DNA of 64,000 nt, taken from Exiguobacterium sp. 9-2 (lineage in GTDB: Bacteria > Bacillota > Bacilli > Exiguobacteriales > Exiguobacteriaceae). Positions 1 to 64,000 of this stretch are shown one piece after another. The stretch lies in contig NZ_CP142850.1 in NCBI RefSeq assembly GCF_036287235.1, forward strand, positions 956,001 to 1,020,000, read 5' to 3'. How positions within the stretch are numbered: position 1 is the stretch's first letter; each line of letters starts with the position of its first letter. A program made the position numbers and the translations under genes. Under the pieces are notes generated by a model. It was not told the origin of the DNA. It made no database searches and saw only the letters and a program-made list of their open reading frames with translations.

Positions 1-1402
1 GTGTCGAACGGGCGAAATAGATGTTGTCGGAATAGACGAGCGCATTATGCAGATTGACCGGGGCCGGTGTCTCATGAATGCGGGTGACGTTAAAACCATC
101 GATCTTATTTTTCAGCCCATTGATTGTGTAGGCTTTTTCCGGGTCGAGCGTTTCGCTCTTTAATCCGACAGCAGCCGTCAATGGTTTTTGAGTCGAACCG
201 GGTGCGAAGGCACTTGTGAATCGGTTCAATAATGGCTGGTCCGGGTCCTGCGTCAGTTCATCGAGTCGTGCTTGTGAGATTCCTGACATGAATTCAGAAG
301 GGTCAAAGCCAGGAGAGCTGAGTAAGACACGGGTCTCGCCGGTCCGCGGATCAATCGCTGATGCTGTTCCGGGATCATCCTGCATCGTTTCATAAGTCTT
401 TTTTTGAAGAGTGGCATCAATTGTCAACGCAATATCTTCGCCATCCGTCGGTTTCGTTTCGGCAACAGTAACGTTTGAGCCGTCTTTTTTCTGTAAAGTG
501 ATTGTCGCACCGGCTTTACCACGTAAGCGCTCATCGAGTACTTGTTCAAGTCCACGTTTCCCGACTTGCTCGCCAGCTTGGATTTGATTTTTTGATTGTT
601 TAATCTCGTCTGCTGTCGCTGAACCGATATATCCAATCAAATGAGAGGTTGCTTTACCAAGTGGATACGTTCGGACTTCCGTTTCTTGGACACTGATTCC
701 AGGAATGTCACGCAATTTTTCAACCATTGCTTCGTCGGTCATCGTTTTGAGCGGAACGAACTGTCCATCTTTGACCCAACTTGCCTTTAAGGAATCTTCG
801 ACTGAAGAGGTCGGGCGGTCGAGCAATTCGGCAACTTTCTCGATGTCTTTTAATTGTCCGGCTGTCGCGCCGACAGCAAATCCTTTTCCAGAGGTTGCGA
901 GCGGTTTCTCATTCGAATCGAGTAAATCACCACGTTTGCCTTCAACGGTTTGAAGCTGGACTTTGTCATCCTTTTTAAAATCCTTTAGAACGAACGAAGA
1001 GTCCCAGTCAATGAACCAGTTTTCGGTCTTACCTTGTTTCTCAAATGTCAGTGGAACTTGTTTATCGTAGGCAACGGTTCCTGCAACCGTATCAAAGGAA
1101 ATCTGCACGGGAAGGGACGCTTTTTCGTCATCCGTTGCTTCTTCCGCTTTCTTTCGTTCGACGGATAACTTTTGAATATCAAGTGATTTCGACAATTGTT
1201 TCGTTCGCTCGATGAATTCTTTTTTACCGTATTCTTTTTTAGTAGCTGTACTCGCGTACGTATACATTTTATCGTAGTCTTGTTTCTCCCAAAGTTTGAT
1301 ATAGGCATCAAGACGTTCTTCAGGTGTCGGTTGATCTTGGCAACCGGCAAGCAGAGTCACTCCGAAAGATGCCGATAGAATCAAGGGAATGGTTCGTTTC
1401 AT
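1..1402 (-). CDS. pbpC: Penicillin-binding protein with MecA N-terminal domain (PBP3-like), 3' end missing
   Basis: Transpeptidase that cross-links peptidoglycan at the outer face of the membrane. Seen: lipoprotein signal ending in LAGC (Cys21), an NTF2-like MecA_N region (about residues 25-140), a PBP dimer region (about 150-340) and the start of the transpeptidase domain with the SxxK motif STQK (Ser403) and the SxN motif SDN (Ser458). The KTG motif lies beyond the left edge, so 467 codons are present of a protein that is usually about 670 residues. ATG at 1402 follows a clear AGGAGG. The domain order and lipobox match Bacillus subtilis PbpC (PBP3). MecA_N alone does not imply beta-lactam resistance. 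Confidence 0.85.
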   Translation of the reverse strand, partial: MKRTIPLILSASFGVTLLAGCQDQPTPEERLDAYIKLWEKQDYDKMYTYASTATKKEYGKKEFIERTKQLSKSLDIQKLSVERKKAEEATDDEKASLPVQISFDTVAGTVAYDKQVPLTFEKQGKTENWFIDWDSSFVLKDFKKDDKVQLQTVEGKRGDLLDSNEKPLATSGKGFAVGATAGQLKDIEKVAELLDRPTSSVEDSLKASWVKDGQFVPLKTMTDEAMVEKLRDIPGISVQETEVRTYPLGKATSHLIGYIGSATADEIKQSKNQIQAGEQVGKRGLEQVLDERLRGKAGATITLQKKDGSNVTVAETKPTDGEDIALTIDATLQKKTYETMQDDPGTASAIDPRTGETRVLLSSPGFDPSEFMSGISQARLDELTQDPDQPLLNRFTSAFAPGSTQKPLTAAVGLKSETLDPEKAYTINGLKNKIDGFNVTRIHETPAPVNLHNALVYSDNIYFARST

Positions 1403-1474
1403 ATGATTCGCCTCCTATATGCATGAGAGCCATGAATATACCGTACCACTCCTGTCAGAAGATTTCATCTGAAA

Positions 1475-1508
1475 CAAAAAACCGGACTTCTCAAGATGAG
1501 AAGTCCGG
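1475..1508 (-). terminator. Rho-independent terminator of the M23 peptidase gene
   Basis: An 11-bp perfect stem (1482-1492 with 1498-1508), 5-nt loop, followed on the minus strand by a run of U. It lies 10 nt past the stop codon at 1519. Confidence 0.9.
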
Positions 1509-1518
1509 CGAATCTGAT

Positions 1519-2235
1519 TCAGTTGAAGTAATTGAGGGGATTAACGCTGTTTGCTGCAGACGTTCCACTGTAGACGTAAGAGCCGCGGTGCATTTCAAAA
1601 TGCAAGTGAGCACCAAAGGCATTTCCTGTCGCGCCGACTGTCCCGATTTTTGTTCCTTTAGCAATCGTTTGTCCAACAGAAACAGCACGGCTGTTCATAT
1701 GTGCGTAAACTGTCGTGTACTGGATGCCGTTAACCGTATGCGTCATCATGACATGATTACCGTATGCACCGTAGTAACGAGACGTGATGACCTTTCCAGC
1801 AGCTGAAGCATAGATGGGTGTACCCGTCGGAGCACCGATATCAATACCATTGTGGAACGTGTAACCATAAACACCGCTTGCCGCACCGTATCCTTGTGTG
1901 ATCGGACCGCTTGCTGGACGCGAGAAACCAGTCGTTGCTTTTGTTGAAGTCGTCGTACTGTACTTTTTAACATATGTAGAAGAAACGTAGCGTGATGCGC
2001 CGCCGTATGAAATTTTTGTCCATGAACCGGAAACACCGAGATAATTGAATGTCTGTCCTGTATTGACGCTACCGACGATTTTATAAGCCGTTGATGGACC
2101 TGTCCGGACGCGTAGGCCGTCTGCCATGATTTTTACTTTATATGTCGTTGCGGCCTCAACTTTCGAAGCACTCGTTGTAGCAAAACCTGAAACTACCAAA
2201 GCTGTCATTGTCATTGTTGTAAGTAAACGTTTCAT
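1519..2235 (-). CDS. Secreted SH3b - M23 family metallopeptidase
   Basis: Exported murein endopeptidase of 238 aa. Signal peptide (about residues 1-29), a bacterial SH3 domain (about 32-92) for cell-wall binding, then an M23/LytM domain holding the zinc motifs HNGID (HxxxD) and HLHFE (HxH). It would cut peptide cross-bridges during wall growth. The ATG at 2235 is chosen because AAGGAGGA sits 8 nt upstream; an in-frame codon at 2271 would add residues before the signal peptide and has no SD. A WalR-like box upstream suggests control with other autolysins (inference). Confidence 0.88.
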   Translation of the reverse strand: MKRLLTTMTMTALVVSGFATTSASKVEAATTYKVKIMADGLRVRTGPSTAYKIVGSVNTGQTFNYLGVSGSWTKISYGGASRYVSSTYVKKYSTTTSTKATTGFSRPASGPITQGYGAASGVYGYTFHNGIDIGAPTGTPIYASAAGKVITSRYYGAYGNHVMMTHTVNGIQYTTVYAHMNSRAVSVGQTIAKGTKIGTVGATGNAFGAHLHFEMHRGSYVYSGTSAANSVNPLNYFN

Positions 2236-2344
2236 TAAGTATATTTCCTCCTTAAAAATCTGAAGCGCCAAAACTGATCATTACAAAATTGTAAGATTTT
2301 ATGTATAATTATTTATTTTAAAGAATGATTTTTCGCCTGAGATG

Positions 2345-2408
2345 ATTATAGCATCGTCAATAACACAAAAATATTTCAAATATGTTTCAAAATTACGCTT
2401 TGTTAACA
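2345..2408 (-). promoter_or_regulatory. Promoter and WalR-like box of the M23 peptidase gene
   Basis: On the minus strand a perfect TATAAT (-10, 2345-2350) has no good -35. About 40 bp upstream, 2392-2408 reads TGTTAA-N5-CGTAAT, 11 of 12 positions of the WalR/YycF consensus TGTWAH-N5-TGTWAH. WalR commonly activates M23 and NlpC/P60 autolysins in Firmicutes. The site is seen; binding is inferred. Confidence 0.45.
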
Positions 2409-2431
2409 TATATTGTAATGGATTTTAAAGT

Positions 2432-2469
2432 AAAAAAAGAAACCGACAAATCGTCGATTTCTTTTTTTA
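2432..2469. terminator. Bidirectional-looking terminator after the lipid kinase gene
   Basis: Stem GAAACCGAC / GTCGATTTC with one mismatch and a short loop, flanked by A-run and T-run. It ends transcripts of the lipid kinase gene (stop at 2481). Confidence 0.75.
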
Positions 2470-2480
2470 CTCGTATAACG

Positions 2481-3374
2481 TTAGTCAGCAGAGAATGGTG
2501 AATATACAGTGAGATGTTGAGGGAGTACCTCGACAGTCACAGGAACATGACCTGCCGTATCACCATCGGCATTGATTGGTAACTCTTCTTTCGAACGAAT
2601 CTCGACACGTGTCGTCGTGAAGTGTTCGATTTGATCCGCCTTTGATAACCCACCCGTGATGAGTTTAGGTAATGCTTGAAGCGCATCAAAGAATCCGAGC
2701 TTCGTAATGATGAATCCATGCAGTAATCCATCGTCGACTTTTGCTTCTTCCGCAAACGATTCGAATCCACCAACGGAATTCGTCAAGGCGATGATTAACA
2801 AGTGGGCTTCTCCATCAAATTGTTTTTCGGCAGAGTTGATTTCGATTGGATAAGGACTATGATCCTTAAAGGCTTTCAGACCTTCAATGAAATAAGCGAC
2901 CGATCCAAGTGACGTTTTCTGTTCGATGCTCACTTCTTCGACGGCTTCCGCAATCAGACCAACCGCAATGACGTTCATGAAGTAATGATCATCATATTTA
3001 CCGATATCAAGCGGGCGGGCAGGGGCATCAGCTAATATCTGAATCGCCTTTTCGGGGTCCGTCGGGATGTGTAACGCACGTGATAAATCATTGACCGTTC
3101 CAAGCGGTACGATCCCGAGTGTTGGACGATGTGGTTGCTCGGCAATTCCAGTAATGACTTCATTGACCGTTCCATCACCACCCATGGCGATGACGGCGTC
3201 GTAATTATACTGAGCGGCATGACGTGCGAATTCCGTTGCATCGTGTTCTTTTTCCGTGAATCGAACGTCGACGGTTTGAAAGCGAGTAGCAAGCGTCTCT
3301 TCAGCGAGCGTCGCGTGTTTTTTTCCGAGTTCTTTACCAGAAGACGGGTTGATGATCAACATAGCTTGAGACAA
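2481..3374 (-). CDS. Diacylglycerol kinase-type lipid kinase (YegS/BmrU family)
   Basis: 297-aa cytosolic/peripheral lipid kinase of the DAGK catalytic family. The nucleotide-binding motif GGDGTVNEV is at about residues 64-72, and INPSSGK near the N terminus is the family's first conserved block. Such enzymes phosphorylate diacylglycerol or related lipids for phospholipid recycling; the substrate cannot be told from sequence (DgkB, YtlR and BmrU are alternatives). The start is TTG at 3374, supported by AAAGGAGG 8 nt upstream. It lies 67 nt downstream of the ABC-F gene in the same direction with no terminator between, so they are probably co-transcribed. Its SD lies in a hairpin (3383-3426). 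Confidence 0.85.
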   Translation of the reverse strand: MSQAMLIINPSSGKELGKKHATLAEETLATRFQTVDVRFTEKEHDATEFARHAAQYNYDAVIAMGGDGTVNEVITGIAEQPHRPTLGIVPLGTVNDLSRALHIPTDPEKAIQILADAPARPLDIGKYDDHYFMNVIAVGLIAEAVEEVSIEQKTSLGSVAYFIEGLKAFKDHSPYPIEINSAEKQFDGEAHLLIIALTNSVGGFESFAEEAKVDDGLLHGFIITKLGFFDALQALPKLITGGLSKADQIEHFTTTRVEIRSKEELPINADGDTAGHVPVTVEVLPQHLTVYSPFSAD

Positions 3375-3382
3375 GATGAATT

Positions 3383-3426
3383 CCTCCTTTGACGTATCTG
3401 TTCCTATTTTCCCGAGTCAAAGAAGG
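3383..3426 (-). promoter_or_regulatory. Hairpin sequestering the SD of the lipid kinase gene
   Basis: In the minus-strand RNA the segment 3426-3416 pairs with 3393-3383 over 11 bp (one G-U), burying the entire AAAGGAGG ribosome-binding site; the loop is 22 nt. No U-run follows, so it is not an intrinsic terminator. A role in translational control or coupling is inferred. Confidence 0.5.
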
Positions 3427-3441
3427 ACTAATCATTTTAGT

Positions 3442-5298
3442 TCAAGTTTCTAAAATTAAACGTTCATACAAACCTTCAATTTTTCGTAACAATGCTTCTT
3501 TTTCCATCTCGACCGTCATCCATTCTTCTTCCGCGGATACATGAGAAAGAACGGCATCAAGATGTACGACTTGAAGTTCCAACTCTTCTATTTGCTGTTC
3601 AATGGACTGTTCTTTCGCAGGTGCTTTCGAACGCTTTGAAATTTTCGATTTCTTCTCATGATTTATCTGAGGTGGTGTGCCATGACTGGCTTGTCGTTTC
3701 TCCACTGCGTAAGCATAGTTTCCAGTATACGAAGTAATTTGATGGTCAAGCCAAATGATTTTTGGAAAAAGACGATTCAAGAAATAGCGGTCGTGTGAGA
3801 CGGCGATCAATGTACCAGAAAAATTCTCGAGTGCTTCTTCAAGCGTCTCTCTTGATTCAATATCTAGATGATTCGTCGGCTCATCGAGAATCAAAACGTT
3901 GATCGACGAATGAACGAGTACGGCAAGCTGCAATCGAACACGTTCTCCTCCGCTTAGTGACAAAATAGACCGAAAGACAGTCGGTCCGAAAAACAGGAAC
4001 CGGGCAAGAATATGGCGGGCTTCCGCTTCTGGGACGGCAATGCGGTCTCTAAACCAGTCGATTAAGCGAGCATCCTCCTCGAAATGGGCATGTTGGGACA
4101 AGTAACCGATCCGGTTCGATGGTCCACGCGTGAGCGTGCCTGCGTCTGGTGACAATTCATCAAGCAACAGTGCGAGCAACGTCGATTTCCCGCTCCCATT
4201 CGTTCCGACGATTGCAACCCGATCTTGAGCCATGATTTCGAACGAGACAACATCGAAAATGCGACGGGAATCGTAAGCGAATGAGAGCTCTTCAGCGCGA
4301 AAGACGACTTGACTCGTATGATCGGTAGAAGAGAAGGAGACATCAGCGGTTTTGGCTTCGAGTTGAGGTCGTTTGATCCGTTCGATTCGCTCGAGTGCCC
4401 GCTCCATCGATTTTGCTTTACGGAATAATTTCTCACTCGGTGGAGATGCTTCGTTTGCCCATTGCCGTAGTCGACGAATCGCTTCCTTCATCTTCTTGAT
4501 TTTTTTCTGTTGCTCCTGATAGGCGTGGAACTGTTCCATCAAGCGACGTTCTCGTTCGACGACGAACGCACTGTAGTTCCCTAGGTAGGAGGTCAGTTCA
4601 CCATCTTCGAGCTCGACGATCGAGGTGACGACGGCGTCTAAGAAGACCCGGTCGTGAGAGACAAGCAGGATAGTTCCAGTGTAGTCCCGTAAGAATTGTT
4701 CTAACCATTCAACGGCAGCTAAATCAAGATGGTTCGTCGGCTCATCAAGGATTAGGAGGTGTGGTTCCATCAGCAACATGCGACCGAGGCAAATCTTCGT
4801 TTGCTCACCGCCGCTCAACTGATGGAAAGGGCGAGTGAGTAACGGACGTAAATGTAATCCGTTCACCATGCGCTCGATCTTCGAGTCGAGTAGATAGCCA
4901 TCTTTTTGTTCGAATGCATTTGTCGCTTCCGCATATCGAACGAGTAGTGCATCCAGATCATCTGGCGCTGTCGCCATCAAAAGCTCCAACTGTTGCATCC
5001 GAGAACGGATTGCGAGGATCTCTTCAAACGCCGTCCAAAGGACGTCGAGTCCGGTCATTGTCTCGGCATAAGTGGGAAGTTGTTCCAAGTAGCCAATCGT
5101 CAAACCGTTCTTTTGATAGATGACTCCACCGTCCGGTTGGTCAAGGCGAGCAAGTAAGCGGAGTAATGTCGTTTTACCACTCCCGTTTCGTCCAATCAGA
5201 CCGACACGATCGTGTTCGTTTAAGAAGAGGGAAACGTCCGTTAAAATCGTTTCGCCTCCGAATTGTTTTGTCAGATGTTGAATGTCGCAAATCATCAT
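3442..5298 (-). CDS. ABC-F family ATPase, probable ribosome-protection protein
   Basis: 618-aa protein with two ABC domains and no membrane segment. N-domain Walker A GRNGSGKTT, signature LSGGEQ, Walker B LLILDEPTNHLD; C-domain Walker A GTNGSGKST, signature LSGGER, Walker B LILDEPTNHLD. Between them is a charged linker/arm, and the C-terminal 80 residues are lysine/glutamate-rich coiled coil. ABC-F proteins bind the ribosomal E site and either tune translation or displace antibiotics. The attenuator-style leader upstream (leader peptide plus terminator) is typical of the antibiotic-inducible members, so ribosome protection is the favoured role; a housekeeping YdiF/Uup-type role is the alternative. 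ATG at 5298 has AAAGGA 10 nt upstream. Confidence 0.88.
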   Translation of the reverse strand: MMICDIQHLTKQFGGETILTDVSLFLNEHDRVGLIGRNGSGKTTLLRLLARLDQPDGGVIYQKNGLTIGYLEQLPTYAETMTGLDVLWTAFEEILAIRSRMQQLELLMATAPDDLDALLVRYAEATNAFEQKDGYLLDSKIERMVNGLHLRPLLTRPFHQLSGGEQTKICLGRMLLMEPHLLILDEPTNHLDLAAVEWLEQFLRDYTGTILLVSHDRVFLDAVVTSIVELEDGELTSYLGNYSAFVVERERRLMEQFHAYQEQQKKIKKMKEAIRRLRQWANEASPPSEKLFRKAKSMERALERIERIKRPQLEAKTADVSFSSTDHTSQVVFRAEELSFAYDSRRIFDVVSFEIMAQDRVAIVGTNGSGKSTLLALLLDELSPDAGTLTRGPSNRIGYLSQHAHFEEDARLIDWFRDRIAVPEAEARHILARFLFFGPTVFRSILSLSGGERVRLQLAVLVHSSINVLILDEPTNHLDIESRETLEEALENFSGTLIAVSHDRYFLNRLFPKIIWLDHQITSYTGNYAYAVEKRQASHGTPPQINHEKKSKISKRSKAPAKEQSIEQQIEELELQVVHLDAVLSHVSAEEEWMTVEMEKEALLRKIEGLYERLILET

Positions 5299-5323
5299 AA
5301 TAAGTTGATCCTTTCGCGCGCAT

Positions 5324-5356
5324 TAAAAAAAGGGAGAGCGCAAATAGCACTCTCCC
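5324..5356 (-). terminator. Leader terminator upstream of the ABC-F gene
   Basis: Stem of 10 bp (5332-5341 with 5347-5356, one G-U in RNA), 5-nt loop and a run of U, placed 26 nt before the ABC-F start codon. A strong intrinsic terminator between a promoter region and its gene implies attenuation. Confidence 0.85.
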
Positions 5357-5360
5357 TAGT

Positions 5361-5515
5361 GTGTGAAAGATGCGCTTTGCTGTATTTTTCAATCATGAAG
5401 TTCTAAAAAAGGGCAGACGGGTGCCTTAGAACGCCATTCCATGAAAAATCGCGCGCAACAGATACAATTGTTCCATTAACCAATGTTTGCACGCAGCAAA
5501 GTCCATCATTTCACA
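5361..5515 (-). promoter_or_regulatory. ABC-F leader RNA with long-range pairing and a second hairpin
   Basis: The minus-strand segment 5515-5493, which spans the leader ORF start, is complementary to 5382-5361, just ahead of the terminator: 8 + 4 + 8 paired bases with one bulge and two mismatches. A second hairpin, 5432-5400 (GTTCTAA / TTAGAAC outer stem, GGCA / TGCC inner stem), overlaps the leader stop codon. The 3' arm also contains AGCGCA, able to pair with UGCGCU in the terminator. These are ingredients of ribosome-mediated attenuation; the exact antiterminator is unresolved. Confidence 0.65.
5426..5509 (-). CDS. 27-aa leader peptide of the ABC-F attenuator
   Basis: Short ORF beginning Met-Met-Asp-Phe and ending Gly-Met-Ala-Phe, preceded by AAAGGTGG 6 nt before ATG at 5509. 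The stop codon falls inside a hairpin, and the ORF precedes an intrinsic terminator and the ABC-F gene. This is the layout expected if antibiotic-stalled ribosomes on the leader relieve termination. The peptide matches no leader I recognise. Translation is inferred from the SD and context, not from homology. Confidence 0.6.
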   Translation of the reverse strand: MMDFAACKHWLMEQLYLLRAIFHGMAF

Positions 5516-5575
5516 CCACCTTTCGTTTCAGATACAACCAGTTTACCATTATCTTGTTAATTGCGGAAGTCTGAA

Positions 5576-6457
5576 TTATTTGAACACACCAGCAATCGAG
5601 CTGAAGAAGTCACTCAGACCATCAAATAATTTAGCGAAGAATCCTTTTGTCTCCTCGGACGTTGCAAACGCATGGATGTCTTGACCAGCATTTTTCAGTC
5701 CACTCTCGATTTGCCCCCAGTTGATGTTCGCTTGCTCCATTTGATTGAATAGATTCGTCAACCGATCCATCTGTGCATCAGACAGTTGGATGTTGTTGTT
5801 TTGAATGACTTGGACGATCAGGTTTTCGATCTCGACTTTTGTTTCCGGTTTTTGATTCGCGATTTCGGCCTTGATCTCATTCATCAAATCAGCGACTCTA
5901 TCTGTCCCGACTGTCTTCCCGACGTCTGATGTGACCGATAATTCTTGCTGTGCTAAATCTTTCCGTTCGTCACTCAGCTTGATTCCGGTCTCAGCCGAAG
6001 TTTGATCATAGGCTTTCATGATTCCTGTCAGTGCCGATGTTCCAGTCACTTTATAAGGAGAAGTGATCGTGATGTCGGCATCTTTGACACCTGCCGTGAC
6101 GAGAGCGTTCAAATACATATCCTTCGTCACCCACGTGATGTTTTCCGTCGCAACGGAAAGTCCGTCCCCTTTTTCCGTCAATTCGATCTTAGCGGATGAA
6201 TACATGTTGCCGCCCTTTTGTGACTGGGGGATGTTTTTCCCGAGGTATTTTTCTTCGTCTGCAGAGGTTGCGATGATCGGTGTGATACCTTCCGGTGCAT
6301 TGAGACGTGAAAGCACCCAAGCCTTATCTTTTGCGCCGAGTGACTCACCGAGAGTGACGATTGTCTTATCGACGACCTGCTCGGCGGATGCGGCTGTCGG
6401 AAGTAATAAAGCAGAAGCGATAACGGCTGACGCCATGATTTTTGTTGGTGTATGCAT
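5576..6457 (-). CDS. Secreted DUF1002 family protein (YpuA-like)
   Basis: 293-aa exported protein of unknown function. A signal peptide ends near ASA-E (about residue 25); the rest is a DUF1002 domain with a conserved TSP..VTGTSALTGI block, followed by a glutamine/asparagine-rich helical part. B. subtilis YpuA is the named relative. ATG at 6457 is chosen because GGAGG lies 8 nt upstream; the longer reading begins at TTG inside that SD. The gene stands alone, converging on nothing and divergent from the TPP-riboswitch gene. Confidence 0.82.
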   Translation of the reverse strand: MHTPTKIMASAVIASALLLPTAASAEQVVDKTIVTLGESLGAKDKAWVLSRLNAPEGITPIIATSADEEKYLGKNIPQSQKGGNMYSSAKIELTEKGDGLSVATENITWVTKDMYLNALVTAGVKDADITITSPYKVTGTSALTGIMKAYDQTSAETGIKLSDERKDLAQQELSVTSDVGKTVGTDRVADLMNEIKAEIANQKPETKVEIENLIVQVIQNNNIQLSDAQMDRLTNLFNQMEQANINWGQIESGLKNAGQDIHAFATSEETKGFFAKLFDGLSDFFSSIAGVFK

Positions 6458-6653
6458 AATGAAATCCTCCAATTGTAAGTAACAGAATGAATTATAGTAT
6501 CAGGTACTAAAATTAGTGTACGAGAACGAAAGAAGTTCGGAATCGGTCTGTAGATGGAGACGATATCCGCCTTCTGACACTCCATAGTATAGCGAAAAGA
6601 GGACAACTTGACTTCCATTTTCAGCATGCTATAGTGGATTTGAATCGAATAAT

Positions 6654-6747
6654 GACCACTAGGGGAGTCGGTAGGCCGACTGAGACGAACGAAGACGTTC
6701 GGACCCTTTGAACCTGATTAAGTTCGTACTTACGGAGGGAAGTGGCG
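6654..6747 (+). ncRNA. TPP riboswitch (THI element)
   Basis: Contains the hallmark TPP aptamer blocks in order: AGGGGAGTC, CTGAGA, GACCCTTTGAACCTGAT and GGAGGGAAGTGG. Stem P1 is formed by CCACT (6656-6660) and AGTGG (6741-6745). It senses thiamine pyrophosphate and would turn off tenA when the cofactor is abundant. Confidence 0.95.
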
Positions 6748-6801
6748 TCAAGTCTTGTTCTTCTTGCGCCATGCCCGTGTGTTTCGGGGTGGTGTTTTTT
6801 C
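6742..6801 (+). terminator. Expression platform of the TPP riboswitch: antiterminator/terminator
   Basis: The terminator stem is 6769-6777 with 6785-6792 (8 bp, one bulge), followed by six T (6795-6800). The alternative antiterminator pairs GUGGCG (6742-6747) plus CAAG (6749-6752) with CUUG plus CGCCAU (6763-6772), using both the 3' strand of aptamer P1 and the 5' strand of the terminator. TPP binding would keep P1 closed and let the terminator form. Confidence 0.75.
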
Positions 6802-6829
6802 GTTTCATAAAAACAAGGAGGATGAGATC

Positions 6830-7525
6830 ATGACATTCACACAAGAAATCAAACAAGCAACACAAGCGTATTGGGACAGTAGTTTTACGCACCCATTCGT
6901 TCAAGGAATCGGCGAGGGAACGTTACCGCTCTCGAAATTTCGACATTATGTCATGCAGGATGCGTATTACTTAAAACACTTTGCGAAGATTCAAGCGAAG
7001 GCAGCGTCAAAAGCAGATGACTTTGCGACGATCGCGACACTTGCCGAGCACGCGACTTCGACATATGGGGCAGAACTGAGCTTGCATCAATCATTTTTCG
7101 AGCCGCTCGGTATCACGGAAGCAGACCTTGAAGCATTTGAACCGGCACCAACGGCATATGCTTACGTCTCACACATGCATCATGCGAGTGAAGGGACGCT
7201 TGGTGAGACGATTGCTGCCATCTTGCCATGTTACTGGTTGTATTATGAAGTTGGACAACAATTATTGACGTGTACACCGGATGAAAAAATCTATCAGCAA
7301 TGGATCGACACATATAGTTCGGAATGGTTCGAAAAGGTCGTCTTTGAACAGATTGCACGGCTTGATGCGTTGGCGGAACAAGCAAGCTCGACTGAACGAG
7401 AGCGGATGAAACGGCATTTCGTGACGAGCTGTTATTATGAGTTGCTGTTTTGGCATATGGGATGGACGGAAGAAACGTTTACGTCGGTGTACGAGACGAT
7501 TCCAGCACGGACAGTATCTTCCTAA
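6830..7525 (+). CDS. tenA: Aminopyrimidine aminohydrolase / thiaminase II
   Basis: 231-aa cytosolic TenA/THI-4 family enzyme that hydrolyses amino-pyrimidine degradation products of thiamine to HMP for salvage. Seen: the all-helical family pattern with FRHYVMQDAYYL near residue 40, the catalytic cysteine stretch ILPCYWLYYEVG near residue 135, and LFWHMGW near the C terminus. ATG at 6830 follows AAGGAGG. It is the only gene behind the TPP riboswitch: no thiM, thiD or thiE follows in this window. Regulation by thiamine pyrophosphate through transcription termination is well supported. Confidence 0.93.
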   Translation: MTFTQEIKQATQAYWDSSFTHPFVQGIGEGTLPLSKFRHYVMQDAYYLKHFAKIQAKAASKADDFATIATLAEHATSTYGAELSLHQSFFEPLGITEADLEAFEPAPTAYAYVSHMHHASEGTLGETIAAILPCYWLYYEVGQQLLTCTPDEKIYQQWIDTYSSEWFEKVVFEQIARLDALAEQASSTERERMKRHFVTSCYYELLFWHMGWTEETFTSVYETIPARTVSS

Positions 7526-7576
7526 AGAGTTAAATGGTAGAATTAGGTATAACATTTAGCGGAAGTAGGGGTAGAA

Positions 7577-7873
7577 ATGGAAATCATCGTGATCGTACTT
7601 GCGATCAGCGCCGCGTATGCCGTGCAACGAATGCTGGGTAAAGTCAAAGTAAGATTTATTGGATATATCATTCCAACGTTAATCGTGTTGTCCGGTATAT
7701 CCGCTACGACTCGAAACTTCAAGGTAGCATATAGCATGGGGAGCTACATTTCTGCTGTTCTTGTCATTGTCGTCTATGCATTACTGACCTATTGGTTATA
7801 CCGCGTCTACCATCGTGCGAAAGAAGAAGCGGAATATCCGTATCAATCATTAAAAGACCGAGACATCCTTTAA
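7577..7873 (+). CDS. Small membrane protein of unknown function
   Basis: 98 aa with three predicted hydrophobic helices (about residues 2-14, 27-43 and 55-75) and a charged C-terminal tail. I do not recognise a family. A purine-rich TAGGGG lies before ATG at 7577. It sits between tenA and a terminator shared with nagZ, about 50 nt after tenA, so it may be read through from tenA. Confidence 0.6.
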   Translation: MEIIVIVLAISAAYAVQRMLGKVKVRFIGYIIPTLIVLSGISATTRNFKVAYSMGSYISAVLVIVVYALLTYWLYRVYHRAKEEAEYPYQSLKDRDIL

Positions 7874-7890
7874 AGGGGTCTCGGTCTTTT
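7852..7890. terminator. Bidirectional terminator between the small membrane protein gene and nagZ
   Basis: Perfect 13-bp arms AAAAGACCGAGAC / GTCTCGGTCTTTT with A- and T-runs at both ends; it serves two convergent genes. Confidence 0.9.
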
Positions 7891-7903
7891 GTGAATCATG
7901 TTC

Positions 7904-9820
7904 TCATTTTTTCCAGTTTTTAAAGCCATCACCGAATTCGAGATGCAGTTGATCGGTAAAGATACCGTTCTGAAAGACCGGCACATCAACTGGTAAGGTG
8001 CCTTGCGGTTTGAACGTTCCGAAGATGGCTCGAATACCGGCAGGAAGATTTGGTCCCGCTGATTTCAGATTGCCTGCTTCGGAGTCCGGTCCGTTCGGAT
8101 CCCCTTTAAAACCATAGACGAGGACGTGTGCCGGTGCGTCCGGTTGAACGGCGACATCGTATGGATTGCGGAGGCTAAGCAAGACGGATGGTATATCTGT
8201 TTGTTTCGCATACCGGAAGATTGAAGCCGGAATCGCTTGCTCTGGTGCAGTAGGCAGTAGTTTGGCACTCGTATTGACGTTTGAACCGACGATGATGTAA
8301 TCTGCTGCATCGAGTTGTGCCCGTAGTGTCGGGTTTTGGTCGAGCGGTAGCGTAGTAGCCGAGTAATTCGCTGTCGTTACGTGCCAGTTCCGGTTCTTAG
8401 GCAGGGAAGCAATCGTCTTTTTCATGCTGTCCGTTTGATCCGTCGCAGGGGCGATCACAAGAACGTTTGCATTCTTTTTCGGCTTGAAGGGTAACGTCCG
8501 TTGATCATTTTTCACGAGTGTGACCGCGGCTTCCGTCATCGCGCGTTCTTTTGCTTTATGTTCGGGACTACCGACGATTTGGTTCGCTTGCGCGAGTTTA
8601 TCTACTAAGGATGTCGTATCCGTCGTGCCATTCCATATTCCGCGTTCTGCCTTCAGCGTCAGGATCCGCTCGACCGATTGATCAATCCGTTTCTCTGACA
8701 GACGTCCGTCTTTGACTGCCGCAATCACGTCCTTAAAAATCTGGTCGAGTTTTGTGACATCCTGCTCGGAACGAAGAATCGTCGGCATGAGCGCGATGTC
8801 GACACCGGCGTCAAATGTTTTCAGAGCGGCTTCTGATTCCGTAAAATTGTCGGCGATCGCCTGCATATTCAAAGCATCCGTGATGACGATACCATCGTAG
8901 CCGAGTTTTTCGCGCAGTACGCCCGTGATGACGTCATCCGACAATGTCGCAGGTAAAGGGAAAGTGCCGTTTTTTGACGTGACAACTTCAGACTCGATTT
9001 GCGGCATTCCGATGTGTCCTGTCATGATCATATCGATGTCTTCGGCGATGGCACGCTTGAACGGGACGAGCTCGACTTGTTCCAGCTCCTCCAGGGACCG
9101 GTCGACAACCGGCAAGCCATAATGGGAATCGGTCGCGGTATCGCCGTGACCCGGGAAGTGTTTCGCGGTCGCTGCGACGCCTTCAGTTTGAATACCCTTC
9201 ATCAAAGCGGAACCGAGCGTTCCGACGAGCTCCGGGTCACTTGAGAACGAGCGAACACCGATGACGGGATTTCCAGGGTTACTGTTGACGTCAAGAACCG
9301 GACCGAAGTTGACATTGATGCCAAGCGCATGCAGTTCAGAACCGATGATATGACCGGCATCATTGGCATACGCGCTACTACGGGTCGCACCTAACGCCAT
9401 ATTGCCGGGTAAGTTCGTTCCTGTTCCGAGCCGAGTGACGATGCCACCTTCTTGGTCGATCGTGACAAAGAGCGGAATATCGTTGCTGTCATCTTGTTTG
9501 ACCACTTCTTGCAGATCATGAACGAGTTTTGTCGTCTGTTCGGTTTCACTGACGTTCTCAGCAAACAAAATGACGCCACCTAAATCATAGCGGTCGATGA
9601 TGTTCGCGACTTCCGGAGCAAGCGACGTATGGTTACTGCCATTCCACTGCCGGAAGTCCGGCATGATCATCTGTCCAATTTTTTGTTCGAGCGTCATCGT
9701 GTCGATTTTTTGACTGATCCGATCTGCTGAAGATCCTGCCTCTGCCATGACAGGCAAACTACTTGAAACGAGTACTGCTGCGAGTCCTGCTGTTAACGTG
9801 AATTGCCCGATCCTTTTCAT
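7904..9820 (-). CDS. nagZ: Exported beta-N-acetylhexosaminidase, GH3 family
   Basis: 638-aa exported glycoside hydrolase that releases GlcNAc from muropeptide sugars during wall recycling. Signal peptide at residues 1-30 without a lipobox; GH3 N-domain with the signature KHFPGHGDT and the Asp-Ser-His catalytic loop; then a C-terminal GH3-C-like alpha/beta domain (about 430-630) as in B. subtilis NagZ. ATG at 9820 is used because GAGGAGG is 9 nt upstream, whereas ATG at 9829 abuts the SD. A perfect cre site about 90 bp upstream suggests carbon catabolite control. The neighbouring genes are not the usual muropeptide-recycling operon. Confidence 0.9.
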   Translation of the reverse strand: MKRIGQFTLTAGLAAVLVSSSLPVMAEAGSSADRISQKIDTMTLEQKIGQMIMPDFRQWNGSNHTSLAPEVANIIDRYDLGGVILFAENVSETEQTTKLVHDLQEVVKQDDSNDIPLFVTIDQEGGIVTRLGTGTNLPGNMALGATRSSAYANDAGHIIGSELHALGINVNFGPVLDVNSNPGNPVIGVRSFSSDPELVGTLGSALMKGIQTEGVAATAKHFPGHGDTATDSHYGLPVVDRSLEELEQVELVPFKRAIAEDIDMIMTGHIGMPQIESEVVTSKNGTFPLPATLSDDVITGVLREKLGYDGIVITDALNMQAIADNFTESEAALKTFDAGVDIALMPTILRSEQDVTKLDQIFKDVIAAVKDGRLSEKRIDQSVERILTLKAERGIWNGTTDTTSLVDKLAQANQIVGSPEHKAKERAMTEAAVTLVKNDQRTLPFKPKKNANVLVIAPATDQTDSMKKTIASLPKNRNWHVTTANYSATTLPLDQNPTLRAQLDAADYIIVGSNVNTSAKLLPTAPEQAIPASIFRYAKQTDIPSVLLSLRNPYDVAVQPDAPAHVLVYGFKGDPNGPDSEAGNLKSAGPNLPAGIRAIFGTFKPQGTLPVDVPVFQNGIFTDQLHLEFGDGFKNWKK

Positions 9821-9910
9821 GATGTACATCCTCCTCTAGTCAAACCACGACTGGAATTCTTTTCAATACGGACAGTATAGCAAGGTGCTTGTTTTAAAAC
9901 AATATTTTAT

Positions 9911-9926
9911 TTGAAAACGATTACAT
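9911..9926 (-). promoter_or_regulatory. cre site (CcpA) upstream of nagZ
   Basis: TTGAAAACGATTACA matches the cre consensus WTGNAANCGNWNNCW at every position. It is in the nagZ leader/promoter region, about 90 bp before the start codon. Confidence 0.65.
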
Positions 9927-9971
9927 TAGCAAATAAGTTTTAATAATGTTTTTGTGCATTCCGATTTGAAC

Positions 9972-10007
9972 AAAAAAATGACTCCCCTTGAAGAGGAATC
10001 ACTTTTT
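9972..10007 (-). terminator. Terminator after the Spo0M gene
   Basis: A 9-bp stem with G-U pairs (TGATTCCTC / GGGGAGTCA on the minus strand) is followed by a seven-U run. Confidence 0.75.
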
Positions 10008-10021
10008 AGTCATTCGATCGA

Positions 10022-10795
10022 TCAGCTATAGCGCTCCACGATGTTTGTCAGCTGGCGTTCGACAAATGACTGATCCTGCAGTTCACTATTGGATAGGCGT
10101 AGTTTGATCATTGACTCATCCGCTCCAGCCATTTCACTGAACAATGATCCGAGACTATGCGCACGACGATCGACTTGGACGATTAAATCAATCCCTGAGC
10201 TGTCTTGGAGCATGATGATTTCGATCTCATCCAGTTTATGAGCGTAGTGTGTATTGCGTGCTGAGTATTCAAGTTCCTGAGCAATCGGTAAATCTTTACG
10301 GAATCGTCCAGGTAATTTTTCTGTATCGGCTTTCTTTAACCGGAAGCCAAGTGACTCCATGGCATCTAAGACCGTCGTTTGGTAACGGTTTGCTTCGACG
10401 ATGACAGCGTCACGGTCCGACGGATCAACGGATTGTGCGATGTCAAGTCCGGTCTCGATCCATGATTTCGATTGGCTGACGGAGAGTGGCGTATTTAGTG
10501 GCACACGTAATGTGAATGGAATTTCCCGCTCGACACCCGCTTCGATCGTGAACTTCGCTTCATTTAAGGCAAACCGGTCGAGCGTAAAGGTCGTAAACGT
10601 CGTACTATCATTGACTTCTTGTTTGTACTGCGTGTTGAATTCAAGATAAATCCGGTCAATTTCTTGATCGACGTTTCCACCTTTGATATGGACGACACCG
10701 TGGATTTGACCGCCTGGTTCACAGCGATCATCCGTCAACCGTGTGTCGACCGTTGCAGCACCGATTCCGATTTGTGAGAGAATTTTTTTGAACAT
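10022..10795 (-). CDS. spo0M: Spo0M family sporulation-control/arrestin-like protein
   Basis: 257-aa cytosolic protein of the SpoOM family (arrestin-like beta-sandwich). The N-terminal block MFKKILSQIGIGAATVDTRL and the PGG...G.V.I.GG pattern at about residues 27-42 are characteristic. In B. subtilis Spo0M affects sporulation, morphology and stress. Exiguobacterium-type bacteria do not sporulate, so here a membrane/cytoskeletal stress role is more likely (inference). Good SD AAGGAGG before ATG at 10795. Divergent from the methyltransferase gene. Confidence 0.85.
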   Translation of the reverse strand: MFKKILSQIGIGAATVDTRLTDDRCEPGGQIHGVVHIKGGNVDQEIDRIYLEFNTQYKQEVNDSTTFTTFTLDRFALNEAKFTIEAGVEREIPFTLRVPLNTPLSVSQSKSWIETGLDIAQSVDPSDRDAVIVEANRYQTTVLDAMESLGFRLKKADTEKLPGRFRKDLPIAQELEYSARNTHYAHKLDEIEIIMLQDSSGIDLIVQVDRRAHSLGSLFSEMAGADESMIKLRLSNSELQDQSFVERQLTNIVERYS

Positions 10796-10905
10796 GATGC
10801 ATTCCTCCTTTTGATTACGTAAGAATGATGAAGCGTGTAAACTTGTCGAACAGGTACGAATTTGCTACAGTTTCGAAAGAACATTAGAAAAGGACGGGAC
10901 GACTA

Positions 10906-12090
10906 GTGGAACTACATGAATTAAAAGCGAACCTTGCTTCGAAAATCACGCAAGGAGTACTGATCCATGCAACGATGAGCAATCCGCGTCAAAAATCCAA
11001 TGATCTCCGACGAATCAAGGTAAAACCGATTCTATTAAGAGATACGGTGATGATGCAGGTTGAGTTTCAATTTGAACGCGTCATGAAGCATGAAAATATT
11101 TTAGTGGAGGATTTCATCGGTCGACTCGATGACTGGTTCACGGAATTCCGGCAATTCCTCTTCCGTTTTGAAGAAGAAGAATGGCAGTTCCAGCTCTCGA
11201 AAAAGATGAAAGTCGCGATCAAGACATCCCAAAAGGAACCGATGAAAGCACTCTTGTCGCATGACCGAAAAAAAACCTATCTATTAGAAGACGGTGTACC
11301 GGTTCCGTTTCTGATTCGTCTAGGTGTGATGACGGAAGCGGGGCAAGTCAAAAAACAGAAGTACGATAAGTTCAAGCAAATCAATCGCTTCCTTGAATTC
11401 GTCGAGGATAGCATCGCCGCCTTACCAACAGGAAAAAAACTGCGGATTTTAGACTTTGGTTGCGGGAAATCGTATTTGACGTTCGCTCTCTACCATTATT
11501 TAAAAGTCGTCAAAGGATTCGACCTTGAAGTGACAGGTCTTGATTTAAAGAAAGAAGTTATCGAAGAATGTACGCAAATTGCACGTGATCTGGATTATAC
11601 CGATCTGACATTCCGCGTCGGGGACGTTCATGATTATACAGGGGAAACGGAAGTCGACCTGATGGTGACGCTTCACGCTTGTGATGTCGCGACGGACGTC
11701 GCACTCGCACGAGCTGTCGACTGGAATGCATCAGTCATCCTAAGTGTACCGTGTTGTCAAAAGGAGCTGAACCGTCAACTGGACTGCGCTCCACTTGATG
11801 TCATGCTCCAGCACGGACTGATCAAAGAAAAATTCGCATCACTTGCGACGGACTCGATTCGTGCCGAGTTATTGACGCTTGTAGGATATGAAGCGCAATT
11901 GCTTGAATTCATCGATCTTGAGCACACACCGAAGAACATCTTGATCCGTGCGTACAAACAAAACAAGCGACCAACGGAAGAAAAAATCGACCGGTACATC
12001 GCGTTCCGTGATCTGTTGCAGGCGCGACCATTTTTAGAAAATGAATTAAGCGGCAGACTTGGACAGATTTCACCGAAACTCGTACAATAA
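10906..12090 (+). CDS. Class I SAM-dependent methyltransferase (Methyltransf_32 type)
   Basis: 394-aa cytosolic methyltransferase. The SAM-binding motif I reads LRILDFGCGKSYLTF at about residues 178-192; motif II VTGLDLK follows. The sequence LHACDVATDVAL and the VPCCQKEL block are typical of the GSTCD-like/Methyltransf_32 family, some of which are annotated as RNA methyltransferases. The N-terminal 170 residues are a separate, unassigned domain. The start is GTG at 10906 with AAAGGA upstream. Thirty nt ahead of the bacilliredoxin gene, so probably one transcript. Substrate unknown. Confidence 0.8.
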   Translation: MELHELKANLASKITQGVLIHATMSNPRQKSNDLRRIKVKPILLRDTVMMQVEFQFERVMKHENILVEDFIGRLDDWFTEFRQFLFRFEEEEWQFQLSKKMKVAIKTSQKEPMKALLSHDRKKTYLLEDGVPVPFLIRLGVMTEAGQVKKQKYDKFKQINRFLEFVEDSIAALPTGKKLRILDFGCGKSYLTFALYHYLKVVKGFDLEVTGLDLKKEVIEECTQIARDLDYTDLTFRVGDVHDYTGETEVDLMVTLHACDVATDVALARAVDWNASVILSVPCCQKELNRQLDCAPLDVMLQHGLIKEKFASLATDSIRAELLTLVGYEAQLLEFIDLEHTPKNILIRAYKQNKRPTEEKIDRYIAFRDLLQARPFLENELSGRLGQISPKLVQ

Positions 12091-12120
12091 GAAGGAGAAC
12101 GAATCAAAGGAGGCAATACG

Positions 12121-12546
12121 ATGGATTTCCAAATGTATTTTGAAGATGTCGTCCAAACAGCCCGCAAAGAAGCGCAAGCTGCTGGATTTGAAGAATTAAC
12201 GACGCCAGAGAGCGTGGATGAAGCAATGAAACGGGAAGGTCTGACACTTGTCCTTGTCAATTCTGTTTGTGGATGTGCTGGCGGGATCGCCCGTCCTGCA
12301 GCAGCGTACGTCAATCGGAAAGAGGGCATCAAGCCCGATCATTTCGTCACAGTATTCGCTGGACAAGATCGCGAAGCGACAGACCGTGCGCGTGAATATT
12401 TCGAAGGTTATCCACCTTCATCTCCATCATTTGCGTTAATGCAAGATGGAAACATCCTCTCGATGGTCGAGCGCTTCGACATCGAATCGTTCACGGCGGA
12501 AGAAGTCGTCGAGAAACTTGAATCATTAATTGAAATCTACGCCTAA
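12121..12546 (+). CDS. Bacilliredoxin of the BrxA/BrxB family
   Basis: 141-aa thioredoxin-like protein (YphP/YqiW family) that removes bacillithiol from S-bacillithiolated proteins. The active-site CGC motif is Cys50-Gly-Cys52 within [17 protein letters not shown] precedes ATG at 12121. Both paralogues, BrxA and BrxB, share this motif, so the symbol is left open. It implies a bacillithiol-producing host. Confidence 0.92.
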
Positions 12547-12552
12547 ACGAAG

Positions 12553-12579
12553 AAGACTCCTGAAAAAGGAGTCTTTTTT
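12553..12579 (+). terminator. Terminator after the bacilliredoxin gene
   Basis: Perfect 8-bp stem AAGACTCC / GGAGTCTT, 7-nt loop, six T. Confidence 0.9.
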
Positions 12580-12614
12580 GTGTATTCATAAGACTAAAAT
12601 AATAAATTTTAAAT

Positions 12615-12630
12615 TTGAAAACGTTTGCAA
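12615..12630 (+). promoter_or_regulatory. cre site (CcpA) upstream of the amino-acid ABC transporter operon
   Basis: TTGAAAACGTTTGCA fits WTGNAANCGNWNNCW completely. It lies 70 bp upstream of the proposed -35 element of the operon. Confidence 0.6.
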
Positions 12631-12697
12631 AATTGTATAAACAGTCATTTATGCATGATTTATGAATAGAAAGTCAAAAAAATTTATATATTTATGC

Positions 12698-12726
12698 TTT
12701 ACAGTGAATAAATATTCGTATATCCT
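12698..12726 (+). promoter_or_regulatory. Promoter with arginine box for the art-type operon
   Basis: TTTACA (-35, 12698-12703), 17-bp spacer, TATCCT (-10, 12721-12726). The spacer is filled by 12703-12720, which fits the AhrC/ArgR box WNTGAATWWWWATTCANW at all but one defined position (G for A). In B. subtilis the yqiXYZ (artPQR) arginine transporter is AhrC-controlled, so repression by arginine is a reasonable inference. Confidence 0.6.
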
Positions 12727-12832
12727 AAAAGCAATAGAACAGGTCAGGCTTTTCGGTATTGAATTGGACATACACATAAGTCATACTATTGTTAAAGTTC
12801 TGACAATTGAGCGTTGGAAGGGGAAAACTCGA

Positions 12833-13606
12833 ATGAAAAAATTATTAGCAACGGCAATGGCAGGCATTCTGGCAGTCACAATGGCAGCATGTGGCGCGTC
12901 GGAAGAATCAACAGGTGGATCAAGTAAGGATGATAAAGTATTGACGATGGGAACATCAGCGGATTACTTCCCATTTGAATACATCGATACGAAAAAAGGA
13001 GAAGACATCGTCGGCTTCGACGTTGCGATCGCCAAAGAAGTTACGAAAAATCTTGGATATAAATTAAAAATCGAAGATATGGAATTCGGTAGTCTACTTG
13101 GTGCGCTTAGCTCAGGTCGTGTGGATTTCGTCATGGCGGGCATGACACCAACGGAAGAACGGAAGAAAAATGCTGACTTCACGGACATTTACTTCGAATC
13201 GAAAAACTTAGTCATGACGAAGGATAAAGCGATCAGTTCAGAAGATGAACTCAAAGGTAAAAAAATCGGTGTCCAGCTTGGTTCGATTCAAGAGGGACTC
13301 GCGAAAGACCGCTTTAAAGACAGCGAAACGGTTCCATTGAACAAAATTCCAGAAATCATTCAAGAATTGAATACAGGTCGGATCGATGCCCTCATTATCG
13401 AGGATGCAGTCGCCGTCAAATACATGGATCAAGATGCCTCCCTGAAAACGTACCAGATTAAAGAAGATGGTCCAGCTGGTTCAGCAATCGCCTTCAAAAA
13501 AGGGGATAAGATGCGTGACGATTTCAACAAAGAGCTGAAGAAAATGATCGACAGTGGTGAAATCGATAAATTAGCAGAAGAGTGGTTCCAAAAAGAAGCA
13601 AAATAA
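12833..13606 (+). CDS. artP: Amino-acid (probably arginine) ABC transporter binding lipoprotein
   Basis: 257-aa solute-binding lipoprotein, SBP family 3. Lipobox MAAC places the lipidated Cys at 20; the mature part begins the two-lobed periplasmic-binding fold, with VGFDVAIAKEV and a GRVDFVMAGMTPTEER block typical of polar amino-acid binders. ATG at 12833 gives a proper lipoprotein signal; the frame is open further upstream but without SD or signal. It heads a three-gene operon with permease and ATPase. Arginine specificity rests on similarity to YqiX/ArtP and on the arginine box; glutamine or histidine cannot be excluded. Confidence 0.85.
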   Translation: MKKLLATAMAGILAVTMAACGASEESTGGSSKDDKVLTMGTSADYFPFEYIDTKKGEDIVGFDVAIAKEVTKNLGYKLKIEDMEFGSLLGALSSGRVDFVMAGMTPTEERKKNADFTDIYFESKNLVMTKDKAISSEDELKGKKIGVQLGSIQEGLAKDRFKDSETVPLNKIPEIIQELNTGRIDALIIEDAVAVKYMDQDASLKTYQIKEDGPAGSAIAFKKGDKMRDDFNKELKKMIDSGEIDKLAEEWFQKEAK

Positions 13607-13666
13607 GTCAAGTGCATGGGGGTGGGGGTAACCTCATCCCTTTTGTGCGACGTTAGGAGATTGATT

Positions 13667-14323
13667 ATGATAGACTTTACAAAGATTCAAGATTCAATTC
13701 CATATATTCTCGAGGGCATTCCGGTCCTCTTCCAAGTCGTCATCGTAGCAGCCATTGCCGGGATGCTGATCGGAATCGTCGTCGCGGCACTAAAAATCAC
13801 AAAAAGTCGAATCCTCCGTTTCATCGGTCATGCCTACACAGCGATTTTCCGGGGTACACCACTGATTTTGCAACTGGCAATCGTTCACTTCGGATTACCG
13901 CAACTAACTGGATATGTCACGACAGGATACCAATCAGCAATCATCGCCTTCTCTTTGAACTCCGGAGCGTATATTTCGGAAATCATTCGGGCAGGGATTC
14001 AGGCTGTTGATCGTGGACAATGGGAAGCAGCAGACGCGCTCGGTATTTCGTATTTCAAACAACTGCGTTCGATCATTTTGCCGCAAGCCTTTAAAAACAT
14101 CCTCCCAGCGATCATGAACGAATTGATCACGTTGACGAAGGAGTCGGCGCTTGTCTCGACGGTCGGCGTGCTTGATGTCATGCGCCGGGCGCAAATCGTC
14201 GGAGGAGAAAAGGCAATCTATTTCGAACCGTTATTGTTTGCCGGATTCGTATATTTTGTTCTTGTCATGGGATTGAGCTTGATAGGCCAACAAGTCGAAA
14301 AAGCTATGAGAAAGAGTGGGTAA
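13667..14323 (+). CDS. artQ: Amino-acid ABC transporter permease
   Basis: 218-aa inner-membrane permease of the HisMQ type with about five helices. The N-terminal [10 protein letters not shown] block and the EAA loop [20 protein letters not shown] are clearly visible. ATG at 13667 follows TTAGGAGA; an earlier GTG-type opening at 13616 would add a non-hydrophobic stretch. Sixty nt after the binding-protein gene and overlapping closely with the ATPase gene. One permease gene suggests a homodimeric channel. Confidence 0.9.
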
Positions 14324-14327
14324 TCAG

Positions 14328-15059
14328 ATGGAACCTATGATCCAAGTCACCGATTTGCATAAGCAGTTCGGAAAATTAGAAGTATTAAAAGGTATCTCGA
14401 CGACGGTTACACGCGGTGAAGTCGTCGCTGTCATCGGACCGTCGGGATCTGGTAAATCAACATTTCTACGATGTATCAATTTACTTGAACAACCAACGAG
14501 TGGGACGATCATCGTCGATGGTTTTGAACTGACAAAACCAAAGGCGAACATCTCGAAAGCACGTCAGAACATCGGCATGGTTTTCCAACAGTTCAACTTG
14601 TTCCCGCATAAGTCTGTCCTTGATAATCTGACGTACGCACCGATCAATGTCCTCGGAATTTCAAAGGACGAGGCGATTAAACGAGCGGAGACGTTACTGG
14701 AACGTGTCGGTTTAGCGGAAAAACGCGATAATTACCCGAATCAGTTGTCAGGTGGACAAAAACAACGGGTCGCGATCGCCCGCGCACTTGCGATGGAACC
14801 GAACGTCATGCTGTTCGATGAACCGACATCAGCCCTTGACCCAGAGATGGTCAACGAAGTGCTAGACGTCATGAAGCAGCTTGCTGAGAGTGGAATGACG
14901 ATGGTCATCGTGACGCACGAGATGGGCTTCGCAAAAGAAGTCGCCGATCGTGTCTTGTTCCTCGATGAAGGAATTTTAATGGAAGAAGGTTCACCAGTCG
15001 AACTCTTCGACAATCCGAAGACGGACCGGGCAAAAAAATTCCTCGAAAAAGTTTTATGA
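14328..15059 (+). CDS. artR: Amino-acid ABC transporter ATP-binding protein
   Basis: 243-aa ATPase. Walker [11 protein letters not shown]-loop [11 protein letters not shown], signature LSGGQKQR, Walker [13 protein letters not shown] and H-loop VTHEM are all intact. It energises the arginine-type importer encoded just upstream. The start is not certain: GTG 14316, ATG 14328 and ATG 14337 are all possible and none has a strong SD, which fits translational coupling to the permease. Confidence 0.92.
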
Positions 15060-15066
15060 TCACCGT

Positions 15067-15098
15067 ACGCTAACTCTGAAAAGGGGTTAGCGTTTTTC
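15067..15098 (+). terminator. Terminator after the amino-acid transporter operon
   Basis: Stem ACGCTAACTC / GGGTTAGCGT (one G-U) followed by five T. Confidence 0.88.
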
Positions 15099-15124
15099 GA
15101 TTTTTAATATAGAGGGGGATAAGA

Positions 15125-15661
15125 ATGAAAAAACTACTGGAAGGTCATCATACTCGTCTGACACGTTTTCAACCGGAAGATACCGAAGTGATGCAACGAT
15201 TGCTTGACGATGCGACATTCGCCCGTCATTTTAGTGCGACGCCATATCGTCATTTATCCATGGATAAGATTGAAAAGATGATGGCGACGGATGCACCGGA
15301 GACGTTTCGATTTGCGATTCGGAACTTTGAAGATGAACGGATGATTGGAGTCGTTGCATTAGAAGATATTTTACCGACACACGGAACGGCATGGTTGATG
15401 ATCGGCATCGATTCGGATTGTGAAGGGCAAGGGTATGCGACGGATGCGCTACAGACGATCCTCGAATACGCCTTCTTGGAGCTGAATCTGTACCGGATTC
15501 AATTGACGGTCTTTGATTATAATTTGCGTGCAATTAAATTATACGAGCGACTTGGGTTCGTGCAGGAAGGAAGATACCGTGCTTTTTTACGACGAGACGG
15601 AGAGCGGCATGACATGTTACTGTATGGATTACTTGAACCGGAATGGAGGGAACGACAATGA
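15125..15661 (+). CDS. GNAT family N-acetyltransferase (RimJ/RimL type)
   Basis: 178-aa acetyl-CoA-dependent acetyltransferase. The pattern GIDSDCEGQGYATDAL (acetyl-CoA pyrophosphate loop, near residues 98-113) and the C-terminal LNLYRIQLTVFDYNLRAIKL and YERLGFVQEG strings are typical of RimJ/RimL-like enzymes. Such proteins acetylate ribosomal protein N termini or small molecules; the substrate here is unknown. It overlaps the next gene by 4 nt (ATGA), so the two are coupled. Confidence 0.85.
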   Translation: MKKLLEGHHTRLTRFQPEDTEVMQRLLDDATFARHFSATPYRHLSMDKIEKMMATDAPETFRFAIRNFEDERMIGVVALEDILPTHGTAWLMIGIDSDCEGQGYATDALQTILEYAFLELNLYRIQLTVFDYNLRAIKLYERLGFVQEGRYRAFLRRDGERHDMLLYGLLEPEWRERQ

Positions 15662-16281
15662 TTCAAGAAACGGAAGCGTTCGTCCGGTCGTTTCATGCGA
15701 CGGACTTTTCAGGTCATGATTATGCTCACATTGAACGAGTTCGCCGTTTAGCGTTACATATTGCAAAACAGGAAGGCGGGAATGTTCGGATCATCGAATT
15801 AGCAGCCTTACTTCATGACGTAGCAGATAGCAAACTCGGGGGAACGGCAGAGACGGTCGCCACCTTTTTGCAAGGAAAGGTGACAGAGGAGGAACAGGAA
15901 CAGATTTTAAACATTATCACGAGCCTGTCCTATAAAGATGGCACACGTCCACCAATGCGAACGATCGAAGGAAAAGTCGTCCAAGACGCCGACCGTCTCG
16001 ATGCGATCGGCGCAATCGGGATTGCGCGAACGTTTCAGTTCGCTGGTCGGTTCGGGGAGCCAATGCATGTGCCAGGACTAACACCACGAAAGCCGGGTGA
16101 TCGAACAGGCGAGACAAGTGCCCTGAATCATTTTGAAGAAAAGTTATTCCGACTAAAAGATTTAATGAATACGAAGACGGCCCATCATTTAGCGGAGGAA
16201 CGACATCGCTACATGGAAGAGTTCGTGGCTCGTTTTAAGGAGGAATGGGAGGGGGTTACGGGAGGAACAGGTGAGTTTTAA
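15658..16281 (+). CDS. HD-domain phosphohydrolase (YpgQ/YedJ family)
   Basis: 207-aa cytosolic metal-dependent phosphohydrolase. HD-family ligands are visible: H in SGHDYAHIERV, the HD pair in ALLHDVAD (about residues 62-63) and a later D in VVQDADRLDAIG. B. subtilis YpgQ, of this family and size, is a Mn-dependent pyrophosphohydrolase acting on nucleoside triphosphates. ATG at 15658 follows GGAGGG. Coupled to the upstream GNAT gene by a 4-nt overlap. Confidence 0.85.
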   Translation: MIQETEAFVRSFHATDFSGHDYAHIERVRRLALHIAKQEGGNVRIIELAALLHDVADSKLGGTAETVATFLQGKVTEEEQEQILNIITSLSYKDGTRPPMRTIEGKVVQDADRLDAIGAIGIARTFQFAGRFGEPMHVPGLTPRKPGDRTGETSALNHFEEKLFRLKDLMNTKTAHHLAEERHRYMEEFVARFKEEWEGVTGGTGEF

Positions 16282-16284
16282 ATT

Positions 16285-16345
16285 GTTTAACACATAAGGC
16301 GTGTTGTCCGGTTCGTTTCCCGGACAACACGCCTTATGTGTTTAA
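16285..16345. terminator. Long palindromic bidirectional terminator between HD and ZIP genes
   Basis: Arms 16285-16311 and 16319-16345 are 27-nt inverted repeats with one mismatch pair and a 7-nt loop. The genes on both sides converge on it, and its right arm includes the ZIP stop codon. The T-run is short, so it may act mainly as a strong barrier or mRNA 3' stabiliser. Confidence 0.7.
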
Positions 16346-17055
16346 CTGAGGATGATGGCAGTGATTAATCCAAGTGCTGCGAACAGACCAACGATCGCGC
16401 CGCCTTCCTCGTGAGCTTCCGGCATCATCGTCGAAGCGAGCATCGCGATGATCCCACCACTTGCGAAGCCACCGATCATGGCGAACTGCATGTCTGGTAG
16501 TTCTGCGAGAACCGTATAGCCGGCGAGTGAGGCGAGGGCGGAGATTAACCAGACGACTCCCCACATCAGCAAGACTTTTTTCTTCGAAAAGCCATCTTTT
16601 CGTAACCCTGTCGTACTCGATAAACCTTCCGGGATGTTACTGACGAAAATTGCCGCGACGAGTGCCGCGCTGACATTTCCAGATAACAGACTGGCACCGA
16701 TCATGATTGATTCTGGGATGGCATCAAGAATCGTCCCAAAGAAAATCGCCGTCCCCGTGCCTTCATTCCCACCAGACGAGCGTTTCCGTTTACTCGCGCC
16801 GCGTGACGAGACGAACAAGTCAAAGCCCGTAAAGACAAGTGCCCCGACGATAAAGGAAATCGCAACGACGAACGTTGTTGATTTCTTTAATGCCTCATCG
16901 AGCAACTCAAATGTCGCTGCTCCAATCAAGATTCCTGTTCCAAACGACATGATGTAACCGATCAGTCGTTGTTTTAAGGGTAAGTACAGTCCAAACAAGG
17001 CGCCAATGACAACGGCGCCACCTGCTAACGCACCCCAACCGAACGCACCCCACAT
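16342..17055 (-). CDS. ZIP family divalent metal transporter
   Basis: 237-aa membrane protein with about seven to eight helices. Metal-site motifs of ZIP proteins are visible: DAIPES in the fourth helix, SNIPEGL in the fifth and MMPEAHEEGG near the C terminus. A basic loop (residues about 88-98) separates the two bundles. It would move Zn2+, Mn2+ or Fe2+ into the cytoplasm. AAGGAGG precedes ATG at 17055. Monocistronic by spacing. Confidence 0.88.
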   Translation of the reverse strand: MWGAFGWGALAGGAVVIGALFGLYLPLKQRLIGYIMSFGTGILIGAATFELLDEALKKSTTFVVAISFIVGALVFTGFDLFVSSRGASKRKRSSGGNEGTGTAIFFGTILDAIPESIMIGASLLSGNVSAALVAAIFVSNIPEGLSSTTGLRKDGFSKKKVLLMWGVVWLISALASLAGYTVLAELPDMQFAMIGGFASGGIIAMLASTMMPEAHEEGGAIVGLFAALGLITAIILS

Positions 17056-17148
17056 ATGACCGCCTCCTTCTTGTACTTTCTACCTGTTCTAGATAATTCA
17101 TAAACATAGCGAAAAGAAAGAAAAATAGTTCGAGACGAATGTAAGGGG

Positions 17149-17310
17149 CTGACTCCAAAAAAGAATGCCGCGTCTTTTCACGCTCTTTCCTCAGGCGAGA
17201 CACAAGCTAGTTTTCCTGCTTCATTCAAGCAGGAAAGCAGATCTTGTTCGTCTCTGACAGTGCAAAAATGCGCTTTTTCCTGTAGGAGTGGCGTGAAACG
17301 CGTCATTCTT
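17149..17310. repeat. About 150-nt imperfect palindromic intergenic element
   Basis: The outer arms 17161-17183 and 17291-17310 pair as 7 + 5 + 7 bp. Further in, GAGAC..CAAG pairs with CTTG..GTCTC, and the innermost arms TTTCCTGCTT / AAGCAGGAAA enclose a 5-nt loop. On the minus strand the structure is followed by six U and the string GGAGTCAGCCCC. It lies downstream of fadH, so it could end that transcript. It encodes no protein. It looks like a dispersed repeat of Bacillales genomes, which one window cannot prove. Confidence 0.6.
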
Positions 17311-17353
17311 ATCTTTGTGGAGAATGACTTCTTAAGTCATTAAATCTCAATCA

Positions 17354-18118
17354 TCAGAATGGTTGTTTATTTAACCAATGACCACCGTCAAGAGCGATGC
17401 ATTCTCCGTTCAAGTAGCAGGCTTGATCTGATACCATCCAGGTTGCAAGCGTCGCGATCTCTTCCGGTGTTCCAAATCGACCGAGTGGGACGTTGCGGCG
17501 AATTCGTTCCGCGTGTTCTGGTGATAAAGCAAGTTTATCAGCACCACCCGTCCGTTCGATCGGCCCCGGACTGATCGCGTTGACACGGGCTTGATATTTA
17601 TAGCCCCATTCGACGGCAAGCGTCCGCGTCAAGTTCAGCACGCCGGCTTTTGCAGCAGCACTCGGAGCGACACCGGCACCTGCCTGCCATGCATAAGAAG
17701 CGACGATATTGACGATTTGACCGCCAGCGACTTGATCTTCCTGCCAACCCTTGACAAGAGCGTGACAGCAGTTAAATGTTCCGTTGAGGACGATATCGAT
17801 GACCGTCTTCCATCCATTCGGCGATAATTCGTCGGTCGGACAGATGAAGTTCCCGGCAGCATTGTTGATTAATGCCTCGAGACGACCGAACCGTTCGCGT
17901 GCTTGCTTGACAGCATCAAGACAAGCGTCCGCGTCACGGACATCCATCTGAATCGTCAGATGCTCGCCTTGAATCTGTTCCAATGCTTCATCCATCAGTC
18001 GCAAGCGTTCTGCGTCACGTCCTGTGACGACGACATTCCAGCCAGCTTCCTTTAAAGCGATTGCCATCGCTTTTCCCATACCGTTCGTTCCACCCGTCAC
18101 CATGATTGTTTGTGTCAT
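17354..18118 (-). CDS. fadH: 2,4-dienoyl-CoA reductase, SDR family
   Basis: 254-aa cytosolic short-chain dehydrogenase for beta-oxidation of unsaturated fatty acids. Cofactor motif TGGTNGMGKAMA (TGxxxGxG), the structural NNAAGNFICP block and NAISPGPIERTGGA closely follow B. subtilis FadH (YkuF), including the total length. The catalytic Tyr of the usual YxxxK motif is not evident: the corresponding stretch is APSAAAKAGV, as in dienoyl-CoA reductases, which supports this assignment over a generic SDR. ATG at 18118 has AAAGGAGG 8 nt before it. A FadR-type box lies just upstream. Confidence 0.9.
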   Translation of the reverse strand: MTQTIMVTGGTNGMGKAMAIALKEAGWNVVVTGRDAERLRLMDEALEQIQGEHLTIQMDVRDADACLDAVKQARERFGRLEALINNAAGNFICPTDELSPNGWKTVIDIVLNGTFNCCHALVKGWQEDQVAGGQIVNIVASYAWQAGAGVAPSAAAKAGVLNLTRTLAVEWGYKYQARVNAISPGPIERTGGADKLALSPEHAERIRRNVPLGRFGTPEEIATLATWMVSDQACYLNGECIALDGGHWLNKQPF

Positions 18119-18139
18119 ATTGATTCCTCCTTTATGTAA

Positions 18140-18157
18140 TGAATGAACGACCATTCA
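18140..18157 (-). promoter_or_regulatory. FadR-type operator upstream of fadH
   Basis: TGAATGAACGACCATTCA is an 18-bp imperfect palindrome with the TGAATGA and CATTCA ends of the Bacillus FadR box. It sits 22 bp before the fadH start codon. The B. subtilis fadHG operon belongs to the FadR regulon, so derepression by long-chain acyl-CoA is a good inference. Confidence 0.6.
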
Positions 18158-18169
18158 TATTCTTTATTC

Positions 18170-18200
18170 AAAAAAGAAGGAGCGAACTCCTTCTTTTTTT
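18170..18200. terminator. Terminator after ppaC
   Basis: Stem AAGAAGGAG / CTCCTTCTT with a 4-nt loop, A- and T-runs on both sides, 3 nt after the ppaC stop codon. Confidence 0.9.
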
Positions 18201-18202
18201 AC

Positions 18203-19138
18203 TTATTGTGTTGCAAGAGCTGTATCTGTTAAAACAGGAACGACTTGTTTCTTACGTGAAACGACACCTTCGAGGTAGACGAGGTTGTTCGTCGCTTCAA
18301 GACCATAAGCACGTTCGACGAGATTCGCTTCTTTCCCGAGGACGAGTCCGACTGAGTTGTTCGTCAAGATATCCGTAACGATGAAGACGAACAAATCAAG
18401 ACCTTTTGCAAGGATGACTTCGTTGATCGCTGTTTCGAGTTCTTCTTGGCGAAGCAAGACTTCAGCTGTATCGACCGTGTTGACTTGAGCGATTTCGACT
18501 TTGAGTGTTCCCATCGTGAATTCTTTTGCGTCAAGTGAGATCAATTCAGGAACGGTTTTCTTCGAGAGATCAGCTCCAGCTTTGAGCATCTCAAGACCAT
18601 AGACGTTCGCATCGACACCGGCGATTTCTGCGAGTTCACGAGCTGCGATGATATCTTGCTCTGTGCAAGTCGGTGATTTGAACAGAAGCGAGTCAGAAAT
18701 GATCGCTGATAGCATCAGACCAGCGATTTCTGGTTTGATTGCAACACCATGCTCTTTGTAGAGCTTGTTAAGGATCGTTGCTGTACAACCGACTGGTTCT
18801 GCCCGGTAATAGACAGGATCCGATGTCTCGAAGTTTGCGATTCGGTGATGGTCGATGACTTCTGTTACGGTAACAGCGTCGATATCGTTCGCACTTTGCT
18901 GACGTTCGTTGTGGTCGACTAAGATGACGTGTGACGCTTCTGTCGCGACCTCTGTCACTAGACGTGGTGCTGAAACTTTGAACGTATCGAGCGCGAATAA
19001 CGTTTCATCATTCATCTCACCAAGACGGATTGCTTCGGCATTGACACCGAGAGCTTTCTTTAATTCTGCATAAGCGATTGCCGATGTGATCGTATCGGTA
19101 TCAGGATTTTTATGACCAAATACTAAAACTTTTTCCAT
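18203..19138 (-). CDS. ppaC: Manganese-dependent inorganic pyrophosphatase (family II)
   Basis: 311-aa cytosolic enzyme that hydrolyses pyrophosphate and so drives biosynthetic reactions. Metal ligands are seen in FGHKNPDTD (His9, Asp13, Asp15), VDHNE, and the DHH motif VIDHHRI; the C-terminal DHHA2 domain carries the SRKKQVVP motif (residues near 293-300). Length is normal for PpaC. ATG at 19138 follows GAGGAG; earlier in-frame codons have no SD. Confidence 0.96.
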
Positions 19139-19195
19139 GACGTGTTCACTCCTCAATGATTGTTGTCTCGCCCTATAGTGTATCATATCTCGGAT

Positions 19196-20272
19196 TTAGA
19201 AGGCGTTCATTTTCACTAGGATACCAGCGATTTTTTCACTCCAGAAGGGGTCTGACGCGTAAAAGACGTTCATGCCTTTTTGTTTGTTCCCGAGGTACGC
19301 CCCACGGAAATAACGACCATCCCGATCGAGATAATCTTTTGCGATGAATCGGCCGGTCTGCTCGATTGAATCCGTCAAGGATTTATAAGCAGTCGCATCT
19401 TCTCCCGGGGCAGAATCCGTCGCATTGACGCCGAATAGATTATTTTTTTCGCGGGCAATCTCAGACCGTCCATAGTTGGATTCGTGGATGGCGTGTGCAA
19501 GCAGGTAGGCCGCGTTGACCCGGTATTTCTTTTCAACGGACTTAAAGACTTTTCCTTTCCCGACCAAAGGGCTGTCCGGCGCTTGCTCCTTGATGAACGC
19601 ATCGAGTTGTTTGGCACTCAGGCGCGTCGGTTTCGTCAAATCACGTGTCAGTGTCTTCGATTCGACGTATTTGCTCGTCCGAGACGTCGCGTTCGTCGCT
19701 TCACCAGCGACAATCAATCCACCAAGTCCACCGTCAGCAACGATGTAGTGAAGGAGTCGATTTCCCTTCGTCTGATAGTACGACGGATTCGAGACACGTT
19801 CTGCCGGGAACGGACGTAAGCGATCCGTTGGAACATAACCAGTTGCGCCTGCGACGCTGACGCGACTCGTCTGTTCACCGAACTGAAGCAATTGGACGCG
19901 TGTGCCGGAAGCGACATAGGTAAGCCGTTTCTTTAAATCGGCGTCATGATGAATCGACAGAATACCGCGATCATCGACGATTCCGGTACCTTGTCCACCG
20001 AGATAGACGTAGCGGTCATCGGAAGCGCGCTTTACCGCACCACGCTGACCCGCATACTCCTTTGCCTCGGCGAACGTTTGGAAGTCTTGTTCGTTGATTG
20101 TACCTTTCTCATAACGCTCAGCTGTATAAGGAGCCGGTGGGGATAAAACTGTCTTCGGTTCCTCACGAAGCCAAAAGAACAAGAGAATGCCGATGAGGAA
20201 AAAGAAGAGTAACCCTTTCAGTGAGCTAGTCCGGCGCACGGGGCGACCAGGACGGATAGTGCGTGTCGTCAA
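19196..20272 (-). CDS. Membrane-anchored N-acetylglucosaminidase (GH73)
   Basis: 358-aa wall hydrolase. A single N-terminal membrane anchor (about residues 18-35) after a basic tail, an intermediate region with an SH3-like stretch (ASGTRVQLLQFGEQTSRVSV), and a C-terminal glucosaminidase domain (about 215-355) with the catalytic Glu in HAIHESNYGRSEIA and the later NNLFG block. It would cut glycan strands. The start is TTG at 20272 with AAAGGA upstream; no ATG gives the anchor. Divergent from the ArAE gene. Confidence 0.82.
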   Translation of the reverse strand: MTTRTIRPGRPVRRTSSLKGLLFFFLIGILLFFWLREEPKTVLSPPAPYTAERYEKGTINEQDFQTFAEAKEYAGQRGAVKRASDDRYVYLGGQGTGIVDDRGILSIHHDADLKKRLTYVASGTRVQLLQFGEQTSRVSVAGATGYVPTDRLRPFPAERVSNPSYYQTKGNRLLHYIVADGGLGGLIVAGEATNATSRTSKYVESKTLTRDLTKPTRLSAKQLDAFIKEQAPDSPLVGKGKVFKSVEKKYRVNAAYLLAHAIHESNYGRSEIAREKNNLFGVNATDSAPGEDATAYKSLTDSIEQTGRFIAKDYLDRDGRYFRGAYLGNKQKGMNVFYASDPFWSEKIAGILVKMNAF

Positions 20273-20358
20273 AGAAAATCACGTCCTTTAAAAAGCAATG
20301 GACATTCGTGTCCAACGTAGGTAGTCTAACAAAGAAAAACAAAAGGGAGGTGAACCTG

Positions 20359-21312
20359 ATGCAAATCGGTTATCGAACGCTGAAGACGGCAGTCGCTGCC
20401 GCGCTCGCGATGTGGATTGCGGAGCGACTTAAGCTCGATTATTACGTCTTCGCTGCGATCATTGCGATCTTGAGTATCCAATCGACACGAAAGAAGACGT
20501 TTCGGTCGTCTTACGAACGGATCATGGCGTCATTACTTGCCATCGTACTTGGATTCATTCTGTTCGAAGTCATCGGTTATCGTCCGGTTACGTTATTGAT
20601 CTATTTCATTTTATTCCTTCCATCCGTTCAACGCCTCCGACTTCAGGACGGTTTCATCACGAGTGTCGTCATACTGACACATTTGTATACGGAACGTCAG
20701 CTCAACGCACACATCCTGTTGAATGAATCCTTATTGCTCGGAATTGGTGTTGGTGTCGGAATGCTTGTCAACATGTACATGCCAAGTCTTGATTTGTTGA
20801 TCGACGACCGACGGGAAAAAATTGATCAACGGATCGCGTCCTTATTCTATGAAGTCGCGGCCGCGATCGAGACAGGGCGAGTCAATCATCATGCGTTGAC
20901 GCTTGACGAGACGGAACGTCTGTTACATGAGGGAAAAGATGCTGCCTTAAAACGTATGGGGAATGCGATCGGTCGACGTAATGACGATGAGGACTATGCC
21001 TATTTCCGGATGCGCGAACAACAATTCGAGCTCCTACGTGGCATCGTCCATCATGCGGAGGAACTTGTTCTCGTCGTCGAAGAAGGAAAAAAAGTCGCCG
21101 CCTTCTTTCGGACGATTGGCGACAATGTCCGACCTGAAGCCGACGCAATGGTATACATTTTAGAACTAGAAGCGCTATTGACGCGTTTTCGTGCCTCTGC
21201 CTTACCCGTCACGCGGGAGGAGTTCGAGGTTCGATCTGCCTTGTTGCATATGCTGCAGGAAGCAGAGCAATATTTGCGTCTCAAACAACGCTACGTCAAT
21301 CAAAAGAAATAG
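20359..21312 (+). CDS. Aromatic acid exporter family protein (DUF939/ArAE_1)
   Basis: 317-aa membrane protein. The first 145 residues hold five to six helices with the family opening IGYRTLKTAVAAALAMWIAE; the remainder is a cytosolic helical domain. DUF939 proteins are placed in the aromatic acid exporter superfamily, but their substrates are unproven. GGGAGGTGA precedes ATG at 20359. Its last 13 nt overlap the 3' end of a convergent 35-codon gene. Confidence 0.85.
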   Translation: MQIGYRTLKTAVAAALAMWIAERLKLDYYVFAAIIAILSIQSTRKKTFRSSYERIMASLLAIVLGFILFEVIGYRPVTLLIYFILFLPSVQRLRLQDGFITSVVILTHLYTERQLNAHILLNESLLLGIGVGVGMLVNMYMPSLDLLIDDRREKIDQRIASLFYEVAAAIETGRVNHHALTLDETERLLHEGKDAALKRMGNAIGRRNDDEDYAYFRMREQQFELLRGIVHHAEELVLVVEEGKKVAAFFRTIGDNVRPEADAMVYILELEALLTRFRASALPVTREEFEVRSALLHMLQEAEQYLRLKQRYVNQKK

Positions 21313-21407
21313 AACATCGTTGAAGCGAATGTTCCGAGTAGGAAAATCGCTAAGATTCCGATCGTCGTCCATTTAATGATCCGTTGTTGTTTCGATGGTC
21401 TTGCCAT
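21300..21407 (-). CDS. 35-aa single-helix membrane protein (Prli42/DUF4044-like)
   Basis: The ORF encodes a basic head (MARPSKQQRIIKW) and one hydrophobic helix (about residues 14-34) ending in Phe-Phe. GAGGAGG lies 10 nt before ATG at 21407. Size, basic N terminus and topology recall the Firmicutes stressosome anchor Prli42 and DUF4044 proteins; the similarity is by eye and not decisive. The stop codon lies within the last codons of the convergent ArAE gene, a 13-nt tail-to-tail overlap. Confidence 0.6.
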   Translation of the reverse strand: MARPSKQQRIIKWTTIGILAIFLLGTFASTMFYFF

Positions 21408-21543
21408 ATCGTCATGTCCTCCTCTCTCATATCGACTGATTACTGCCATTGTACAAACAACCTTTCAGAAGTGCAAATGGCTGTCAGGATGGTATACTAA
21501 TAAAGCGCTATTGGATTGAAGTATATTAGAGGAGGTTTTTGTC

Positions 21544-22668
21544 ATGGTCAATGAACAACGCGTATTGGATACGTTTTTAGAGCTTGTCCAGATCGATTCG
21601 GAATCAAAAGAGGAAGCACGGATTTGTGCTCACTTGAAAAAAACGTTTGAGGATCTCGGATGTGACGTTTTTGAGGATGACGCTTCGTCTAAGACGGAAC
21701 ACAAAGGAAATAACTTGATCGTCACGCTTCCGGCAACAAAAGACGGGGTCGATAAAATTTATTTCACTTCCCATATGGATACAGTATTCCCGGGTCAAGG
21801 AATCAAACCAATCATCGAGGACGGTTATGTCAAGACGGACGGCACGACGATTCTTGGAGCAGATGATAAAACGGGACTCGCTTCACTAATTGAACTCGTT
21901 CATGTACTCAATGAGACAAATCAACCACACGGAAAAATCCAGTTCGTCATTACAGTCGGTGAAGAATCTGGACTTGTTGGGGCGATGGTCCTTGATTCAT
22001 CGAAAATTGATGCGGATTACGGTTTCGCACTCGATTCAGACGGAAAAGTAGGGGACATCATCACCGCTGCTCCAACCCAAGCAAAAGTCAATGCGAAGAT
22101 TTTTGGAAAAACAGCTCACGCTGGTGTCGCACCAGAAAAAGGGGTCTCGGCGATTACGATTGCTTCAAAAGCCATCGCGAAGATGCCACTCGGTCGGATT
22201 GATGAAGAGACGACAGCTAACATCGGACGGTTCAGCGGTGGTGGTCCATCAACGAACATCGTTTGTGATTATGTAGAAATTTTCGCGGAAGCACGTTCAC
22301 TTGTTGCTCCGAAGATGGAAGCGCAGACTGAGAAGATGAAAGCGGCATTTGAAGAAGCAGCGGCAGAACTCGGTGGTCGTGCCGAAGTGGAAGTCAAAGT
22401 CATGTACCCAGGCTTCAAGTTCGAAGATGGAGATCAAGTTGTCGAAGTCGCAAAAGCAGCCATCACACAACTTGGACGTACACCACGTCTCTTGCATTCT
22501 GGTGGCGGATCAGATGCCAATGTCATCGCTGGTTTCGGTATTCCAACGGTCAACTTGGCGGTCGGATATGAAGATATCCATACGACGAATGAGAAGATGC
22601 CAATCGAAGAACTCGTCAAAACAGCTGAACTTTGTGTGACGTTAGTCGATTACATCACGAACAAATAA
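21544..22668 (+). CDS. M20 family peptidase, PepT-like (YqjE type)
   Basis: 374-aa cytosolic dinuclear zinc aminopeptidase. Metal ligands and catalytic residues appear in SHMDTVFPG (His, then Asp two residues on), LGADDKTGLA, GEESGLVGA (catalytic Glu-Glu), FALDSDG and the C-terminal HTTNE. The lid/dimerisation domain is at about 175-290. It belongs to the peptidase-T-like proteins often named PepT2 or YqjE; tripeptidase activity is plausible but not proven. AGAGGAGG precedes ATG at 21544. Confidence 0.88.
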   Translation: MVNEQRVLDTFLELVQIDSESKEEARICAHLKKTFEDLGCDVFEDDASSKTEHKGNNLIVTLPATKDGVDKIYFTSHMDTVFPGQGIKPIIEDGYVKTDGTTILGADDKTGLASLIELVHVLNETNQPHGKIQFVITVGEESGLVGAMVLDSSKIDADYGFALDSDGKVGDIITAAPTQAKVNAKIFGKTAHAGVAPEKGVSAITIASKAIAKMPLGRIDEETTANIGRFSGGGPSTNIVCDYVEIFAEARSLVAPKMEAQTEKMKAAFEEAAAELGGRAEVEVKVMYPGFKFEDGDQVVEVAKAAITQLGRTPRLLHSGGGSDANVIAGFGIPTVNLAVGYEDIHTTNEKMPIEELVKTAELCVTLVDYITNK

Positions 22669-22684
22669 GCTGATGGAACACAAA

Positions 22685-22718
22685 AAGAGTGTATCGCGAC
22701 ATTGCGATACACTCTTTA
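22685..22718. terminator. Bidirectional terminator after the M20 peptidase gene
   Basis: Perfect 14-bp stem AAAGAGTGTATCGC / GCGATACACTCTTT with a 6-nt loop, between convergent genes. Confidence 0.9.
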
Positions 22719-22729
22719 TCATTGTACGA

Positions 22730-22909
22730 TTAAACTACTTGAGGACGATCCACATATTCCATAGACTCTAAAACGAGTTCTTCTGTACATAATAAGGTCG
22801 AAGCGATTTCATCGATTTGAATCGACTTTCCGTATTTTTGCCGATAACTCTCGTTTAGTTTACGGGCTTCCCGGACGATCCGGGCATATGTCCGTTCAAT
22901 CTTAGTCAT
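22730..22909 (-). CDS. 59-aa protein resembling a solitary sigma-70 region 3
   Basis: Small helical protein. The pattern RIVREARKLNESYRQKYGKS followed by IQIDEIASTLLCTEELVLESME resembles the region-3 (sigma-3) helices of sigma-B-like factors, in which a conserved EIA..L..T.E.V.E.ME string occurs. No region 2 or 4 is present on either side, so it is not a sigma factor. Start ATG at 22909 follows GGAAGGTGG. It is divergent from rnz. Function unknown; a remnant or a small regulator are both possible. Confidence 0.6.
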   Translation of the reverse strand: MTKIERTYARIVREARKLNESYRQKYGKSIQIDEIASTLLCTEELVLESMEYVDRPQVV

Positions 22910-23016
22910 GGAAAAACCACCTTCCAAATCTGAATAGGTACAGTTTACCATGCTTCAACACACGAAAGGTGTATTTTGTGTATAAAAAATGCTAATTTTA
23001 CGAAAAGGGGAAAAAG

Positions 23017-23922
23017 ATGGAATTTTATTTTTTAGGGACAGGAGCCGGTATGCCGTCAAAACAACGGAACGTTACTTCGATTGCCTTGTTACACCCCAAA
23101 ATGACCTGGTTGTTCGATTGTGGAGAGGCGACGCAACATCAAATCTTACACAGTCCGATTAAACCACGAAAAGTCAACGCGATCTTCATCACCCATTTAC
23201 ATGGGGATCATATTTTTGGATTACCAGGATTTATCAGTACGCGAGCTGCCTTAGAAGGAACGACACCGCTAACGATCTATGGACCGACAGGGATTAAGGA
23301 ATGGATGGACGCGACATTAAGGATTACAGGAACATATTTACGTTATCCACTCCAGATCGTTGAAGTCGAAGATGGTCAAACATACGAACAAGATGGTTTC
23401 CGCGTGACGGTGCGGTCACTTGAGCACCGTTTTCCGGCGTTCGGGTACCGCCTAGAAGGACCAGAAGAGCGTGGGGCATTGCGTGTCGATGCACTGAAGG
23501 CACTTGGAGTTCCTTCCGGTCCACTCTATCGCCGAATCACACTGGAAGAAACCTTTGAATTCGATGGCACGGTCTACGCATCGTCTGACTTTTTAGAATC
23601 TCCCAAACCAGGTGTCAAGCTAGCGGTTCTTGGCGATACGATGCCGTGCGCGGCGTCGATAGAGCTCGCGCGAGATGTCGATGTATTAGTCCATGAAGCG
23701 ACGTTTGCCGATCGAGAAGTCGAACATGCGGGACGCTTCGGTCACTCGACTGCTCGACAGGCAGCTGTCATCGCGGATACGGCGCAGGTAAAAAAGCTCC
23801 TCTTGACGCACGTATCTGCGCGTTATGTCGATCAAGAAGAAGTACTGGAACAAGAGGCACGAGAAGTATTTGCAAACAGCCATCTCATGTTTGATCACCG
23901 GGTCGTCCCGGTCAAAGGGTAA
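23017..23922 (+). CDS. rnz: Ribonuclease Z
   Basis: 301-aa cytosolic tRNA 3'-processing endonuclease of the metallo-beta-lactamase fold. The motif HLHGDH at residues 60-65 binds the zinc pair, and AVLGDT, HEATF and HVSARY further on complete the set. A flexible-arm region lies around residues 145-185. AAAAGGGG precedes ATG at 23017. The stop is only 3 nt from the next start, so rnz and the ECF-type genes are probably co-transcribed. Confidence 0.95.
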   Translation: MEFYFLGTGAGMPSKQRNVTSIALLHPKMTWLFDCGEATQHQILHSPIKPRKVNAIFITHLHGDHIFGLPGFISTRAALEGTTPLTIYGPTGIKEWMDATLRITGTYLRYPLQIVEVEDGQTYEQDGFRVTVRSLEHRFPAFGYRLEGPEERGALRVDALKALGVPSGPLYRRITLEETFEFDGTVYASSDFLESPKPGVKLAVLGDTMPCAASIELARDVDVLVHEATFADREVEHAGRFGHSTARQAAVIADTAQVKKLLLTHVSARYVDQEEVLEQEAREVFANSHLMFDHRVVPVKG

Positions 23923-23925
23923 AAG

Positions 23926-24822
23926 ATGGACTTTCTCATTTTATGGGCACTCTTTTTACTGGCTGCTAGTGGCTTAGCGTTTTTACTTGAACGGCGAACG
24001 GAAAAAGAAACATACTTGTATATGAAGTTCATTTTTTATGCGTGTCTCGGCGCCGTGTCGTTTCCAGTCTATGATATTCAATTACCGCTCGGCATCATCA
24101 TCTTTTTGATCGTGTTGCATCCGAAAAAGAATTCACGTTATAAACGATACATGGCATTATTCGGGTTCTTGTTCTTCCTGTTTCAACTGTTCCTCGGACC
24201 GTTTGATGCCGGAACGTTGCGGGAAGAAACTCAACAGATTGGTCGCGTGACCATCACGGATGATTCGTTCGATCGCTTTCTCGCACAAGTCGAACGCCGT
24301 GTAGGAGAAGACGGATTACGGTTGGAACAAAGCCAGCTAATGTTCGATCGAGGCGGGAATCTACGGAATGCTTCGTTTGAGATGCTCGTCCAAACTCCGA
24401 AACGGTTCATTCGTTATGATGTCAGTTATCAAGAGTTGACCGGAACGATTTCCTATCGACCACGTGAAGAGTTGGCGACGAAATCATTGATATCGTATTA
24501 TCAAAAACTGATTGATGCGAACCAATCGTTTGAGACGTTACGAAAACTCTCGATGCATGAGATCTTACATGATTCCAAAACCCCCTATGTCGAGATGGAC
24601 CTCGATGGGCTCTACGAAACGTTTAGTCTACAGGATGCGACAGTATTTTTGATTGATGACAAAGGGAAACTTATCCCGTATGTTAATACAGGGGACGATG
24701 TTTTAGCGAATGCGATTCGTCTGACCTATCTGCGGTCTGACGGTCAATCACTACGAGATAAAACCATTCTGTTATACAATTACAGCTTTGAGACCTCAAG
24801 GCGAAAAGGAGTCGTACGATGA
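23926..24822 (+). CDS. Membrane protein of unknown function in the ECF-type operon
   Basis: 298 aa. Four hydrophobic segments fill the first 90 residues (about 3-20, 30-45, 50-65 and 72-90); the rest is a soluble region rich in charged residues. I recognise no family. AAAGGG lies before ATG at 23926. It overlaps the DUF4430 lipoprotein gene by 4 nt (ATGA), so it is translationally coupled to the putative vitamin transporter and may be an accessory part of it. Confidence 0.65.
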   Translation: MDFLILWALFLLAASGLAFLLERRTEKETYLYMKFIFYACLGAVSFPVYDIQLPLGIIIFLIVLHPKKNSRYKRYMALFGFLFFLFQLFLGPFDAGTLREETQQIGRVTITDDSFDRFLAQVERRVGEDGLRLEQSQLMFDRGGNLRNASFEMLVQTPKRFIRYDVSYQELTGTISYRPREELATKSLISYYQKLIDANQSFETLRKLSMHEILHDSKTPYVEMDLDGLYETFSLQDATVFLIDDKGKLIPYVNTGDDVLANAIRLTYLRSDGQSLRDKTILLYNYSFETSRRKGVVR

Positions 24823-25223
24823 AAAAATGGTTATTTGCTGCAAGTATCGTGTTACTTGCCGGTTGCGCAGAAGCAAAAGAGGAACAACAAACAGCGTCTT
24901 GTGAGACCGAAGTCAAGGTGTCGGTCGTGGATCACGTCAAGGATAAGACATTATTCGATAAAGACGTGTGTTTAAATAAAAAAGATACAGCACTGGATGC
25001 GCTTGAAGATACAACGCTTGATGTCGTTAAAACAGGTAAAGGTGAGATGGCATATGTAACGGCAGTCGATGGGATTCGTGAAAAGTCAGCTGGAGCAGGG
25101 AGTGGCTGGGTCTTCGGTGTCAACGGAAAACCCGGGGAAGTCGGTGCCGGGAGTTATGAACTGAAAAAAGGAGACCGTCTCGAATGGCGGTTTGAAAAAG
25201 ATGCAATGGCTTATTTTGAGTAA
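24819..25223 (+). CDS. DUF4430 (transcobalamin-like C-terminal domain) lipoprotein
   Basis: 134-aa exported lipoprotein with lipobox LAGC (Cys16). The mature part is a DUF4430 domain, seen in DTALDALEDTTLDV, SGWVFGVNGK and the terminal GDRLEWRFEKD. This domain is named for similarity to the C-terminal domain of transcobalamin, and in Gram-positives it often accompanies ECF cobalamin transporters. It would act outside the membrane as a ligand-capturing partner; direct cobalamin binding is inference. AAGGAG precedes ATG at 24819. Confidence 0.82.
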   Translation: MKKWLFAASIVLLAGCAEAKEEQQTASCETEVKVSVVDHVKDKTLFDKDVCLNKKDTALDALEDTTLDVVKTGKGEMAYVTAVDGIREKSAGAGSGWVFGVNGKPGEVGAGSYELKKGDRLEWRFEKDAMAYFE

Positions 25224-25920
25224 ACCAGAACGGGAGCGACTTCACCCAGTGAACGTCGCTCTCTTTTTCATCGGGATGATTACGATTCCATTCGTCCTCA
25301 CACACGATCAAACGATCATCGTGGTCTATCATCTACTCTTGTTCTTATTCGTTCAAGAGCGGACTATTTTTCGATATCTCTTACTTCCTGCTCTCTATGC
25401 CGTCATGATGTGTGTACCACTCTTATATGGAGCAAGCATCGATTCGTTTGCCATATATGAAACGACGATCCAGGTGACATTATTCGTCACCTCAAGTCAA
25501 TGGATCTTCACGTTAGTTCGACTTGATCAGATGGGACCGTTGTTTCGTCTCCTACCCCGACTAACACGATTGACGGGTATGGTCCTGGCACTAATTCCCT
25601 CGTTTTTACGGACTTGGCCGGAGGTTAAGATGAGTCATCCTGATGCGTCGCTTGGCATTCGTCTGGAACGGATGGCGGCCTATCATATCATCCCGATCGA
25701 AGCGGCACCGTCTCGTTTACGACCGTTCGCGCGACGAGATGTTCAGACCGGAGTCCTGCTAACAATGGGAGTCCTGCTTTGTTTCACATCATGGGCAATC
25801 GCTTCGGCTCTGTTGCTACCAATATCATTATTAGTTACAAAGGGAGGAATGCGGGATGCCTATCATGTATACCGACAACGATCGAGAAGAGCGACTGCGA
25901 CATCAGGCAATCGAGCATGA
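25201..25920 (+). CDS. EcfT-like transmembrane protein of an ECF transporter
   Basis: About 239 aa with five to six hydrophobic helices and a cytosolic coupling stretch near residues 120-165 (MVLALIPSFLRTWPEVKMSH). It occupies the EcfT position between a lipoprotein and an ATPase/S-component pair. The canonical Ala-Arg-Gly coupling motifs are not obvious, so it is a divergent member. The start is unsure: ATG 25201 (used, weak SD) or TTG 25192; both lie inside the end of the lipoprotein gene. The 3' end overlaps the ATPase gene by 65 nt. Confidence 0.65.
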   Translation: MQWLILSKPERERLHPVNVALFFIGMITIPFVLTHDQTIIVVYHLLLFLFVQERTIFRYLLLPALYAVMMCVPLLYGASIDSFAIYETTIQVTLFVTSSQWIFTLVRLDQMGPLFRLLPRLTRLTGMVLALIPSFLRTWPEVKMSHPDASLGIRLERMAAYHIIPIEAAPSRLRPFARRDVQTGVLLTMGVLLCFTSWAIASALLLPISLLVTKGGMRDAYHVYRQRSRRATATSGNRA

Positions 25921-26809
25921 TCAATCAGTCTTGACACCAGAGCGCCTCCTACATGGACGTGTCCGGGACTTGCTTGCGACCGTCTCCTTGTTTCGAGCCG
26001 GAGAACTCGCGACCTTACTTGGCTTAGAAGCCTTTTTTGAAGCGGAGTCGAGTGAACTTTCGGCTGGGGAACAACAGCTCGTCGGACTCGGTCATGCCTT
26101 GTCTTCGTCACCGAAGACACTTTTTTTGTCGGAACCTTTTCTCTTTCTTGATCATGTCAGACGCAAGCGATTAATGGGATTGCTTGAAGAAATCGAACGA
26201 CGGTTTGGTTGTCAGATCCATTGTTCGATGACGATCCAATCCGACCTCTCGCTGACGAGTGAATCGGCTGAAACAACTGGACGTTTCCTGAACCAAATCG
26301 AAAACGTTCAACATCGTTATCCGTTGCAGACACGCTATGCACTGGTGACAGGGAAATTGTCATTTCATCAAGGCGAACGGATTGCGATCGTCGGTGCGAA
26401 CGGGAGTGGAAAGTCGACGCTACTACGTCTCGCACTCGGTGTCGAACGCCCGCTTTACGGAAAAGTTCGGCGGGCGGGAGAGATGCATTATGTACCAGCG
26501 CATCCGATGCTCGCACCATTAGACGATCGAAGCGGTAGTTTTACGACGCAAAAAAAACGTCTCTTGGACGGTATTGAATGGAGTAAAGACAGCTATTACT
26601 TTGATGAACCGACGGCTGGACTTGATGACAGCGCACGAATGGATTTTGTCGCATCGTGGAAGCAGAATCCAACGAATCTTATCGTTATGGCGACGCATGA
26701 TCCAGTTCTAATTCGGACAGCACAGCGGATCATCTATCTCGTGCACGGAGAAGTGGCTTTCGATGGACCAACGAAGCACTTTTTACAAGAAAGTCGGTTG
26801 TTCGTATGA
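25856..26809 (+). CDS. Fused ECF-type ABC ATPase with complementarily degenerate halves
   Basis: 317 aa. The N-half (residues 1-140) has an ABC signature LSAGEQQ (68-74) and a Walker-B-like KTLFLSEPFLFLD in which the Asp is Ser, but no Walker A and no H-loop. The C-half has Walker A GANGSGKST (180-188), Walker B YYFDEPTAGLD and H-loop THD, but no signature, and only about 65 residues separate Walker A from Walker B. One composite site, Walker A/B/H from the C-half and signature from the N-half, is therefore conceivable. AAAGGGAGG precedes ATG at 25856, so the missing Walker A is not a start-site error. Confidence 0.8.
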   Translation: MPIMYTDNDREERLRHQAIEHDQSVLTPERLLHGRVRDLLATVSLFRAGELATLLGLEAFFEAESSELSAGEQQLVGLGHALSSSPKTLFLSEPFLFLDHVRRKRLMGLLEEIERRFGCQIHCSMTIQSDLSLTSESAETTGRFLNQIENVQHRYPLQTRYALVTGKLSFHQGERIAIVGANGSGKSTLLRLALGVERPLYGKVRRAGEMHYVPAHPMLAPLDDRSGSFTTQKKRLLDGIEWSKDSYYFDEPTAGLDDSARMDFVASWKQNPTNLIVMATHDPVLIRTAQRIIYLVHGEVAFDGPTKHFLQESRLFV

Positions 26810-27369
26810 TCGTCGTAACGGTTCTGATCGTTTCTTTGTTCTTGATCATGTTTGAGAGACTTCAGGTGACAGATCAACGATTACGGTTCATCGCTATCAT
26901 GACGGCAGCGGCAATCGTTGGACGTTTGTTGTTTTCCAGTTTGCCGAACATTCAGCCAGCAACGGCCATCGTCTTATTAGTAGCCGTCTTCGTTCATCCA
27001 ATCGCCGGTGCTATCTCTGGGATGCTCGTCGTCGTATTGACGAGTTTATTTTTAGGAAGCGGTCCATTCGTCCTATTTCAGGCACTGGCGTATGCAACGA
27101 TTGCCAGTCTAGGATTCATTCCGTTTCTTCGATCCCGAATCGTATTGACTGGATATGGATTTCTAGCTGGTTTCTTATATGGATGGGTGAGCAATCTCGG
27201 GTTCTTGGTATTGACGGGATTCTCGTGGCAAGCCTTTTTGACATTACTTGTGACCGGGGGAACGTTTGACTTACTTCATGGATTCAGTAACGCGGTATTC
27301 ATCTGGATATTGTTTCCGATTTTTTTACGAATTTTGCATTCATTCGATGAAAAGAGGGGTACAGTATAG
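26806..27369 (+). CDS. ECF transporter S component, cobalamin (CblT) type
   Basis: 187-aa membrane protein with about six helices. The string NIQPATAIVLL in the first third is typical of CblT-like S components, which bind cobalamin or its precursors. It overlaps the ATPase gene by 4 nt (ATGA) and completes an ECF set with the EcfT-like, fused ATPase and DUF4430 genes upstream. No cobalamin riboswitch is visible, so vitamin identity stays inferred. Confidence 0.75.
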   Translation: MIVVTVLIVSLFLIMFERLQVTDQRLRFIAIMTAAAIVGRLLFSSLPNIQPATAIVLLVAVFVHPIAGAISGMLVVVLTSLFLGSGPFVLFQALAYATIASLGFIPFLRSRIVLTGYGFLAGFLYGWVSNLGFLVLTGFSWQAFLTLLVTGGTFDLLHGFSNAVFIWILFPIFLRILHSFDEKRGTV

Positions 27370-27396
27370 TAACATACCGAACAGGAGGGAAGGCAT

Positions 27397-27768
27397 ATGC
27401 TGGGATCATCGATTTCGCTTGCTTATGTCGTCATGTTACTCATCGTCTCGAGCGTCGGCTTAGTGTTTGGTAGTATTTTGTTGATGAAAGGTACCATTAG
27501 AGGACGCTACGCCGCTTGTTACTTACTCGCTGCCTCCGTTTTCCCGGGCGCCATGTTGATTACCTCATCAGAAGGATTACAATGGCAATATTTACGATTC
27601 GAGAGTTCATGGTTCCTCGCGATTGTTTCCTGGTTACTCGTCTTATCGACGGGGTACCTCGTCTCAATCACGGGTGCGCTCGTCGTTCGTTATCTGTATC
27701 ATTATACGATGACATTTGATCGCGTCAAACGTTATGTGACGCGACGCTTTCGTCATCGCGAAGCGTAA
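27397..27768 (+). CDS. Small membrane protein of unknown function
   Basis: 123 aa with three hydrophobic helices (about residues 6-30, 42-57 and 70-95) and a basic C-terminal tail. I recognise no family. AGGAGGG precedes ATG at 27397, 27 nt after the S-component gene, so it likely ends the same transcript, which then meets a terminator. Confidence 0.6.
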   Translation: MLGSSISLAYVVMLLIVSSVGLVFGSILLMKGTIRGRYAACYLLAASVFPGAMLITSSEGLQWQYLRFESSWFLAIVSWLLVLSTGYLVSITGALVVRYLYHYTMTFDRVKRYVTRRFRHREA

Positions 27769-27771
27769 ATA

Positions 27772-27811
27772 CAAAAACGGAAGAACCAGCTATCTGGCTC
27801 TTCCGTTTTTT
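27772..27811. terminator. Bidirectional terminator after the ECF-type operon
   Basis: Stem of about 15 bp with one mismatch (CGGAAGA..CCAG / CTGG..TCTTCCG), A- and T-runs on both sides, between convergent genes. Confidence 0.88.
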
Positions 27812-28626
27812 CATGAATTCGCGTACAGGAGATCTTCTTCTGTCGAGGATTCTTGCTGACGTGCAGGATTTTGGATTCGTCCTGTTACTTCCGTTAGGAG
27901 ACGACGCGGCAGGAGACGAGACAAGGAAACCATGGCCCGGTTGCTTACACCTGGAACGACGACGCGGCGTCCTTTGAGCATGCCACGGTACCCAGCGAAT
28001 GCGACGAGGTGTGACGGCATACTCTTGAACGGTAGCGTGATGTTCGCCCGGTCGAAGAAGTTCGTATCGGTCGGTCCCGGGCAGAGACAAGTCACACTGA
28101 CACCCGAGCCGTCGACTTCTGTCGCAAGTGCTTCCGAGAACGACAGGACATAGGCTTTCGTTGCATAGTAGACACTCATGTATGGTCCTGGCATGAAGGC
28201 AGCAACGGATGCGACATTCAAGATGCGTCCGAAGCCACGTTCAACCATTCCTGGTAAGAGACGTTTCGTCAAATCCGTCAAGGCGACGACGTTGACCTGG
28301 ATCGAGTTAATGTCTTCTGTTGGATCGATTTCCGCAAAGCGTCCCGACGTGGCGAAGCCGGCATTATTGAACAATAGATCGACCGTCAATTCTTGTTCCT
28401 CTAAGTATTGCACGAGACGATCAACGCTGTCGCTTAGTGATAAATCAGCAGCGAATACATAGACTTTGATCTGATAGCGTTTTTCAAGGACCTGTTGAAG
28501 CTCCTTCAATTTTTTCTCATTGCGGGCAACGAGTACACAATCGAAGCCATCTCGCGCCGCGAGAACAGCGAGATCCAGTCCGATTCCACCCGATGCACCG
28601 GTAATCAGTGCCGTTTTTCGTAACAT
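27811..28626 (-). CDS. SDR family oxidoreductase
   Basis: 271-aa NAD(P)-dependent short-chain dehydrogenase of the DltE/YqjQ-like group. Cofactor motif TGASGGIGLDLA at residues 9-20, NNAGFATSG, and catalytic Ser-Tyr-x3-Lys in SVYYATKAYVL. The C terminus is extended and basic. ATG at 28626 follows TGGAGGA. It is divergent from the DHA2 transporter gene and shares its operator-containing intergenic region. Substrate unknown. Confidence 0.87.
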   Translation of the reverse strand: MLRKTALITGASGGIGLDLAVLAARDGFDCVLVARNEKKLKELQQVLEKRYQIKVYVFAADLSLSDSVDRLVQYLEEQELTVDLLFNNAGFATSGRFAEIDPTEDINSIQVNVVALTDLTKRLLPGMVERGFGRILNVASVAAFMPGPYMSVYYATKAYVLSFSEALATEVDGSGVSVTCLCPGPTDTNFFDRANITLPFKSMPSHLVAFAGYRGMLKGRRVVVPGVSNRAMVSLSRLLPRRLLTEVTGRIQNPARQQESSTEEDLLYANS

Positions 28627-28725
28627 AGGACATTCCTCCATTCGAAATCGTGAATCTGAGTCTAGTGTATACCATTCCATACCGTTCCCGCGAATCCTGT
28701 TTCATAAGCATTTACTTTTCTTATC

Positions 28726-28740
28726 ACTGGTTCAACCAGT
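28726..28740 (+). promoter_or_regulatory. Palindromic operator in front of the DHA2 efflux gene
   Basis: ACTGGTTCAACCAGT is a perfect 7-1-7 palindrome directly before TATGAT (28740-28745), a good -10 element for the transporter gene. The placement inside a promoter spacer is that of a repressor site (TetR or MarR type). No such regulator gene is adjacent, so it must be encoded elsewhere. Confidence 0.6.
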
Positions 28741-28771
28741 ATGATAGAACAGTAGAGGGGAAGTGGAACAA

Positions 28772-30232
28772 ATGAGGAAAAAAGTAACCGTCGCCTTGTT
28801 GCTCGCGACGTTTTTAGCCGCGATTGAGGGGACGATCGTTGCAACAGCAACACCTGTCATGGCGAGTGAATTGAACGGGGCGAAATTAGTCAGTTGGATC
28901 TTTGCTGGGTTCTTGTTGTTCATGGCGGTATCAACACCGATTTACGGCAAGATGGCAGATTTATATGGTCGAAAACGGGTTCTGTTATTCGGGATCGGCG
29001 TCTTCACCGTCGCTTCGTTAGCCTGTGGACTCGCTCAATCGATGGAGATGTTGATCGTTTTCCGCGCCGTTCAAGGAATCGGGGCAGGAGCTGTATTGCC
29101 GATCGCGATGACGATCATCGGTGATTTGTATACATATGAGGAGCGGGGGAAAATCCAAGGAGTGCTCAGCGCTGTCTGGGGAATCTCAGGTGTCGCTGGA
29201 CCACTCGTCGGTGGATTCCTCGTCGAATCGCTTTCGTGGCGGTATATTTTCTTACTAAACGTACCGTTTGCCTTATTGTCGTTCTTCATGATCGTCGTTT
29301 ACTACAAAGAGACGGTCCGTGAAACAGAGCGGAAAATCGATTACCGGGGTGCGTTATTGTTTGCGCTCGGGATGAGTGCGTTTCTGTACGGCTTATTATC
29401 GGGCAGTGAGTCGGAGACGTTCTTGCGGCCGATCATTCTAGCGAGCTTTTTCATTAGTTTCGTATTATTGTTCACGTTCTATCGGGTCGAGAAAAAGGCG
29501 AGCGATCCACTCTTGCCACCAGCAGTCATTCGCCATCCGGTCATTCTCGTGATCAACTTAGCGGTCTTCTTTTCCGCATGGGTACTCGTCTCGATGTCAG
29601 CGTATATTCCGATTTTTGCCCAAGGGGTACTCGGCAAGAGTCCGACCGAAGCTGGTTTCATGTTGATGCCACTGTCGCTTTTTTGGACGCTGACCGCCAT
29701 TATCGGTGGACGGACGATTGGTGTCGCCTCACCCCGGTATCGGACGATGACAGGAATGGGACTGCTGATCGTCGGTACAGTGATTTTATCGTTGATCACG
29801 CGCGAAACAAGTGATGTTTTCATCTATCTTGCCGTTTCGCTGATCGGAATTGGTTTTGGTCTCTCACAACCCGTCTTCATGGTCGTCCTGCAGACTTCCG
29901 TCGATTGGTCACTTCGTGGCTCAGCGACGGCCGTCAACTCGTTCTTGAGTACGACGGGACAGACGCTCGGTGTTGCGATCTTCGGTACGATCTTCAACCT
30001 ATCCATCCTTCGTTCGTTTTCAGCGTCGGACACGCTCTCAGGGTACGCGATTGATCCATTTTTCCAATCGAGTACGGCAAAAACGTTCGGACAGGATGTG
30101 CAGTATGCGGCAGAACTCGCGTTGTCGCATGGATTACGTTACGTCTTCATCGGTGGTGTTCTCTGTGCCATTCTCGCGTTTGTGATGACATGGCGTTTAC
30201 CGAAAGTTCGACCTGACGATCCACGATCGTAA
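28772..30232 (+). CDS. DHA2-type MFS drug efflux transporter
   Basis: 486-aa membrane protein with 14 helices, EmrB/QacA subfamily. Motif A GKMADLYGRKRV between helices 2 and 3, motif B FRAVQGIGAGA, and motif C-like GISGVAGPLVGG in helix 5 are intact. It would export hydrophobic compounds using the proton gradient. ATG at 28772 is favoured over GTG 28763, which is too close to the GAGGGG SD. A palindromic operator in the promoter suggests drug-inducible expression. Confidence 0.9.
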   Translation: MRKKVTVALLLATFLAAIEGTIVATATPVMASELNGAKLVSWIFAGFLLFMAVSTPIYGKMADLYGRKRVLLFGIGVFTVASLACGLAQSMEMLIVFRAVQGIGAGAVLPIAMTIIGDLYTYEERGKIQGVLSAVWGISGVAGPLVGGFLVESLSWRYIFLLNVPFALLSFFMIVVYYKETVRETERKIDYRGALLFALGMSAFLYGLLSGSESETFLRPIILASFFISFVLLFTFYRVEKKASDPLLPPAVIRHPVILVINLAVFFSAWVLVSMSAYIPIFAQGVLGKSPTEAGFMLMPLSLFWTLTAIIGGRTIGVASPRYRTMTGMGLLIVGTVILSLITRETSDVFIYLAVSLIGIGFGLSQPVFMVVLQTSVDWSLRGSATAVNSFLSTTGQTLGVAIFGTIFNLSILRSFSASDTLSGYAIDPFFQSSTAKTFGQDVQYAAELALSHGLRYVFIGGVLCAILAFVMTWRLPKVRPDDPRS

Positions 30233-30234
30233 TG

Positions 30235-30274
30235 AAAAAGCGAACCAGGATGATCATCATCCTGGTTCGCTTTT
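30235..30274. terminator. Bidirectional terminator between the MFS and EamA genes
   Basis: Near-perfect palindrome AAGCGAACCAGGATGATC and its complement, with A- and T-runs at both ends. Confidence 0.9.
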
Positions 30275-30275
30275 G

Positions 30276-31175
30276 TCATGAGGAAGATTGACTAGTGGCA
30301 CTTTCACGCTGGGCGAGCTGTTCACGAATATCACGTTCATTGCGTCGGAGGAACAATCCAATTCCAATCAAGAGTAAAGCAGCACCGGTGATTTGAATCC
30401 ATGTTAACTTCTCATTAAACAGATAATACCCAAAGATCATGCCCCAAATCGCTTCGCCAAGGATCGTGATGCTGACGATGCTAGCGCTGACACGAGCGAG
30501 CGCCCAGTTGAATAAATTGTGACCGAGTAGCGTTGGGAAGACGGCAAGAAGAATATACAGCCACCAATCCTGTTGAAACGCAGCGACGAGATTCGTTGAT
30601 TGAATCAACGATAATAAAAGCAGAACGATCGACGCCACGGCATAGACACCGAACGAATAGAGATTCGTCGAAACGCTTGTGCGGACGTGTTGACCGAGCA
30701 ACCAGTAACCAGCGACTAAAATCGTTGCGAGTAAGGCAAGACCGTCCCCGATCAAGGCGCGCATGCCGACGGCGATATCTCCGTAAGCGACGAGACCGCC
30801 ACCGAACAAGGCGACAGCGACGAACAGGAGTGCCTTGCGCGACGGGTGTTGTTTGAAAAATAACGCGTTACCGGCAAGGACAAAAATCGGACTTGCGGTC
30901 ACGAAGAGCGTTGAGCTCGCAACTGTCGTATAATCAAGAGAGAGAAACCACAGCCAAAAATGCCCGGCGAGCAAAATGCCACTTAATAGCATATGCCGAA
31001 TCGTCGACGAACTGAGTTGCAAAAGTTCCTTCAAGCGAATGAGTGGGAGCAACAATAAGGTCGAGAACAGCATGCGGTAAAAGGCGACAGCCTCGATCGG
31101 GGTCTCCGCCCATTTGACGAAGATTGCTGATGTTGAAATAAAGAATAAAGCCATGAATAACGTAAAATAGGGCAT
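30276..31175 (-). CDS. EamA family (DMT) transporter
   Basis: 299-aa membrane protein with ten helices arranged as two EamA repeats (about residues 1-135 and 145-285). The second repeat carries the usual LGEAIWGMIFGYYLFNE string. Members export metabolites or amino acids; the substrate is unknown. ATG at 31175 follows TGGAGG; an upstream GTG lies within the SD. Divergent from topB. Confidence 0.88.
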   Translation of the reverse strand: MPYFTLFMALFFISTSAIFVKWAETPIEAVAFYRMLFSTLLLLPLIRLKELLQLSSSTIRHMLLSGILLAGHFWLWFLSLDYTTVASSTLFVTASPIFVLAGNALFFKQHPSRKALLFVAVALFGGGLVAYGDIAVGMRALIGDGLALLATILVAGYWLLGQHVRTSVSTNLYSFGVYAVASIVLLLLSLIQSTNLVAAFQQDWWLYILLAVFPTLLGHNLFNWALARVSASIVSITILGEAIWGMIFGYYLFNEKLTWIQITGAALLLIGIGLFLRRNERDIREQLAQRESATSQSSS

Positions 31176-31219
31176 GGGTACCTCCACATGTCTGAAGTAA
31201 GGAAATGAGGGTGAAGCGT

Positions 31220-33337
31220 GTGCAATTGATCATTGCTGAAAAACCAAAACAAGCTGAAAAACTGGCAGCTCCGTATCCGTCTGTGAAGCGGGACGGCTAC
31301 ATCGAAATCAAACCGTGTGACCGATTTCCGCAAGGGGCAAAACTCGCCTACGCGGTTGGACATTTATGCGAACTGCAGGAGCCGGCGCATTATGACGCCA
31401 AGTGGAAACGATGGAACTATGACCATTTGCCAATTATCCCGGAACGATTTGATTACCGACTGGCAAAAGGTAAAAGTAAACCGTACCAAGTCATCAAAAA
31501 ATTATTGAATGAGCGGACGACGACTTCCATCATTATAGCATCGGATGCCGAGCGAGAGGGAGAGGCAATCGTCCGATTGATCTTACGTCTCGCGAACAAC
31601 GCAAAACCGTTGCAACGACTCTGGATTTCGAGTCTGACGCCTCAAGCCGTTGACCATGGGTTTGCGAACCTGCTCGATGGAAAGGAAACGGAGAACATTT
31701 TTCATGAGGCGATGAGTCGCGCTTGCGCCGATTGGCTGATCGGGATGAATGCGTCACGTGCCTATACGACGTTACTGAAAAAGAAGGGCATCGCTGATGT
31801 CTTTTCCCTCGGACGGGTCCAGACACCGACACTCGCACTGATCGTCGAACGGGAAAAACAAATCGAGAATTTCCAACCGGAGACGTATTATGAAGTCGAA
31901 GCGGATTTTACGCGATACAAAGGGAAATACATCAATGCGAAGAAACAGACGAAGCTGAGTGACCGGGAACAGGCACAAGCGATCGTGAATCGGACAAAAG
32001 GAACCGGCATCGTCGCATCAATCGAGAAAAAGCGGCAGACGGAACGTCCACCGTTTTGGTTCAGTTTGTCGCTCTTACAAACAGAAGCGAGCCGACGGTT
32101 TGGTCTCGGTGCAAAAGAGACGCTCGATATCGCGCAAAAACTCTATATCCGTGGTTGGATCAGTTATCCGCGAACGGACTCGTCGTTCGTGACGAAAGAG
32201 GAGGCGGGACAGTTCCCAGTCATTCTTGATCGATTACTGAAGCAAGCAGAGTATAGCCCGATCAAGGATGTCCTGACGAACAATCCAGCTAACGATAAAC
32301 GCTACGTCAATTCGGCAAAGGTCAGCGATCACTATGCGATCATTCCAACAGAAGAGGCGGGTGCCGTTGCCAAGCTCTCGGGACGAGATGCGCAAGTCTA
32401 TGACTTGATTGTCCGTCGATTCCTTGCCGCCTTTGCACCGGACGCTGTCTCGGAGAAGACAGAAATCGTAACGACACGCGAGATGGACCGCTTTTTGACA
32501 CGTGGCAGTCGGACGATTGATCCGGGCTTTAAACAGGTCTTACAAATCGAATCGAAGGAAGTCGAATTGCCAGCCGTCGAACAAGGACAAGAGATGCCGA
32601 TCAAAGGCTGTCGTCTGCTTGAGAAACAAACGGAGCCACCGAAACGTTATACAGAAGGGACACTCATCCTCGGTATGAAAACAGCCGGTAAGTTGCTTGA
32701 AGATGAGCTGCAAGCGATCATGAAGGAAGTCGAGGGACTCGGGACGGAAGCAACTCGTGCCGGGATTATCGACGGACTAAAACGGCGGGAATACATCAAA
32801 CTCGTCAAAAAAGAGATTCATCCGACACCAAAAGGGCGGATATTGATCGATGCCGTGACGGGGAGTATTCTTGCTTCGCCAGAGATGACAGCGAAGTGGG
32901 AGAGCCGGCTAGAGCAGATCGGTAAAGGTGAAGCGTCTGCTGCCCAGTTCATCGAACAGGCGAAAAAATTGTCGGAGCATCTCGTTATCGATGCGAAACA
33001 ACGAATCGAACAACTCGCCGTTGATCCGACGCAAGTCAAAAGTAAGTCACCGCGAGGAGCGACGAATCGTCCGATCGGTCCGTGCCCACTGTGTCAATCA
33101 GCGGTGCTTGATCGTGGGAAGTTCTATGGCTGCAGTGGCTATCAAAAGAACAACTGTGGCTTTACGTTACCGAAAACGATCCTTGGTGCCAAATTGACGC
33201 AAACGGAAGTCAAAAAGGTACTCGCAGGTCAAAAAACGAAGCCACTCGAGATGAAGAAGAATGCCCGCCAGTTCAAGGCGATGCTTTATCTCGAACGCGA
33301 TCAATTAAAATTTGAATTCACGAAAGGGGAAGACTGA
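31220..33337 (+). CDS. topB: DNA topoisomerase III
   Basis: 705-aa type IA topoisomerase that decatenates DNA. TOPRIM domain at the N terminus (LIIAEKPKQAEKL; acidic triad in ASDAEREGEAIVRL), active-site Tyr316 in ISYPRTDSS, and a C-terminal zinc-finger-like CPLC...GCSGY...CGF segment near residue 625. GTG at 31220 is preferred because the sequence then opens like other TopB proteins and GAGGGTG is upstream; ATG at 31205 is the alternative. The stop overlaps the next start by 1 nt. Confidence 0.93.
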   Translation: MQLIIAEKPKQAEKLAAPYPSVKRDGYIEIKPCDRFPQGAKLAYAVGHLCELQEPAHYDAKWKRWNYDHLPIIPERFDYRLAKGKSKPYQVIKKLLNERTTTSIIIASDAEREGEAIVRLILRLANNAKPLQRLWISSLTPQAVDHGFANLLDGKETENIFHEAMSRACADWLIGMNASRAYTTLLKKKGIADVFSLGRVQTPTLALIVEREKQIENFQPETYYEVEADFTRYKGKYINAKKQTKLSDREQAQAIVNRTKGTGIVASIEKKRQTERPPFWFSLSLLQTEASRRFGLGAKETLDIAQKLYIRGWISYPRTDSSFVTKEEAGQFPVILDRLLKQAEYSPIKDVLTNNPANDKRYVNSAKVSDHYAIIPTEEAGAVAKLSGRDAQVYDLIVRRFLAAFAPDAVSEKTEIVTTREMDRFLTRGSRTIDPGFKQVLQIESKEVELPAVEQGQEMPIKGCRLLEKQTEPPKRYTEGTLILGMKTAGKLLEDELQAIMKEVEGLGTEATRAGIIDGLKRREYIKLVKKEIHPTPKGRILIDAVTGSILASPEMTAKWESRLEQIGKGEASAAQFIEQAKKLSEHLVIDAKQRIEQLAVDPTQVKSKSPRGATNRPIGPCPLCQSAVLDRGKFYGCSGYQKNNCGFTLPKTILGAKLTQTEVKKVLAGQKTKPLEMKKNARQFKAMLYLERDQLKFEFTKGED

Positions 33338-33756
33338 TGCAATACGAACTGATTCAAAATCAAACGTTTCGTCCTGTCTTTGAACGACTTTTACAGGAAG
33401 GGCACCGCTTAACGGTCTGGTTTCCGGATCATATTGAGGTGCAGTCAGCAGAAGGACTCGTCGAAGAAGCAGAAGAACTATTCGGTGTGACAGCAGAAGT
33501 CATCGATGATCCACAATCATTCGGGAAGCATATCCTCCTCCCATACTTGACGGAAGTCGAGCACCGGGAAGATGGATTCATCCGCTATGAAGCTGAACTG
33601 ACGGAGGAGTTACGCCAACTCGTGCGCGAATTGACGTTACCGATGTTGACGGAGGGCGACTTCGAAGTGTTGTATTCGTATCAAATCGAGACGAAGACGG
33701 AACGTTTCTTCGTTGAAGACTGGTTCCAAGCCGAATTACAAAAACTACCTAACTAG
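33337..33756 (+). CDS. Uncharacterised protein coupled to topB
   Basis: 139-aa acidic soluble protein; no signal peptide, membrane helix or motif that I recognise. Start and topB stop overlap as TGATG, with AAAGGGGA as SD, so it is translated with topB. Whether it works with the topoisomerase cannot be read from sequence. Confidence 0.7.
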   Translation: MQYELIQNQTFRPVFERLLQEGHRLTVWFPDHIEVQSAEGLVEEAEELFGVTAEVIDDPQSFGKHILLPYLTEVEHREDGFIRYEAELTEELRQLVRELTLPMLTEGDFEVLYSYQIETKTERFFVEDWFQAELQKLPN

Positions 33757-33827
33757 GTGAAACTTTCTTGAACAGGATAACGTAGGATAAGTGATTGTTA
33801 TTATTCTATTCATTTGGAGGGCTCATC

Positions 33828-34274
33828 ATGTTCACAGTAGCATTCATGGAAAGCGAACTGGGAGGCGACGGCTTCTTTTCAGGTATGCCGATTTTCATGG
33901 TCGGATTTTTCGTTCTCATCATCGGTTTCATTCTGTTCGGAGTCATCTCTGCAGCCTCAAAGGGAATTTCGACGAATTCATTGACGCAACAACTGCGCGA
34001 GCATGCGGCGCGTCTTGTCAGTCCAGTGGAATCAGATGCACTGAACTACGTCGCTTACTTAGAAACGCTAACAAGTTTTCCGGTCGAAAAGACGAACCTT
34101 GAACCGTTACGGATTGCGACGGGTATTTTAAGGCTCATTCAAGGAGCAGATCAGATTTCCGAAACGACTGAAAAACAAGTCTTAGCCCAGTATTTACGAC
34201 TTGGCATTTTGGATGCGGATCATTTAGCGGATGAACAGCCAGTTCGGAGCCATAGTCACCACCATCATCATTGA
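33828..34274 (+). CDS. Small membrane protein with natural poly-histidine tail
   Basis: 148 aa. A hydrophobic helix lies at about residues 19-40; the rest is soluble and helical, ending in SHSHHHHH. TTGGAGGG precedes ATG at 33828. The His-rich end suggests metal binding (inference). It is followed directly by a terminator. I recognise no family. Confidence 0.7.
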   Translation: MFTVAFMESELGGDGFFSGMPIFMVGFFVLIIGFILFGVISAASKGISTNSLTQQLREHAARLVSPVESDALNYVAYLETLTSFPVEKTNLEPLRIATGILRLIQGADQISETTEKQVLAQYLRLGILDADHLADEQPVRSHSHHHHH

Positions 34275-34301
34275 AAAAGAGTCCTGCAGGGCTCTTTTTT
34301 T
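34274..34301 (+). terminator. Terminator after the poly-His protein gene
   Basis: Stem AAAAGAG.CCTG / CAGG.CTCTTTT with a long T-run. Confidence 0.88.
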
Positions 34302-34482
34302 GTTGAAAACGATTGAATCGTGACATCTAATTGTCATATACAACGATTTAGATTAAAGTTGTATGAAATTGAAATCTTTTTGAGCAGAATACTGTGTATC
34401 GATTGAAAAAAGTTTACAATGAATGGACGGGAATACCTTTGTTGCTAGAGAAGGATAAAGGGAAAGGAGTTGAATTCCTCCA

Positions 34483-37038
34483 ATGAAAACATGGCTGAAT
34501 CGAACGATTGGACGGCAAATCATGTCTGCGTTTTATGTGATTTTTCTGACACTACTGTTAACGACTGGTGGTGTCTACCTATATACAAAACAACAGGTGG
34601 ATGAATCACGTCAAGAGTTGAAAATGCTAAACGAGCACCGGACACGGGCGACGGATTTATATGAGTCGTGGCAAAGCATGCAGTACGAGGTGCGTGGCTT
34701 CGTCCTGCTTGGTGATGAAGAGATGTTAAAAGAAATCGAAGCAAAGAAAAATGGCATCAATCAACAAACGACTTGGTTCGAGCGCAATGCACGCTTCAAA
34801 GAAGAACGGCAGTATGCAACGGACGCACGGGAACTCTATACAGCGTATACCCAACGCGTCATGCCGAGCCTCGTCAATTATGTCGCGGCGAAAAAAGACG
34901 GCAAAGTGACGGAACCGTTCTTGAAGATGCCGACGCTTGGAAAGGTCACGAAATCAAAACCACTCGATCCACAGCGGAAGTTCAACATCAAGACGAAGAG
35001 TGCGGCTGATATGAGTTCAAGTATCGTTGATATGGAGACGGTCTTCACAAAATATCGTAATTCCTTAAACGATCAAGAGATGGCGGCGCAAGAGCGGCTT
35101 GGTAAACAAGTCAACTCGTCGCAAATTCTCGGAGCCGTCAATATCGCAATCCTCTTATTGATTACTCTCGTTTTCGTCCGACCATTCGTCCGCCGCTTGA
35201 CGCGTCAGTTGCGTCAGTTGAACCGGGAAAGTGGACGACTCGCTAAAGGTGAGGATGCGACACCGATCGTCATCACGAATCGTCAAGATGAGATTGGTGA
35301 GTTGACGACGACGTTCAACCAGATGGCAGCCGCCATTTCCGGGCAAAAACATCAACTCGTCGCAAGTAACGACGAACTACAAAGTCAACAGGAAGAATTA
35401 ATTGCCCAGCAAGAAGAACTTCAATCGCAACAGGAAGAACTCGAAGAAGCACTCGACATCACGTTACGTAACGAGACCCATTTGCGTTATCGCAATGAGT
35501 TGACCGAGACACTTGCGTCTCGCGAAACGTTGACGGCGTATCCGGCGATCATCGAAAAATTGATTACGATCACCGATGCGGAGCTCGGAGCAATCGTCTT
35601 CCTAGAGCAAGACCGCTATACGGATCTCGTCTCTTACGGGATGACGGCAGCTCAGGAGCACCAGTTATTACATGCTTCGACGTCATTACTCGAACGCACA
35701 CGTCAAAACAAGCGTGCTGTTCGCTCGACGAAACAAGTCGCGAGTCATCATCCGCTCCCATATCCGTACGCGATGTACGAAATCGTCGTACCGGTGATGG
35801 ATCCAGCGACGAACACAATGATTGCAAGCATTTATCTCGTCCGTTACCGGGATGCCTTTACGGAAGAGCAGACGAACGAAATCTGGTCGTTCTCCCGTCA
35901 ATTGGCACTCTCCTTGCTCCGGATGCGTGTCTTTGAAGAAGTCGAACGAGAACGGGAAAAGACGTCCAAACTTCTCCATTCGATTCGGGAAGCGGTCATC
36001 TATATCGAAGGAGAGACGATTTTTGCCAATAAACCATTGCTCGCTTTATTCCATCATCCGGCGCACGATCAAGTGGCGGAAGAAGGATTGATGACGCTCG
36101 ACGTCAAAATCGAAGAGTTGGCAGTGCAAGTCGATCAACATGAGGCGTTCTTAACCTACATGGATCATGTCTGCAGTCAGGAAATTCCGACGGAGAGCTT
36201 GGCGTTGTCCTTAAACAAGGAAGAGCGATTCGTCACGCTGTATGCAGAGGAAATTCATTACGGTGGTTGTTTCCGCGGTACGATGCTCGTCTTACGTGAC
36301 GTGACGGCAGAGACAGCGATCGACCGGATGAAATCGGAATTCGTCTCGACTGTCTCGCATGAGTTGCGGACACCGCTTGCCTCGATTTACGGCTACACGG
36401 AATTGATGCTCGCGCGCGACGTCCAGGAATCAAAACGTCAACGGTATCTCGAGACGATTCATGCAGAAACCGAACGGTTGACGAATCTCGTCAACGACTT
36501 CCTCGATGTCCAGCGCATGGAATCGAGTCAGCAACAATATGACTTCAAACCGCTTGATTTGACGAAAGTCATTCAGGAAACGGTCGAGTTCCATACGGCT
36601 TCGGCAAAAGATCACGAGCTAGTCCTTGATTTTGAAGAAACGACGACGGGGCGGATTCATGCTGACGAACAAAAAATGCGTCAGCTGTTCACGAACCTGA
36701 TCAACAATGCAATCAAGTATTCACCGGATGGTGGTCAAATCACGATCACGATGCGTCAAGTCGAAGATCGTGTCCAGCTGAAGATCGAAGATGAGGGAAT
36801 CGGCATTCCGCGTCACGCGTTACCACAACTGTTTAGTAAGTTTTACCGAGTCGATAATTCGGATAGTCGAAAAATCGGCGGTACCGGTCTTGGTCTTGCG
36901 ATTTGTCAGGAAATCGTTCGTTCGCACGAAGGAATGATTCATGTCGAATCAACGGAAGGTGTCGGGTCCGCGTTCATCGTCGAACTACCGATCGTCCAGT
37001 CCGTCGTACCGGTCACGGAATCGGCAGATGAATGTTAA
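34483..37038 (+). CDS. Large sensor histidine kinase (CHASE3-like, HAMP, GAF, HisKA-HATPase)
   Basis: 851 aa. Helix 1 (about residues 13-33), an extracytoplasmic CHASE3-like helical sensor, helix 2 (about 216-233), HAMP, a Glu/Gln-rich coiled coil with the repeat QSQQEEL, a GAF-type domain (about 340-490), a PAS-like segment, then HisKA with the phospho-acceptor His626 in SHELRTP, N-box NLINNAIKYSPDGG, G1 DEGIGIP, F-box FSKFYR and G2 GTGLGLAI. No response regulator gene adjoins it; it is an orphan kinase. Ligand unknown. GGGAAAGGAG precedes ATG at 34483. Confidence 0.9.
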   Translation: MKTWLNRTIGRQIMSAFYVIFLTLLLTTGGVYLYTKQQVDESRQELKMLNEHRTRATDLYESWQSMQYEVRGFVLLGDEEMLKEIEAKKNGINQQTTWFERNARFKEERQYATDARELYTAYTQRVMPSLVNYVAAKKDGKVTEPFLKMPTLGKVTKSKPLDPQRKFNIKTKSAADMSSSIVDMETVFTKYRNSLNDQEMAAQERLGKQVNSSQILGAVNIAILLLITLVFVRPFVRRLTRQLRQLNRESGRLAKGEDATPIVITNRQDEIGELTTTFNQMAAAISGQKHQLVASNDELQSQQEELIAQQEELQSQQEELEEALDITLRNETHLRYRNELTETLASRETLTAYPAIIEKLITITDAELGAIVFLEQDRYTDLVSYGMTAAQEHQLLHASTSLLERTRQNKRAVRSTKQVASHHPLPYPYAMYEIVVPVMDPATNTMIASIYLVRYRDAFTEEQTNEIWSFSRQLALSLLRMRVFEEVEREREKTSKLLHSIREAVIYIEGETIFANKPLLALFHHPAHDQVAEEGLMTLDVKIEELAVQVDQHEAFLTYMDHVCSQEIPTESLALSLNKEERFVTLYAEEIHYGGCFRGTMLVLRDVTAETAIDRMKSEFVSTVSHELRTPLASIYGYTELMLARDVQESKRQRYLETIHAETERLTNLVNDFLDVQRMESSQQQYDFKPLDLTKVIQETVEFHTASAKDHELVLDFEETTTGRIHADEQKMRQLFTNLINNAIKYSPDGGQITITMRQVEDRVQLKIEDEGIGIPRHALPQLFSKFYRVDNSDSRKIGGTGLGLAICQEIVRSHEGMIHVESTEGVGSAFIVELPIVQSVVPVTESADEC

Positions 37039-37042
37039 TGTC

Positions 37043-37083
37043 AAAAGCGTTCTTTGATTTTTTAATCAAAGGGCGTTTTTTTG
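37043..37083 (+). terminator. Terminator after the histidine kinase gene
   Basis: AAAAGCG..CTTTGATT / AATCAAAG..CGTTTTT stem with T-run. Confidence 0.85.
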
Positions 37084-37140
37084 TTGGTTTCATCTGCAAA
37101 ACGGGAATTAACTACTATCAAATAGAAAGGAAGTGAGGAG

Positions 37141-38292
37141 ATGCGGCGAAGCAGATGGCCTTGTTAAGTCCGACGATCGTTCATTCTTTGGATCCTGATC
37201 GAAGCCAGTAGTTCGTTCATTCCAGCGTATGTGATTGAGCGCTTTTACTGGGAAGACCGGGGAATGAGCATTGCCGACGTCGTCATCGCAGAAATCGTCT
37301 TTGCTTGGGTCATGTTGATTGGTGAGGTCCCGTTCGGTTTGTTATCCGATCGGTGGGGCAGAAAGACGTTCATTCTGGCTGGTTTCGTATGTGAGTGGTT
37401 ATCGTTTACGGTGTTGATTGAAGCGCACTCATTACCTGCCTTCCTCTTAGCGATGGTCCTTGCCGGCATCGGTGGCGCAGCACTTAGTGGAACGCTTGAA
37501 GCCCACGTCTATGAAACGTTACGAATGCATAGGAGAGAAGAGCGATTCGAGACGGTCTGGCGAGTGATTTCAATCGGTGGTTTATTGACGTCAGGACTCG
37601 CAGGACTTGTGGGGAGTTACGCTGTGCGATCGGTAGACTTGATTTGGCACTATCACGTATCTTGGTGGGTATTGCTCGGAACAGTACTACTGACGTTTTT
37701 CTTAAAGGAAGCATCGCGAGAACAAGACGGAGAGACGAGTTCATTAAAGACATTGCTAAACGGTTTTTCGTTTCGACGCGTCTACGTCCGAATTCTTTGT
37801 CTTGTCTTGTTATACGGGGTGACGATTGATTTCGTCGATGAGTTTTGGCAACTTTATCTACGGGATCAAACGATACCGATGGTCCATTTCGGATTCGTTT
37901 TCGTGTTATTTCAAATCATGCAGGCGACCGGCGCGTCCTTATCTCAGTTCCGATCGCCCGTCGGATGGGCGATGATCTATATCGTGTGTCTTGCCGGATT
38001 GTCGGTTGCCTCTCCGCTCGTCAGTATCGGGTTACTCGGGACGCTGTACTTGTGCTATGGTTGGGCTGAGCCTTATTTGACCACTGTCATCCAAGAAGTT
38101 GCGCCGACAAATGGACGCGCAACGTTTACGTCGCTGATCTCAGTCATTGAACGTTTAGCTGTGCTTGGAACCGGTACGCTATTCGTCTTCGTCGAACGTG
38201 TCTTCTCGCTTCAGATGACCTATGCCGCGCTCGGTCTCGTCTCACTTATGTTGCTTCTGTTGTATAGTGTGACGCGCACGCGTCAGAACTGA
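37141..38292 (+). pseudogene. MFS transporter with a disrupted 5' end
   Basis: The body (from 37231, 353 codons) is an MFS transporter with about 11 helices and motif A GLLSDRWGRKTF. Upstream in the same frame, 37180-37230 still encodes the first helix (FILWILIEASSSFIPAY) but without a start codon. The ATG with a good SD at 37141 runs into an in-frame TAA at 37165. A second frame, from ATG 37155, begins MALLSPTIV and would join the first helix after a 1-nt shift near 37182. A frameshift, or a sequencing error, is therefore likely; initiation at GTG 37231 would drop helix 1. Confidence 0.6.
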
Positions 38293-38295
38293 ATC

Positions 38296-38333
38296 AAAAA
38301 AAGGACAAAGGTGCATTGACCTTTGTCCTTTTG
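38296..38333. terminator. Bidirectional terminator between two MFS genes
   Basis: Perfect stem AAAGGACAAAGGT / ACCTTTGTCCTTT with flanking A- and T-runs. Confidence 0.9.
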
Positions 38334-38344
38334 ACTGTCATTTA

Positions 38345-39517
38345 TTACGACACGTGTCGTTGCTCCTGAGAAGAACGTGCCAATACCTGGCGAGCCGGTT
38401 GCCACATCAACAAGGAGAGGACTCCTGTAAGCGCATAGACGAGCTCGATCGCCAACAGATCGGCAAGCCATCCGAACAGCAGACTACCGAGACAGAAGCA
38501 GAGTGCATACACGGTTTGTTGTACGCTATAGACATACGGTAACCGTTCGAGTGGTGTCGTCGTCTGCAACAACGTATTCAGCTCAATCGCTCGGACTTGA
38601 CTTGCAAACCCTTGGAACAGACAAGCGATCACGGCAAGTGTGACGATTGGAGCGAAAGCAAACAAGAAGGTCGCAGCAATCGAAAAGCCGATACTTCGAT
38701 AAAGCAACGAACGCGTTCCACGACGACGTAACATCATGTAACTGCCGGCGATCATGCTCAGCAGATAGAAGGCATTTAGAATGCCCCACCAGCGTTCCGA
38801 TAGCTGGAAATGTGTATCGATGTAGACGAGGAACAGAGCAGAAATCCAAGCCGTACTGACGAACGCATCGATTCCGACGAGATACGTGTTGGCTTTCGCG
38901 AAAGGATGCGTTCGCGTGTAGCGAATACTCGACCGGAAGGAGACGTCTTCCCCTTCCATCGAAGGGTCGGGGAGAGAGCGGACGCTTCGATAGAACAGAT
39001 AGCTGATGAGACTCGCACCTAAAAACAGACCCGTCGCGACGGACAAGACGGAAAGCGGCGATAACCAGCTGACCAGAATGGCACCAAGCGGCCACATGAT
39101 GAGCTGAATCACTTGATTCGAACCTTGTACGAGACTGTTAGCTTTTTGGACATCCTGACACAGTCGAGGGATGAAGGCACTTTCGATTGGACGAGCAAAT
39201 CCGTCGAAGAAAGCGATACATCCAACGAGTGCGAGGATAAGTGGCAGTGGTAAATTAAATCCCCAGATGATGCCTAATAGAATCGTCTTGAGGAGTTGAC
39301 TGCCGAACAACAACGAGGCATGGGGAACACGTTGAGCGACTTGGACGAATAAGAAGCCGCTTCCTGTCATGCCTGCTGTGACGAGAACAGGAAACAGGGC
39401 AGAGAGACTCGCTTGCCCTGTCGTTTGATAGATCATCGCGATCAGGGAGACGATATAGAGCGCATCTCCCGCGTTCGCAATCCATTGACTGACCAATAAA
39501 AGCGTAAACCGGTTCAT
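38345..39517 (-). CDS. MFS transporter (MFS_3/macrolide-efflux-like)
   Basis: 390-aa membrane protein with 12 predicted helices and the opening FTLLLVSQWIANAGDALYIVS, typical of the MFS_3 group that includes macrolide efflux proteins. Helix 5-to-6 region keeps a D.FARPIESAFIPRL string. Export of a drug or metabolite is inferred. TGGAGG precedes ATG at 39517, and the start codon sits inside an inverted repeat. Convergent with the disrupted MFS gene. Confidence 0.85.
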   Translation of the reverse strand: MNRFTLLLVSQWIANAGDALYIVSLIAMIYQTTGQASLSALFPVLVTAGMTGSGFLFVQVAQRVPHASLLFGSQLLKTILLGIIWGFNLPLPLILALVGCIAFFDGFARPIESAFIPRLCQDVQKANSLVQGSNQVIQLIMWPLGAILVSWLSPLSVLSVATGLFLGASLISYLFYRSVRSLPDPSMEGEDVSFRSSIRYTRTHPFAKANTYLVGIDAFVSTAWISALFLVYIDTHFQLSERWWGILNAFYLLSMIAGSYMMLRRRGTRSLLYRSIGFSIAATFLFAFAPIVTLAVIACLFQGFASQVRAIELNTLLQTTTPLERLPYVYSVQQTVYALCFCLGSLLFGWLADLLAIELVYALTGVLSLLMWQPARQVLARSSQEQRHVS

Positions 39518-39572
39518 TCTGAATGACCTCCATATCGTACGTATTTAATTAGGAGTGAGAATTCAGAATGAC
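39515..39572 (-). promoter_or_regulatory. Inverted repeat covering the MFS start codon
   Basis: In the minus-strand RNA, CATTCTGAAT (about 39572-39563) can pair with ATTCAGAATG (about 39524-39515), which contains the start codon; the SD TGGAGG is in the loop. It might modulate translation or be a repressor site. Evidence is only the repeat. Confidence 0.35.
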
Positions 39573-39631
39573 TTACATTGGACGCCCTCATTTCGTGTTT
39601 TTTTCTAGTGTAAGAGGAAAAAAATGGATTG

Positions 39632-40660
39632 TCAATCAGAATCGTGACGGGAGTTCCGGGCAACGAGTGTAAAGGAATCAACCATCGATGTCGCGGCAGC
39701 TTCGTCTTGAGCACGAGATTCCGATAGCTTGATTGGTTTTAGTTGCTGGCGGAATCGGAAAGCCCGTTCGAGTCGACTCATGAATAGATTGCTGAAAAAG
39801 ACGACTAATGCTAGTCCAATCAGTGGAACGAGGAACATATGGTTGAGCCACGACGTCGCCGAAAACTGATTGTAGTAATAGCCAAACATCGATGACCATT
39901 CAAAGATCGTTGGAGCAGTTCCTACATGTAAATTAACTGTTCCGGCGAAGAAAATATCAAAGAGCGATAAGTGGACGAGTAACATCAACGTTTGGATGAA
40001 CTGTTGCATAAAAACGATTGTCAACGTTGGAACAAGATGTGGCCAAATATGGCGTCTGAACCGATGCCACGGACTGCCACCAAGCGTCTGGGCGACAATC
40101 ATGAACTCTTGACTAAGTAACTGGCGGGTCTCAGCAATCAGATAAAGCGATAAAGAGGGGAGACCAAGCAAAATCAAGACGATCAATTCAAACGATACAC
40201 GATCAAAAAGTGGTGGGATAGCAGTCGAATCAAAGAACGTAAGTGATGGAAGCAAAATGAGCAACGCGACAAGAGAGAGCGGTAAAACTAAAAACCCATC
40301 AAAAACAAGTTTTAAGTATCGATTGACGCGAGCACTTCGGAAAGCTAGCGGAATTGCGATCACTAGCGAAAGAAACATTCGACCGAGCGCAACAATCATA
40401 CAAATACCGGCTGTCCATTTAAATCCTTCAATCATCAATTGAAAGAGGTCATAGCCAGAGCGGTCTGTACCGAGCCATTGATCACTTGACGGTTTTAGTG
40501 GTGATGTCGCAAGGAACGTACCGTCTTCAGCATACCGGTTCGAAATTTGATCGACTTGACCATCACGGAAGATTGTATTTCCAAAACTAAGCAGCAGTAA
40601 ACCAGCGAGTAAAACTAAACATAGCCAGAAGATAGGATCTCGCATCAAAGTACGACGCAT
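39632..40660 (-). CDS. ABC permease, oligopeptide (DppC-like) type
   Basis: 342-aa permease with about six helices and the DppC-style N-terminal first helix plus periplasmic loop containing WLGTDRSGYDLF, the signature of OppC/DppC proteins. An EAA-like loop reads MIVAQTLGGSPWHRFRRHIWP. GAAAGGGGG precedes ATG at 40660, which overlaps the stop of the partner permease (TGATG). No ATPase or binding protein gene is near; it lies in an operon with moxR and DUF58 genes. Confidence 0.82.
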   Translation of the reverse strand: MRRTLMRDPIFWLCLVLLAGLLLLSFGNTIFRDGQVDQISNRYAEDGTFLATSPLKPSSDQWLGTDRSGYDLFQLMIEGFKWTAGICMIVALGRMFLSLVIAIPLAFRSARVNRYLKLVFDGFLVLPLSLVALLILLPSLTFFDSTAIPPLFDRVSFELIVLILLGLPSLSLYLIAETRQLLSQEFMIVAQTLGGSPWHRFRRHIWPHLVPTLTIVFMQQFIQTLMLLVHLSLFDIFFAGTVNLHVGTAPTIFEWSSMFGYYYNQFSATSWLNHMFLVPLIGLALVVFFSNLFMSRLERAFRFRQQLKPIKLSESRAQDEAAATSMVDSFTLVARNSRHDSD

Positions 40661-41520
40661 CAAATACCCCCTTTCCAGGCGTTCGGAATTAGCCATTCTG
40701 CCAGTAAATCAATGATAAAGATCGGGAGATAGATTAAGAACAAGATGACCATCAAAATCGGCATTTGTCCATTATAAAAGACGAACCGGAACATACCTTG
40801 GACTTCGAATGTGTATTCAATGATTACGAGACTCGATAAGACCGTAATGATATTCGCTCGGAAAAACAGATAAAACCGATAGATCATTGTCGGAATCAAG
40901 TGTTTCCAGAAAAGAGCGGCAGGACGAATGCCTTTAGCCCGTGCGAGTTCAAGGAAAGGAGCAGCTTCCTGTTCGAGTACTTGCGTCGTTAACCATTTGA
41001 TAAAGAAGAATAGTGTTGTCAACGTTAGCGTAAGAATCGGTAAAAAACGAATGTACTCAGCATAGGATCCCGCAATTTCGATTTTGTCATACCCGGTCGT
41101 TTTAAACAGATAGAGGACAAGGAATTGTGAAAGAATGATCCAGAACAGATCCGGAACCATCTCAAGCGTCCGAGTCGTTTGTTTCAGCATCATGCGTGTT
41201 TTGCGACCACTCCGATAAAACAAATAAGCATAAAAAATCGCACACACAGCGGAGACCAGCATAGCTGTCGTAAAGATGATCAAGGTCTCTTTAATGAATG
41301 GACTGATGGTAGGAAGCAACAAGAATTCCTTTTGAGCGGTTACGTTGAAATAAGTAATCTCATCAAGTTTCGTTAATTGAGCAAATTGTTGCTTCAGACC
41401 TTCCCAGTAGCTTGCTGGATTGAATTTCATTTGTGCGACGAGCGCCGGAAGGGCGCTGATCGCAATCAAGACAAAAAAAGCCACGATGAGCTGAATTGAT
41501 TTTCGGGCGATAAACACCAT
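40660..41520 (-). CDS. ABC permease, oligopeptide (DppB-like) type
   Basis: 286-aa permease with about six helices. The EAA loop ELARAKGIRPAALFWKHLIP is well preserved. It pairs with the overlapping DppC-like gene to form a heterodimeric channel. ATG at 41520 follows AAAGGAG. It begins 28 nt after the DUF58 gene, so it belongs to the moxR operon. The absence of a cognate ATPase in the operon is notable. Confidence 0.8.
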   Translation of the reverse strand: MVFIARKSIQLIVAFFVLIAISALPALVAQMKFNPASYWEGLKQQFAQLTKLDEITYFNVTAQKEFLLLPTISPFIKETLIIFTTAMLVSAVCAIFYAYLFYRSGRKTRMMLKQTTRTLEMVPDLFWIILSQFLVLYLFKTTGYDKIEIAGSYAEYIRFLPILTLTLTTLFFFIKWLTTQVLEQEAAPFLELARAKGIRPAALFWKHLIPTMIYRFYLFFRANIITVLSSLVIIEYTFEVQGMFRFVFYNGQMPILMVILFLIYLPIFIIDLLAEWLIPNAWKGGI

Positions 41521-41548
41521 GAGGCGAAAAACTCCTTTCTTTGGATCC

Positions 41549-42616
41549 TCAGCCGATGGCGAGGATCCGGTCATTGCCAATTTGGATCAACTGACTGTTC
41601 ATATGTTTCCGGCGCAGTACATAGCGTTCGAACTGTTGTGTCGCGATGAACGAATCACGCGTCGAGACCGTCGAAAGGGTCATCAGGACATGTTTTAATT
41701 GCGGTTGTCCTTCTTGTAACGAGAGATGTGTCATCCGGTTTGCTCCGTCGAGTCGATTCAAGAACAGTTCAATCTTACAGCCCTCCTTGATTAATTCACT
41801 GATCAGGAATGCCGCTTGTTCGATGAACGTCTCAAATTGTTGGTGGAGTCCGTAACCGCTCGGGGCAGATAAGTTCAAGGCAATCGTAAACGTATCTTGA
41901 TTGCTCGTTTCGAATACTTTTGCCTGCAAGCGACCGGTCTTCGCCGTCGCATACCAATCGATCTCTTTTGACGGTTCCGCCGTATAGGGTTTTGCACCAA
42001 GTTGAACCAGTTTGTTCTTGAGCGGTGAGTAACGGTCTGGTCGATCACCGATCCGTAAACGCTGTAAAAGAAGCGGCGTCGCTTGCGCCGTCAAGGACGG
42101 TAAGACTGTAAACGACGGGTATGTATCGAACGTAAAGAGATAGACGCCCATCTTCCAAGGCAGGCGAATCGTCAAGATGATCTCATCGAACTCGGCTGGT
42201 CCGCGGCGAACCGTCTGAATCGGGATCGTCACTGCGTCTTCAGAGTCAATCACTGCATGAAACGTCGCCGGATGTAGTGGGTCCATCTCCGGGAAGATGA
42301 CTCCGCCATCCGTGTGCAAACGAAGTGTCGCTTCGAGTCCGAGTTGACTCAAGGATTCGACGCCGAAGACTTGTAGATGGAGTGATGTCTGTTCCTGGTT
42401 GAACATCAATGATTCATAATGTTTCCATTCGATTGCGACATCCCGTCGGAGCTGCTTTTCTGTTCGCCCGACGACGAAATGAATCGTCGCTAAGGCTGCG
42501 AACAGAAAACCGAGGACAGAAAGACGCGGAATGAAAAGAAAGATGAACGTCATCGTGACGTACAGTGGAAAGAGTCGACGTTCAAGCCAAAACGGGACGG
42601 AACGTTCAATCTGCAT
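41549..42616 (-). CDS. DUF58 domain protein
   Basis: 355-aa protein with two N-terminal helices (about residues 16-48) and a soluble C-terminal region containing the DUF58 block KPYTAEPSKEIDWYATAKTG (about 195-215) and a von Willebrand A-like end. DUF58 proteins nearly always sit next to MoxR ATPases and are thought to act as their membrane-bound partners. ATG at 42616 is 6 nt after the moxR stop. Biochemical function unknown. Confidence 0.85.
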   Translation of the reverse strand: MQIERSVPFWLERRLFPLYVTMTFIFLFIPRLSVLGFLFAALATIHFVVGRTEKQLRRDVAIEWKHYESLMFNQEQTSLHLQVFGVESLSQLGLEATLRLHTDGGVIFPEMDPLHPATFHAVIDSEDAVTIPIQTVRRGPAEFDEIILTIRLPWKMGVYLFTFDTYPSFTVLPSLTAQATPLLLQRLRIGDRPDRYSPLKNKLVQLGAKPYTAEPSKEIDWYATAKTGRLQAKVFETSNQDTFTIALNLSAPSGYGLHQQFETFIEQAAFLISELIKEGCKIELFLNRLDGANRMTHLSLQEGQPQLKHVLMTLSTVSTRDSFIATQQFERYVLRRKHMNSQLIQIGNDRILAIG

Positions 42617-42622
42617 GATTCG

Positions 42623-43546
42623 TCACCCCATCTCGACCGGAACCGGCACGTCGTCAAGAATATGCGTCAAGACAGCCGCTTTCGTCGTCTTGATTCCACC
42701 TTCAAGTGTCAGTGTCAGACGATGGGACAGGACGTGTTTTGCAAGATATTTGATATCTTCCGGGATGATGAAGTCGCGTTGATTCAAGAACGCGTAGCTT
42801 TGCGAGGCGCGAAGTAATGCAATCGCTCCACGCGGACTGACGCCGACTTCAATGAGTTCATGGTTTCGTGTCGCTTGGACGATATGGAGCAAGTAATCGA
42901 GCACGTCTTGTGATGCATGGACGCGGCGTGCCTCTTCCTGCCAGGAAATCAAGTCACCGCCTGACGCGATGCCGATAGCTGACCGACGGACGTTCGTCAG
43001 AATCTCAGACAATAAGCGCCGTTCGTTCTCGAAATCCGGATAACCGACTTCAATTGCGACCATGAACCGGTCGAGTTGGGCGTCCGGTAATGGGAACGTT
43101 CCTGCCGATTCAATCGGGTTTTGTGTCGCGATGACGAAAAATGGAACTGGCATCTGATAGGTCGTTCCACCGATCGAGACTTGACGTTCTTCCATCGCTT
43201 CGAGCAATGCCGATTGTGTCCGCGGAACAGCACGGTTGATCTCATCAATCAAGACGACGTTCGCGAACAATGGACCGCGTTTATTCTCGAACTCCTGTGT
43301 CTTTAAGTTGAAGAAGTCCGAACCGATGACATCGGACGGAAGCAAATCCGCCGTAAACTGGATACGCGAGAAAGCACTTTCAAAGCTCTGAGCGAGCGCT
43401 TTGGCGAGCATCGTTTTCCCTGTTCCCGGTACATCTTCTAATAGAATATGTCCTTCTGCGATGAGTGCCGTCAGACAAAGATCAATGACGTCCGGTTTAC
43501 CGAGATAGATGGAATTGAGTTGGTCTTTTAATTGTTGTAATTTCAC
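42623..43546 (-). CDS. MoxR family AAA+ ATPase
   Basis: 307-aa cytosolic AAA+ chaperone-like ATPase. Walker A EDVPGTGKTMLAKAL (about residues 34-48), Walker B VVLIDEINRA, sensor 1 IATQNPIE and the arginine-finger region LPDAQLDRFM are seen. MoxR proteins remodel or insert metal into partner proteins. The start is GTG at 43546 with GGAGGG 7 nt upstream. It heads the moxR-DUF58-permease operon. Confidence 0.92.
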   Translation of the reverse strand: MKLQQLKDQLNSIYLGKPDVIDLCLTALIAEGHILLEDVPGTGKTMLAKALAQSFESAFSRIQFTADLLPSDVIGSDFFNLKTQEFENKRGPLFANVVLIDEINRAVPRTQSALLEAMEERQVSIGGTTYQMPVPFFVIATQNPIESAGTFPLPDAQLDRFMVAIEVGYPDFENERRLLSEILTNVRRSAIGIASGGDLISWQEEARRVHASQDVLDYLLHIVQATRNHELIEVGVSPRGAIALLRASQSYAFLNQRDFIIPEDIKYLAKHVLSHRLTLTLEGGIKTTKAAVLTHILDDVPVPVEMG

Positions 43547-43776
43547 AGGAAATCCCTCCAAAGTTAAATGGTTGAGTAGTGTGCTAATTGTTGTTCAAAG
43601 CGGATCACGAGATCGCGAACACGTGAAGACACATCTGATGTATAAAGATAGGGTGATTTTTTAAGAACGATGATTCAGTTTTTTAAGGAAAAAATATCCA
43701 TATGTACTTAGGGAGATTTTAGCATACTGTGTTAACAAATAAAAACAATTTTCTGAAAATAAAGACAAGGTGAGAC

Positions 43777-43802
43777 GATTCATTTTCAAGTGGTGAGGGT
43801 AT
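43777..43802 (+). promoter_or_regulatory. Possible sigma-B-type promoter of the NmrA-like gene
   Basis: GATTCA-N14-GGGTAT: the -10 is the perfect sigma-B element, the -35 matches GTTTAA at 4 of 6. It lies about 40 bp before the start codon. The region 43547-43776 shows nothing else clear. Confidence 0.4.
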
Positions 43803-43842
43803 GATGGAATCAGTGGATCTTGAAAGAGAAAGGATGTTTCGT

Positions 43843-44457
43843 ATGAAACTGATTATTTTTGGAGCGACTGGTCAAACTGGACAAGAACTAGTCAAACAGG
43901 CGATTGATCACGGGCATGAGGTCACAGCATTTGTCCGCAGTCCAGAAAAACTGACACTACATGACGAACGGTTACAAGTCGTAAAGGGCGACGTGCTCGA
44001 TCAAGAAGCGGTAACAGCTGCTGTTGCCGGACAAGATGCTGTCCTGACAGCACTCGGTACGGAGAGTCTTGCGTATAGTGGTTTTTTAGAACGAAGTCTC
44101 GTCCGGATCGTGACAGCGATGAAGAAACAGGGGATAGAGCGGATCGGTTATGTCGCGTCTGCCGGTGTCGATGATGAATTACCTGGTGTGCAAGGGATGC
44201 TCGCTCAGCGGATTCTGAAGAATCCATTAAAAGATCACCGTCAAGCGATTTCACTCCTCCAGCAGGCGGATCTTGACTATACGGTAGCCCGTCCACTCCG
44301 TTTACTGAACGGTCCGTTAACCGGACTCTATCGCCAAGCGGATACAGGTGTACCGGAAGATGCGAAACAAATCAATCGTGCAGATGTGGCACATTTCCTC
44401 TTAGAGGCGATCGAAACAGAAGATCACATCAAGTCGAGTGTCGGTCTCGCTGAATGA
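43843..44457 (+). CDS. NAD(P)-binding atypical SDR (NmrA-like)
   Basis: 204-aa cytosolic Rossmann protein. GATGQTGQELV at residues 7-17 is the dinucleotide motif of atypical SDRs; VTAFVRSPEKL and VKGDVLD follow as in the NmrA/YwnB group. Often linked to oxidative or electrophile stress; substrate unknown. ATG at 43843 has AAAGG upstream. Confidence 0.85.
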   Translation: MKLIIFGATGQTGQELVKQAIDHGHEVTAFVRSPEKLTLHDERLQVVKGDVLDQEAVTAAVAGQDAVLTALGTESLAYSGFLERSLVRIVTAMKKQGIERIGYVASAGVDDELPGVQGMLAQRILKNPLKDHRQAISLLQQADLDYTVARPLRLLNGPLTGLYRQADTGVPEDAKQINRADVAHFLLEAIETEDHIKSSVGLAE

Positions 44458-44460
44458 AGA

Positions 44461-44497
44461 AGAAAGGTCTCGCCCGTCATACGGAAGAGACCTTTTT
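44461..44497. terminator. Bidirectional terminator between NmrA-like and amylase genes
   Basis: Stem AAAGGTCTC / GAGACCTTT with T-run, 15-nt loop, between convergent genes. Confidence 0.85.
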
Positions 44498-44503
44498 ACG
44501 TGA

Positions 44504-46057
<1,554 letters not shown>

Positions 46058-46066
46058 TTATGATTT

Positions 46067-46081
46067 ATGAAAACGCTTGCA
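46067..46081 (-). promoter_or_regulatory. cre site (CcpA) in the amylase promoter region
   Basis: ATGAAAACGCTTGCA matches WTGNAANCGNWNNCW fully and overlaps the expected transcript start region of the amylase gene. Confidence 0.7.
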
Positions 46082-46382
46082 TGATTCATTATAGTGAAGC
46101 CTTAGAGGAAAGGAATATCGTCCCGGATTCTTATTTGTCAGTGTCTTTCGTTCGTGACTTTTGACCCTAGAATATTTCTTTCGAAGAATTATTTTGATGC
46201 AATTGATGTCTTAGACGAAAAAAATCAGGACCATCTAACCGTTGTCTTTCGATAAAGAATCTGAACGACGACTCATCTTCAAAAAAGCAGGTCTATCGTC
46301 CATCTTCCACCATGAATGGATTCGATGTGAAAATGAGCGTGTAACATCCGTTTTCATACATACCAATCGAGGGGGAACACGC
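46082..46382. other. Divergent intergenic region between amylase and nuclease genes
   Basis: About 300 nt without a supportable gene. It must hold the promoters of both divergent genes, but I can assign no clear -35/-10 pair on the plus strand. No strong hairpin or repeat was seen. Confidence 0.4.
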
Positions 46383-47207
46383 ATGAACTGGAAGTCAAAG
46401 GTCACAGGTGCACTTGCCGCAACACTTGCGCTCGGGTCAATCGTCTTTACACCGGTCACTGCAAAAACAGTCGATCCAAAACAAGTAGCGGCAGGTCCGC
46501 AGATGGTTACATCTCAATCAACGATCGATGCGTACTATCTACCGGCAGCAGGAAAGACAGGGGCAGCGTTGAAGGCATCGCTGCACGATATCATCGACAA
46601 CCATACACAAGTGTCATACGACACAGTATGGACAGCACTGAAAGAAACGGATCAAGATCCAAACAATGCGAACAACGTTATCGAGTTATACACGGGGAAA
46701 TCGATTGCGAAAAGTAGCAATGGTGGAAATGTCGGTCAATGGAACCGGGAACACGTCTGGGCAAAGTCGCACGGTGACTTTGGTACGACGAACGGACCGG
46801 GAACAGACTTGCATCATTTGCGTCCGGAAGATGTCGTCGTCAACAGCGCACGTGGGAATCTTGATTTCGACAATGGCGGTACGAAATATAGTGGATGCGA
46901 TTGCTACCGTGATGGCGATTCGTGGGAACCACCGAACCGAGTCAAAGGTGACATCGCGCGGATGATCTTCTACATGGCAGTTCGTTACGAAGGTGGCGGA
47001 GAAATCGATCTCGAAGCCTCAGAAAACGTCAACAATGGAACGAACCCATTACATGGAAAATTATCGACGCTGAAAGCATGGAATAAGCTTGATCCAGTCG
47101 ATAGCTTCGAAATGCGTCGTAACGACGTCATCTTCGAGAAGTGGCAAAAAAACCGGAATCCATTCATTGATCATCCGGAATACGTGACATCAATTTGGGG
47201 AAATTGA
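46383..47207 (+). CDS. Secreted endonuclease I family nuclease
   Basis: 274-aa secreted nuclease of the EndA/NucM/Bsn group (His-Me finger). Signal peptide at residues 1-27; the catalytic block WNREHVWAKSHG (about 118-129) and DLHHLRP follow, with a metal-coordinating NSARGN later. It would degrade extracellular DNA or RNA for nutrients. GAGGGGG precedes ATG at 46383; the frame is open upstream but without signal peptide or SD. Confidence 0.9.
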   Translation: MNWKSKVTGALAATLALGSIVFTPVTAKTVDPKQVAAGPQMVTSQSTIDAYYLPAAGKTGAALKASLHDIIDNHTQVSYDTVWTALKETDQDPNNANNVIELYTGKSIAKSSNGGNVGQWNREHVWAKSHGDFGTTNGPGTDLHHLRPEDVVVNSARGNLDFDNGGTKYSGCDCYRDGDSWEPPNRVKGDIARMIFYMAVRYEGGGEIDLEASENVNNGTNPLHGKLSTLKAWNKLDPVDSFEMRRNDVIFEKWQKNRNPFIDHPEYVTSIWGN

Positions 47208-47356
47208 TGACGAGTCAATCAATAGGAAAATGCGATGTTCTCGATTCAGAGAAGATCGCATTTTTTTGGAGGTAAAGCCCGTCAGGTTGAAACTTTTTGC
47301 AAGCATCATTCGTACAGCATACCGTAACCCATTTTTTAGCAGAAAGGTCGTACGGT

Positions 47357-47941
47357 ATGATTAAACGCACGTTCAACAAACGAAATATCAAATGGATGGT
47401 TGGTGGAGGACTCGTCGCTTGTGTCGCCTTCTGGTACAGTGTCGGGATTTTCGTCAACAGAGGAGAACGACCACTTGCGGATGGGTCGTCGCCGTATGTC
47501 ATCGTTCTTGGCGCAGGTGTCAAAGGGGAGAAACCGTCGCAAATCTTACATAATCGGATTCAGGCGGCAGCCGCATATGGGAAACAACACCCGAATGTCC
47601 GCTTCATCTTGAGTGGTGGACAAGGACCGGATGAGGATATCTCGGAAGCAGAAGCGATGCGACGCGGAATGGTGGCGTCTGGCATTGAAGCGGAGCGACT
47701 GGTTCTTGAGTCCAGTTCGACATCGACGACGGAAAATCTACAGTATTCAAAAGACTTATTACCAAAGAATGTCCGACGTGTCTCAATTGTCACGTCAGAT
47801 TTTCATCTGTACCGCGCTCGAAAAGAGGCGAAACAACTGGGGTTACTGACGGACGCGATTCCGGCAGAGACACCTCTTTCAGGTGTCCTTCGTTTCGGGA
47901 TACGTGAACGCGTCGCGATTCTTGTTCAATTCCTACGTTAA
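47357..47941 (+). CDS. YdcF/SanA-like DUF218 membrane protein
   Basis: 194 aa with one N-terminal helix (about residues 14-32) and a DUF218 domain outside or at the membrane. The family strings YVIVLGAGVKG, ILSGGQGPDE, SEAEAMRR, TTENLQYS and IVTSDFHLYRA are all seen. DUF218 proteins include SanA and YdcF, with envelope-related roles that are poorly defined. AGAAAGG precedes ATG at 47357. Confidence 0.85.
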   Translation: MIKRTFNKRNIKWMVGGGLVACVAFWYSVGIFVNRGERPLADGSSPYVIVLGAGVKGEKPSQILHNRIQAAAAYGKQHPNVRFILSGGQGPDEDISEAEAMRRGMVASGIEAERLVLESSSTSTTENLQYSKDLLPKNVRRVSIVTSDFHLYRARKEAKQLGLLTDAIPAETPLSGVLRFGIRERVAILVQFLR

Positions 47942-47970
47942 AAAACCCCGACGTGTTGAACACATCGGGG
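47941..47970 (-). terminator. Terminator after the YtxH gene
   Basis: Stem CCCCGA.GTGT / ACAC.TCGGGG, with the U-run on the minus strand. It overlaps the stop codon of the convergent DUF218 gene. Confidence 0.8.
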
Positions 47971-47994
47971 AGAATGAAGAAGTACACCAAACGA

Positions 47995-48546
47995 TTAGAT
48001 GCCTTCACCTTTATTTTTTTCCTCAGAAGATTGAGCATCATTTGCTTGTTGATTAGAAGCATCGTGCTCAGCAGGTGGTTCTTCTTTGCCAAGTGCGACA
48101 TCTTTCGCTTCGACGACTTTATTGCTGATAGAACTCAGGTCACCTTTTGTCTCATTGACTGTATCTTTCACAGTCGAAGCATCAGACTTCACTGTTTCAA
48201 GTTCTGTGTTCACTTTGTCATAGACGTTTTGAACGTCAGACGCCACTTCTTGGATGATACTTGAAGCACTCTTTACCTGATTGATAACTTGCGACGCTTT
48301 GCCCGACGGATCTTCCTTGATGGAAGACGCGAGTGTCGAGACGGAATCCTTCGCACCACGTAAGCTTTGTTTCGTGTTTTGACGGGACGAAGAACTAAGT
48401 AGCGTTAATAGTCCGCCGACAAGGGCACCGATTAACATCCCTGTGACAAGATTAACTTGACGACCGGATGATTCCTCCTGATCAAACTGACGATTCGGAT
48501 GTTCTGCGTGCGTTGCGTGTGGATCATGTTGAAGATTCGGTTCCAT
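47995..48546 (-). CDS. YtxH domain general-stress-type protein
   Basis: 183 aa. A hydrophobic stretch (LVTGMLIGALVGGLLTLLSS, about residues 33-52) is the YtxH signature; the remainder is a long, hydrophilic coiled-coil-like region rich in Ser, Asp and Lys. YtxH proteins belong to the sigma-B general stress regulon in B. subtilis. ATG at 48546 has AAGGAG 8 nt before it. A good sigma-B-type promoter lies just upstream, supporting the stress role. Confidence 0.82.
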   Translation of the reverse strand: MEPNLQHDPHATHAEHPNRQFDQEESSGRQVNLVTGMLIGALVGGLLTLLSSSSRQNTKQSLRGAKDSVSTLASSIKEDPSGKASQVINQVKSASSIIQEVASDVQNVYDKVNTELETVKSDASTVKDTVNETKGDLSSISNKVVEAKDVALGKEEPPAEHDASNQQANDAQSSEEKNKGEGI

Positions 48547-48587
48547 AATAAACACTCCTTGAGATAGTATTTAACCATGATATGGAT

Positions 48588-48612
48588 ATACCCTTGTGAG
48601 CAAATCAAAAAC
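48588..48612 (-). promoter_or_regulatory. Sigma-B-type promoter of the YtxH gene
   Basis: Minus-strand GTTTTT-N13-GGGTAT, about 40 nt before the start codon; consensus is GTTTAA-N12-14-GGGTAT. The -10 is perfect and the -35 matches 4 of 6. Confidence 0.65.
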
Positions 48613-48643
48613 ATCTAAAAAAAAAACATGTATTTGAAATGAA

Positions 48644-48674
48644 TTTAAAAAGACCACCGTGATATGATGGTCTT
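48644..48674 (-). terminator. Terminator after the 57-aa membrane protein gene
   Basis: Stem AAGACCA / TGGTCTT extended inward, followed by a U-rich run on the minus strand, just past the stop at 48681. Confidence 0.7.
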
Positions 48675-48680
48675 AGAGGT

Positions 48681-48854
48681 TCATTTGTTGGATGAATCAT
48701 CATCATTTTCGTGACGAAGTTTTCGGTTGATTTCATCATAATCGATTTCGATATCGTCCTTGTTGCCCTTATAGCCATATCCTTTTGAAATGACAATGAT
48801 CGAGGCGACCAAGACGAATACGATGATGAGAATGGAGACGACATATAGCCACAT
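48681..48854 (-). CDS. 57-aa single-helix membrane protein (YtzI-like)
   Basis: One N-terminal helix (about residues 3-22) followed by an acidic tail with KGYGYKG and DEINRKL. GGAGGAG precedes ATG at 48854. Its own terminator and SD support a real gene. Resemblance to B. subtilis YtzI is only in size and the SKxYxYK-like start of the tail, so the name is tentative. Function unknown. Confidence 0.65.
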   Translation of the reverse strand: MWLYVVSILIIVFVLVASIIVISKGYGYKGNKDDIEIDYDEINRKLRHENDDDSSNK

Positions 48855-48980
48855 AGTCCACTCCTCCTTTCATTCACTTTCTAGTATGACGGAAAAAGCA
48901 GCATCCGTCTAAACGAAATTGTAGGTTGTGTGCTAAACTGATTTCAGATAAACATGTTAAACAGAACGAGGTGACGACGG

Positions 48981-50084
48981 ATGAGTATTTTGGTTGTAGA
49001 TGACGAATTAACAAATTTAATGCTCTTAGAGCGATTGTTAGAAAATGAAGGATATGACGTCGTCAAAGCCATGAGTGGAGAAGAAGCAATCGAATTGATG
49101 GAGGATCCATTGTTCATTGAGCAATTAGATGTCGTCCTGCTCGACGTTGAGATGCCGGGAATCAGCGGAATCGAGGCGACACGTTTGATCCGAAAACGGT
49201 TTGGTCTTGATGAACTACCAATCCTGATCGTCTCGGGTCGATCAAACGAAGAAGATATCGTTGATGGATTGAATGCAGGGGCATCTGATTACACGACGAA
49301 ACCGATTCGAAAAACGGAATTGCTCGCACGAGTTCGTAATGCGATCGGTCTGAAGCAAGCAATCGATGCACGAAAACGATATGAAAAAGTGCTACAGGAA
49401 GACTTTGATTTGGCGCAAAAACTGCAACAGAGTGTGCTTAGTGCCAATATCGAAGACGATGAGATCCGCATCATGGCGACCTATATCCCGTCTAAGAAAC
49501 TAGCGGGAGACATGTATGCCTGGTATCGCATCTCTCAGAATAAATACGGCATCATCTTATTTGACGTCATGGGACACGGTGTCTCCTCTGCATTGATTAC
49601 GATGGGGATGAGTTCAATCTTGTTTGAACTCGTGCACCGGATTGGTGATCCGGCTCAAGTGCTTGAAGAATTGAATCAACAGATGAGTCGACTGTTTCCG
49701 GGAGACGAGACAGAAATCTATTTCACGGCTGTCTACCTTTATATCGACTTAGATGAAATGAAACTCAGCTATGCGAACGCGGGGCATCCACCTGGTTTGT
49801 TGCGGATGAACGATCAAATCATTCCGCTTGAGAATACGGGACTTCCTGTTGGTATGTTCGAAGACTCGACGTATTCGAGCAAGACGATCGACATCGTCTC
49901 ACCAGGATGTGTCTATCTGTACACGGATGGTTTCATGGAATTGTACAGTAAAGGTATTGATGAAGGAATTCATGCCATCCAAAATCTGATTGAACAACAA
50001 GGACCGAACATCCATCAGCTGATTCAACCGGATCAGAGCGATGAAGCGGATGATCTTTGTCTCGTGACAGTCGAAATCAATTAA
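48981..50084 (+). CDS. Response regulator with PP2C (SpoIIE/RsbU-like) phosphatase output
   Basis: 367 aa. Receiver domain at residues 1-122 with the phospho-acceptor Asp55 in VVLLDVEMPG and the Lys in TTKPIR; a helical linker containing LAQKLQQSVL; then a PP2C-type serine phosphatase (about 165-365) with metal-site strings GDMYAW, FDVMGHG and YTDGFMEL. Such proteins dephosphorylate anti-sigma-factor antagonists, so this could link a phosphorelay to sigma-B. It lies near Hpt and CheV genes but no kinase. GAGGTGA precedes ATG at 48981. Confidence 0.9.
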   Translation: MSILVVDDELTNLMLLERLLENEGYDVVKAMSGEEAIELMEDPLFIEQLDVVLLDVEMPGISGIEATRLIRKRFGLDELPILIVSGRSNEEDIVDGLNAGASDYTTKPIRKTELLARVRNAIGLKQAIDARKRYEKVLQEDFDLAQKLQQSVLSANIEDDEIRIMATYIPSKKLAGDMYAWYRISQNKYGIILFDVMGHGVSSALITMGMSSILFELVHRIGDPAQVLEELNQQMSRLFPGDETEIYFTAVYLYIDLDEMKLSYANAGHPPGLLRMNDQIIPLENTGLPVGMFEDSTYSSKTIDIVSPGCVYLYTDGFMELYSKGIDEGIHAIQNLIEQQGPNIHQLIQPDQSDEADDLCLVTVEIN

Positions 50085-50096
50085 CATGTAAATGAA

Positions 50097-50136
50097 GAAG
50101 ACTCAGCGACAGAAACACCGTCACTGAGTCTTTTTT
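50097..50136 (+). terminator. Terminator after the receiver-PP2C gene
   Basis: Stem AGACTCAG.GAC / GTC.CTGAGTCT followed by six T. Confidence 0.88.
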
Positions 50137-50165
50137 GAGTCATACAAGTCTTGCGCTTACTTGAA

Positions 50166-51101
50166 CTAGAAGAACCTTCTCCGCCATAAGATGAATGCGG
50201 CAAGACCAGAGAAGAAGATCATCATGCCGAAGACGATCCAAAAACCGATGACTTCTCCTTCCCAAGGGACATGGACGTTCATTCCGAACATCCCAGATAT
50301 CATCGTCGGAATCGAGATGACGATCGTAATCGAGGCGAGGAACTTCATGACGAAGTTGACATTGTTCGAGATGACGGAACCGAATGTATCCATCGTCGAA
50401 CTGATGATGTCTTTATAGATTTGTGCCATTTCCATTGCTTGCCGGTGTTCGACGAAGACATCTTCGAGTAAGTCTTCATCGTCTTCGTGTTTCTCAAGAC
50501 TCGGTGTCTTGATGATTCGGTCGAGGACACCATCGTTCGATTTCAAGGATGTCATGAAATAGACCAATGATTTCTGAAGGTTCATGAGTTGAAAGATTTC
50601 TTGATTTCGCATCGAACGTTGTAATTCTTCCTCGAGTTCATCCATCCGTCGATCGATTTGGCGTAAGAAACGGAGATACGAGGAACTGACTTTATAGAGA
50701 ATCTGAAATACGAAGCGCGATCGATAATTCGTCCGGAATCCTCGCAACTTACCACTCGAGAATAACGTCAGGACATCGAGCTGTTGCGAACAAACGGTGA
50801 TGAAATGACGGGATGTCACGATGATACCGAGCGGAATCGTATTATAACGGCGTCCTGATGATTCTTCTTCGATGTAGGGAACGTCGACGATCATCAGTAG
50901 GCCTTCTTCATCTTTTTCAAAACGTGGTTTTTCTTCCACGTCCAAAGGGTCATAAATGAAATCCTCTGGAATATTCGTAGCAGCGATGACTTGGTCGGCT
51001 TCATCCTTGGTCGGATTGACAAGATGGATCCAGGAACCTTTCGTAAACTCCTGTATCTCGTTGACTGCCCCAGTGACATCGCTTCGATAAATCGTCAACA
51101 T
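50166..51101 (-). CDS. corA: CorA family magnesium/divalent cation channel
   Basis: 311-aa membrane protein. A large cytosolic N-domain with a long coiled helix (about residues 140-245), then two C-terminal helices; the first ends in the selectivity motif GMFGMN. The C terminus is basic (WRRRFF). It forms a pentameric Mg2+ channel. GGAGGG precedes ATG at 51101. It stands between the receiver-PP2C and Hpt genes but on the opposite strand. Confidence 0.92.
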   Translation of the reverse strand: MLTIYRSDVTGAVNEIQEFTKGSWIHLVNPTKDEADQVIAATNIPEDFIYDPLDVEEKPRFEKDEEGLLMIVDVPYIEEESSGRRYNTIPLGIIVTSRHFITVCSQQLDVLTLFSSGKLRGFRTNYRSRFVFQILYKVSSSYLRFLRQIDRRMDELEEELQRSMRNQEIFQLMNLQKSLVYFMTSLKSNDGVLDRIIKTPSLEKHEDDEDLLEDVFVEHRQAMEMAQIYKDIISSTMDTFGSVISNNVNFVMKFLASITIVISIPTMISGMFGMNVHVPWEGEVIGFWIVFGMMIFFSGLAAFILWRRRFF

Positions 51102-51223
51102 ATTGTCTATCCCTCCTGCTCTTCACTGTCTCATTATAGAAATAGAAACGATGGCGTGTAAATGATTCTCCGATTTTTTTTTACGAAGATTAGTGATAAG
51201 ATGAAAACAGAGGAGGGGAAGAC

Positions 51224-51592
51224 ATGCCTTTTTTTAATGCTAAGAAGCTCGAAGAACTTCAATCGATCGCGGGTGGGGATCACGCGTTCCTTCAAAAAAT
51301 TGGAGAAACGTATATCGCGCAGTTCGATCGAAAGTTTCCTGAACTGAAAGATGCCGTCGCTAAACAAGATGCTGAGCAAACTGAAAAGCTCGCTCACTTG
51401 CTAAAAGGTGCTTCCTATTCCGTTGCCGCTGATGATTTAGCCGATGATTTCGAACTGCTTGAAAAAGAAGCAGAATCCGGTTCCATGACCGGTACGCAAG
51501 AAATCGTCGATCGGATTGAAGACAGCATGGTTGAATTCCGGGTCATCTGGCTCGATGTGTTTACTGGAAAAAATCTTGACGTACTGCGTTGA
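51224..51592 (+). CDS. Histidine phosphotransfer (Hpt) domain protein
   Basis: 122-aa all-helical cytosolic protein. The phospho-acceptor is His58 in LAHLLKGAS, the core Hpt pattern, followed by the helix that packs against it. Free-standing Hpt proteins shuttle phosphate between a hybrid kinase and a response regulator. No hybrid kinase is in this window. AGAGGAGG precedes ATG at 51224. It is convergent with cheV and close to the receiver-PP2C gene, its most likely local partner (inference). Confidence 0.85.
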   Translation: MPFFNAKKLEELQSIAGGDHAFLQKIGETYIAQFDRKFPELKDAVAKQDAEQTEKLAHLLKGASYSVAADDLADDFELLEKEAESGSMTGTQEIVDRIEDSMVEFRVIWLDVFTGKNLDVLR

Positions 51593-51607
51593 GGAATCGA
51601 ATAGATT

Positions 51608-51637
51608 AAAAAAGCCGACATCTCGTCGGCTTTTTTT
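51608..51637. terminator. Bidirectional terminator between the Hpt and cheV genes
   Basis: Stem AAAAAGCCGAC / GTCGGCTTTTT, 5-nt loop, between convergent genes. Confidence 0.92.
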
Positions 51638-51645
51638 CTTTTTTC

Positions 51646-52524
51646 TTATAAGACGTATGAATCAACCGTTTCGATCAATCGACCGATTTCCGGTTTCGTG
51701 ATTTGTGCATTGACACCAACGGACTCGCCTTTATGGCGTAAATCGTCGGAAATCAAGGAAGAGAAGACAATGATCGGCAGTTCTGCATAACGATCATCTT
51801 CACGGAGTCGTTTCGTTAAATGAAGTCCATCCATCTTCGGCATCTCGATATCGGTGATCAGGAGATCACAGTTGCTTCCGTTCTCAAACGCATCAAAAGC
51901 TTCCTTACCATTGATGAACCACTTCAGTCCGTGGTAACCGGCTTCCTCGAGTGTTTCGATGATCAACGTCCGGAGCATTTCCGAGTCTTCGGCAATCCAG
52001 ATGATTTTATCGGACCGGTCACGGGACTGGACGCGACGTCCTTCTTCGCGGGCGAAGATATCCTTGCGTGAGAGCTCAAGGGCAATTTTTTCATAGTCGA
52101 GCAGGATGATCATCTTGTCTCCCGTTTTGACGACACCATTCGTTAACCCTTCGATGCCACGAGCAAGTTCGTTTGGTGTATCGATCTGTTCCCATGAGAT
52201 ACGACGGATTTCCGTCACGGAATCGACACGCAGGACGCTCTTTTCCCCATTGAATTCACAGATGATCAGTCGATCCTCGGTTGCTTCGTCGTGGGGAACA
52301 CCGATGACTGTAGGCAAATCGATCACCGTCATGACTTCGCCGCGGAGTTCGATCAATCCTTTGACAGCATCCGGTGTACCCGGAAGTGGTGTCATCGGGA
52401 GCGGAACGATGATTTCCCGAACCTTCATGACGTTGATACCGAACGTATACGGACCACAATGGAAGATGACGATCTCGAGTTCGTTCGTGCCGGCTTCTAA
52501 TAAAATATCGTGCTGATTGTACAT
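51646..52524 (-). CDS. cheV: Chemotaxis adaptor CheV (CheW - receiver)
   Basis: 292-aa cytosolic coupling protein. The CheW-like domain (residues about 14-150) contains GINVMKVREI and ELRGEVMTVIDL; the receiver domain (about 173-290) has the phospho-acceptor Asp225 in LLITDIEMP. It couples chemoreceptors to CheA and takes part in adaptation. AAAGGGG precedes ATG at 52524. No other che or fla genes are in the window. Confidence 0.94.
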   Translation of the reverse strand: MYNQHDILLEAGTNELEIVIFHCGPYTFGINVMKVREIIVPLPMTPLPGTPDAVKGLIELRGEVMTVIDLPTVIGVPHDEATEDRLIICEFNGEKSVLRVDSVTEIRRISWEQIDTPNELARGIEGLTNGVVKTGDKMIILLDYEKIALELSRKDIFAREEGRRVQSRDRSDKIIWIAEDSEMLRTLIIETLEEAGYHGLKWFINGKEAFDAFENGSNCDLLITDIEMPKMDGLHLTKRLREDDRYAELPIIVFSSLISDDLRHKGESVGVNAQITKPEIGRLIETVDSYVL

Positions 52525-52620
52525 ATGGTTGTGCCCCTTTCCATTACCTTCACTTCACTTCTGACTAGTTATCGGCATGCTACGTTAAAAATTCTAGTTC
52601 TGAATCGACAAAAAAAGTGT

Positions 52621-52635
52621 TGTAATCGCTTTCAT
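52621..52635 (-). promoter_or_regulatory. cre site between cheV and gapN
   Basis: On the minus strand ATGAAAGCGATTACA fits WTGNAANCGNWNNCW at all positions. It lies about 110 bp upstream of gapN and 100 bp upstream of cheV, so it might serve either divergent gene. Confidence 0.6.
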
Positions 52636-52742
52636 AATATGTTAAGCAAAAAGTTTGGCATTTGTCAGACCAATTGATTACAATAAGCTATGCAGCCACA
52701 CACTGAAATGAGAGAGATAAAAATAAATGGAGGTAGAGTGGA

Positions 52743-54182
52743 ATGACTACAGCAACAACCTACACGTTTTTACTAGATGGAAAATGGCATGAAAGTGAAT
52801 CAAAAGAGACGATTGAAATCTCTTCACCATATAAAGAGGATCTTGTCGGTCGTGTTCAAGCGATGACAAAACCAGAAGTCGATCGTGCCATCGCTTCAGC
52901 GAAAGCGGCACAAGCAGAGTGGGCAAAACAACCAGCGAACAAACGGGCTGAACTGCTTCACGCTTGGGCAACGGAACTCGAGAAACGTGCGGACGAAATC
53001 GGTGAAGTCATCATGCGCGAAGTCGGTAAAGGACGTGCAGATGGCGTCAAAGAAGTCAAACGGACAGCTGAAATCATTCGCTACACTGCGGAAGAAGGTC
53101 TCCGTTTCGACGGTCAGATGATGCAAGGGGATTCGTTCCCAGGCGGTAGCGCGAAAAAAATCGCGGTCATCAAAAAAGCGCCACTCGGTGTCGTGCTTGC
53201 CATCTCACCGTTCAACTACCCAGTTAACTTGGCAGCAGCGAAACTCGCACCTGCACTCATGACAGGGAACGCCGTCGTCTTTAAACCGGCAACACAAGGT
53301 TCAATCAGCGGTATCTTAATGGTCGAGGCACTCGTCGCAGCAGGCCTTCCAGCTGGACTCGTAAACATCGTCACAGGTCGTGGATCAGTCATCGGTGATT
53401 ACTTGACAGCTCATCCGGGAATCAACATGATCACATTCACAGGTGGTACAGGAACAGGACAACATTTATCACGTCAATCTGCAATGATTCCACTTGTCCT
53501 TGAACTCGGTGGAAAAGACCCAGCACTCGTTCTTGAGGATGCGAACCTGTCCCTTGCAGCAGATCACATCATCAGTGGTGCATTCTCTTACTCAGGTCAA
53601 CGTTGTACAGCAATCAAACGTGTCTTCGTTCTCGATCACCAAGCGGATGCGCTTATTGAAGAACTTAAGACTCGAATTGCAAAATTGACAGTCGGTTCAC
53701 CTGAACAAGAAAGTGTCGTCGTACCACTCATCGATACGAAATCAGCGGACTTCGTCGAAGGCTTGATTACGGACGCAACAGACAAGGGCGCAACGCTCGT
53801 CACAGGTGGCGGACGTACAGCGAACTTGATCGAACCAACACTTCTTGACAACGTGACACGTGACATGCGCGTCGCTTGGGAAGAGCCGTTCGGACCAGTT
53901 CTTCCAATTATTCGTGTTAACTCGGTCGACGAAATGATCGCATACTCGAACGAATCAGAATACGGTCTTCAAGCAAGTGTCTTCACGGAAAACATCGATG
54001 CTGCGTTTGCGGTAGCGGACGCGCTTGAAACAGGTTCTGTTCAAATCAATGGACGTACGGAACGTGGTCCTGACCACTTCCCATTCATCGGTGTTAAATC
54101 ATCGGGTCTTGGTGTTCAAGGTGTCGGACGTAGCTTAGCTTCGATGACACGCGACAAATTAACAGTCCTCAACTTAAAATAA
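52743..54182 (+). CDS. gapN: NADP-dependent non-phosphorylating glyceraldehyde-3-phosphate dehydrogenase
   Basis: 479-aa cytosolic aldehyde dehydrogenase that oxidises glyceraldehyde-3-phosphate to 3-phosphoglycerate, making NADPH and bypassing an ATP step. Catalytic Cys288 lies in SGQRCTAIKR and the general base Glu254 in LELGGKDPA. The N-terminal and C-terminal patterns (INGRTERGPDHFPF) are those of Streptococcus GapN, distinguishing it from generic aldehyde dehydrogenases. TGGAGG precedes ATG at 52743. A cre site upstream suggests carbon-source control. Confidence 0.94.
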   Translation: MTTATTYTFLLDGKWHESESKETIEISSPYKEDLVGRVQAMTKPEVDRAIASAKAAQAEWAKQPANKRAELLHAWATELEKRADEIGEVIMREVGKGRADGVKEVKRTAEIIRYTAEEGLRFDGQMMQGDSFPGGSAKKIAVIKKAPLGVVLAISPFNYPVNLAAAKLAPALMTGNAVVFKPATQGSISGILMVEALVAAGLPAGLVNIVTGRGSVIGDYLTAHPGINMITFTGGTGTGQHLSRQSAMIPLVLELGGKDPALVLEDANLSLAADHIISGAFSYSGQRCTAIKRVFVLDHQADALIEELKTRIAKLTVGSPEQESVVVPLIDTKSADFVEGLITDATDKGATLVTGGGRTANLIEPTLLDNVTRDMRVAWEEPFGPVLPIIRVNSVDEMIAYSNESEYGLQASVFTENIDAAFAVADALETGSVQINGRTERGPDHFPFIGVKSSGLGVQGVGRSLASMTRDKLTVLNLK

Positions 54183-54189
54183 GTTTTTG

Positions 54190-54224
54190 ACCGACCTTTC
54201 AATCTGCGGAAAGGTCGGTTTTTT
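54190..54224 (+). terminator. Terminator after gapN
   Basis: Stem ACCGACCTTTC / GAAAGGTCGGT followed by six T. Confidence 0.92.
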
Positions 54225-54355
54225 GTGCATCCATTTCTTATACTCTAGCGTAAGCTAGACAACAAATATCATCCGTTGACGCACAAAGTTTGGCGCTATA
54301 GCTTCATTCTCTCTATAATGAAAGAAAATGGACGAGAGAAAAGAGGCGTGTAGGC

Positions 54356-55327
54356 ATGACTGTATCAGACGAAATCATCCCGATTCCGATTCCCACACCA
54401 TTTCCTGTAGGGGACGTGAACTGTTATGTGTTACGAACGGAAGGGGAAAACATCCTCATTGATTGTGGACCCGATACACTCGAGGCGTGGCAAATGATGC
54501 AACAGACGCTTGCGCGACACGATTTGAGGGTTGAGGATTTAGATCGTGTCATCGTGACGCATCACCATGCGGATCATGCTGGGATGGCACATCGATTTTC
54601 AGAGAAAGGCATTCCTGTCTATGGACATGCGCGGTTGCGTCCGTATTTGGAACAGAACGAGACGTTCCTAAACAATGGGGACGTGTTCTTACGTCGACTG
54701 GCGACTTCATTTGGTGTTCCGTCAGCGATTCAAGAGATGTTACCGAGCTATCAATCTGCCTTAAAATGGCTTGGAAAAGGTCAGCTTGATTTCATATTAA
54801 AGGAAGGCGACGCAATTACACCTTCTGGGCGATATCGCGTCATCGAACTGCCGGGTCATGCGAGTGACCAAATCGGAATTTTAAGCGACGATGGTATATT
54901 GTTCGCGGCGGACCATTTGCTGGACCGGGTCGAACCGAACCCGTTGCTTGAACAACCGCAACCGGGTGATGACGTGCTCGTGAAACGACCCGTTCTTGCG
55001 TATCTCGACTCCTTGGAAAAACTACAAGGAGAACAGATCCGAATTGCGTATACCGGTCATGGTGATCCGATTCGCGATGTCGCGGCACTCGTTGAAGAAC
55101 GATTGATGCAACGCAAGGCACGCGGCGATCAACTGTTAAAGTATTTTTCAGAAGAGCATACGTTATTTGAATTAGCACAAGTGACGTATGGGAATCGATT
55201 AAAAAAATCATTCCCGCTCGTCATGAGTGAAATGAAGGCACGTCTTGATACGCTTGTCGCACGTGGTGCGATTACGGTTGAGAAACGATCTGGTATCCTC
55301 TACTATTCGAAAATGGAGGAAGTTTAA
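54356..55327 (+). CDS. MBL-fold metallo-hydrolase
   Basis: 323-aa cytosolic metallo-beta-lactamase-fold hydrolase. The zinc motif THHHADH (HxHxDH) is near residues 64-70; ELPGHASDQ and FAADHLL supply further ligands, and a later YTGHGDP completes the set. The C-terminal 70 residues form a small winged-helix-like region, as in LACTB2-type proteins. First gene of a long co-directional run; its stop overlaps the SDR start (TAATG). Substrate unknown. Confidence 0.87.
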   Translation: MTVSDEIIPIPIPTPFPVGDVNCYVLRTEGENILIDCGPDTLEAWQMMQQTLARHDLRVEDLDRVIVTHHHADHAGMAHRFSEKGIPVYGHARLRPYLEQNETFLNNGDVFLRRLATSFGVPSAIQEMLPSYQSALKWLGKGQLDFILKEGDAITPSGRYRVIELPGHASDQIGILSDDGILFAADHLLDRVEPNPLLEQPQPGDDVLVKRPVLAYLDSLEKLQGEQIRIAYTGHGDPIRDVAALVEERLMQRKARGDQLLKYFSEEHTLFELAQVTYGNRLKKSFPLVMSEMKARLDTLVARGAITVEKRSGILYYSKMEEV

Positions 55328-56085
55328 TGCAACTCATCAACCGGACGATCGTCATCACCGGTGCTTCAAGTGGACTCGGGGAAGCACTGGCGCGCACTCT
55401 GCATAAAGAAGGGGCAAACTTGATTTTAATCGCACGACGCGAGGATCGATTACAAACGTTAGCATCTGAACTCCAGGCAGACTACCTGGTCTACGATTTG
55501 GAAGTGGCGCCCGAAATTCTTGCGAAAACACTCGCAAATCGTTATGGACGAATCGATATTTTGATTAATAACGCAGGTTTCGGGGAATTCAGCTTCCTAG
55601 ACGATACCTCGATTGAAACGATCGAATCGATGCACCGAATCAATGTCTTAAGTCCTGTTCGTCTAACGAAAGCGTGCCTTCCGTTACTTCGAGAAGGCGG
55701 CATGATCGTCAATGTCGCGAGTCAGGCAGGAAAGTTGCCGACACCGAAGTCGACGATCTATTGCATGACAAAAGCTGCTATGTTGCAGTTTTCGAATGCG
55801 TTACGTCTGGAGTTACGTCCAAAAGGCATCCACGTCATGACGGTCAACCCAGGACCGATTGCGACGGAATTTTTTGTTCGAGCTGACATCAGCCGAAAAT
55901 ATGAAAAAAACGTGGCTTCGATCGTCTTATCGAAAGAACAACTCGCACTGACCGTCGTTCGGGCGATGCGTCGCCGAAAGCGAGAGGTCAATGCGCCGTG
56001 GTGGATGGAGCTTTCCGCAAAAGGGTACGGCGTCATGCCGCGGCTGATTGAATGGTTAGGAAAATCAGGTTTTGACAAAAAGTGA
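55327..56085 (+). CDS. SDR family oxidoreductase
   Basis: 252-aa short-chain dehydrogenase. TGASSGLGEALA at residues 11-22, NNAGFGEFSFLD, and catalytic Ser with Tyr-x3-Lys (STIYCMTKAAML) are present. The C terminus is basic and could be peripheral to the membrane. Tail overlap with the upstream MBL gene and 19 nt before the next gene place it firmly in the operon. Substrate unknown. Confidence 0.88.
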   Translation: MQLINRTIVITGASSGLGEALARTLHKEGANLILIARREDRLQTLASELQADYLVYDLEVAPEILAKTLANRYGRIDILINNAGFGEFSFLDDTSIETIESMHRINVLSPVRLTKACLPLLREGGMIVNVASQAGKLPTPKSTIYCMTKAAMLQFSNALRLELRPKGIHVMTVNPGPIATEFFVRADISRKYEKNVASIVLSKEQLALTVVRAMRRRKREVNAPWWMELSAKGYGVMPRLIEWLGKSGFDKK

Positions 56086-56104
56086 TGACGGAGGAGAACA
56101 ACGA

Positions 56105-57301
56105 ATGAAAACAAAAGTAATGAGCTTTCTTGCCTTAGGTACCTTGCTTGCCGGGTGCGGGACGCCGGATGCGACACCGGAACCGAAAAACGTTTTAGGA
56201 ACCGCTTATCAGACGATTGAGAAAGAAGCAGAAAAATCAACGGTTCGGATGTACATGTGGGGGGGCGATGACGGAATCAACGCCTATATCGATGAATATG
56301 TGACGCCCCGTCTGAAGAAGGAACATAATATTACACTCGAACGCGTTCCGATCGAGACGGCAGACATTATTCAAAAATTACGTGCTGAGAAAAAGGCAGG
56401 TAAGGAAAAAGGCGTCATCGATGTCGTCTGGATTAATGGCGATAACTTCTTGAATGCTAAAAAAGATGAGTTACTTTATGGGGAAATTACAAAAGTTCTT
56501 CCAAACATGAAATACGTTGATGCTGCCGCCCAAAGTTCAGATAGCGGTACGAAAACAGACGGGCTCGAAGCCGCATGGGGAAAAGTCCAATATACGTTGC
56601 ACTATGACGCAGCTGATGTAAAGTCGCCACCAAAGGACTTACAAGCGTTGAAGTCTTGGGTCAAGGAAAATCCAGGACGCTTCACGTATCCAGAAGTGAC
56701 GGATTTTACAGGAAACGCCTTCGTCCGTCACGTCATGTATGGTGTCGAATCGAACGCGACCCTAAAAGACCCAAAAGCAGACTTCAAGAAGACATGGGCT
56801 TACCTGAACGAAATCAAACCGTACCTCTGGAAAAAGGGGAAAACGTATCCGAAGACGCTTGCGCAACTCGATCAGTTATACGCGAAGGGAGACGTCGACT
56901 TCACGATGGGCTTCAACGAACGACGGGCAGAACAAGAAGTGAAGTCAGGAACGTTTCCGAAACAAACGCGTCCGATTGTTTTGAAGGATGGCTCAATCGC
57001 ATCGACCCATTTCCTTTCCGTACCATTCAACGCACCGAACCCGAGAGGTGCACTCGTTACGATCAATACGCTGTTGTCACCAGAGGCACAATTGAAAAAA
57101 TATGATGCGACTTACTGGGGCGATGGAACGAGTCTCGATTTGTCGACACTTGATCAGGCAGAACAAAAGCAGTTCGCTGATGTACCGGCCGCACCGTCGA
57201 CACCGAAGCCGAGTGTCTTTGAAGGGAAAGTCCGGACGGAACTAGATCCATCGGTCTTCGAGATGATCCGTAAGGAATGGCCGTCTCGTGTGGCGCGGTA
57301 A
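56105..57301 (+). CDS. ABC transporter binding lipoprotein, YnjB-like
   Basis: 398-aa exported binding lipoprotein with lipobox LAGC (Cys18). The mature part has the family-1-like fold with VRMYMWGGDDGINAYIDEYV near its start and a DVVWINGDNF block, resembling E. coli YnjB. GGAGGAG precedes ATG at 56105; the in-frame stretch upstream lies in the SDR gene. It heads the transporter set of this operon. Substrate unknown (YnjB's is also unknown). Confidence 0.8.
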   Translation: MKTKVMSFLALGTLLAGCGTPDATPEPKNVLGTAYQTIEKEAEKSTVRMYMWGGDDGINAYIDEYVTPRLKKEHNITLERVPIETADIIQKLRAEKKAGKEKGVIDVVWINGDNFLNAKKDELLYGEITKVLPNMKYVDAAAQSSDSGTKTDGLEAAWGKVQYTLHYDAADVKSPPKDLQALKSWVKENPGRFTYPEVTDFTGNAFVRHVMYGVESNATLKDPKADFKKTWAYLNEIKPYLWKKGKTYPKTLAQLDQLYAKGDVDFTMGFNERRAEQEVKSGTFPKQTRPIVLKDGSIASTHFLSVPFNAPNPRGALVTINTLLSPEAQLKKYDATYWGDGTSLDLSTLDQAEQKQFADVPAAPSTPKPSVFEGKVRTELDPSVFEMIRKEWPSRVAR

Positions 57302-58046
57302 CATATATCCTGCTGCAATTCTGATGGCAGGGATGGTCTTATACGGGCTGTGGGTCAGTGTTTCAATGACGTCACCCACCGACTATCATGAGCTACTGAC
57401 GGATGACGTCTTTTTAGAGAGTCTAACCGTCAGTAGTTACGTTGCCATCGTGAGTACGGGCATTGCCTTGATCATCGGTGTGATGCTCGCACGAATCTTG
57501 AGCAGAACACGGCTAGCGGTGTTGCTCGCGATTCCGTTATTCATTCCTCATCTAGGAGCGGCGTATCTCGCAATCCTCTACCTCAGTGATGTGCCGATCA
57601 TCGGACCGCATGAAGGGAACTACATCAGTGTCATCTTGACGTATCTATATAAAGAAATTCCGTTCGTCTTTTTTTATCTCTTACCGGTTGTACGACGTCT
57701 CGATCCACGTTACCAAGAACTCGGTATGATGCTCGATTTATCGCCAGTGCGCCGATTCTGGCATGCACGGGGTGTGTTCCTGCTCGTTCCCATGCTTGAA
57801 GCCGGCTTTATCTTACTTGCCTTTATTTTATTCGCGTATGAAATTCCGGCATTACTCGGCGTGACCTATCCGAAATTACTTGGCGTCTATGCCTTTGACT
57901 TATACACACAAGGTGATTTATCGGAACAACCGCTCGCTTTTGCGATGAGTGTCGTCTTGACGGGTGGACTTTTCCTCTTACTAGTGCTCATGACGGGTTT
58001 AACCCGCCCGTTGGCAACGAAGATCAGTAGGGGGCGAAGTGAATGA
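57288..58046 (+). CDS. ABC permease, first of a pair (YnjC N-half-like)
   Basis: 252-aa permease with six helices. It overlaps the binding-protein gene by 14 nt and begins with GTG at 57288, with AAGGAA upstream. EAA-like loop residues lie around ELGMMLDLSPVRRFWHARGVFL. In E. coli the equivalent YnjC is a single double-length permease; here the halves are separate genes. Overlaps the second permease gene by 4 nt. Confidence 0.8.
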   Translation: MWRGNIYPAAILMAGMVLYGLWVSVSMTSPTDYHELLTDDVFLESLTVSSYVAIVSTGIALIIGVMLARILSRTRLAVLLAIPLFIPHLGAAYLAILYLSDVPIIGPHEGNYISVILTYLYKEIPFVFFYLLPVVRRLDPRYQELGMMLDLSPVRRFWHARGVFLLVPMLEAGFILLAFILFAYEIPALLGVTYPKLLGVYAFDLYTQGDLSEQPLAFAMSVVLTGGLFLLLVLMTGLTRPLATKISRGRSE

Positions 58047-58789
58047 AAAAAACTAGCGTCATCGTATGTATTGTTCTTCTTTTCAACGTTCCATTGATCG
58101 GTTTAATTCCGGGAGAATGGAATTGGAATCCGCGTCTTGAAGCAACGCTTGGTACGACCATTGCAATGGTCTGTGCCGTTATATTGTTAAATCATCTCTT
58201 CGGATACATGGCAGGAAAAGCGATCGCTTTTCAAACCGGGACACGCATTCGTATAGCAGAGTTCTTGATTAGTTTGCCGCTATTCGTTCCCGTCTTATTG
58301 TTGTCGTTCGGTCTCTATTTGACATGGATCCGGCTCGGTCTGGCAGATCGTTTTTTCGGTGTACTGCTCGTGTTGCTTCTGCCGACATTGCCATATACAG
58401 TCCGTTTGTACACGAACGGATTTCAGACGCTCGGTGAGCGGATGCTCGAACAGATGGTCTTGCTCGAAGGAAATCGATTCAAACGTTGGTTTTATTTGAC
58501 GGGACCGATGTTACGATCGACATTACAGTCCGTGACGTTGCTCGTCACCGTGATCACGATCAGTCAATATGCTCTTGTTGCGTTGATTGGAGGCGGAATC
58601 GTCCGCATGATCGCACTGGAAGTGTTCCCGGCGTATTCTGGTAATTCCCAGGAGGCAGCTCGTCTGGCGACACTTTGGTTGATTGGATTACCTATTCTTT
58701 TTTATGTATTACAAGCCGTTATTTTTTCTGGCTGGATACGAATCGTACGGAGGCGTTTAAATGGAAGTCACGATACAACAAGTCAATAA
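58043..58789 (+). CDS. ABC permease, second of a pair (YnjC C-half-like)
   Basis: 248-aa permease with six helices. EAA-like loop reads EQMVLLEGNRFKRWFYLTGP. GGGGCGAAG before ATG at 58043. With the preceding gene it would form the heterodimeric channel. Its last 29 nt overlap the ATPase gene. Confidence 0.8.
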   Translation: MKKTSVIVCIVLLFNVPLIGLIPGEWNWNPRLEATLGTTIAMVCAVILLNHLFGYMAGKAIAFQTGTRIRIAEFLISLPLFVPVLLLSFGLYLTWIRLGLADRFFGVLLVLLLPTLPYTVRLYTNGFQTLGERMLEQMVLLEGNRFKRWFYLTGPMLRSTLQSVTLLVTVITISQYALVALIGGGIVRMIALEVFPAYSGNSQEAARLATLWLIGLPILFYVLQAVIFSGWIRIVRRRLNGSHDTTSQ

Positions 58790-59648
58790 ACGATTTGGAA
58801 GCAAACAAGTGTTGTCTGATATCGATGTAAGCATCGCGTCTGGACAATGCGTGGCTTTAGTCGGACCGAGTGGTAGCGGGAAAACGACGCTTCTCCGCCT
58901 GATTGCGGGTCTCGAACGTGTGACGAGTGGAGTGATTCGATTCGGGGAACGAGACGTCACGACACTCTCTCCGAATCAACGAGGTGTGACGATGATGTTT
59001 CAACGCTCTTTATTGTTTCCGCATTTGAACGTTGAACAAAACATTCGCCTCGGTGCGAAACAGTTAACACCGATCGAACTTGATTCTTGGTTATATCGCG
59101 TTGGACTCGAGGGGAGAGGACGAAGTGCCATCCACGAACTTTCAGGTGGTGAACAGCAACGTGCGAGTCTAGCTCGTGCGCTGGCGAGTCAGCCGGACTT
59201 CTTGTTGCTCGATGAACCGTTCTCGAGTCTAGATGTACCGAGACGACGAGAACTTCGGACATTGATCCGAAAGTTGACCGAGGAACAAGGCGTCACGACA
59301 CTGCTTGTCACGCATGACCGGGAAGAGGCAATGGCGATGGCAGATGTCATTTATGTTTTGGAACAAGGACGGATCGTGGATCGCGGCACACCGATCACGC
59401 TCAGTCAGACAAGTCCGTTTTTCGGTGAAGGCATCTACATCGAAGCGACTTGGTATCCGTTGACGTCAGTTAACTTGGTCTCAAGACCGACGAAGGAAAC
59501 GGATGAGCGTGTTACGATTACGAAAGAACTCATTCAATATGGCGTTCGGTTCTACGAAGTGGAACGGCCATCAGGCGAACGGCTCGTACTTTCTTCAGAC
59601 GAGACGATTCATTCGATAGAAGGGTATATCGTTAGAAAGGAGGGGTGA
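58761..59648 (+). CDS. ABC transporter ATP-binding protein, YnjD-like
   Basis: 295-aa ATPase. Walker A GPSGSGKTT, signature LSGGEQQRASLA, Walker B FLLLDEPFSSLD and H-loop VTHD are intact. The C-terminal 75 residues extend beyond the catalytic domain and may be regulatory. GGAGGCG precedes ATG at 58761. It powers the two-permease importer in the same operon. Confidence 0.9.
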   Translation: MEVTIQQVNKRFGSKQVLSDIDVSIASGQCVALVGPSGSGKTTLLRLIAGLERVTSGVIRFGERDVTTLSPNQRGVTMMFQRSLLFPHLNVEQNIRLGAKQLTPIELDSWLYRVGLEGRGRSAIHELSGGEQQRASLARALASQPDFLLLDEPFSSLDVPRRRELRTLIRKLTEEQGVTTLLVTHDREEAMAMADVIYVLEQGRIVDRGTPITLSQTSPFFGEGIYIEATWYPLTSVNLVSRPTKETDERVTITKELIQYGVRFYEVERPSGERLVLSSDETIHSIEGYIVRKEG

Positions 59649-59649
59649 C

Positions 59650-60231
59650 ATGTTAGATACGCGTGCGCGTAAAATCGTTCAACCCCTGTTTGATCAAGGG
59701 GCGACCTTATTTAAGAAAATTGGATTATCAGCGACGCAGGTGACGATCATTTCGGGCATCATCGGTGGTGCGACAGGCTTTTTCGTCTATAACGACATGA
59801 TGGGAACGGCAATTGTCCTATTGTGGATCTCGGGTATGCTCGACGTTATTGATGGCACGATGGCAAGAAAAGAGAAGACAACACCAATTGGTACGATTCT
59901 TGATCTTGTTCTCGACCGAATTGTCGAACTGTCAGTGTTAATTGGTCTCGCACTCCGGTTTCCGGAAACGCAGGTTGTGATTCTGTTACTTGTCGCATCA
60001 TTCGTCATTGGGATGACGATGTTCCTTGCGATCGGAGCAGTTAGTGAGAACTACGGTTACAAGTCGTTTCAATATCAACCAGGACTCATCGAACGAACGG
60101 AAGGATTTCTATTCTTGACGGCGATGATTCTGTTTCCAAGTGCTATCATCTGGATCGCAAGTGTCTTCTTGATCGCTGAACTCTATACGGTTGGAGAACG
60201 ATTCCATCAAGCATCGAAGGTGTTACGATGA
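59650..60231 (+). CDS. CDP-alcohol phosphatidyltransferase family protein, YnjF-like
   Basis: 193-aa membrane enzyme with about five helices. The catalytic motif DxxDGxxAR...GxxxDxxxD is complete in LDVIDGTMAR and GTILDLVLD (about residues 69-95). It would transfer a phosphatidyl-type group from a CDP-alcohol to another alcohol; substrates unknown. Its position right after the binding protein, permeases and ATPase copies the E. coli ynjBCD(E)F order. Confidence 0.88.
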   Translation: MLDTRARKIVQPLFDQGATLFKKIGLSATQVTIISGIIGGATGFFVYNDMMGTAIVLLWISGMLDVIDGTMARKEKTTPIGTILDLVLDRIVELSVLIGLALRFPETQVVILLLVASFVIGMTMFLAIGAVSENYGYKSFQYQPGLIERTEGFLFLTAMILFPSAIIWIASVFLIAELYTVGERFHQASKVLR

Positions 60232-60818
60232 GTGAACAAGAGATGATCATGACGGTGGACCGAGCTGGGAATCCGCTCGGACCGCGTCCGCGATCAGAAG
60301 TCCACGCAAAAGGTCTATGGCATGAAACGTTTCATTGTTTCGTCTATGATCCAACGCGGGACGTCGTGTTGCTCCAGCAACGTTCTGAACAAAAGAAGGA
60401 CTTTCCGGGAATGCTCGATATCACGGCAGCCGGTCATCTGCTTGCAAATGAGACAGTTGAAGATGGTGTCCGGGAACTCGAAGAAGAGATTGGTTTAGCT
60501 TATACCTTTGATCAACTAATACCTCTTGGAGTTCAGGAGGAGGAGTTTCGGGATGCGACACTTTGGGATTGTGAACGATGCCATGTGTTTCTCGCACAAA
60601 GTGATCAAGCGTTAGAATCGTATATGCTCCAGGAAACCGAAGTGAAACGATTAATCGCTTTTTCGATTGAGCAGTTGGATCGCATCGCTGACGTGACGAT
60701 TGAGCGTATTCAGGATAAAACAGGAGAATGGTTCGATCGTCATCAATTCGTTCCGCATCCTTCTTCTTACTGGAAACATGTCCAACAGGGAATCGAAAGA
60801 TTACGTAACCTAAGCTAA
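60228..60818 (+). CDS. NUDIX hydrolase
   Basis: 196-aa cytosolic hydrolase. The NUDIX box GHLLANETVEDGVRELEEE, then IGL, is complete (about residues 68-89). The N terminus MTVDRAGNPLG and overall shape follow the isopentenyl-diphosphate-isomerase-like YfcD group. It overlaps the upstream gene by 4 nt (ATGA) and ends the run. Substrate unknown. Confidence 0.88.
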   Translation: MSEQEMIMTVDRAGNPLGPRPRSEVHAKGLWHETFHCFVYDPTRDVVLLQQRSEQKKDFPGMLDITAAGHLLANETVEDGVRELEEEIGLAYTFDQLIPLGVQEEEFRDATLWDCERCHVFLAQSDQALESYMLQETEVKRLIAFSIEQLDRIADVTIERIQDKTGEWFDRHQFVPHPSSYWKHVQQGIERLRNLS

Positions 60819-60838
60819 TCTTGAGAATCATGACACAG

Positions 60839-60880
60839 AACGACCTACGATCGAATGTGATGTCGACGTAGGTCGTTTTC
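60839..60880 (+). terminator. Terminator after the NUDIX gene
   Basis: Stem AACGACCTACG / CGTAGGTCGTT followed by four T. Confidence 0.85.
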
Positions 60881-60973
60881 ATTCGTACATTTGTTCGACA
60901 CGAGAGTAGCGAAATTCAGGTATATTTGAGATAATTAAGTATATATACAAAAGAAGGAAAGAAGGTGCAGCCA

Positions 60974-61510
60974 GTGGCATTACGATTTGCACTACTCGGG
61001 CTGCTGACCCAAGGGGAAGCGACCGGTTATGATTTGAGCGCGACTTTTAAAAAACAGATGATCCACTTCTGGACCGCACATCATACACAAATATACCGAG
61101 AGTTGTTAAAAATGGAAGAGGCAGAACTTGTGACGAGCGTTCATATCGTTCAAGAAGATCTGCCGGATAAGAAAGTCTATTCGATCACGGATAAAGGGCG
61201 GACGGAGCTCGTCGAATGGTTACGGACACCGAATGAATTCAAACCGAAGATGAAGGATGAGAACTTGATGCGTGTCTCGCTCTTGCATCTGCTCCCACCA
61301 GAGGAAGCTGTCGCTTATCTAGAAGAATCGAAGCGACACCATCAATTTGCCGTCGAGATGATGCAAAGTTGGCGTCACGATCATCTCGAGAACGGTGCGA
61401 CACTAGGTGAGACCTTGACGAGTGAATACGGCTTGCGTATGATGTTGAATTACTTGGACTGGTGTGATTGGGCGATCGCGGAAATCAAAAAAAACGGAGC
61501 GAACGTCTAA
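60974..61510 (+). CDS. PadR family transcriptional regulator
   Basis: About 178-aa winged-helix regulator. The N-terminal wHTH has the PadR opening ALRFALLGLL and GYDLSATFKKQM; VTSVHIVQEDLPDKKVYSIT is the wing and KGRTEL follows. The C-terminal helical domain mediates dimerisation. GTG at 60974 gives the usual PadR N terminus with AAGGTG upstream; GTG at 60965 is possible. Target and effector unknown. Confidence 0.87.
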   Translation: MALRFALLGLLTQGEATGYDLSATFKKQMIHFWTAHHTQIYRELLKMEEAELVTSVHIVQEDLPDKKVYSITDKGRTELVEWLRTPNEFKPKMKDENLMRVSLLHLLPPEEAVAYLEESKRHHQFAVEMMQSWRHDHLENGATLGETLTSEYGLRMMLNYLDWCDWAIAEIKKNGANV

Positions 61511-61511
61511 C

Positions 61512-61563
61512 AAAACTGGCTCGACTGTCATGTAGATGGCGGATTCGAGCCAGTCTTGTTTTT
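61512..61563 (+). terminator. Terminator after the PadR gene
   Basis: ACTGGCTCGA / TCGAGCCAGT stem with a long loop and a T-rich tail. Confidence 0.8.
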
Positions 61564-61589
61564 GATGAGATGAAGTAAGGAGTTAAACC

Positions 61590-62207
61590 ATGTACTTTAA
61601 TGATTACGAAGACTGGATCGAAGAAGAGGCAGAAGCGTTATTTCACCTACATGAAGAACCGTTGACGCGAGAAGCGACGTCGTATTCGCAATTTACGGCG
61701 TATGTAGAGGAGGCACTCCTCGAGCCATTATTACTCAAATTACGCTGGCTCGGAGAAGCGGAAGAAGAGGAGATTCTAGAACAGGCGGATCCAACCGTCT
61801 GGAAGAATGCTTCGGGCAATTCGGAAGCCTCACTTCGTCGAGATGTATTACGACGAGTCGTCGAGCGAGACTTGACGGCGCATATCCTTGCGTACCTGAC
61901 ACCGATTCTTGAAGCTAGACAAACAGCTTATGAGACAGAATTAGAACAGCTTCAATTGGCCCATGCTGAACAAATGGATGAGGTCAAACAGCATGAGCAA
62001 CAGATTGAGATCGGACCACCACCTGAGAAAATTAAAAAGTGGTGGTATTTCAAAGAAAAAGAAGTAGCTCGTTCCTTTACAGAGGAAGAACGATCAATGC
62101 TGCGAGCTCAACAGCAACAACTCGAAAACGAGTTAAAGCGGCTTGAACGAAAAAAGCGTGAGACAGAAGCCGATCTCGAACGATTGGATTCGCTTCATCG
62201 GTTATAA
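61590..62207 (+). CDS. Coiled-coil protein of unknown function
   Basis: 205 aa, highly charged. The C-terminal half (about residues 110-205) is predicted coiled coil with repeated Glu-Leu heptads; the middle has the string KIKKWWYFKEKEVARSF. No signal peptide, membrane helix or family that I recognise. AAGGAG precedes ATG at 61590. Only the upstream PadR gene is nearby, separated by a terminator. Confidence 0.68.
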   Translation: MYFNDYEDWIEEEAEALFHLHEEPLTREATSYSQFTAYVEEALLEPLLLKLRWLGEAEEEEILEQADPTVWKNASGNSEASLRRDVLRRVVERDLTAHILAYLTPILEARQTAYETELEQLQLAHAEQMDEVKQHEQQIEIGPPPEKIKKWWYFKEKEVARSFTEEERSMLRAQQQQLENELKRLERKKRETEADLERLDSLHRL

Positions 62208-62216
62208 TTCACGTCA

Positions 62217-62256
62217 AAAAATGGAGCAGGCGACATACCGTCGCCTGCTCCATTTT
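62217..62256. terminator. Bidirectional terminator between coiled-coil and DJ-1 genes
   Basis: Perfect 17-bp stem AAAATGGAGCAGGCGAC / GTCGCCTGCTCCATTTT with a 5-nt loop, between convergent genes. Confidence 0.95.
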
Positions 62257-62273
62257 GTATAGAGACTACTCGA

Positions 62274-62933
62274 TTAAGCCTGTGTAGCCAGTTTCGCAAG
62301 GACTAGTTTTGCGACTGCTTCACTTGAAGCCGGATTTTGTCCTGTAACGACATTGCCATCGATGACAGCGAACTCTTTACCAGCATCCGATGTCAGGAAA
62401 GTAGCCCCTTCACCGCGAAGTGTCGTCTCAAGTAAGAATGGTACTTTATCTTCGAGACCTGTTGATTTTTCCTCTTCATCCGTAAAGCCGTTGATTTGAC
62501 GACCTGATACGAAGGGTTTGCCATCGATCATGACGTGCGCGAAGGCAGCAGGGCCATGACAGACCGATGCGACGACGCCGTCTTTTTTGATGACAGCTTC
62601 GATGGCACTCGCCACTTGTGGGTTATTCGGGAAGTCGACGACCGCACCGTGACCACCTGGGAAGTAGACAGCGTCAAATGATGCTGGATCTACTTCAGAA
62701 AGTGCTTTCGTATCGTGCAACGCACGGCGAGCATCTTGGAATTTCGGTAAGATTTCTTTGACGATCGATGCTTTATCAATTGGAACATCTCCGCCTTTGA
62801 TGGACGTGACCGTCACGTCATGTCCTGCATCTTTGAACAGGTTGTAAGGTGCTGCGAACTCCTCGAACCATAATCCTGTTTTGTGACCATTCATGTCATC
62901 TGCGCTTGTTGATACGATTAAAATACGTGCCAT
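62274..62933 (-). CDS. DJ-1/PfpI superfamily protein (Hsp31-like)
   Basis: 219-aa cytosolic protein. The catalytic elbow CHGPAA in VASVCHGPAAFAH holds the nucleophilic Cys, and YFPGGHGAVVDF is the oxyanion strand. The group with this spacing includes Hsp31-like glyoxalase III/chaperones. Likely a stress protein that handles reactive carbonyls (inference). GGAGGAG precedes ATG at 62933. A sigma-B-type promoter lies upstream. Confidence 0.9.
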   Translation of the reverse strand: MARILIVSTSADDMNGHKTGLWFEEFAAPYNLFKDAGHDVTVTSIKGGDVPIDKASIVKEILPKFQDARRALHDTKALSEVDPASFDAVYFPGGHGAVVDFPNNPQVASAIEAVIKKDGVVASVCHGPAAFAHVMIDGKPFVSGRQINGFTDEEEKSTGLEDKVPFLLETTLRGEGATFLTSDAGKEFAVIDGNVVTGQNPASSEAVAKLVLAKLATQA

Positions 62934-62973
62934 AATAAAACTCCTCCTCTGTATGAACGTTACAAAGAAGGAG

Positions 62974-62999
62974 ATTCCCGGAGAAATGGAGTGTTAAAC
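62974..62999 (-). promoter_or_regulatory. Sigma-B-type promoter of the DJ-1/PfpI gene
   Basis: Minus strand GTTTAA-N14-GGGAAT: -35 perfect, -10 five of six versus GGGTAT. It starts about 60 nt before the start codon, immediately past the stop of the aldo/keto reductase gene. Confidence 0.6.
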
Positions 63000-63000
63000 C

Positions 63001-63855
63001 TTACCGGTGTTCGGTATAGTGATGAACTGGCAGTGTAGCAAGCGCCTGGTCGATCTGAGCTTGCGAAACCGGCTCTTTCATCGCTTGGACGTTCGCTTGA
63101 AGTTGCGACACGCTTGACGCACCTGGAAGGACGATATCGACCTGTTGATCGATTGCTTGCAATGCAAGCGCTGGAAGCGGGAAGTTTTGTAATTGTTGTA
63201 GACTGGCTTCGAGCGTCTCTTTATCGAACTGTTCGAAACGATCAACCGACTGCAGGCGTGAGGCACTTTCGTGTGTCAACAGTCCTTTTGCCAGTGGACC
63301 GCGGGCAACGACTTGGATGTTTTTCTTTTTTAAGCGTGGTAACAACTCTTCGATGCGACGATCGAGCAATGAATAAGGCGTCATCAAGTAAGAGAAATTA
63401 CTATGCTCAAGCCAATATTCGATGACGTTCGGTCGCAATGACGAGAGACCATATTCCTTGATTTTCCCCTCTGCTTTTAAGTCTTCCATCGCGCGAATCG
63501 ATGCGTCGATATCGTCGTCCATCGTGCCACCATGGACGTAATATAGGTCGAGGTAAGGTGTTTCGAGTCGATTTAAACTTTCAAGACAGGCTTGCTTCAA
63601 ATAGTCATAACTCGGATCCCAAGTCCAACCGGTTCCGGTCGCATTCATTCGATTGCCACCTTTTGAGGCAAGAAACAATCGACTACGATCCTCTTGCGCG
63701 AAGGTTTGACCGATAATCGATTCGACGGCTCCGTTTGCATAGACATCCGCTGTGTCGAAATGGGTGATACCCGCGTCGAGTGCCGTCCGCAGGATTGCTG
63801 CCGCTTCTTCCTGTCCGCGTTTTAAGATCGTCATCGTACCTAATCCTAATGACAT
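63001..63855 (-). CDS. Aldo/keto reductase
   Basis: 284-aa NADPH-dependent oxidoreductase of the AKR fold. FDTADVYANGAVESIIG holds the active-site Asp and Tyr, the Lys appears in LFLASKGG, and YYVHGG supplies the His. Reduces aldehydes or ketones; substrate unknown. GAGGGA precedes ATG at 63855; a TTG in the SD region is discounted. Co-directional with the DJ-1 gene, which has its own promoter. Confidence 0.9.
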   Translation of the reverse strand: MSLGLGTMTILKRGQEEAAAILRTALDAGITHFDTADVYANGAVESIIGQTFAQEDRSRLFLASKGGNRMNATGTGWTWDPSYDYLKQACLESLNRLETPYLDLYYVHGGTMDDDIDASIRAMEDLKAEGKIKEYGLSSLRPNVIEYWLEHSNFSYLMTPYSLLDRRIEELLPRLKKKNIQVVARGPLAKGLLTHESASRLQSVDRFEQFDKETLEASLQQLQNFPLPALALQAIDQQVDIVLPGASSVSQLQANVQAMKEPVSQAQIDQALATLPVHHYTEHR

Positions 63856-64000
63856 GTTCAATTCCCTCTTTTCTTAAATGAACTGTAAGTTTGGAACTTC
63901 TGCATTCTAGTGTATCATATCTTATGAAAAAGACGGCTTGAAGTCTTGCGGCAATACGTCGGAAACGGCATACTAATCATGACAGAGAACGTAAACTAGG

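Follow-up and report, generated by a model that had tools for sequence, protein, structure and literature searches.

A probable leader-peptide attenuator related to Listeria rliI precedes an ABC-F gene in Exiguobacterium and its orthologues across Bacilli

Layout of the locus

The 64,000-nt stretch analysed here (the window) belongs to a 3.06 Mb Exiguobacterium genome. On its minus strand a leader region lies between the gene of an uncharacterised protein (6472-5576) and that of an ABC-F protein (5298-3442), both on the minus strand as well. Between 5523 and 5325 the leader carries, in order, a Shine-Dalgarno sequence (SD), a leader ORF, a hairpin after the stop codon and a terminator, after which the ABC-F gene begins. 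The features are as follows.

5548..5575, minus: candidate sigma-70-like promoter, TTCAGA-16-GATAAT, directly past the upstream gene, proposed on a 9/12 consensus match alone
5516..5523, minus: SD AAAGGTGG of the leader ORF; a purine-rich SD is also present in the aligned leaders
5426..5509, minus: leader ORF of 27 codons, MMDFAACKHWLMEQLYLLRAIFHGMAF and stop, kept in 37/37 Exiguobacteriaceae genomes, with the conserved start at 5506
5428-5426, minus: leader stop codon TAA, read from the sequence
5444..5455, minus: RAIF core codons CGC GCG ATT TTT, 17 codons past the conserved start
5494..5520, minus: 5' arm of predicted helix P1, comprising SD, start and codons 1-5, the putative first strand of an anti-antiterminator (swapped-arm energies, covariation)
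5359..5382, minus: 3' arm of P1, the pre-terminator segment CAGCAAAGCGCATCTTTCACACAC, which may double as the antiterminator strand (folding, arm swaps, covariation)
5427..5450, minus: 5' arm of predicted helix P2, from the RAIF codons to the stop (arm-swap energies below)
5382..5404, minus: 3' arm of P2 (folding, arm swaps)
5405..5425, minus: conserved post-core element GGCACCCGTCTGCCC-TTTTTT, a G/C-rich hairpin plus T6 directly 3' of the stop, a candidate RNA polymerase pause hairpin
5340..5356, minus: predicted 3' strand of the antiterminator, GGGAGAGTGCTATTTGC, overlapping the terminator 5' arm
5325..5357, minus: intrinsic terminator with an 11 bp stem, 5-nt loop and U6 (terminator scan, covarying stem)
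3442..5298, minus: ABC-F ATPase of 618 aa, the putatively controlled gene (NF000355, 482.7 bits)

The terminator stem runs from 5357 to 5331 and is followed by U6 (scan count 1, against a shuffle mean of 0.2). Folding of the 213-nt leader gave -81 kcal/mol compared with -52.7 +/- 4.3 for shuffled sequences (z -6.65, 0/200), and in the predicted fold the SD/start region is paired with the segment directly before the terminator. A sequence-only reading of this DNA had described an SD, a 27-codon ORF, a hairpin on its stop codon, a long pairing of the start region with the pre-terminator segment, a strong terminator and an ABC-F gene; all of these are present, the conserved ORF being 26 codons long, and the observation is confirmed. 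Elsewhere in the window, a TPP riboswitch (RF00059, 77.9 bits; 6651-6757, plus strand) precedes an ORF that starts at about 6831 and encodes a TenA-type thiaminase-like protein.

Conservation of the leader and its peptide

A direct DNA search found the leader in 17/17 other genomes of the genus and in 19/19 sampled genomes of the sister genus, and in 0/24 other, more distant Bacilli genomes. Alignment of 36 distinct leaders showed that the first ATG of the window ORF (5509-5507, minus strand) is private to the window, close relatives having AAG there. Because the relatives have the second ATG alone, we take the conserved ORF to be the 26 codons from 5506, encoding MDFAACKHWLMEQLYLLRAIFHGMAF. 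Elsewhere in the family the peptide reads (M)KFVGRTHWTTEHLYILRAIFHDVA in the sister genus and MTFAKRVHWLMEQLYILRAIFHGMAF in one deep branch. The post-core element, with the family form GGGAnnnGTnTGYCC plus a T-run, lies 10 codons after the R of RAIF; in the window leader it is non-coding and yet conserved in the alignment.

Searching the whole collection for RAIF codons (CGN/AGN-type, GCN, ATH, TTY) followed by GTMTGYYCTTTTT within 20-32 nt returned at least 120 matches, and 80 loci among the matches listed were examined. Among these, an ABC-F start lay directly downstream in 61/80, four more were clear leaders whose sequence stretch ends before the gene, and the remaining 15 look like chance, most of them coming from unrelated phyla. 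Hosts of RAIF leaders among the matches listed were Bacillaceae of many genera, Sporolactobacillus, Scopulibacillus, Caenibacillus, Thermoactinomyces, Shouchella, Listeria and Exiguobacterium. In a set of Bacilli genomes, a pattern much like this one matched 45/399, against 0 for a reversed-pattern control, and outside Bacilli it gave one match, by chance. The strict RAIF pattern was dropped as a gauge of leader frequency because it misses variant cores.

Judged by substitution rates in the RAIF leaders, the peptide is under purifying selection, with a dN/dS of about 0.15 (0.14 in the N-terminal part, 0.15 in the core). In 55 non-redundant RAIF leaders, Arg is encoded by four different codons, Ala by four and the Leu at position -4 by six, and all 55 use ATT for Ile and TTT for Phe. 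The dN/dS values and this codon use together show that the peptide is selected and that ATTTTT is additionally constrained at the RNA level. The RAIF codons lie within RNA helices, so part of the RAIF conservation is also at the RNA level. The distance from the start codon to the R of RAIF was 18 codons in 39 of the 55 leaders and 17 in 13 (52/55).

Pairings within the leader RNA

P1 is, on comparative grounds, the best-supported helix of the leader. Over the 55 RAIF leaders, own arms paired at -28.2 kcal compared with -17.6 when arms were swapped between species (permutation minimum -20.2; z -4.7), and 54/55 did better than shuffles. Repeating this with 47 leaders of ABC-F orthologues, most of them non-RAIF, gave -28.2 for own and -18.8 for swapped arms (permutation minimum -21.4), with 43/47 beating shuffles. 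The P1 arms differ in sequence among three Exiguobacteriaceae lineages and keep their complementarity. When the inner P1 helix was scored together with the terminator stem, 96% of cells were paired (slid registers, 31-53%) and 69 cells had changed on both sides; the covariation score was 0.317 vs 0.152 in shuffles (0/500). P2, which encloses the post-core element, is modestly supported and less so than P1 (own arms -13.7, swapped -9.6 kcal; z -1.8; 25/55 leaders); z-scores across the leader sets are not independent, as the species are related. The sequence-only reading had proposed a leader-peptide attenuator before the ABC-F gene and had suggested aligning the leader across relatives, a lack of conserved ORF or paired arms counting against it. 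The outcome was clearly the opposite: the leader is present in 36/36 other Exiguobacteriaceae, its codons are conserved at the dN/dS given above, and its stems covary.

The terminator is present in 55/55 RAIF leaders. Many Bacillaceae leaders (L067-L140) have two tandem intrinsic terminators at about +115 to +200 from RAIF, a weaker one first and then a strong one of the CCATGG type; Exiguobacterium has one.

In 11 Exiguobacteriaceae leaders the P1 3' arm is complementary to the terminator 5' arm (-12 to -20 kcal, mean z -2.0; about -17 kcal in the near-identical L093 and L002). Since both P1 and the terminator would compete with this duplex for an arm, P1, antiterminator and terminator are predicted to be mutually exclusive in this family, as in the vmlR leader. 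By complementarity the predicted antiterminator is well supported in Exiguobacteriaceae and weakly supported outside them: in the wider set the z-values were -0.73 +/- 0.15 for the first terminator and -0.75 +/- 0.20 for the second, with 3' arms about 0, and this signal (z about -0.7) is no better than that of species-swapped arms. For this reason the idea that all lineages build their antiterminator by pairing the P1 3' arm with the terminator 5' arm was rejected. An antiterminator formed by a freed P2 3' arm gave no signal (z +0.3) and was rejected too. The conserved element (+30 to +50 from RAIF) is itself partly complementary to the 5' arm of the first terminator (mean z -1.02, 18/55), perhaps representing a second antiterminator pairing.

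The effect of ribosomes was explored in a folding model in which transcription was halted before the terminator 3' arm was made, the readout being the probability that the terminator 5' arm is paired upstream. Without a ribosome this was 0.38; a ribosome placed at the start gave 0.73, one placed at RAIF gave 0.39, and a three-ribosome queue from RAIF to the start gave 0.76. In this model the switch could therefore be thrown by stalling early in the leader or by ribosomes queueing after one has been arrested at RAIF, and could not be thrown by a single ribosome at RAIF. Equilibrium folding of the full transcript favoured the terminator nearly always.

Relation to Listeria rliI

In a permissive Rfam search, window positions 5532-5294 matched the rliI family (RF01487) over its full length (1-239) at 17.8 bits and E 0.011, below the curated cut-off of 45 and a weak match if taken alone. 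The same model scored 25-38 bits in 12 sister-genus genomes (best 37.5), 39.0 (L126) and 30.7 bits in two further families, and 46.4 bits, above the cut-off of 45, for a Listeria valentina leader (L117) found independently via the RAIF scan. Through these intermediates the homology of the window leader to rliI is clear, the window's own score leaving it outside RF01487 membership. The L. valentina leader precedes an ABC-F gene inside the RAIF-led clade described below (99/99), the L. valentina gene rather than L. monocytogenes lmo2760 being the one placed in that tree. About 3 kb from this rliI-type leader lies an LhrC sRNA gene (L117 157-266, minus strand; 114.6 bits).

Reading the printed rliI consensus as codons (MLLSNARTSTAKFLYIVRAIFSG) gives M L L S N A R T S T A K F L Y I V R A I F S G, with the start 17 codons before RAIF as in the window leader. 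Like the window leader, rliI also lies upstream of an ABC transporter ATPase gene (lmo2760); unlike it, rliI has been described as a Listeria sRNA. A trans-acting role has been proposed for RliI, and its overexpression was reported to lower lmo1035-lmo1036 mRNA (review PMC8079631). The same review cites term-seq work (Dar 2016) that puts rliI among the putative conditional terminators, with lmo2760 as the gene concerned. The sequence-only reading had not recognised the leader peptide; the leader proves to be a homologue of this Listeria 'sRNA', and in the open-licence literature searched we found no description of the rliI leader peptide or mechanism.

Leaders with other cores

About 70/180 Bacilli genomes had an orthologue of the window ABC-F, at E below 1e-139, with a distinct paralogue group at E 1e-111 to 1e-124 (E-values are per genome). 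About 50/53 of the orthologue upstream regions carry a leader ORF, a strong SD and GGGAnnnGTnTGYCC followed by a T- or A/T-run; the figure is approximate because it combines 47 regions found by a relaxed matcher with three read by eye. Among the 53 inspected, the scaffold was not found upstream of L250, L277 and L283. The GGGAnnnGTnTGYCC element was found upstream of 0/20 paralogues, and a stricter matcher scored 25/40 orthologues vs 0/20 paralogue controls. The leader is far beyond chance, because it recurs upstream of orthologous ABC-F genes across Bacilli with compensatory changes in its arms.

Read in frame, the element encodes NGxSLPFF-type residues in Bacillaceae; in Listeria and Thermoactinomyces it is read in another frame (RDKSALF, RDTYVLF), and in Exiguobacterium it lies past the stop codon, so that it must be conserved at the nucleic-acid level. 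Ten codons before it stands a core that differs by lineage: RAIFH, RAKFA, [AS]S[MI]TH, CAITH, AGIVH, RGKFA or GFSYD. RAIF itself is the core in Bacillaceae, Listeria and Exiguobacterium and is replaced elsewhere (e.g. by RAKF, SMTH, AITH or AGIVH), the general pattern being a small residue, next to it mostly I, M or K, and often H two positions on. In the non-RAIF lineages the start-to-core distance is about 12-19 codons, and the core-to-element spacing alone is kept.

Several more general ideas were weighed against this set. A NusG TTNTTT pause shared by all the leaders would match the T6 seen in the window, but several lineages have AATTTT or ATTTA instead, and such a pause stays a candidate. 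Invariant spacing as proof of queueing was given up, the distance being near-fixed within RAIF leaders and varying elsewhere. Chloramphenicol and linezolid follow a penultimate-alanine rule (PMC8987054), and with Ile in the P site the penultimate residue is alanine, which suits RAIF, RAKF and AITH. As the penultimate position is taken by S, G, V or N in other lineages, these drugs are kept as a lead and not as the sensed class. In Thermoactinomyces (L126) and Shouchella (L143), complementary segments of the GGAAGAGAC and GTCTCTTCC types flank the terminator, one being the P1 3' arm and the other the stretch directly before the ABC-F start, possibly an added translational layer.

The ABC-F protein

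With 482.7 bits, the ABC-F passes the cut-off of 380 of the general model for ribosomal-protection-like ABC-F proteins (NF000355). It fell below the NCBIfam curated cut-off of every named resistance subfamily tested, namely those for Vga, Lsa, Msr, Sal, OptrA, CplR and producer proteins (bits/cut-off: Vga 333.6/725, Sal 312.7/725, OptrA 304.1/1450, CplR 262.1/780). Its best relatives of solved structure are EttA, YheS and VmlR-type proteins at 266-275 bits, above PoxtA at 223, and a grouping with PoxtA/OptrA by sequence was therefore rejected. The linker joining its ATPase domains exceeds that of E. coli EttA by about 11 residues, counted in the alignment. PADLOC matches were of the generic ABC-ATPase kind and were set aside as nothing specific.

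In a tree that included five paralogues from the window genome, all the ABC-F proteins encoded downstream of RAIF leaders fell into a single clade apart from these (99/99), the paralogues sitting on long branches. Two orthologous genes appear damaged: that at G010:C19:287904-289109 is seemingly truncated (the match covers residues 1-403) and has an intact leader, and that at G197:C8:3990-5651 is broken by stops, both possibly cases of gene decay.

Discussion

The part order of the leader matches that of the Bacillus subtilis vmlR leader, in which a uORF lies inside an anti-antiterminator stem and is followed by a pause-type hairpin, a terminator and the ABC-F gene (PMC9226507). In both, the stem involves the start of the ORF: P1 covers the SD, start and codons 1-5 of an ORF under purifying selection. 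This likeness is one of leader layout and does not imply that the window ABC-F is a VmlR orthologue. The pairing that sequesters the start, which the sequence-only reading had thought unusual, has counterparts with the same anti-antiterminator layout in vmlR (PMC9226507) and rli53/lmo0919 (PMC8079631). The vmlR uORF is the tripeptide MIN (PMC9226507), and reported uORFs of this type are MIN, MR[I/M], MK[L/Q] and MAGN (PMC10201436). In rli53/lmo0919 (VgaL, Listeria) and Clostridioides cplR, a drug-stalled ribosome on the uORF causes antitermination (PMC8079631, PMC10201436). Unlike the three-codon uORF of vmlR and those of rli53/lmo0919 and cplR, which have no conserved body, the window ORF encodes a selected peptide of 26 codons with a near-fixed and replaceable core. 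That the leader works like a vmlR-type attenuator is well supported by sequence comparison; a drug response would be a further, putative likeness, and membership of the vmlR type is incomplete, a 26-codon ORF not being a very short uORF. The curated models place the gene outside Vga, Lsa, Msr, Sal, OptrA and CplR. The interpretation offered by the sequence-only reading is partly supported, the drug inducibility that it proposed being a prediction.

We know of no RAIF-type arrest core, and none was found in the open-licence literature searched. Leaders of erm genes control a ribosome-protection gene by drug-dependent ribosome arrest on a leader peptide. The msrD leader does likewise (PMC10314930). 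Both differ from the window leader in having other arrest motifs.

Taken together, the leader is probably a ribosome-mediated transcription attenuator of the ABC-F gene, homologous to Listeria rliI. In the ground state, ribosomes would translate the leader and depart, the SD/start region would pair with the pre-terminator segment (P1), and the terminator would fold, leaving a short leader RNA as sole product. Under translation stress, such as that caused by an inhibitor of the ribosome, ribosomes would pause at the core (RAIF, 17-18 codons from the start) and occupy the start region or queue back to it, blocking P1. The freed P1 3' arm could then pair with the terminator 5' arm, letting RNA polymerase read into the ABC-F gene, whose product would rescue the stalled ribosomes. 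The GGGAnnnGTnTGYCC/T-run past the core may be a polymerase pause coupling the two machines. We favour the queue because it would explain why the peptide is under selection and why RAIF keeps a near-fixed distance from the start; as the start-to-core distance differs in non-RAIF lineages, the queue geometry would not be universal.

It is possible, and we regard it as a serious competitor, that the leader instead senses stalling at its start codon as vmlR does: lincosamides, pleuromutilins and streptogramin A would stall initiating or very early ribosomes at the leader start, with RAIF kept mainly as RNA arms. In the folding model, blocking nothing but the start region is enough for the whole predicted effect (0.73), and vmlR, cplR and lmo0919 act in this way with 3-codon uORFs (PMC9226507, PMC10201436, PMC8079631). 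Such a sensor, however, requires no long conserved peptide, and the leaders show a dN/dS of about 0.15, an L(-4) maintained through six different codons and a near-fixed spacing of RAIF from the start.

Less likely, the core is a feedback arrest peptide that stalls ribosomes unaided until the cognate ABC-F clears the stall, so that the leader would read free ABC-F activity rather than drug. The change of core by lineage on a constant scaffold agrees with this, as does the presence of the leader before a single ABC-F orthologue group and not before the paralogues inspected, but a response to drugs is what earlier work on ABC-F leaders has reported (PMC9226507, PMC10201436, PMC10314930). It is very improbable that the transcript mainly base-pairs with distant mRNAs as a trans-acting small RNA, as proposed for RliI from the overexpression effect on lmo1035-lmo1036 (PMC8079631), since its fixed place before one ABC-F orthologue group, the dN/dS of about 0.15 and the P1/terminator covariation point to action in cis. 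An arrangement with no switch, in which the terminator simply serves the upstream gene and the ORF is a small functional protein gene, would fit a leader ORF that starts <100 bases past that co-oriented gene (stop at 5576). It deserves just as little credence, given that the P1 arms at the leader start are complementary in a lineage-specific way and that the leader is tightly linked to one ABC-F orthologue group.

Returning to attenuation with arrest at the core, we tentatively propose a broader and rather speculative picture. One scaffold may have guarded a single ABC-F orthologue group across families of Bacilli, its arrest core being swapped many times (RAIF, RAKF, SMTH, AITH, AGIVH, RGKF). 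Each leader might be a matched sensor that stalls where the cognate ABC-F can resolve the stall. Together the leaders would then make up a naturally occurring collection of arrest motifs, and what RliI does throughout could be cis attenuation and not trans regulation. On our reading rliI, filed as a trans-acting Listeria sRNA, would gain a cis function, a leader peptide, a testable mechanism and a range across Bacilli. RAIF and its lineage-specific replacements would be a candidate class of arrest peptides with directly testable inducers. The ABC-F group, outside the named resistance subfamilies and apparently controlled like a resistance factor, bears on which unassigned ABC-F proteins protect ribosomes, and against what.

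A second ABC-F gene of the same genome (G000:C1:619930-621714, minus strand; 614-codon frame) has an attenuator-like leader of its own, with an SD (AGGAGG), a conserved uORF of 8-9 codons of the MK[QH]xLAxV type, a strong terminator-like hairpin and the sequence GAGTCTGCTC. This leader (loci L038 and L216-L233) was present in 18/18 genus genomes tested and in 0/5 sister-genus genomes.
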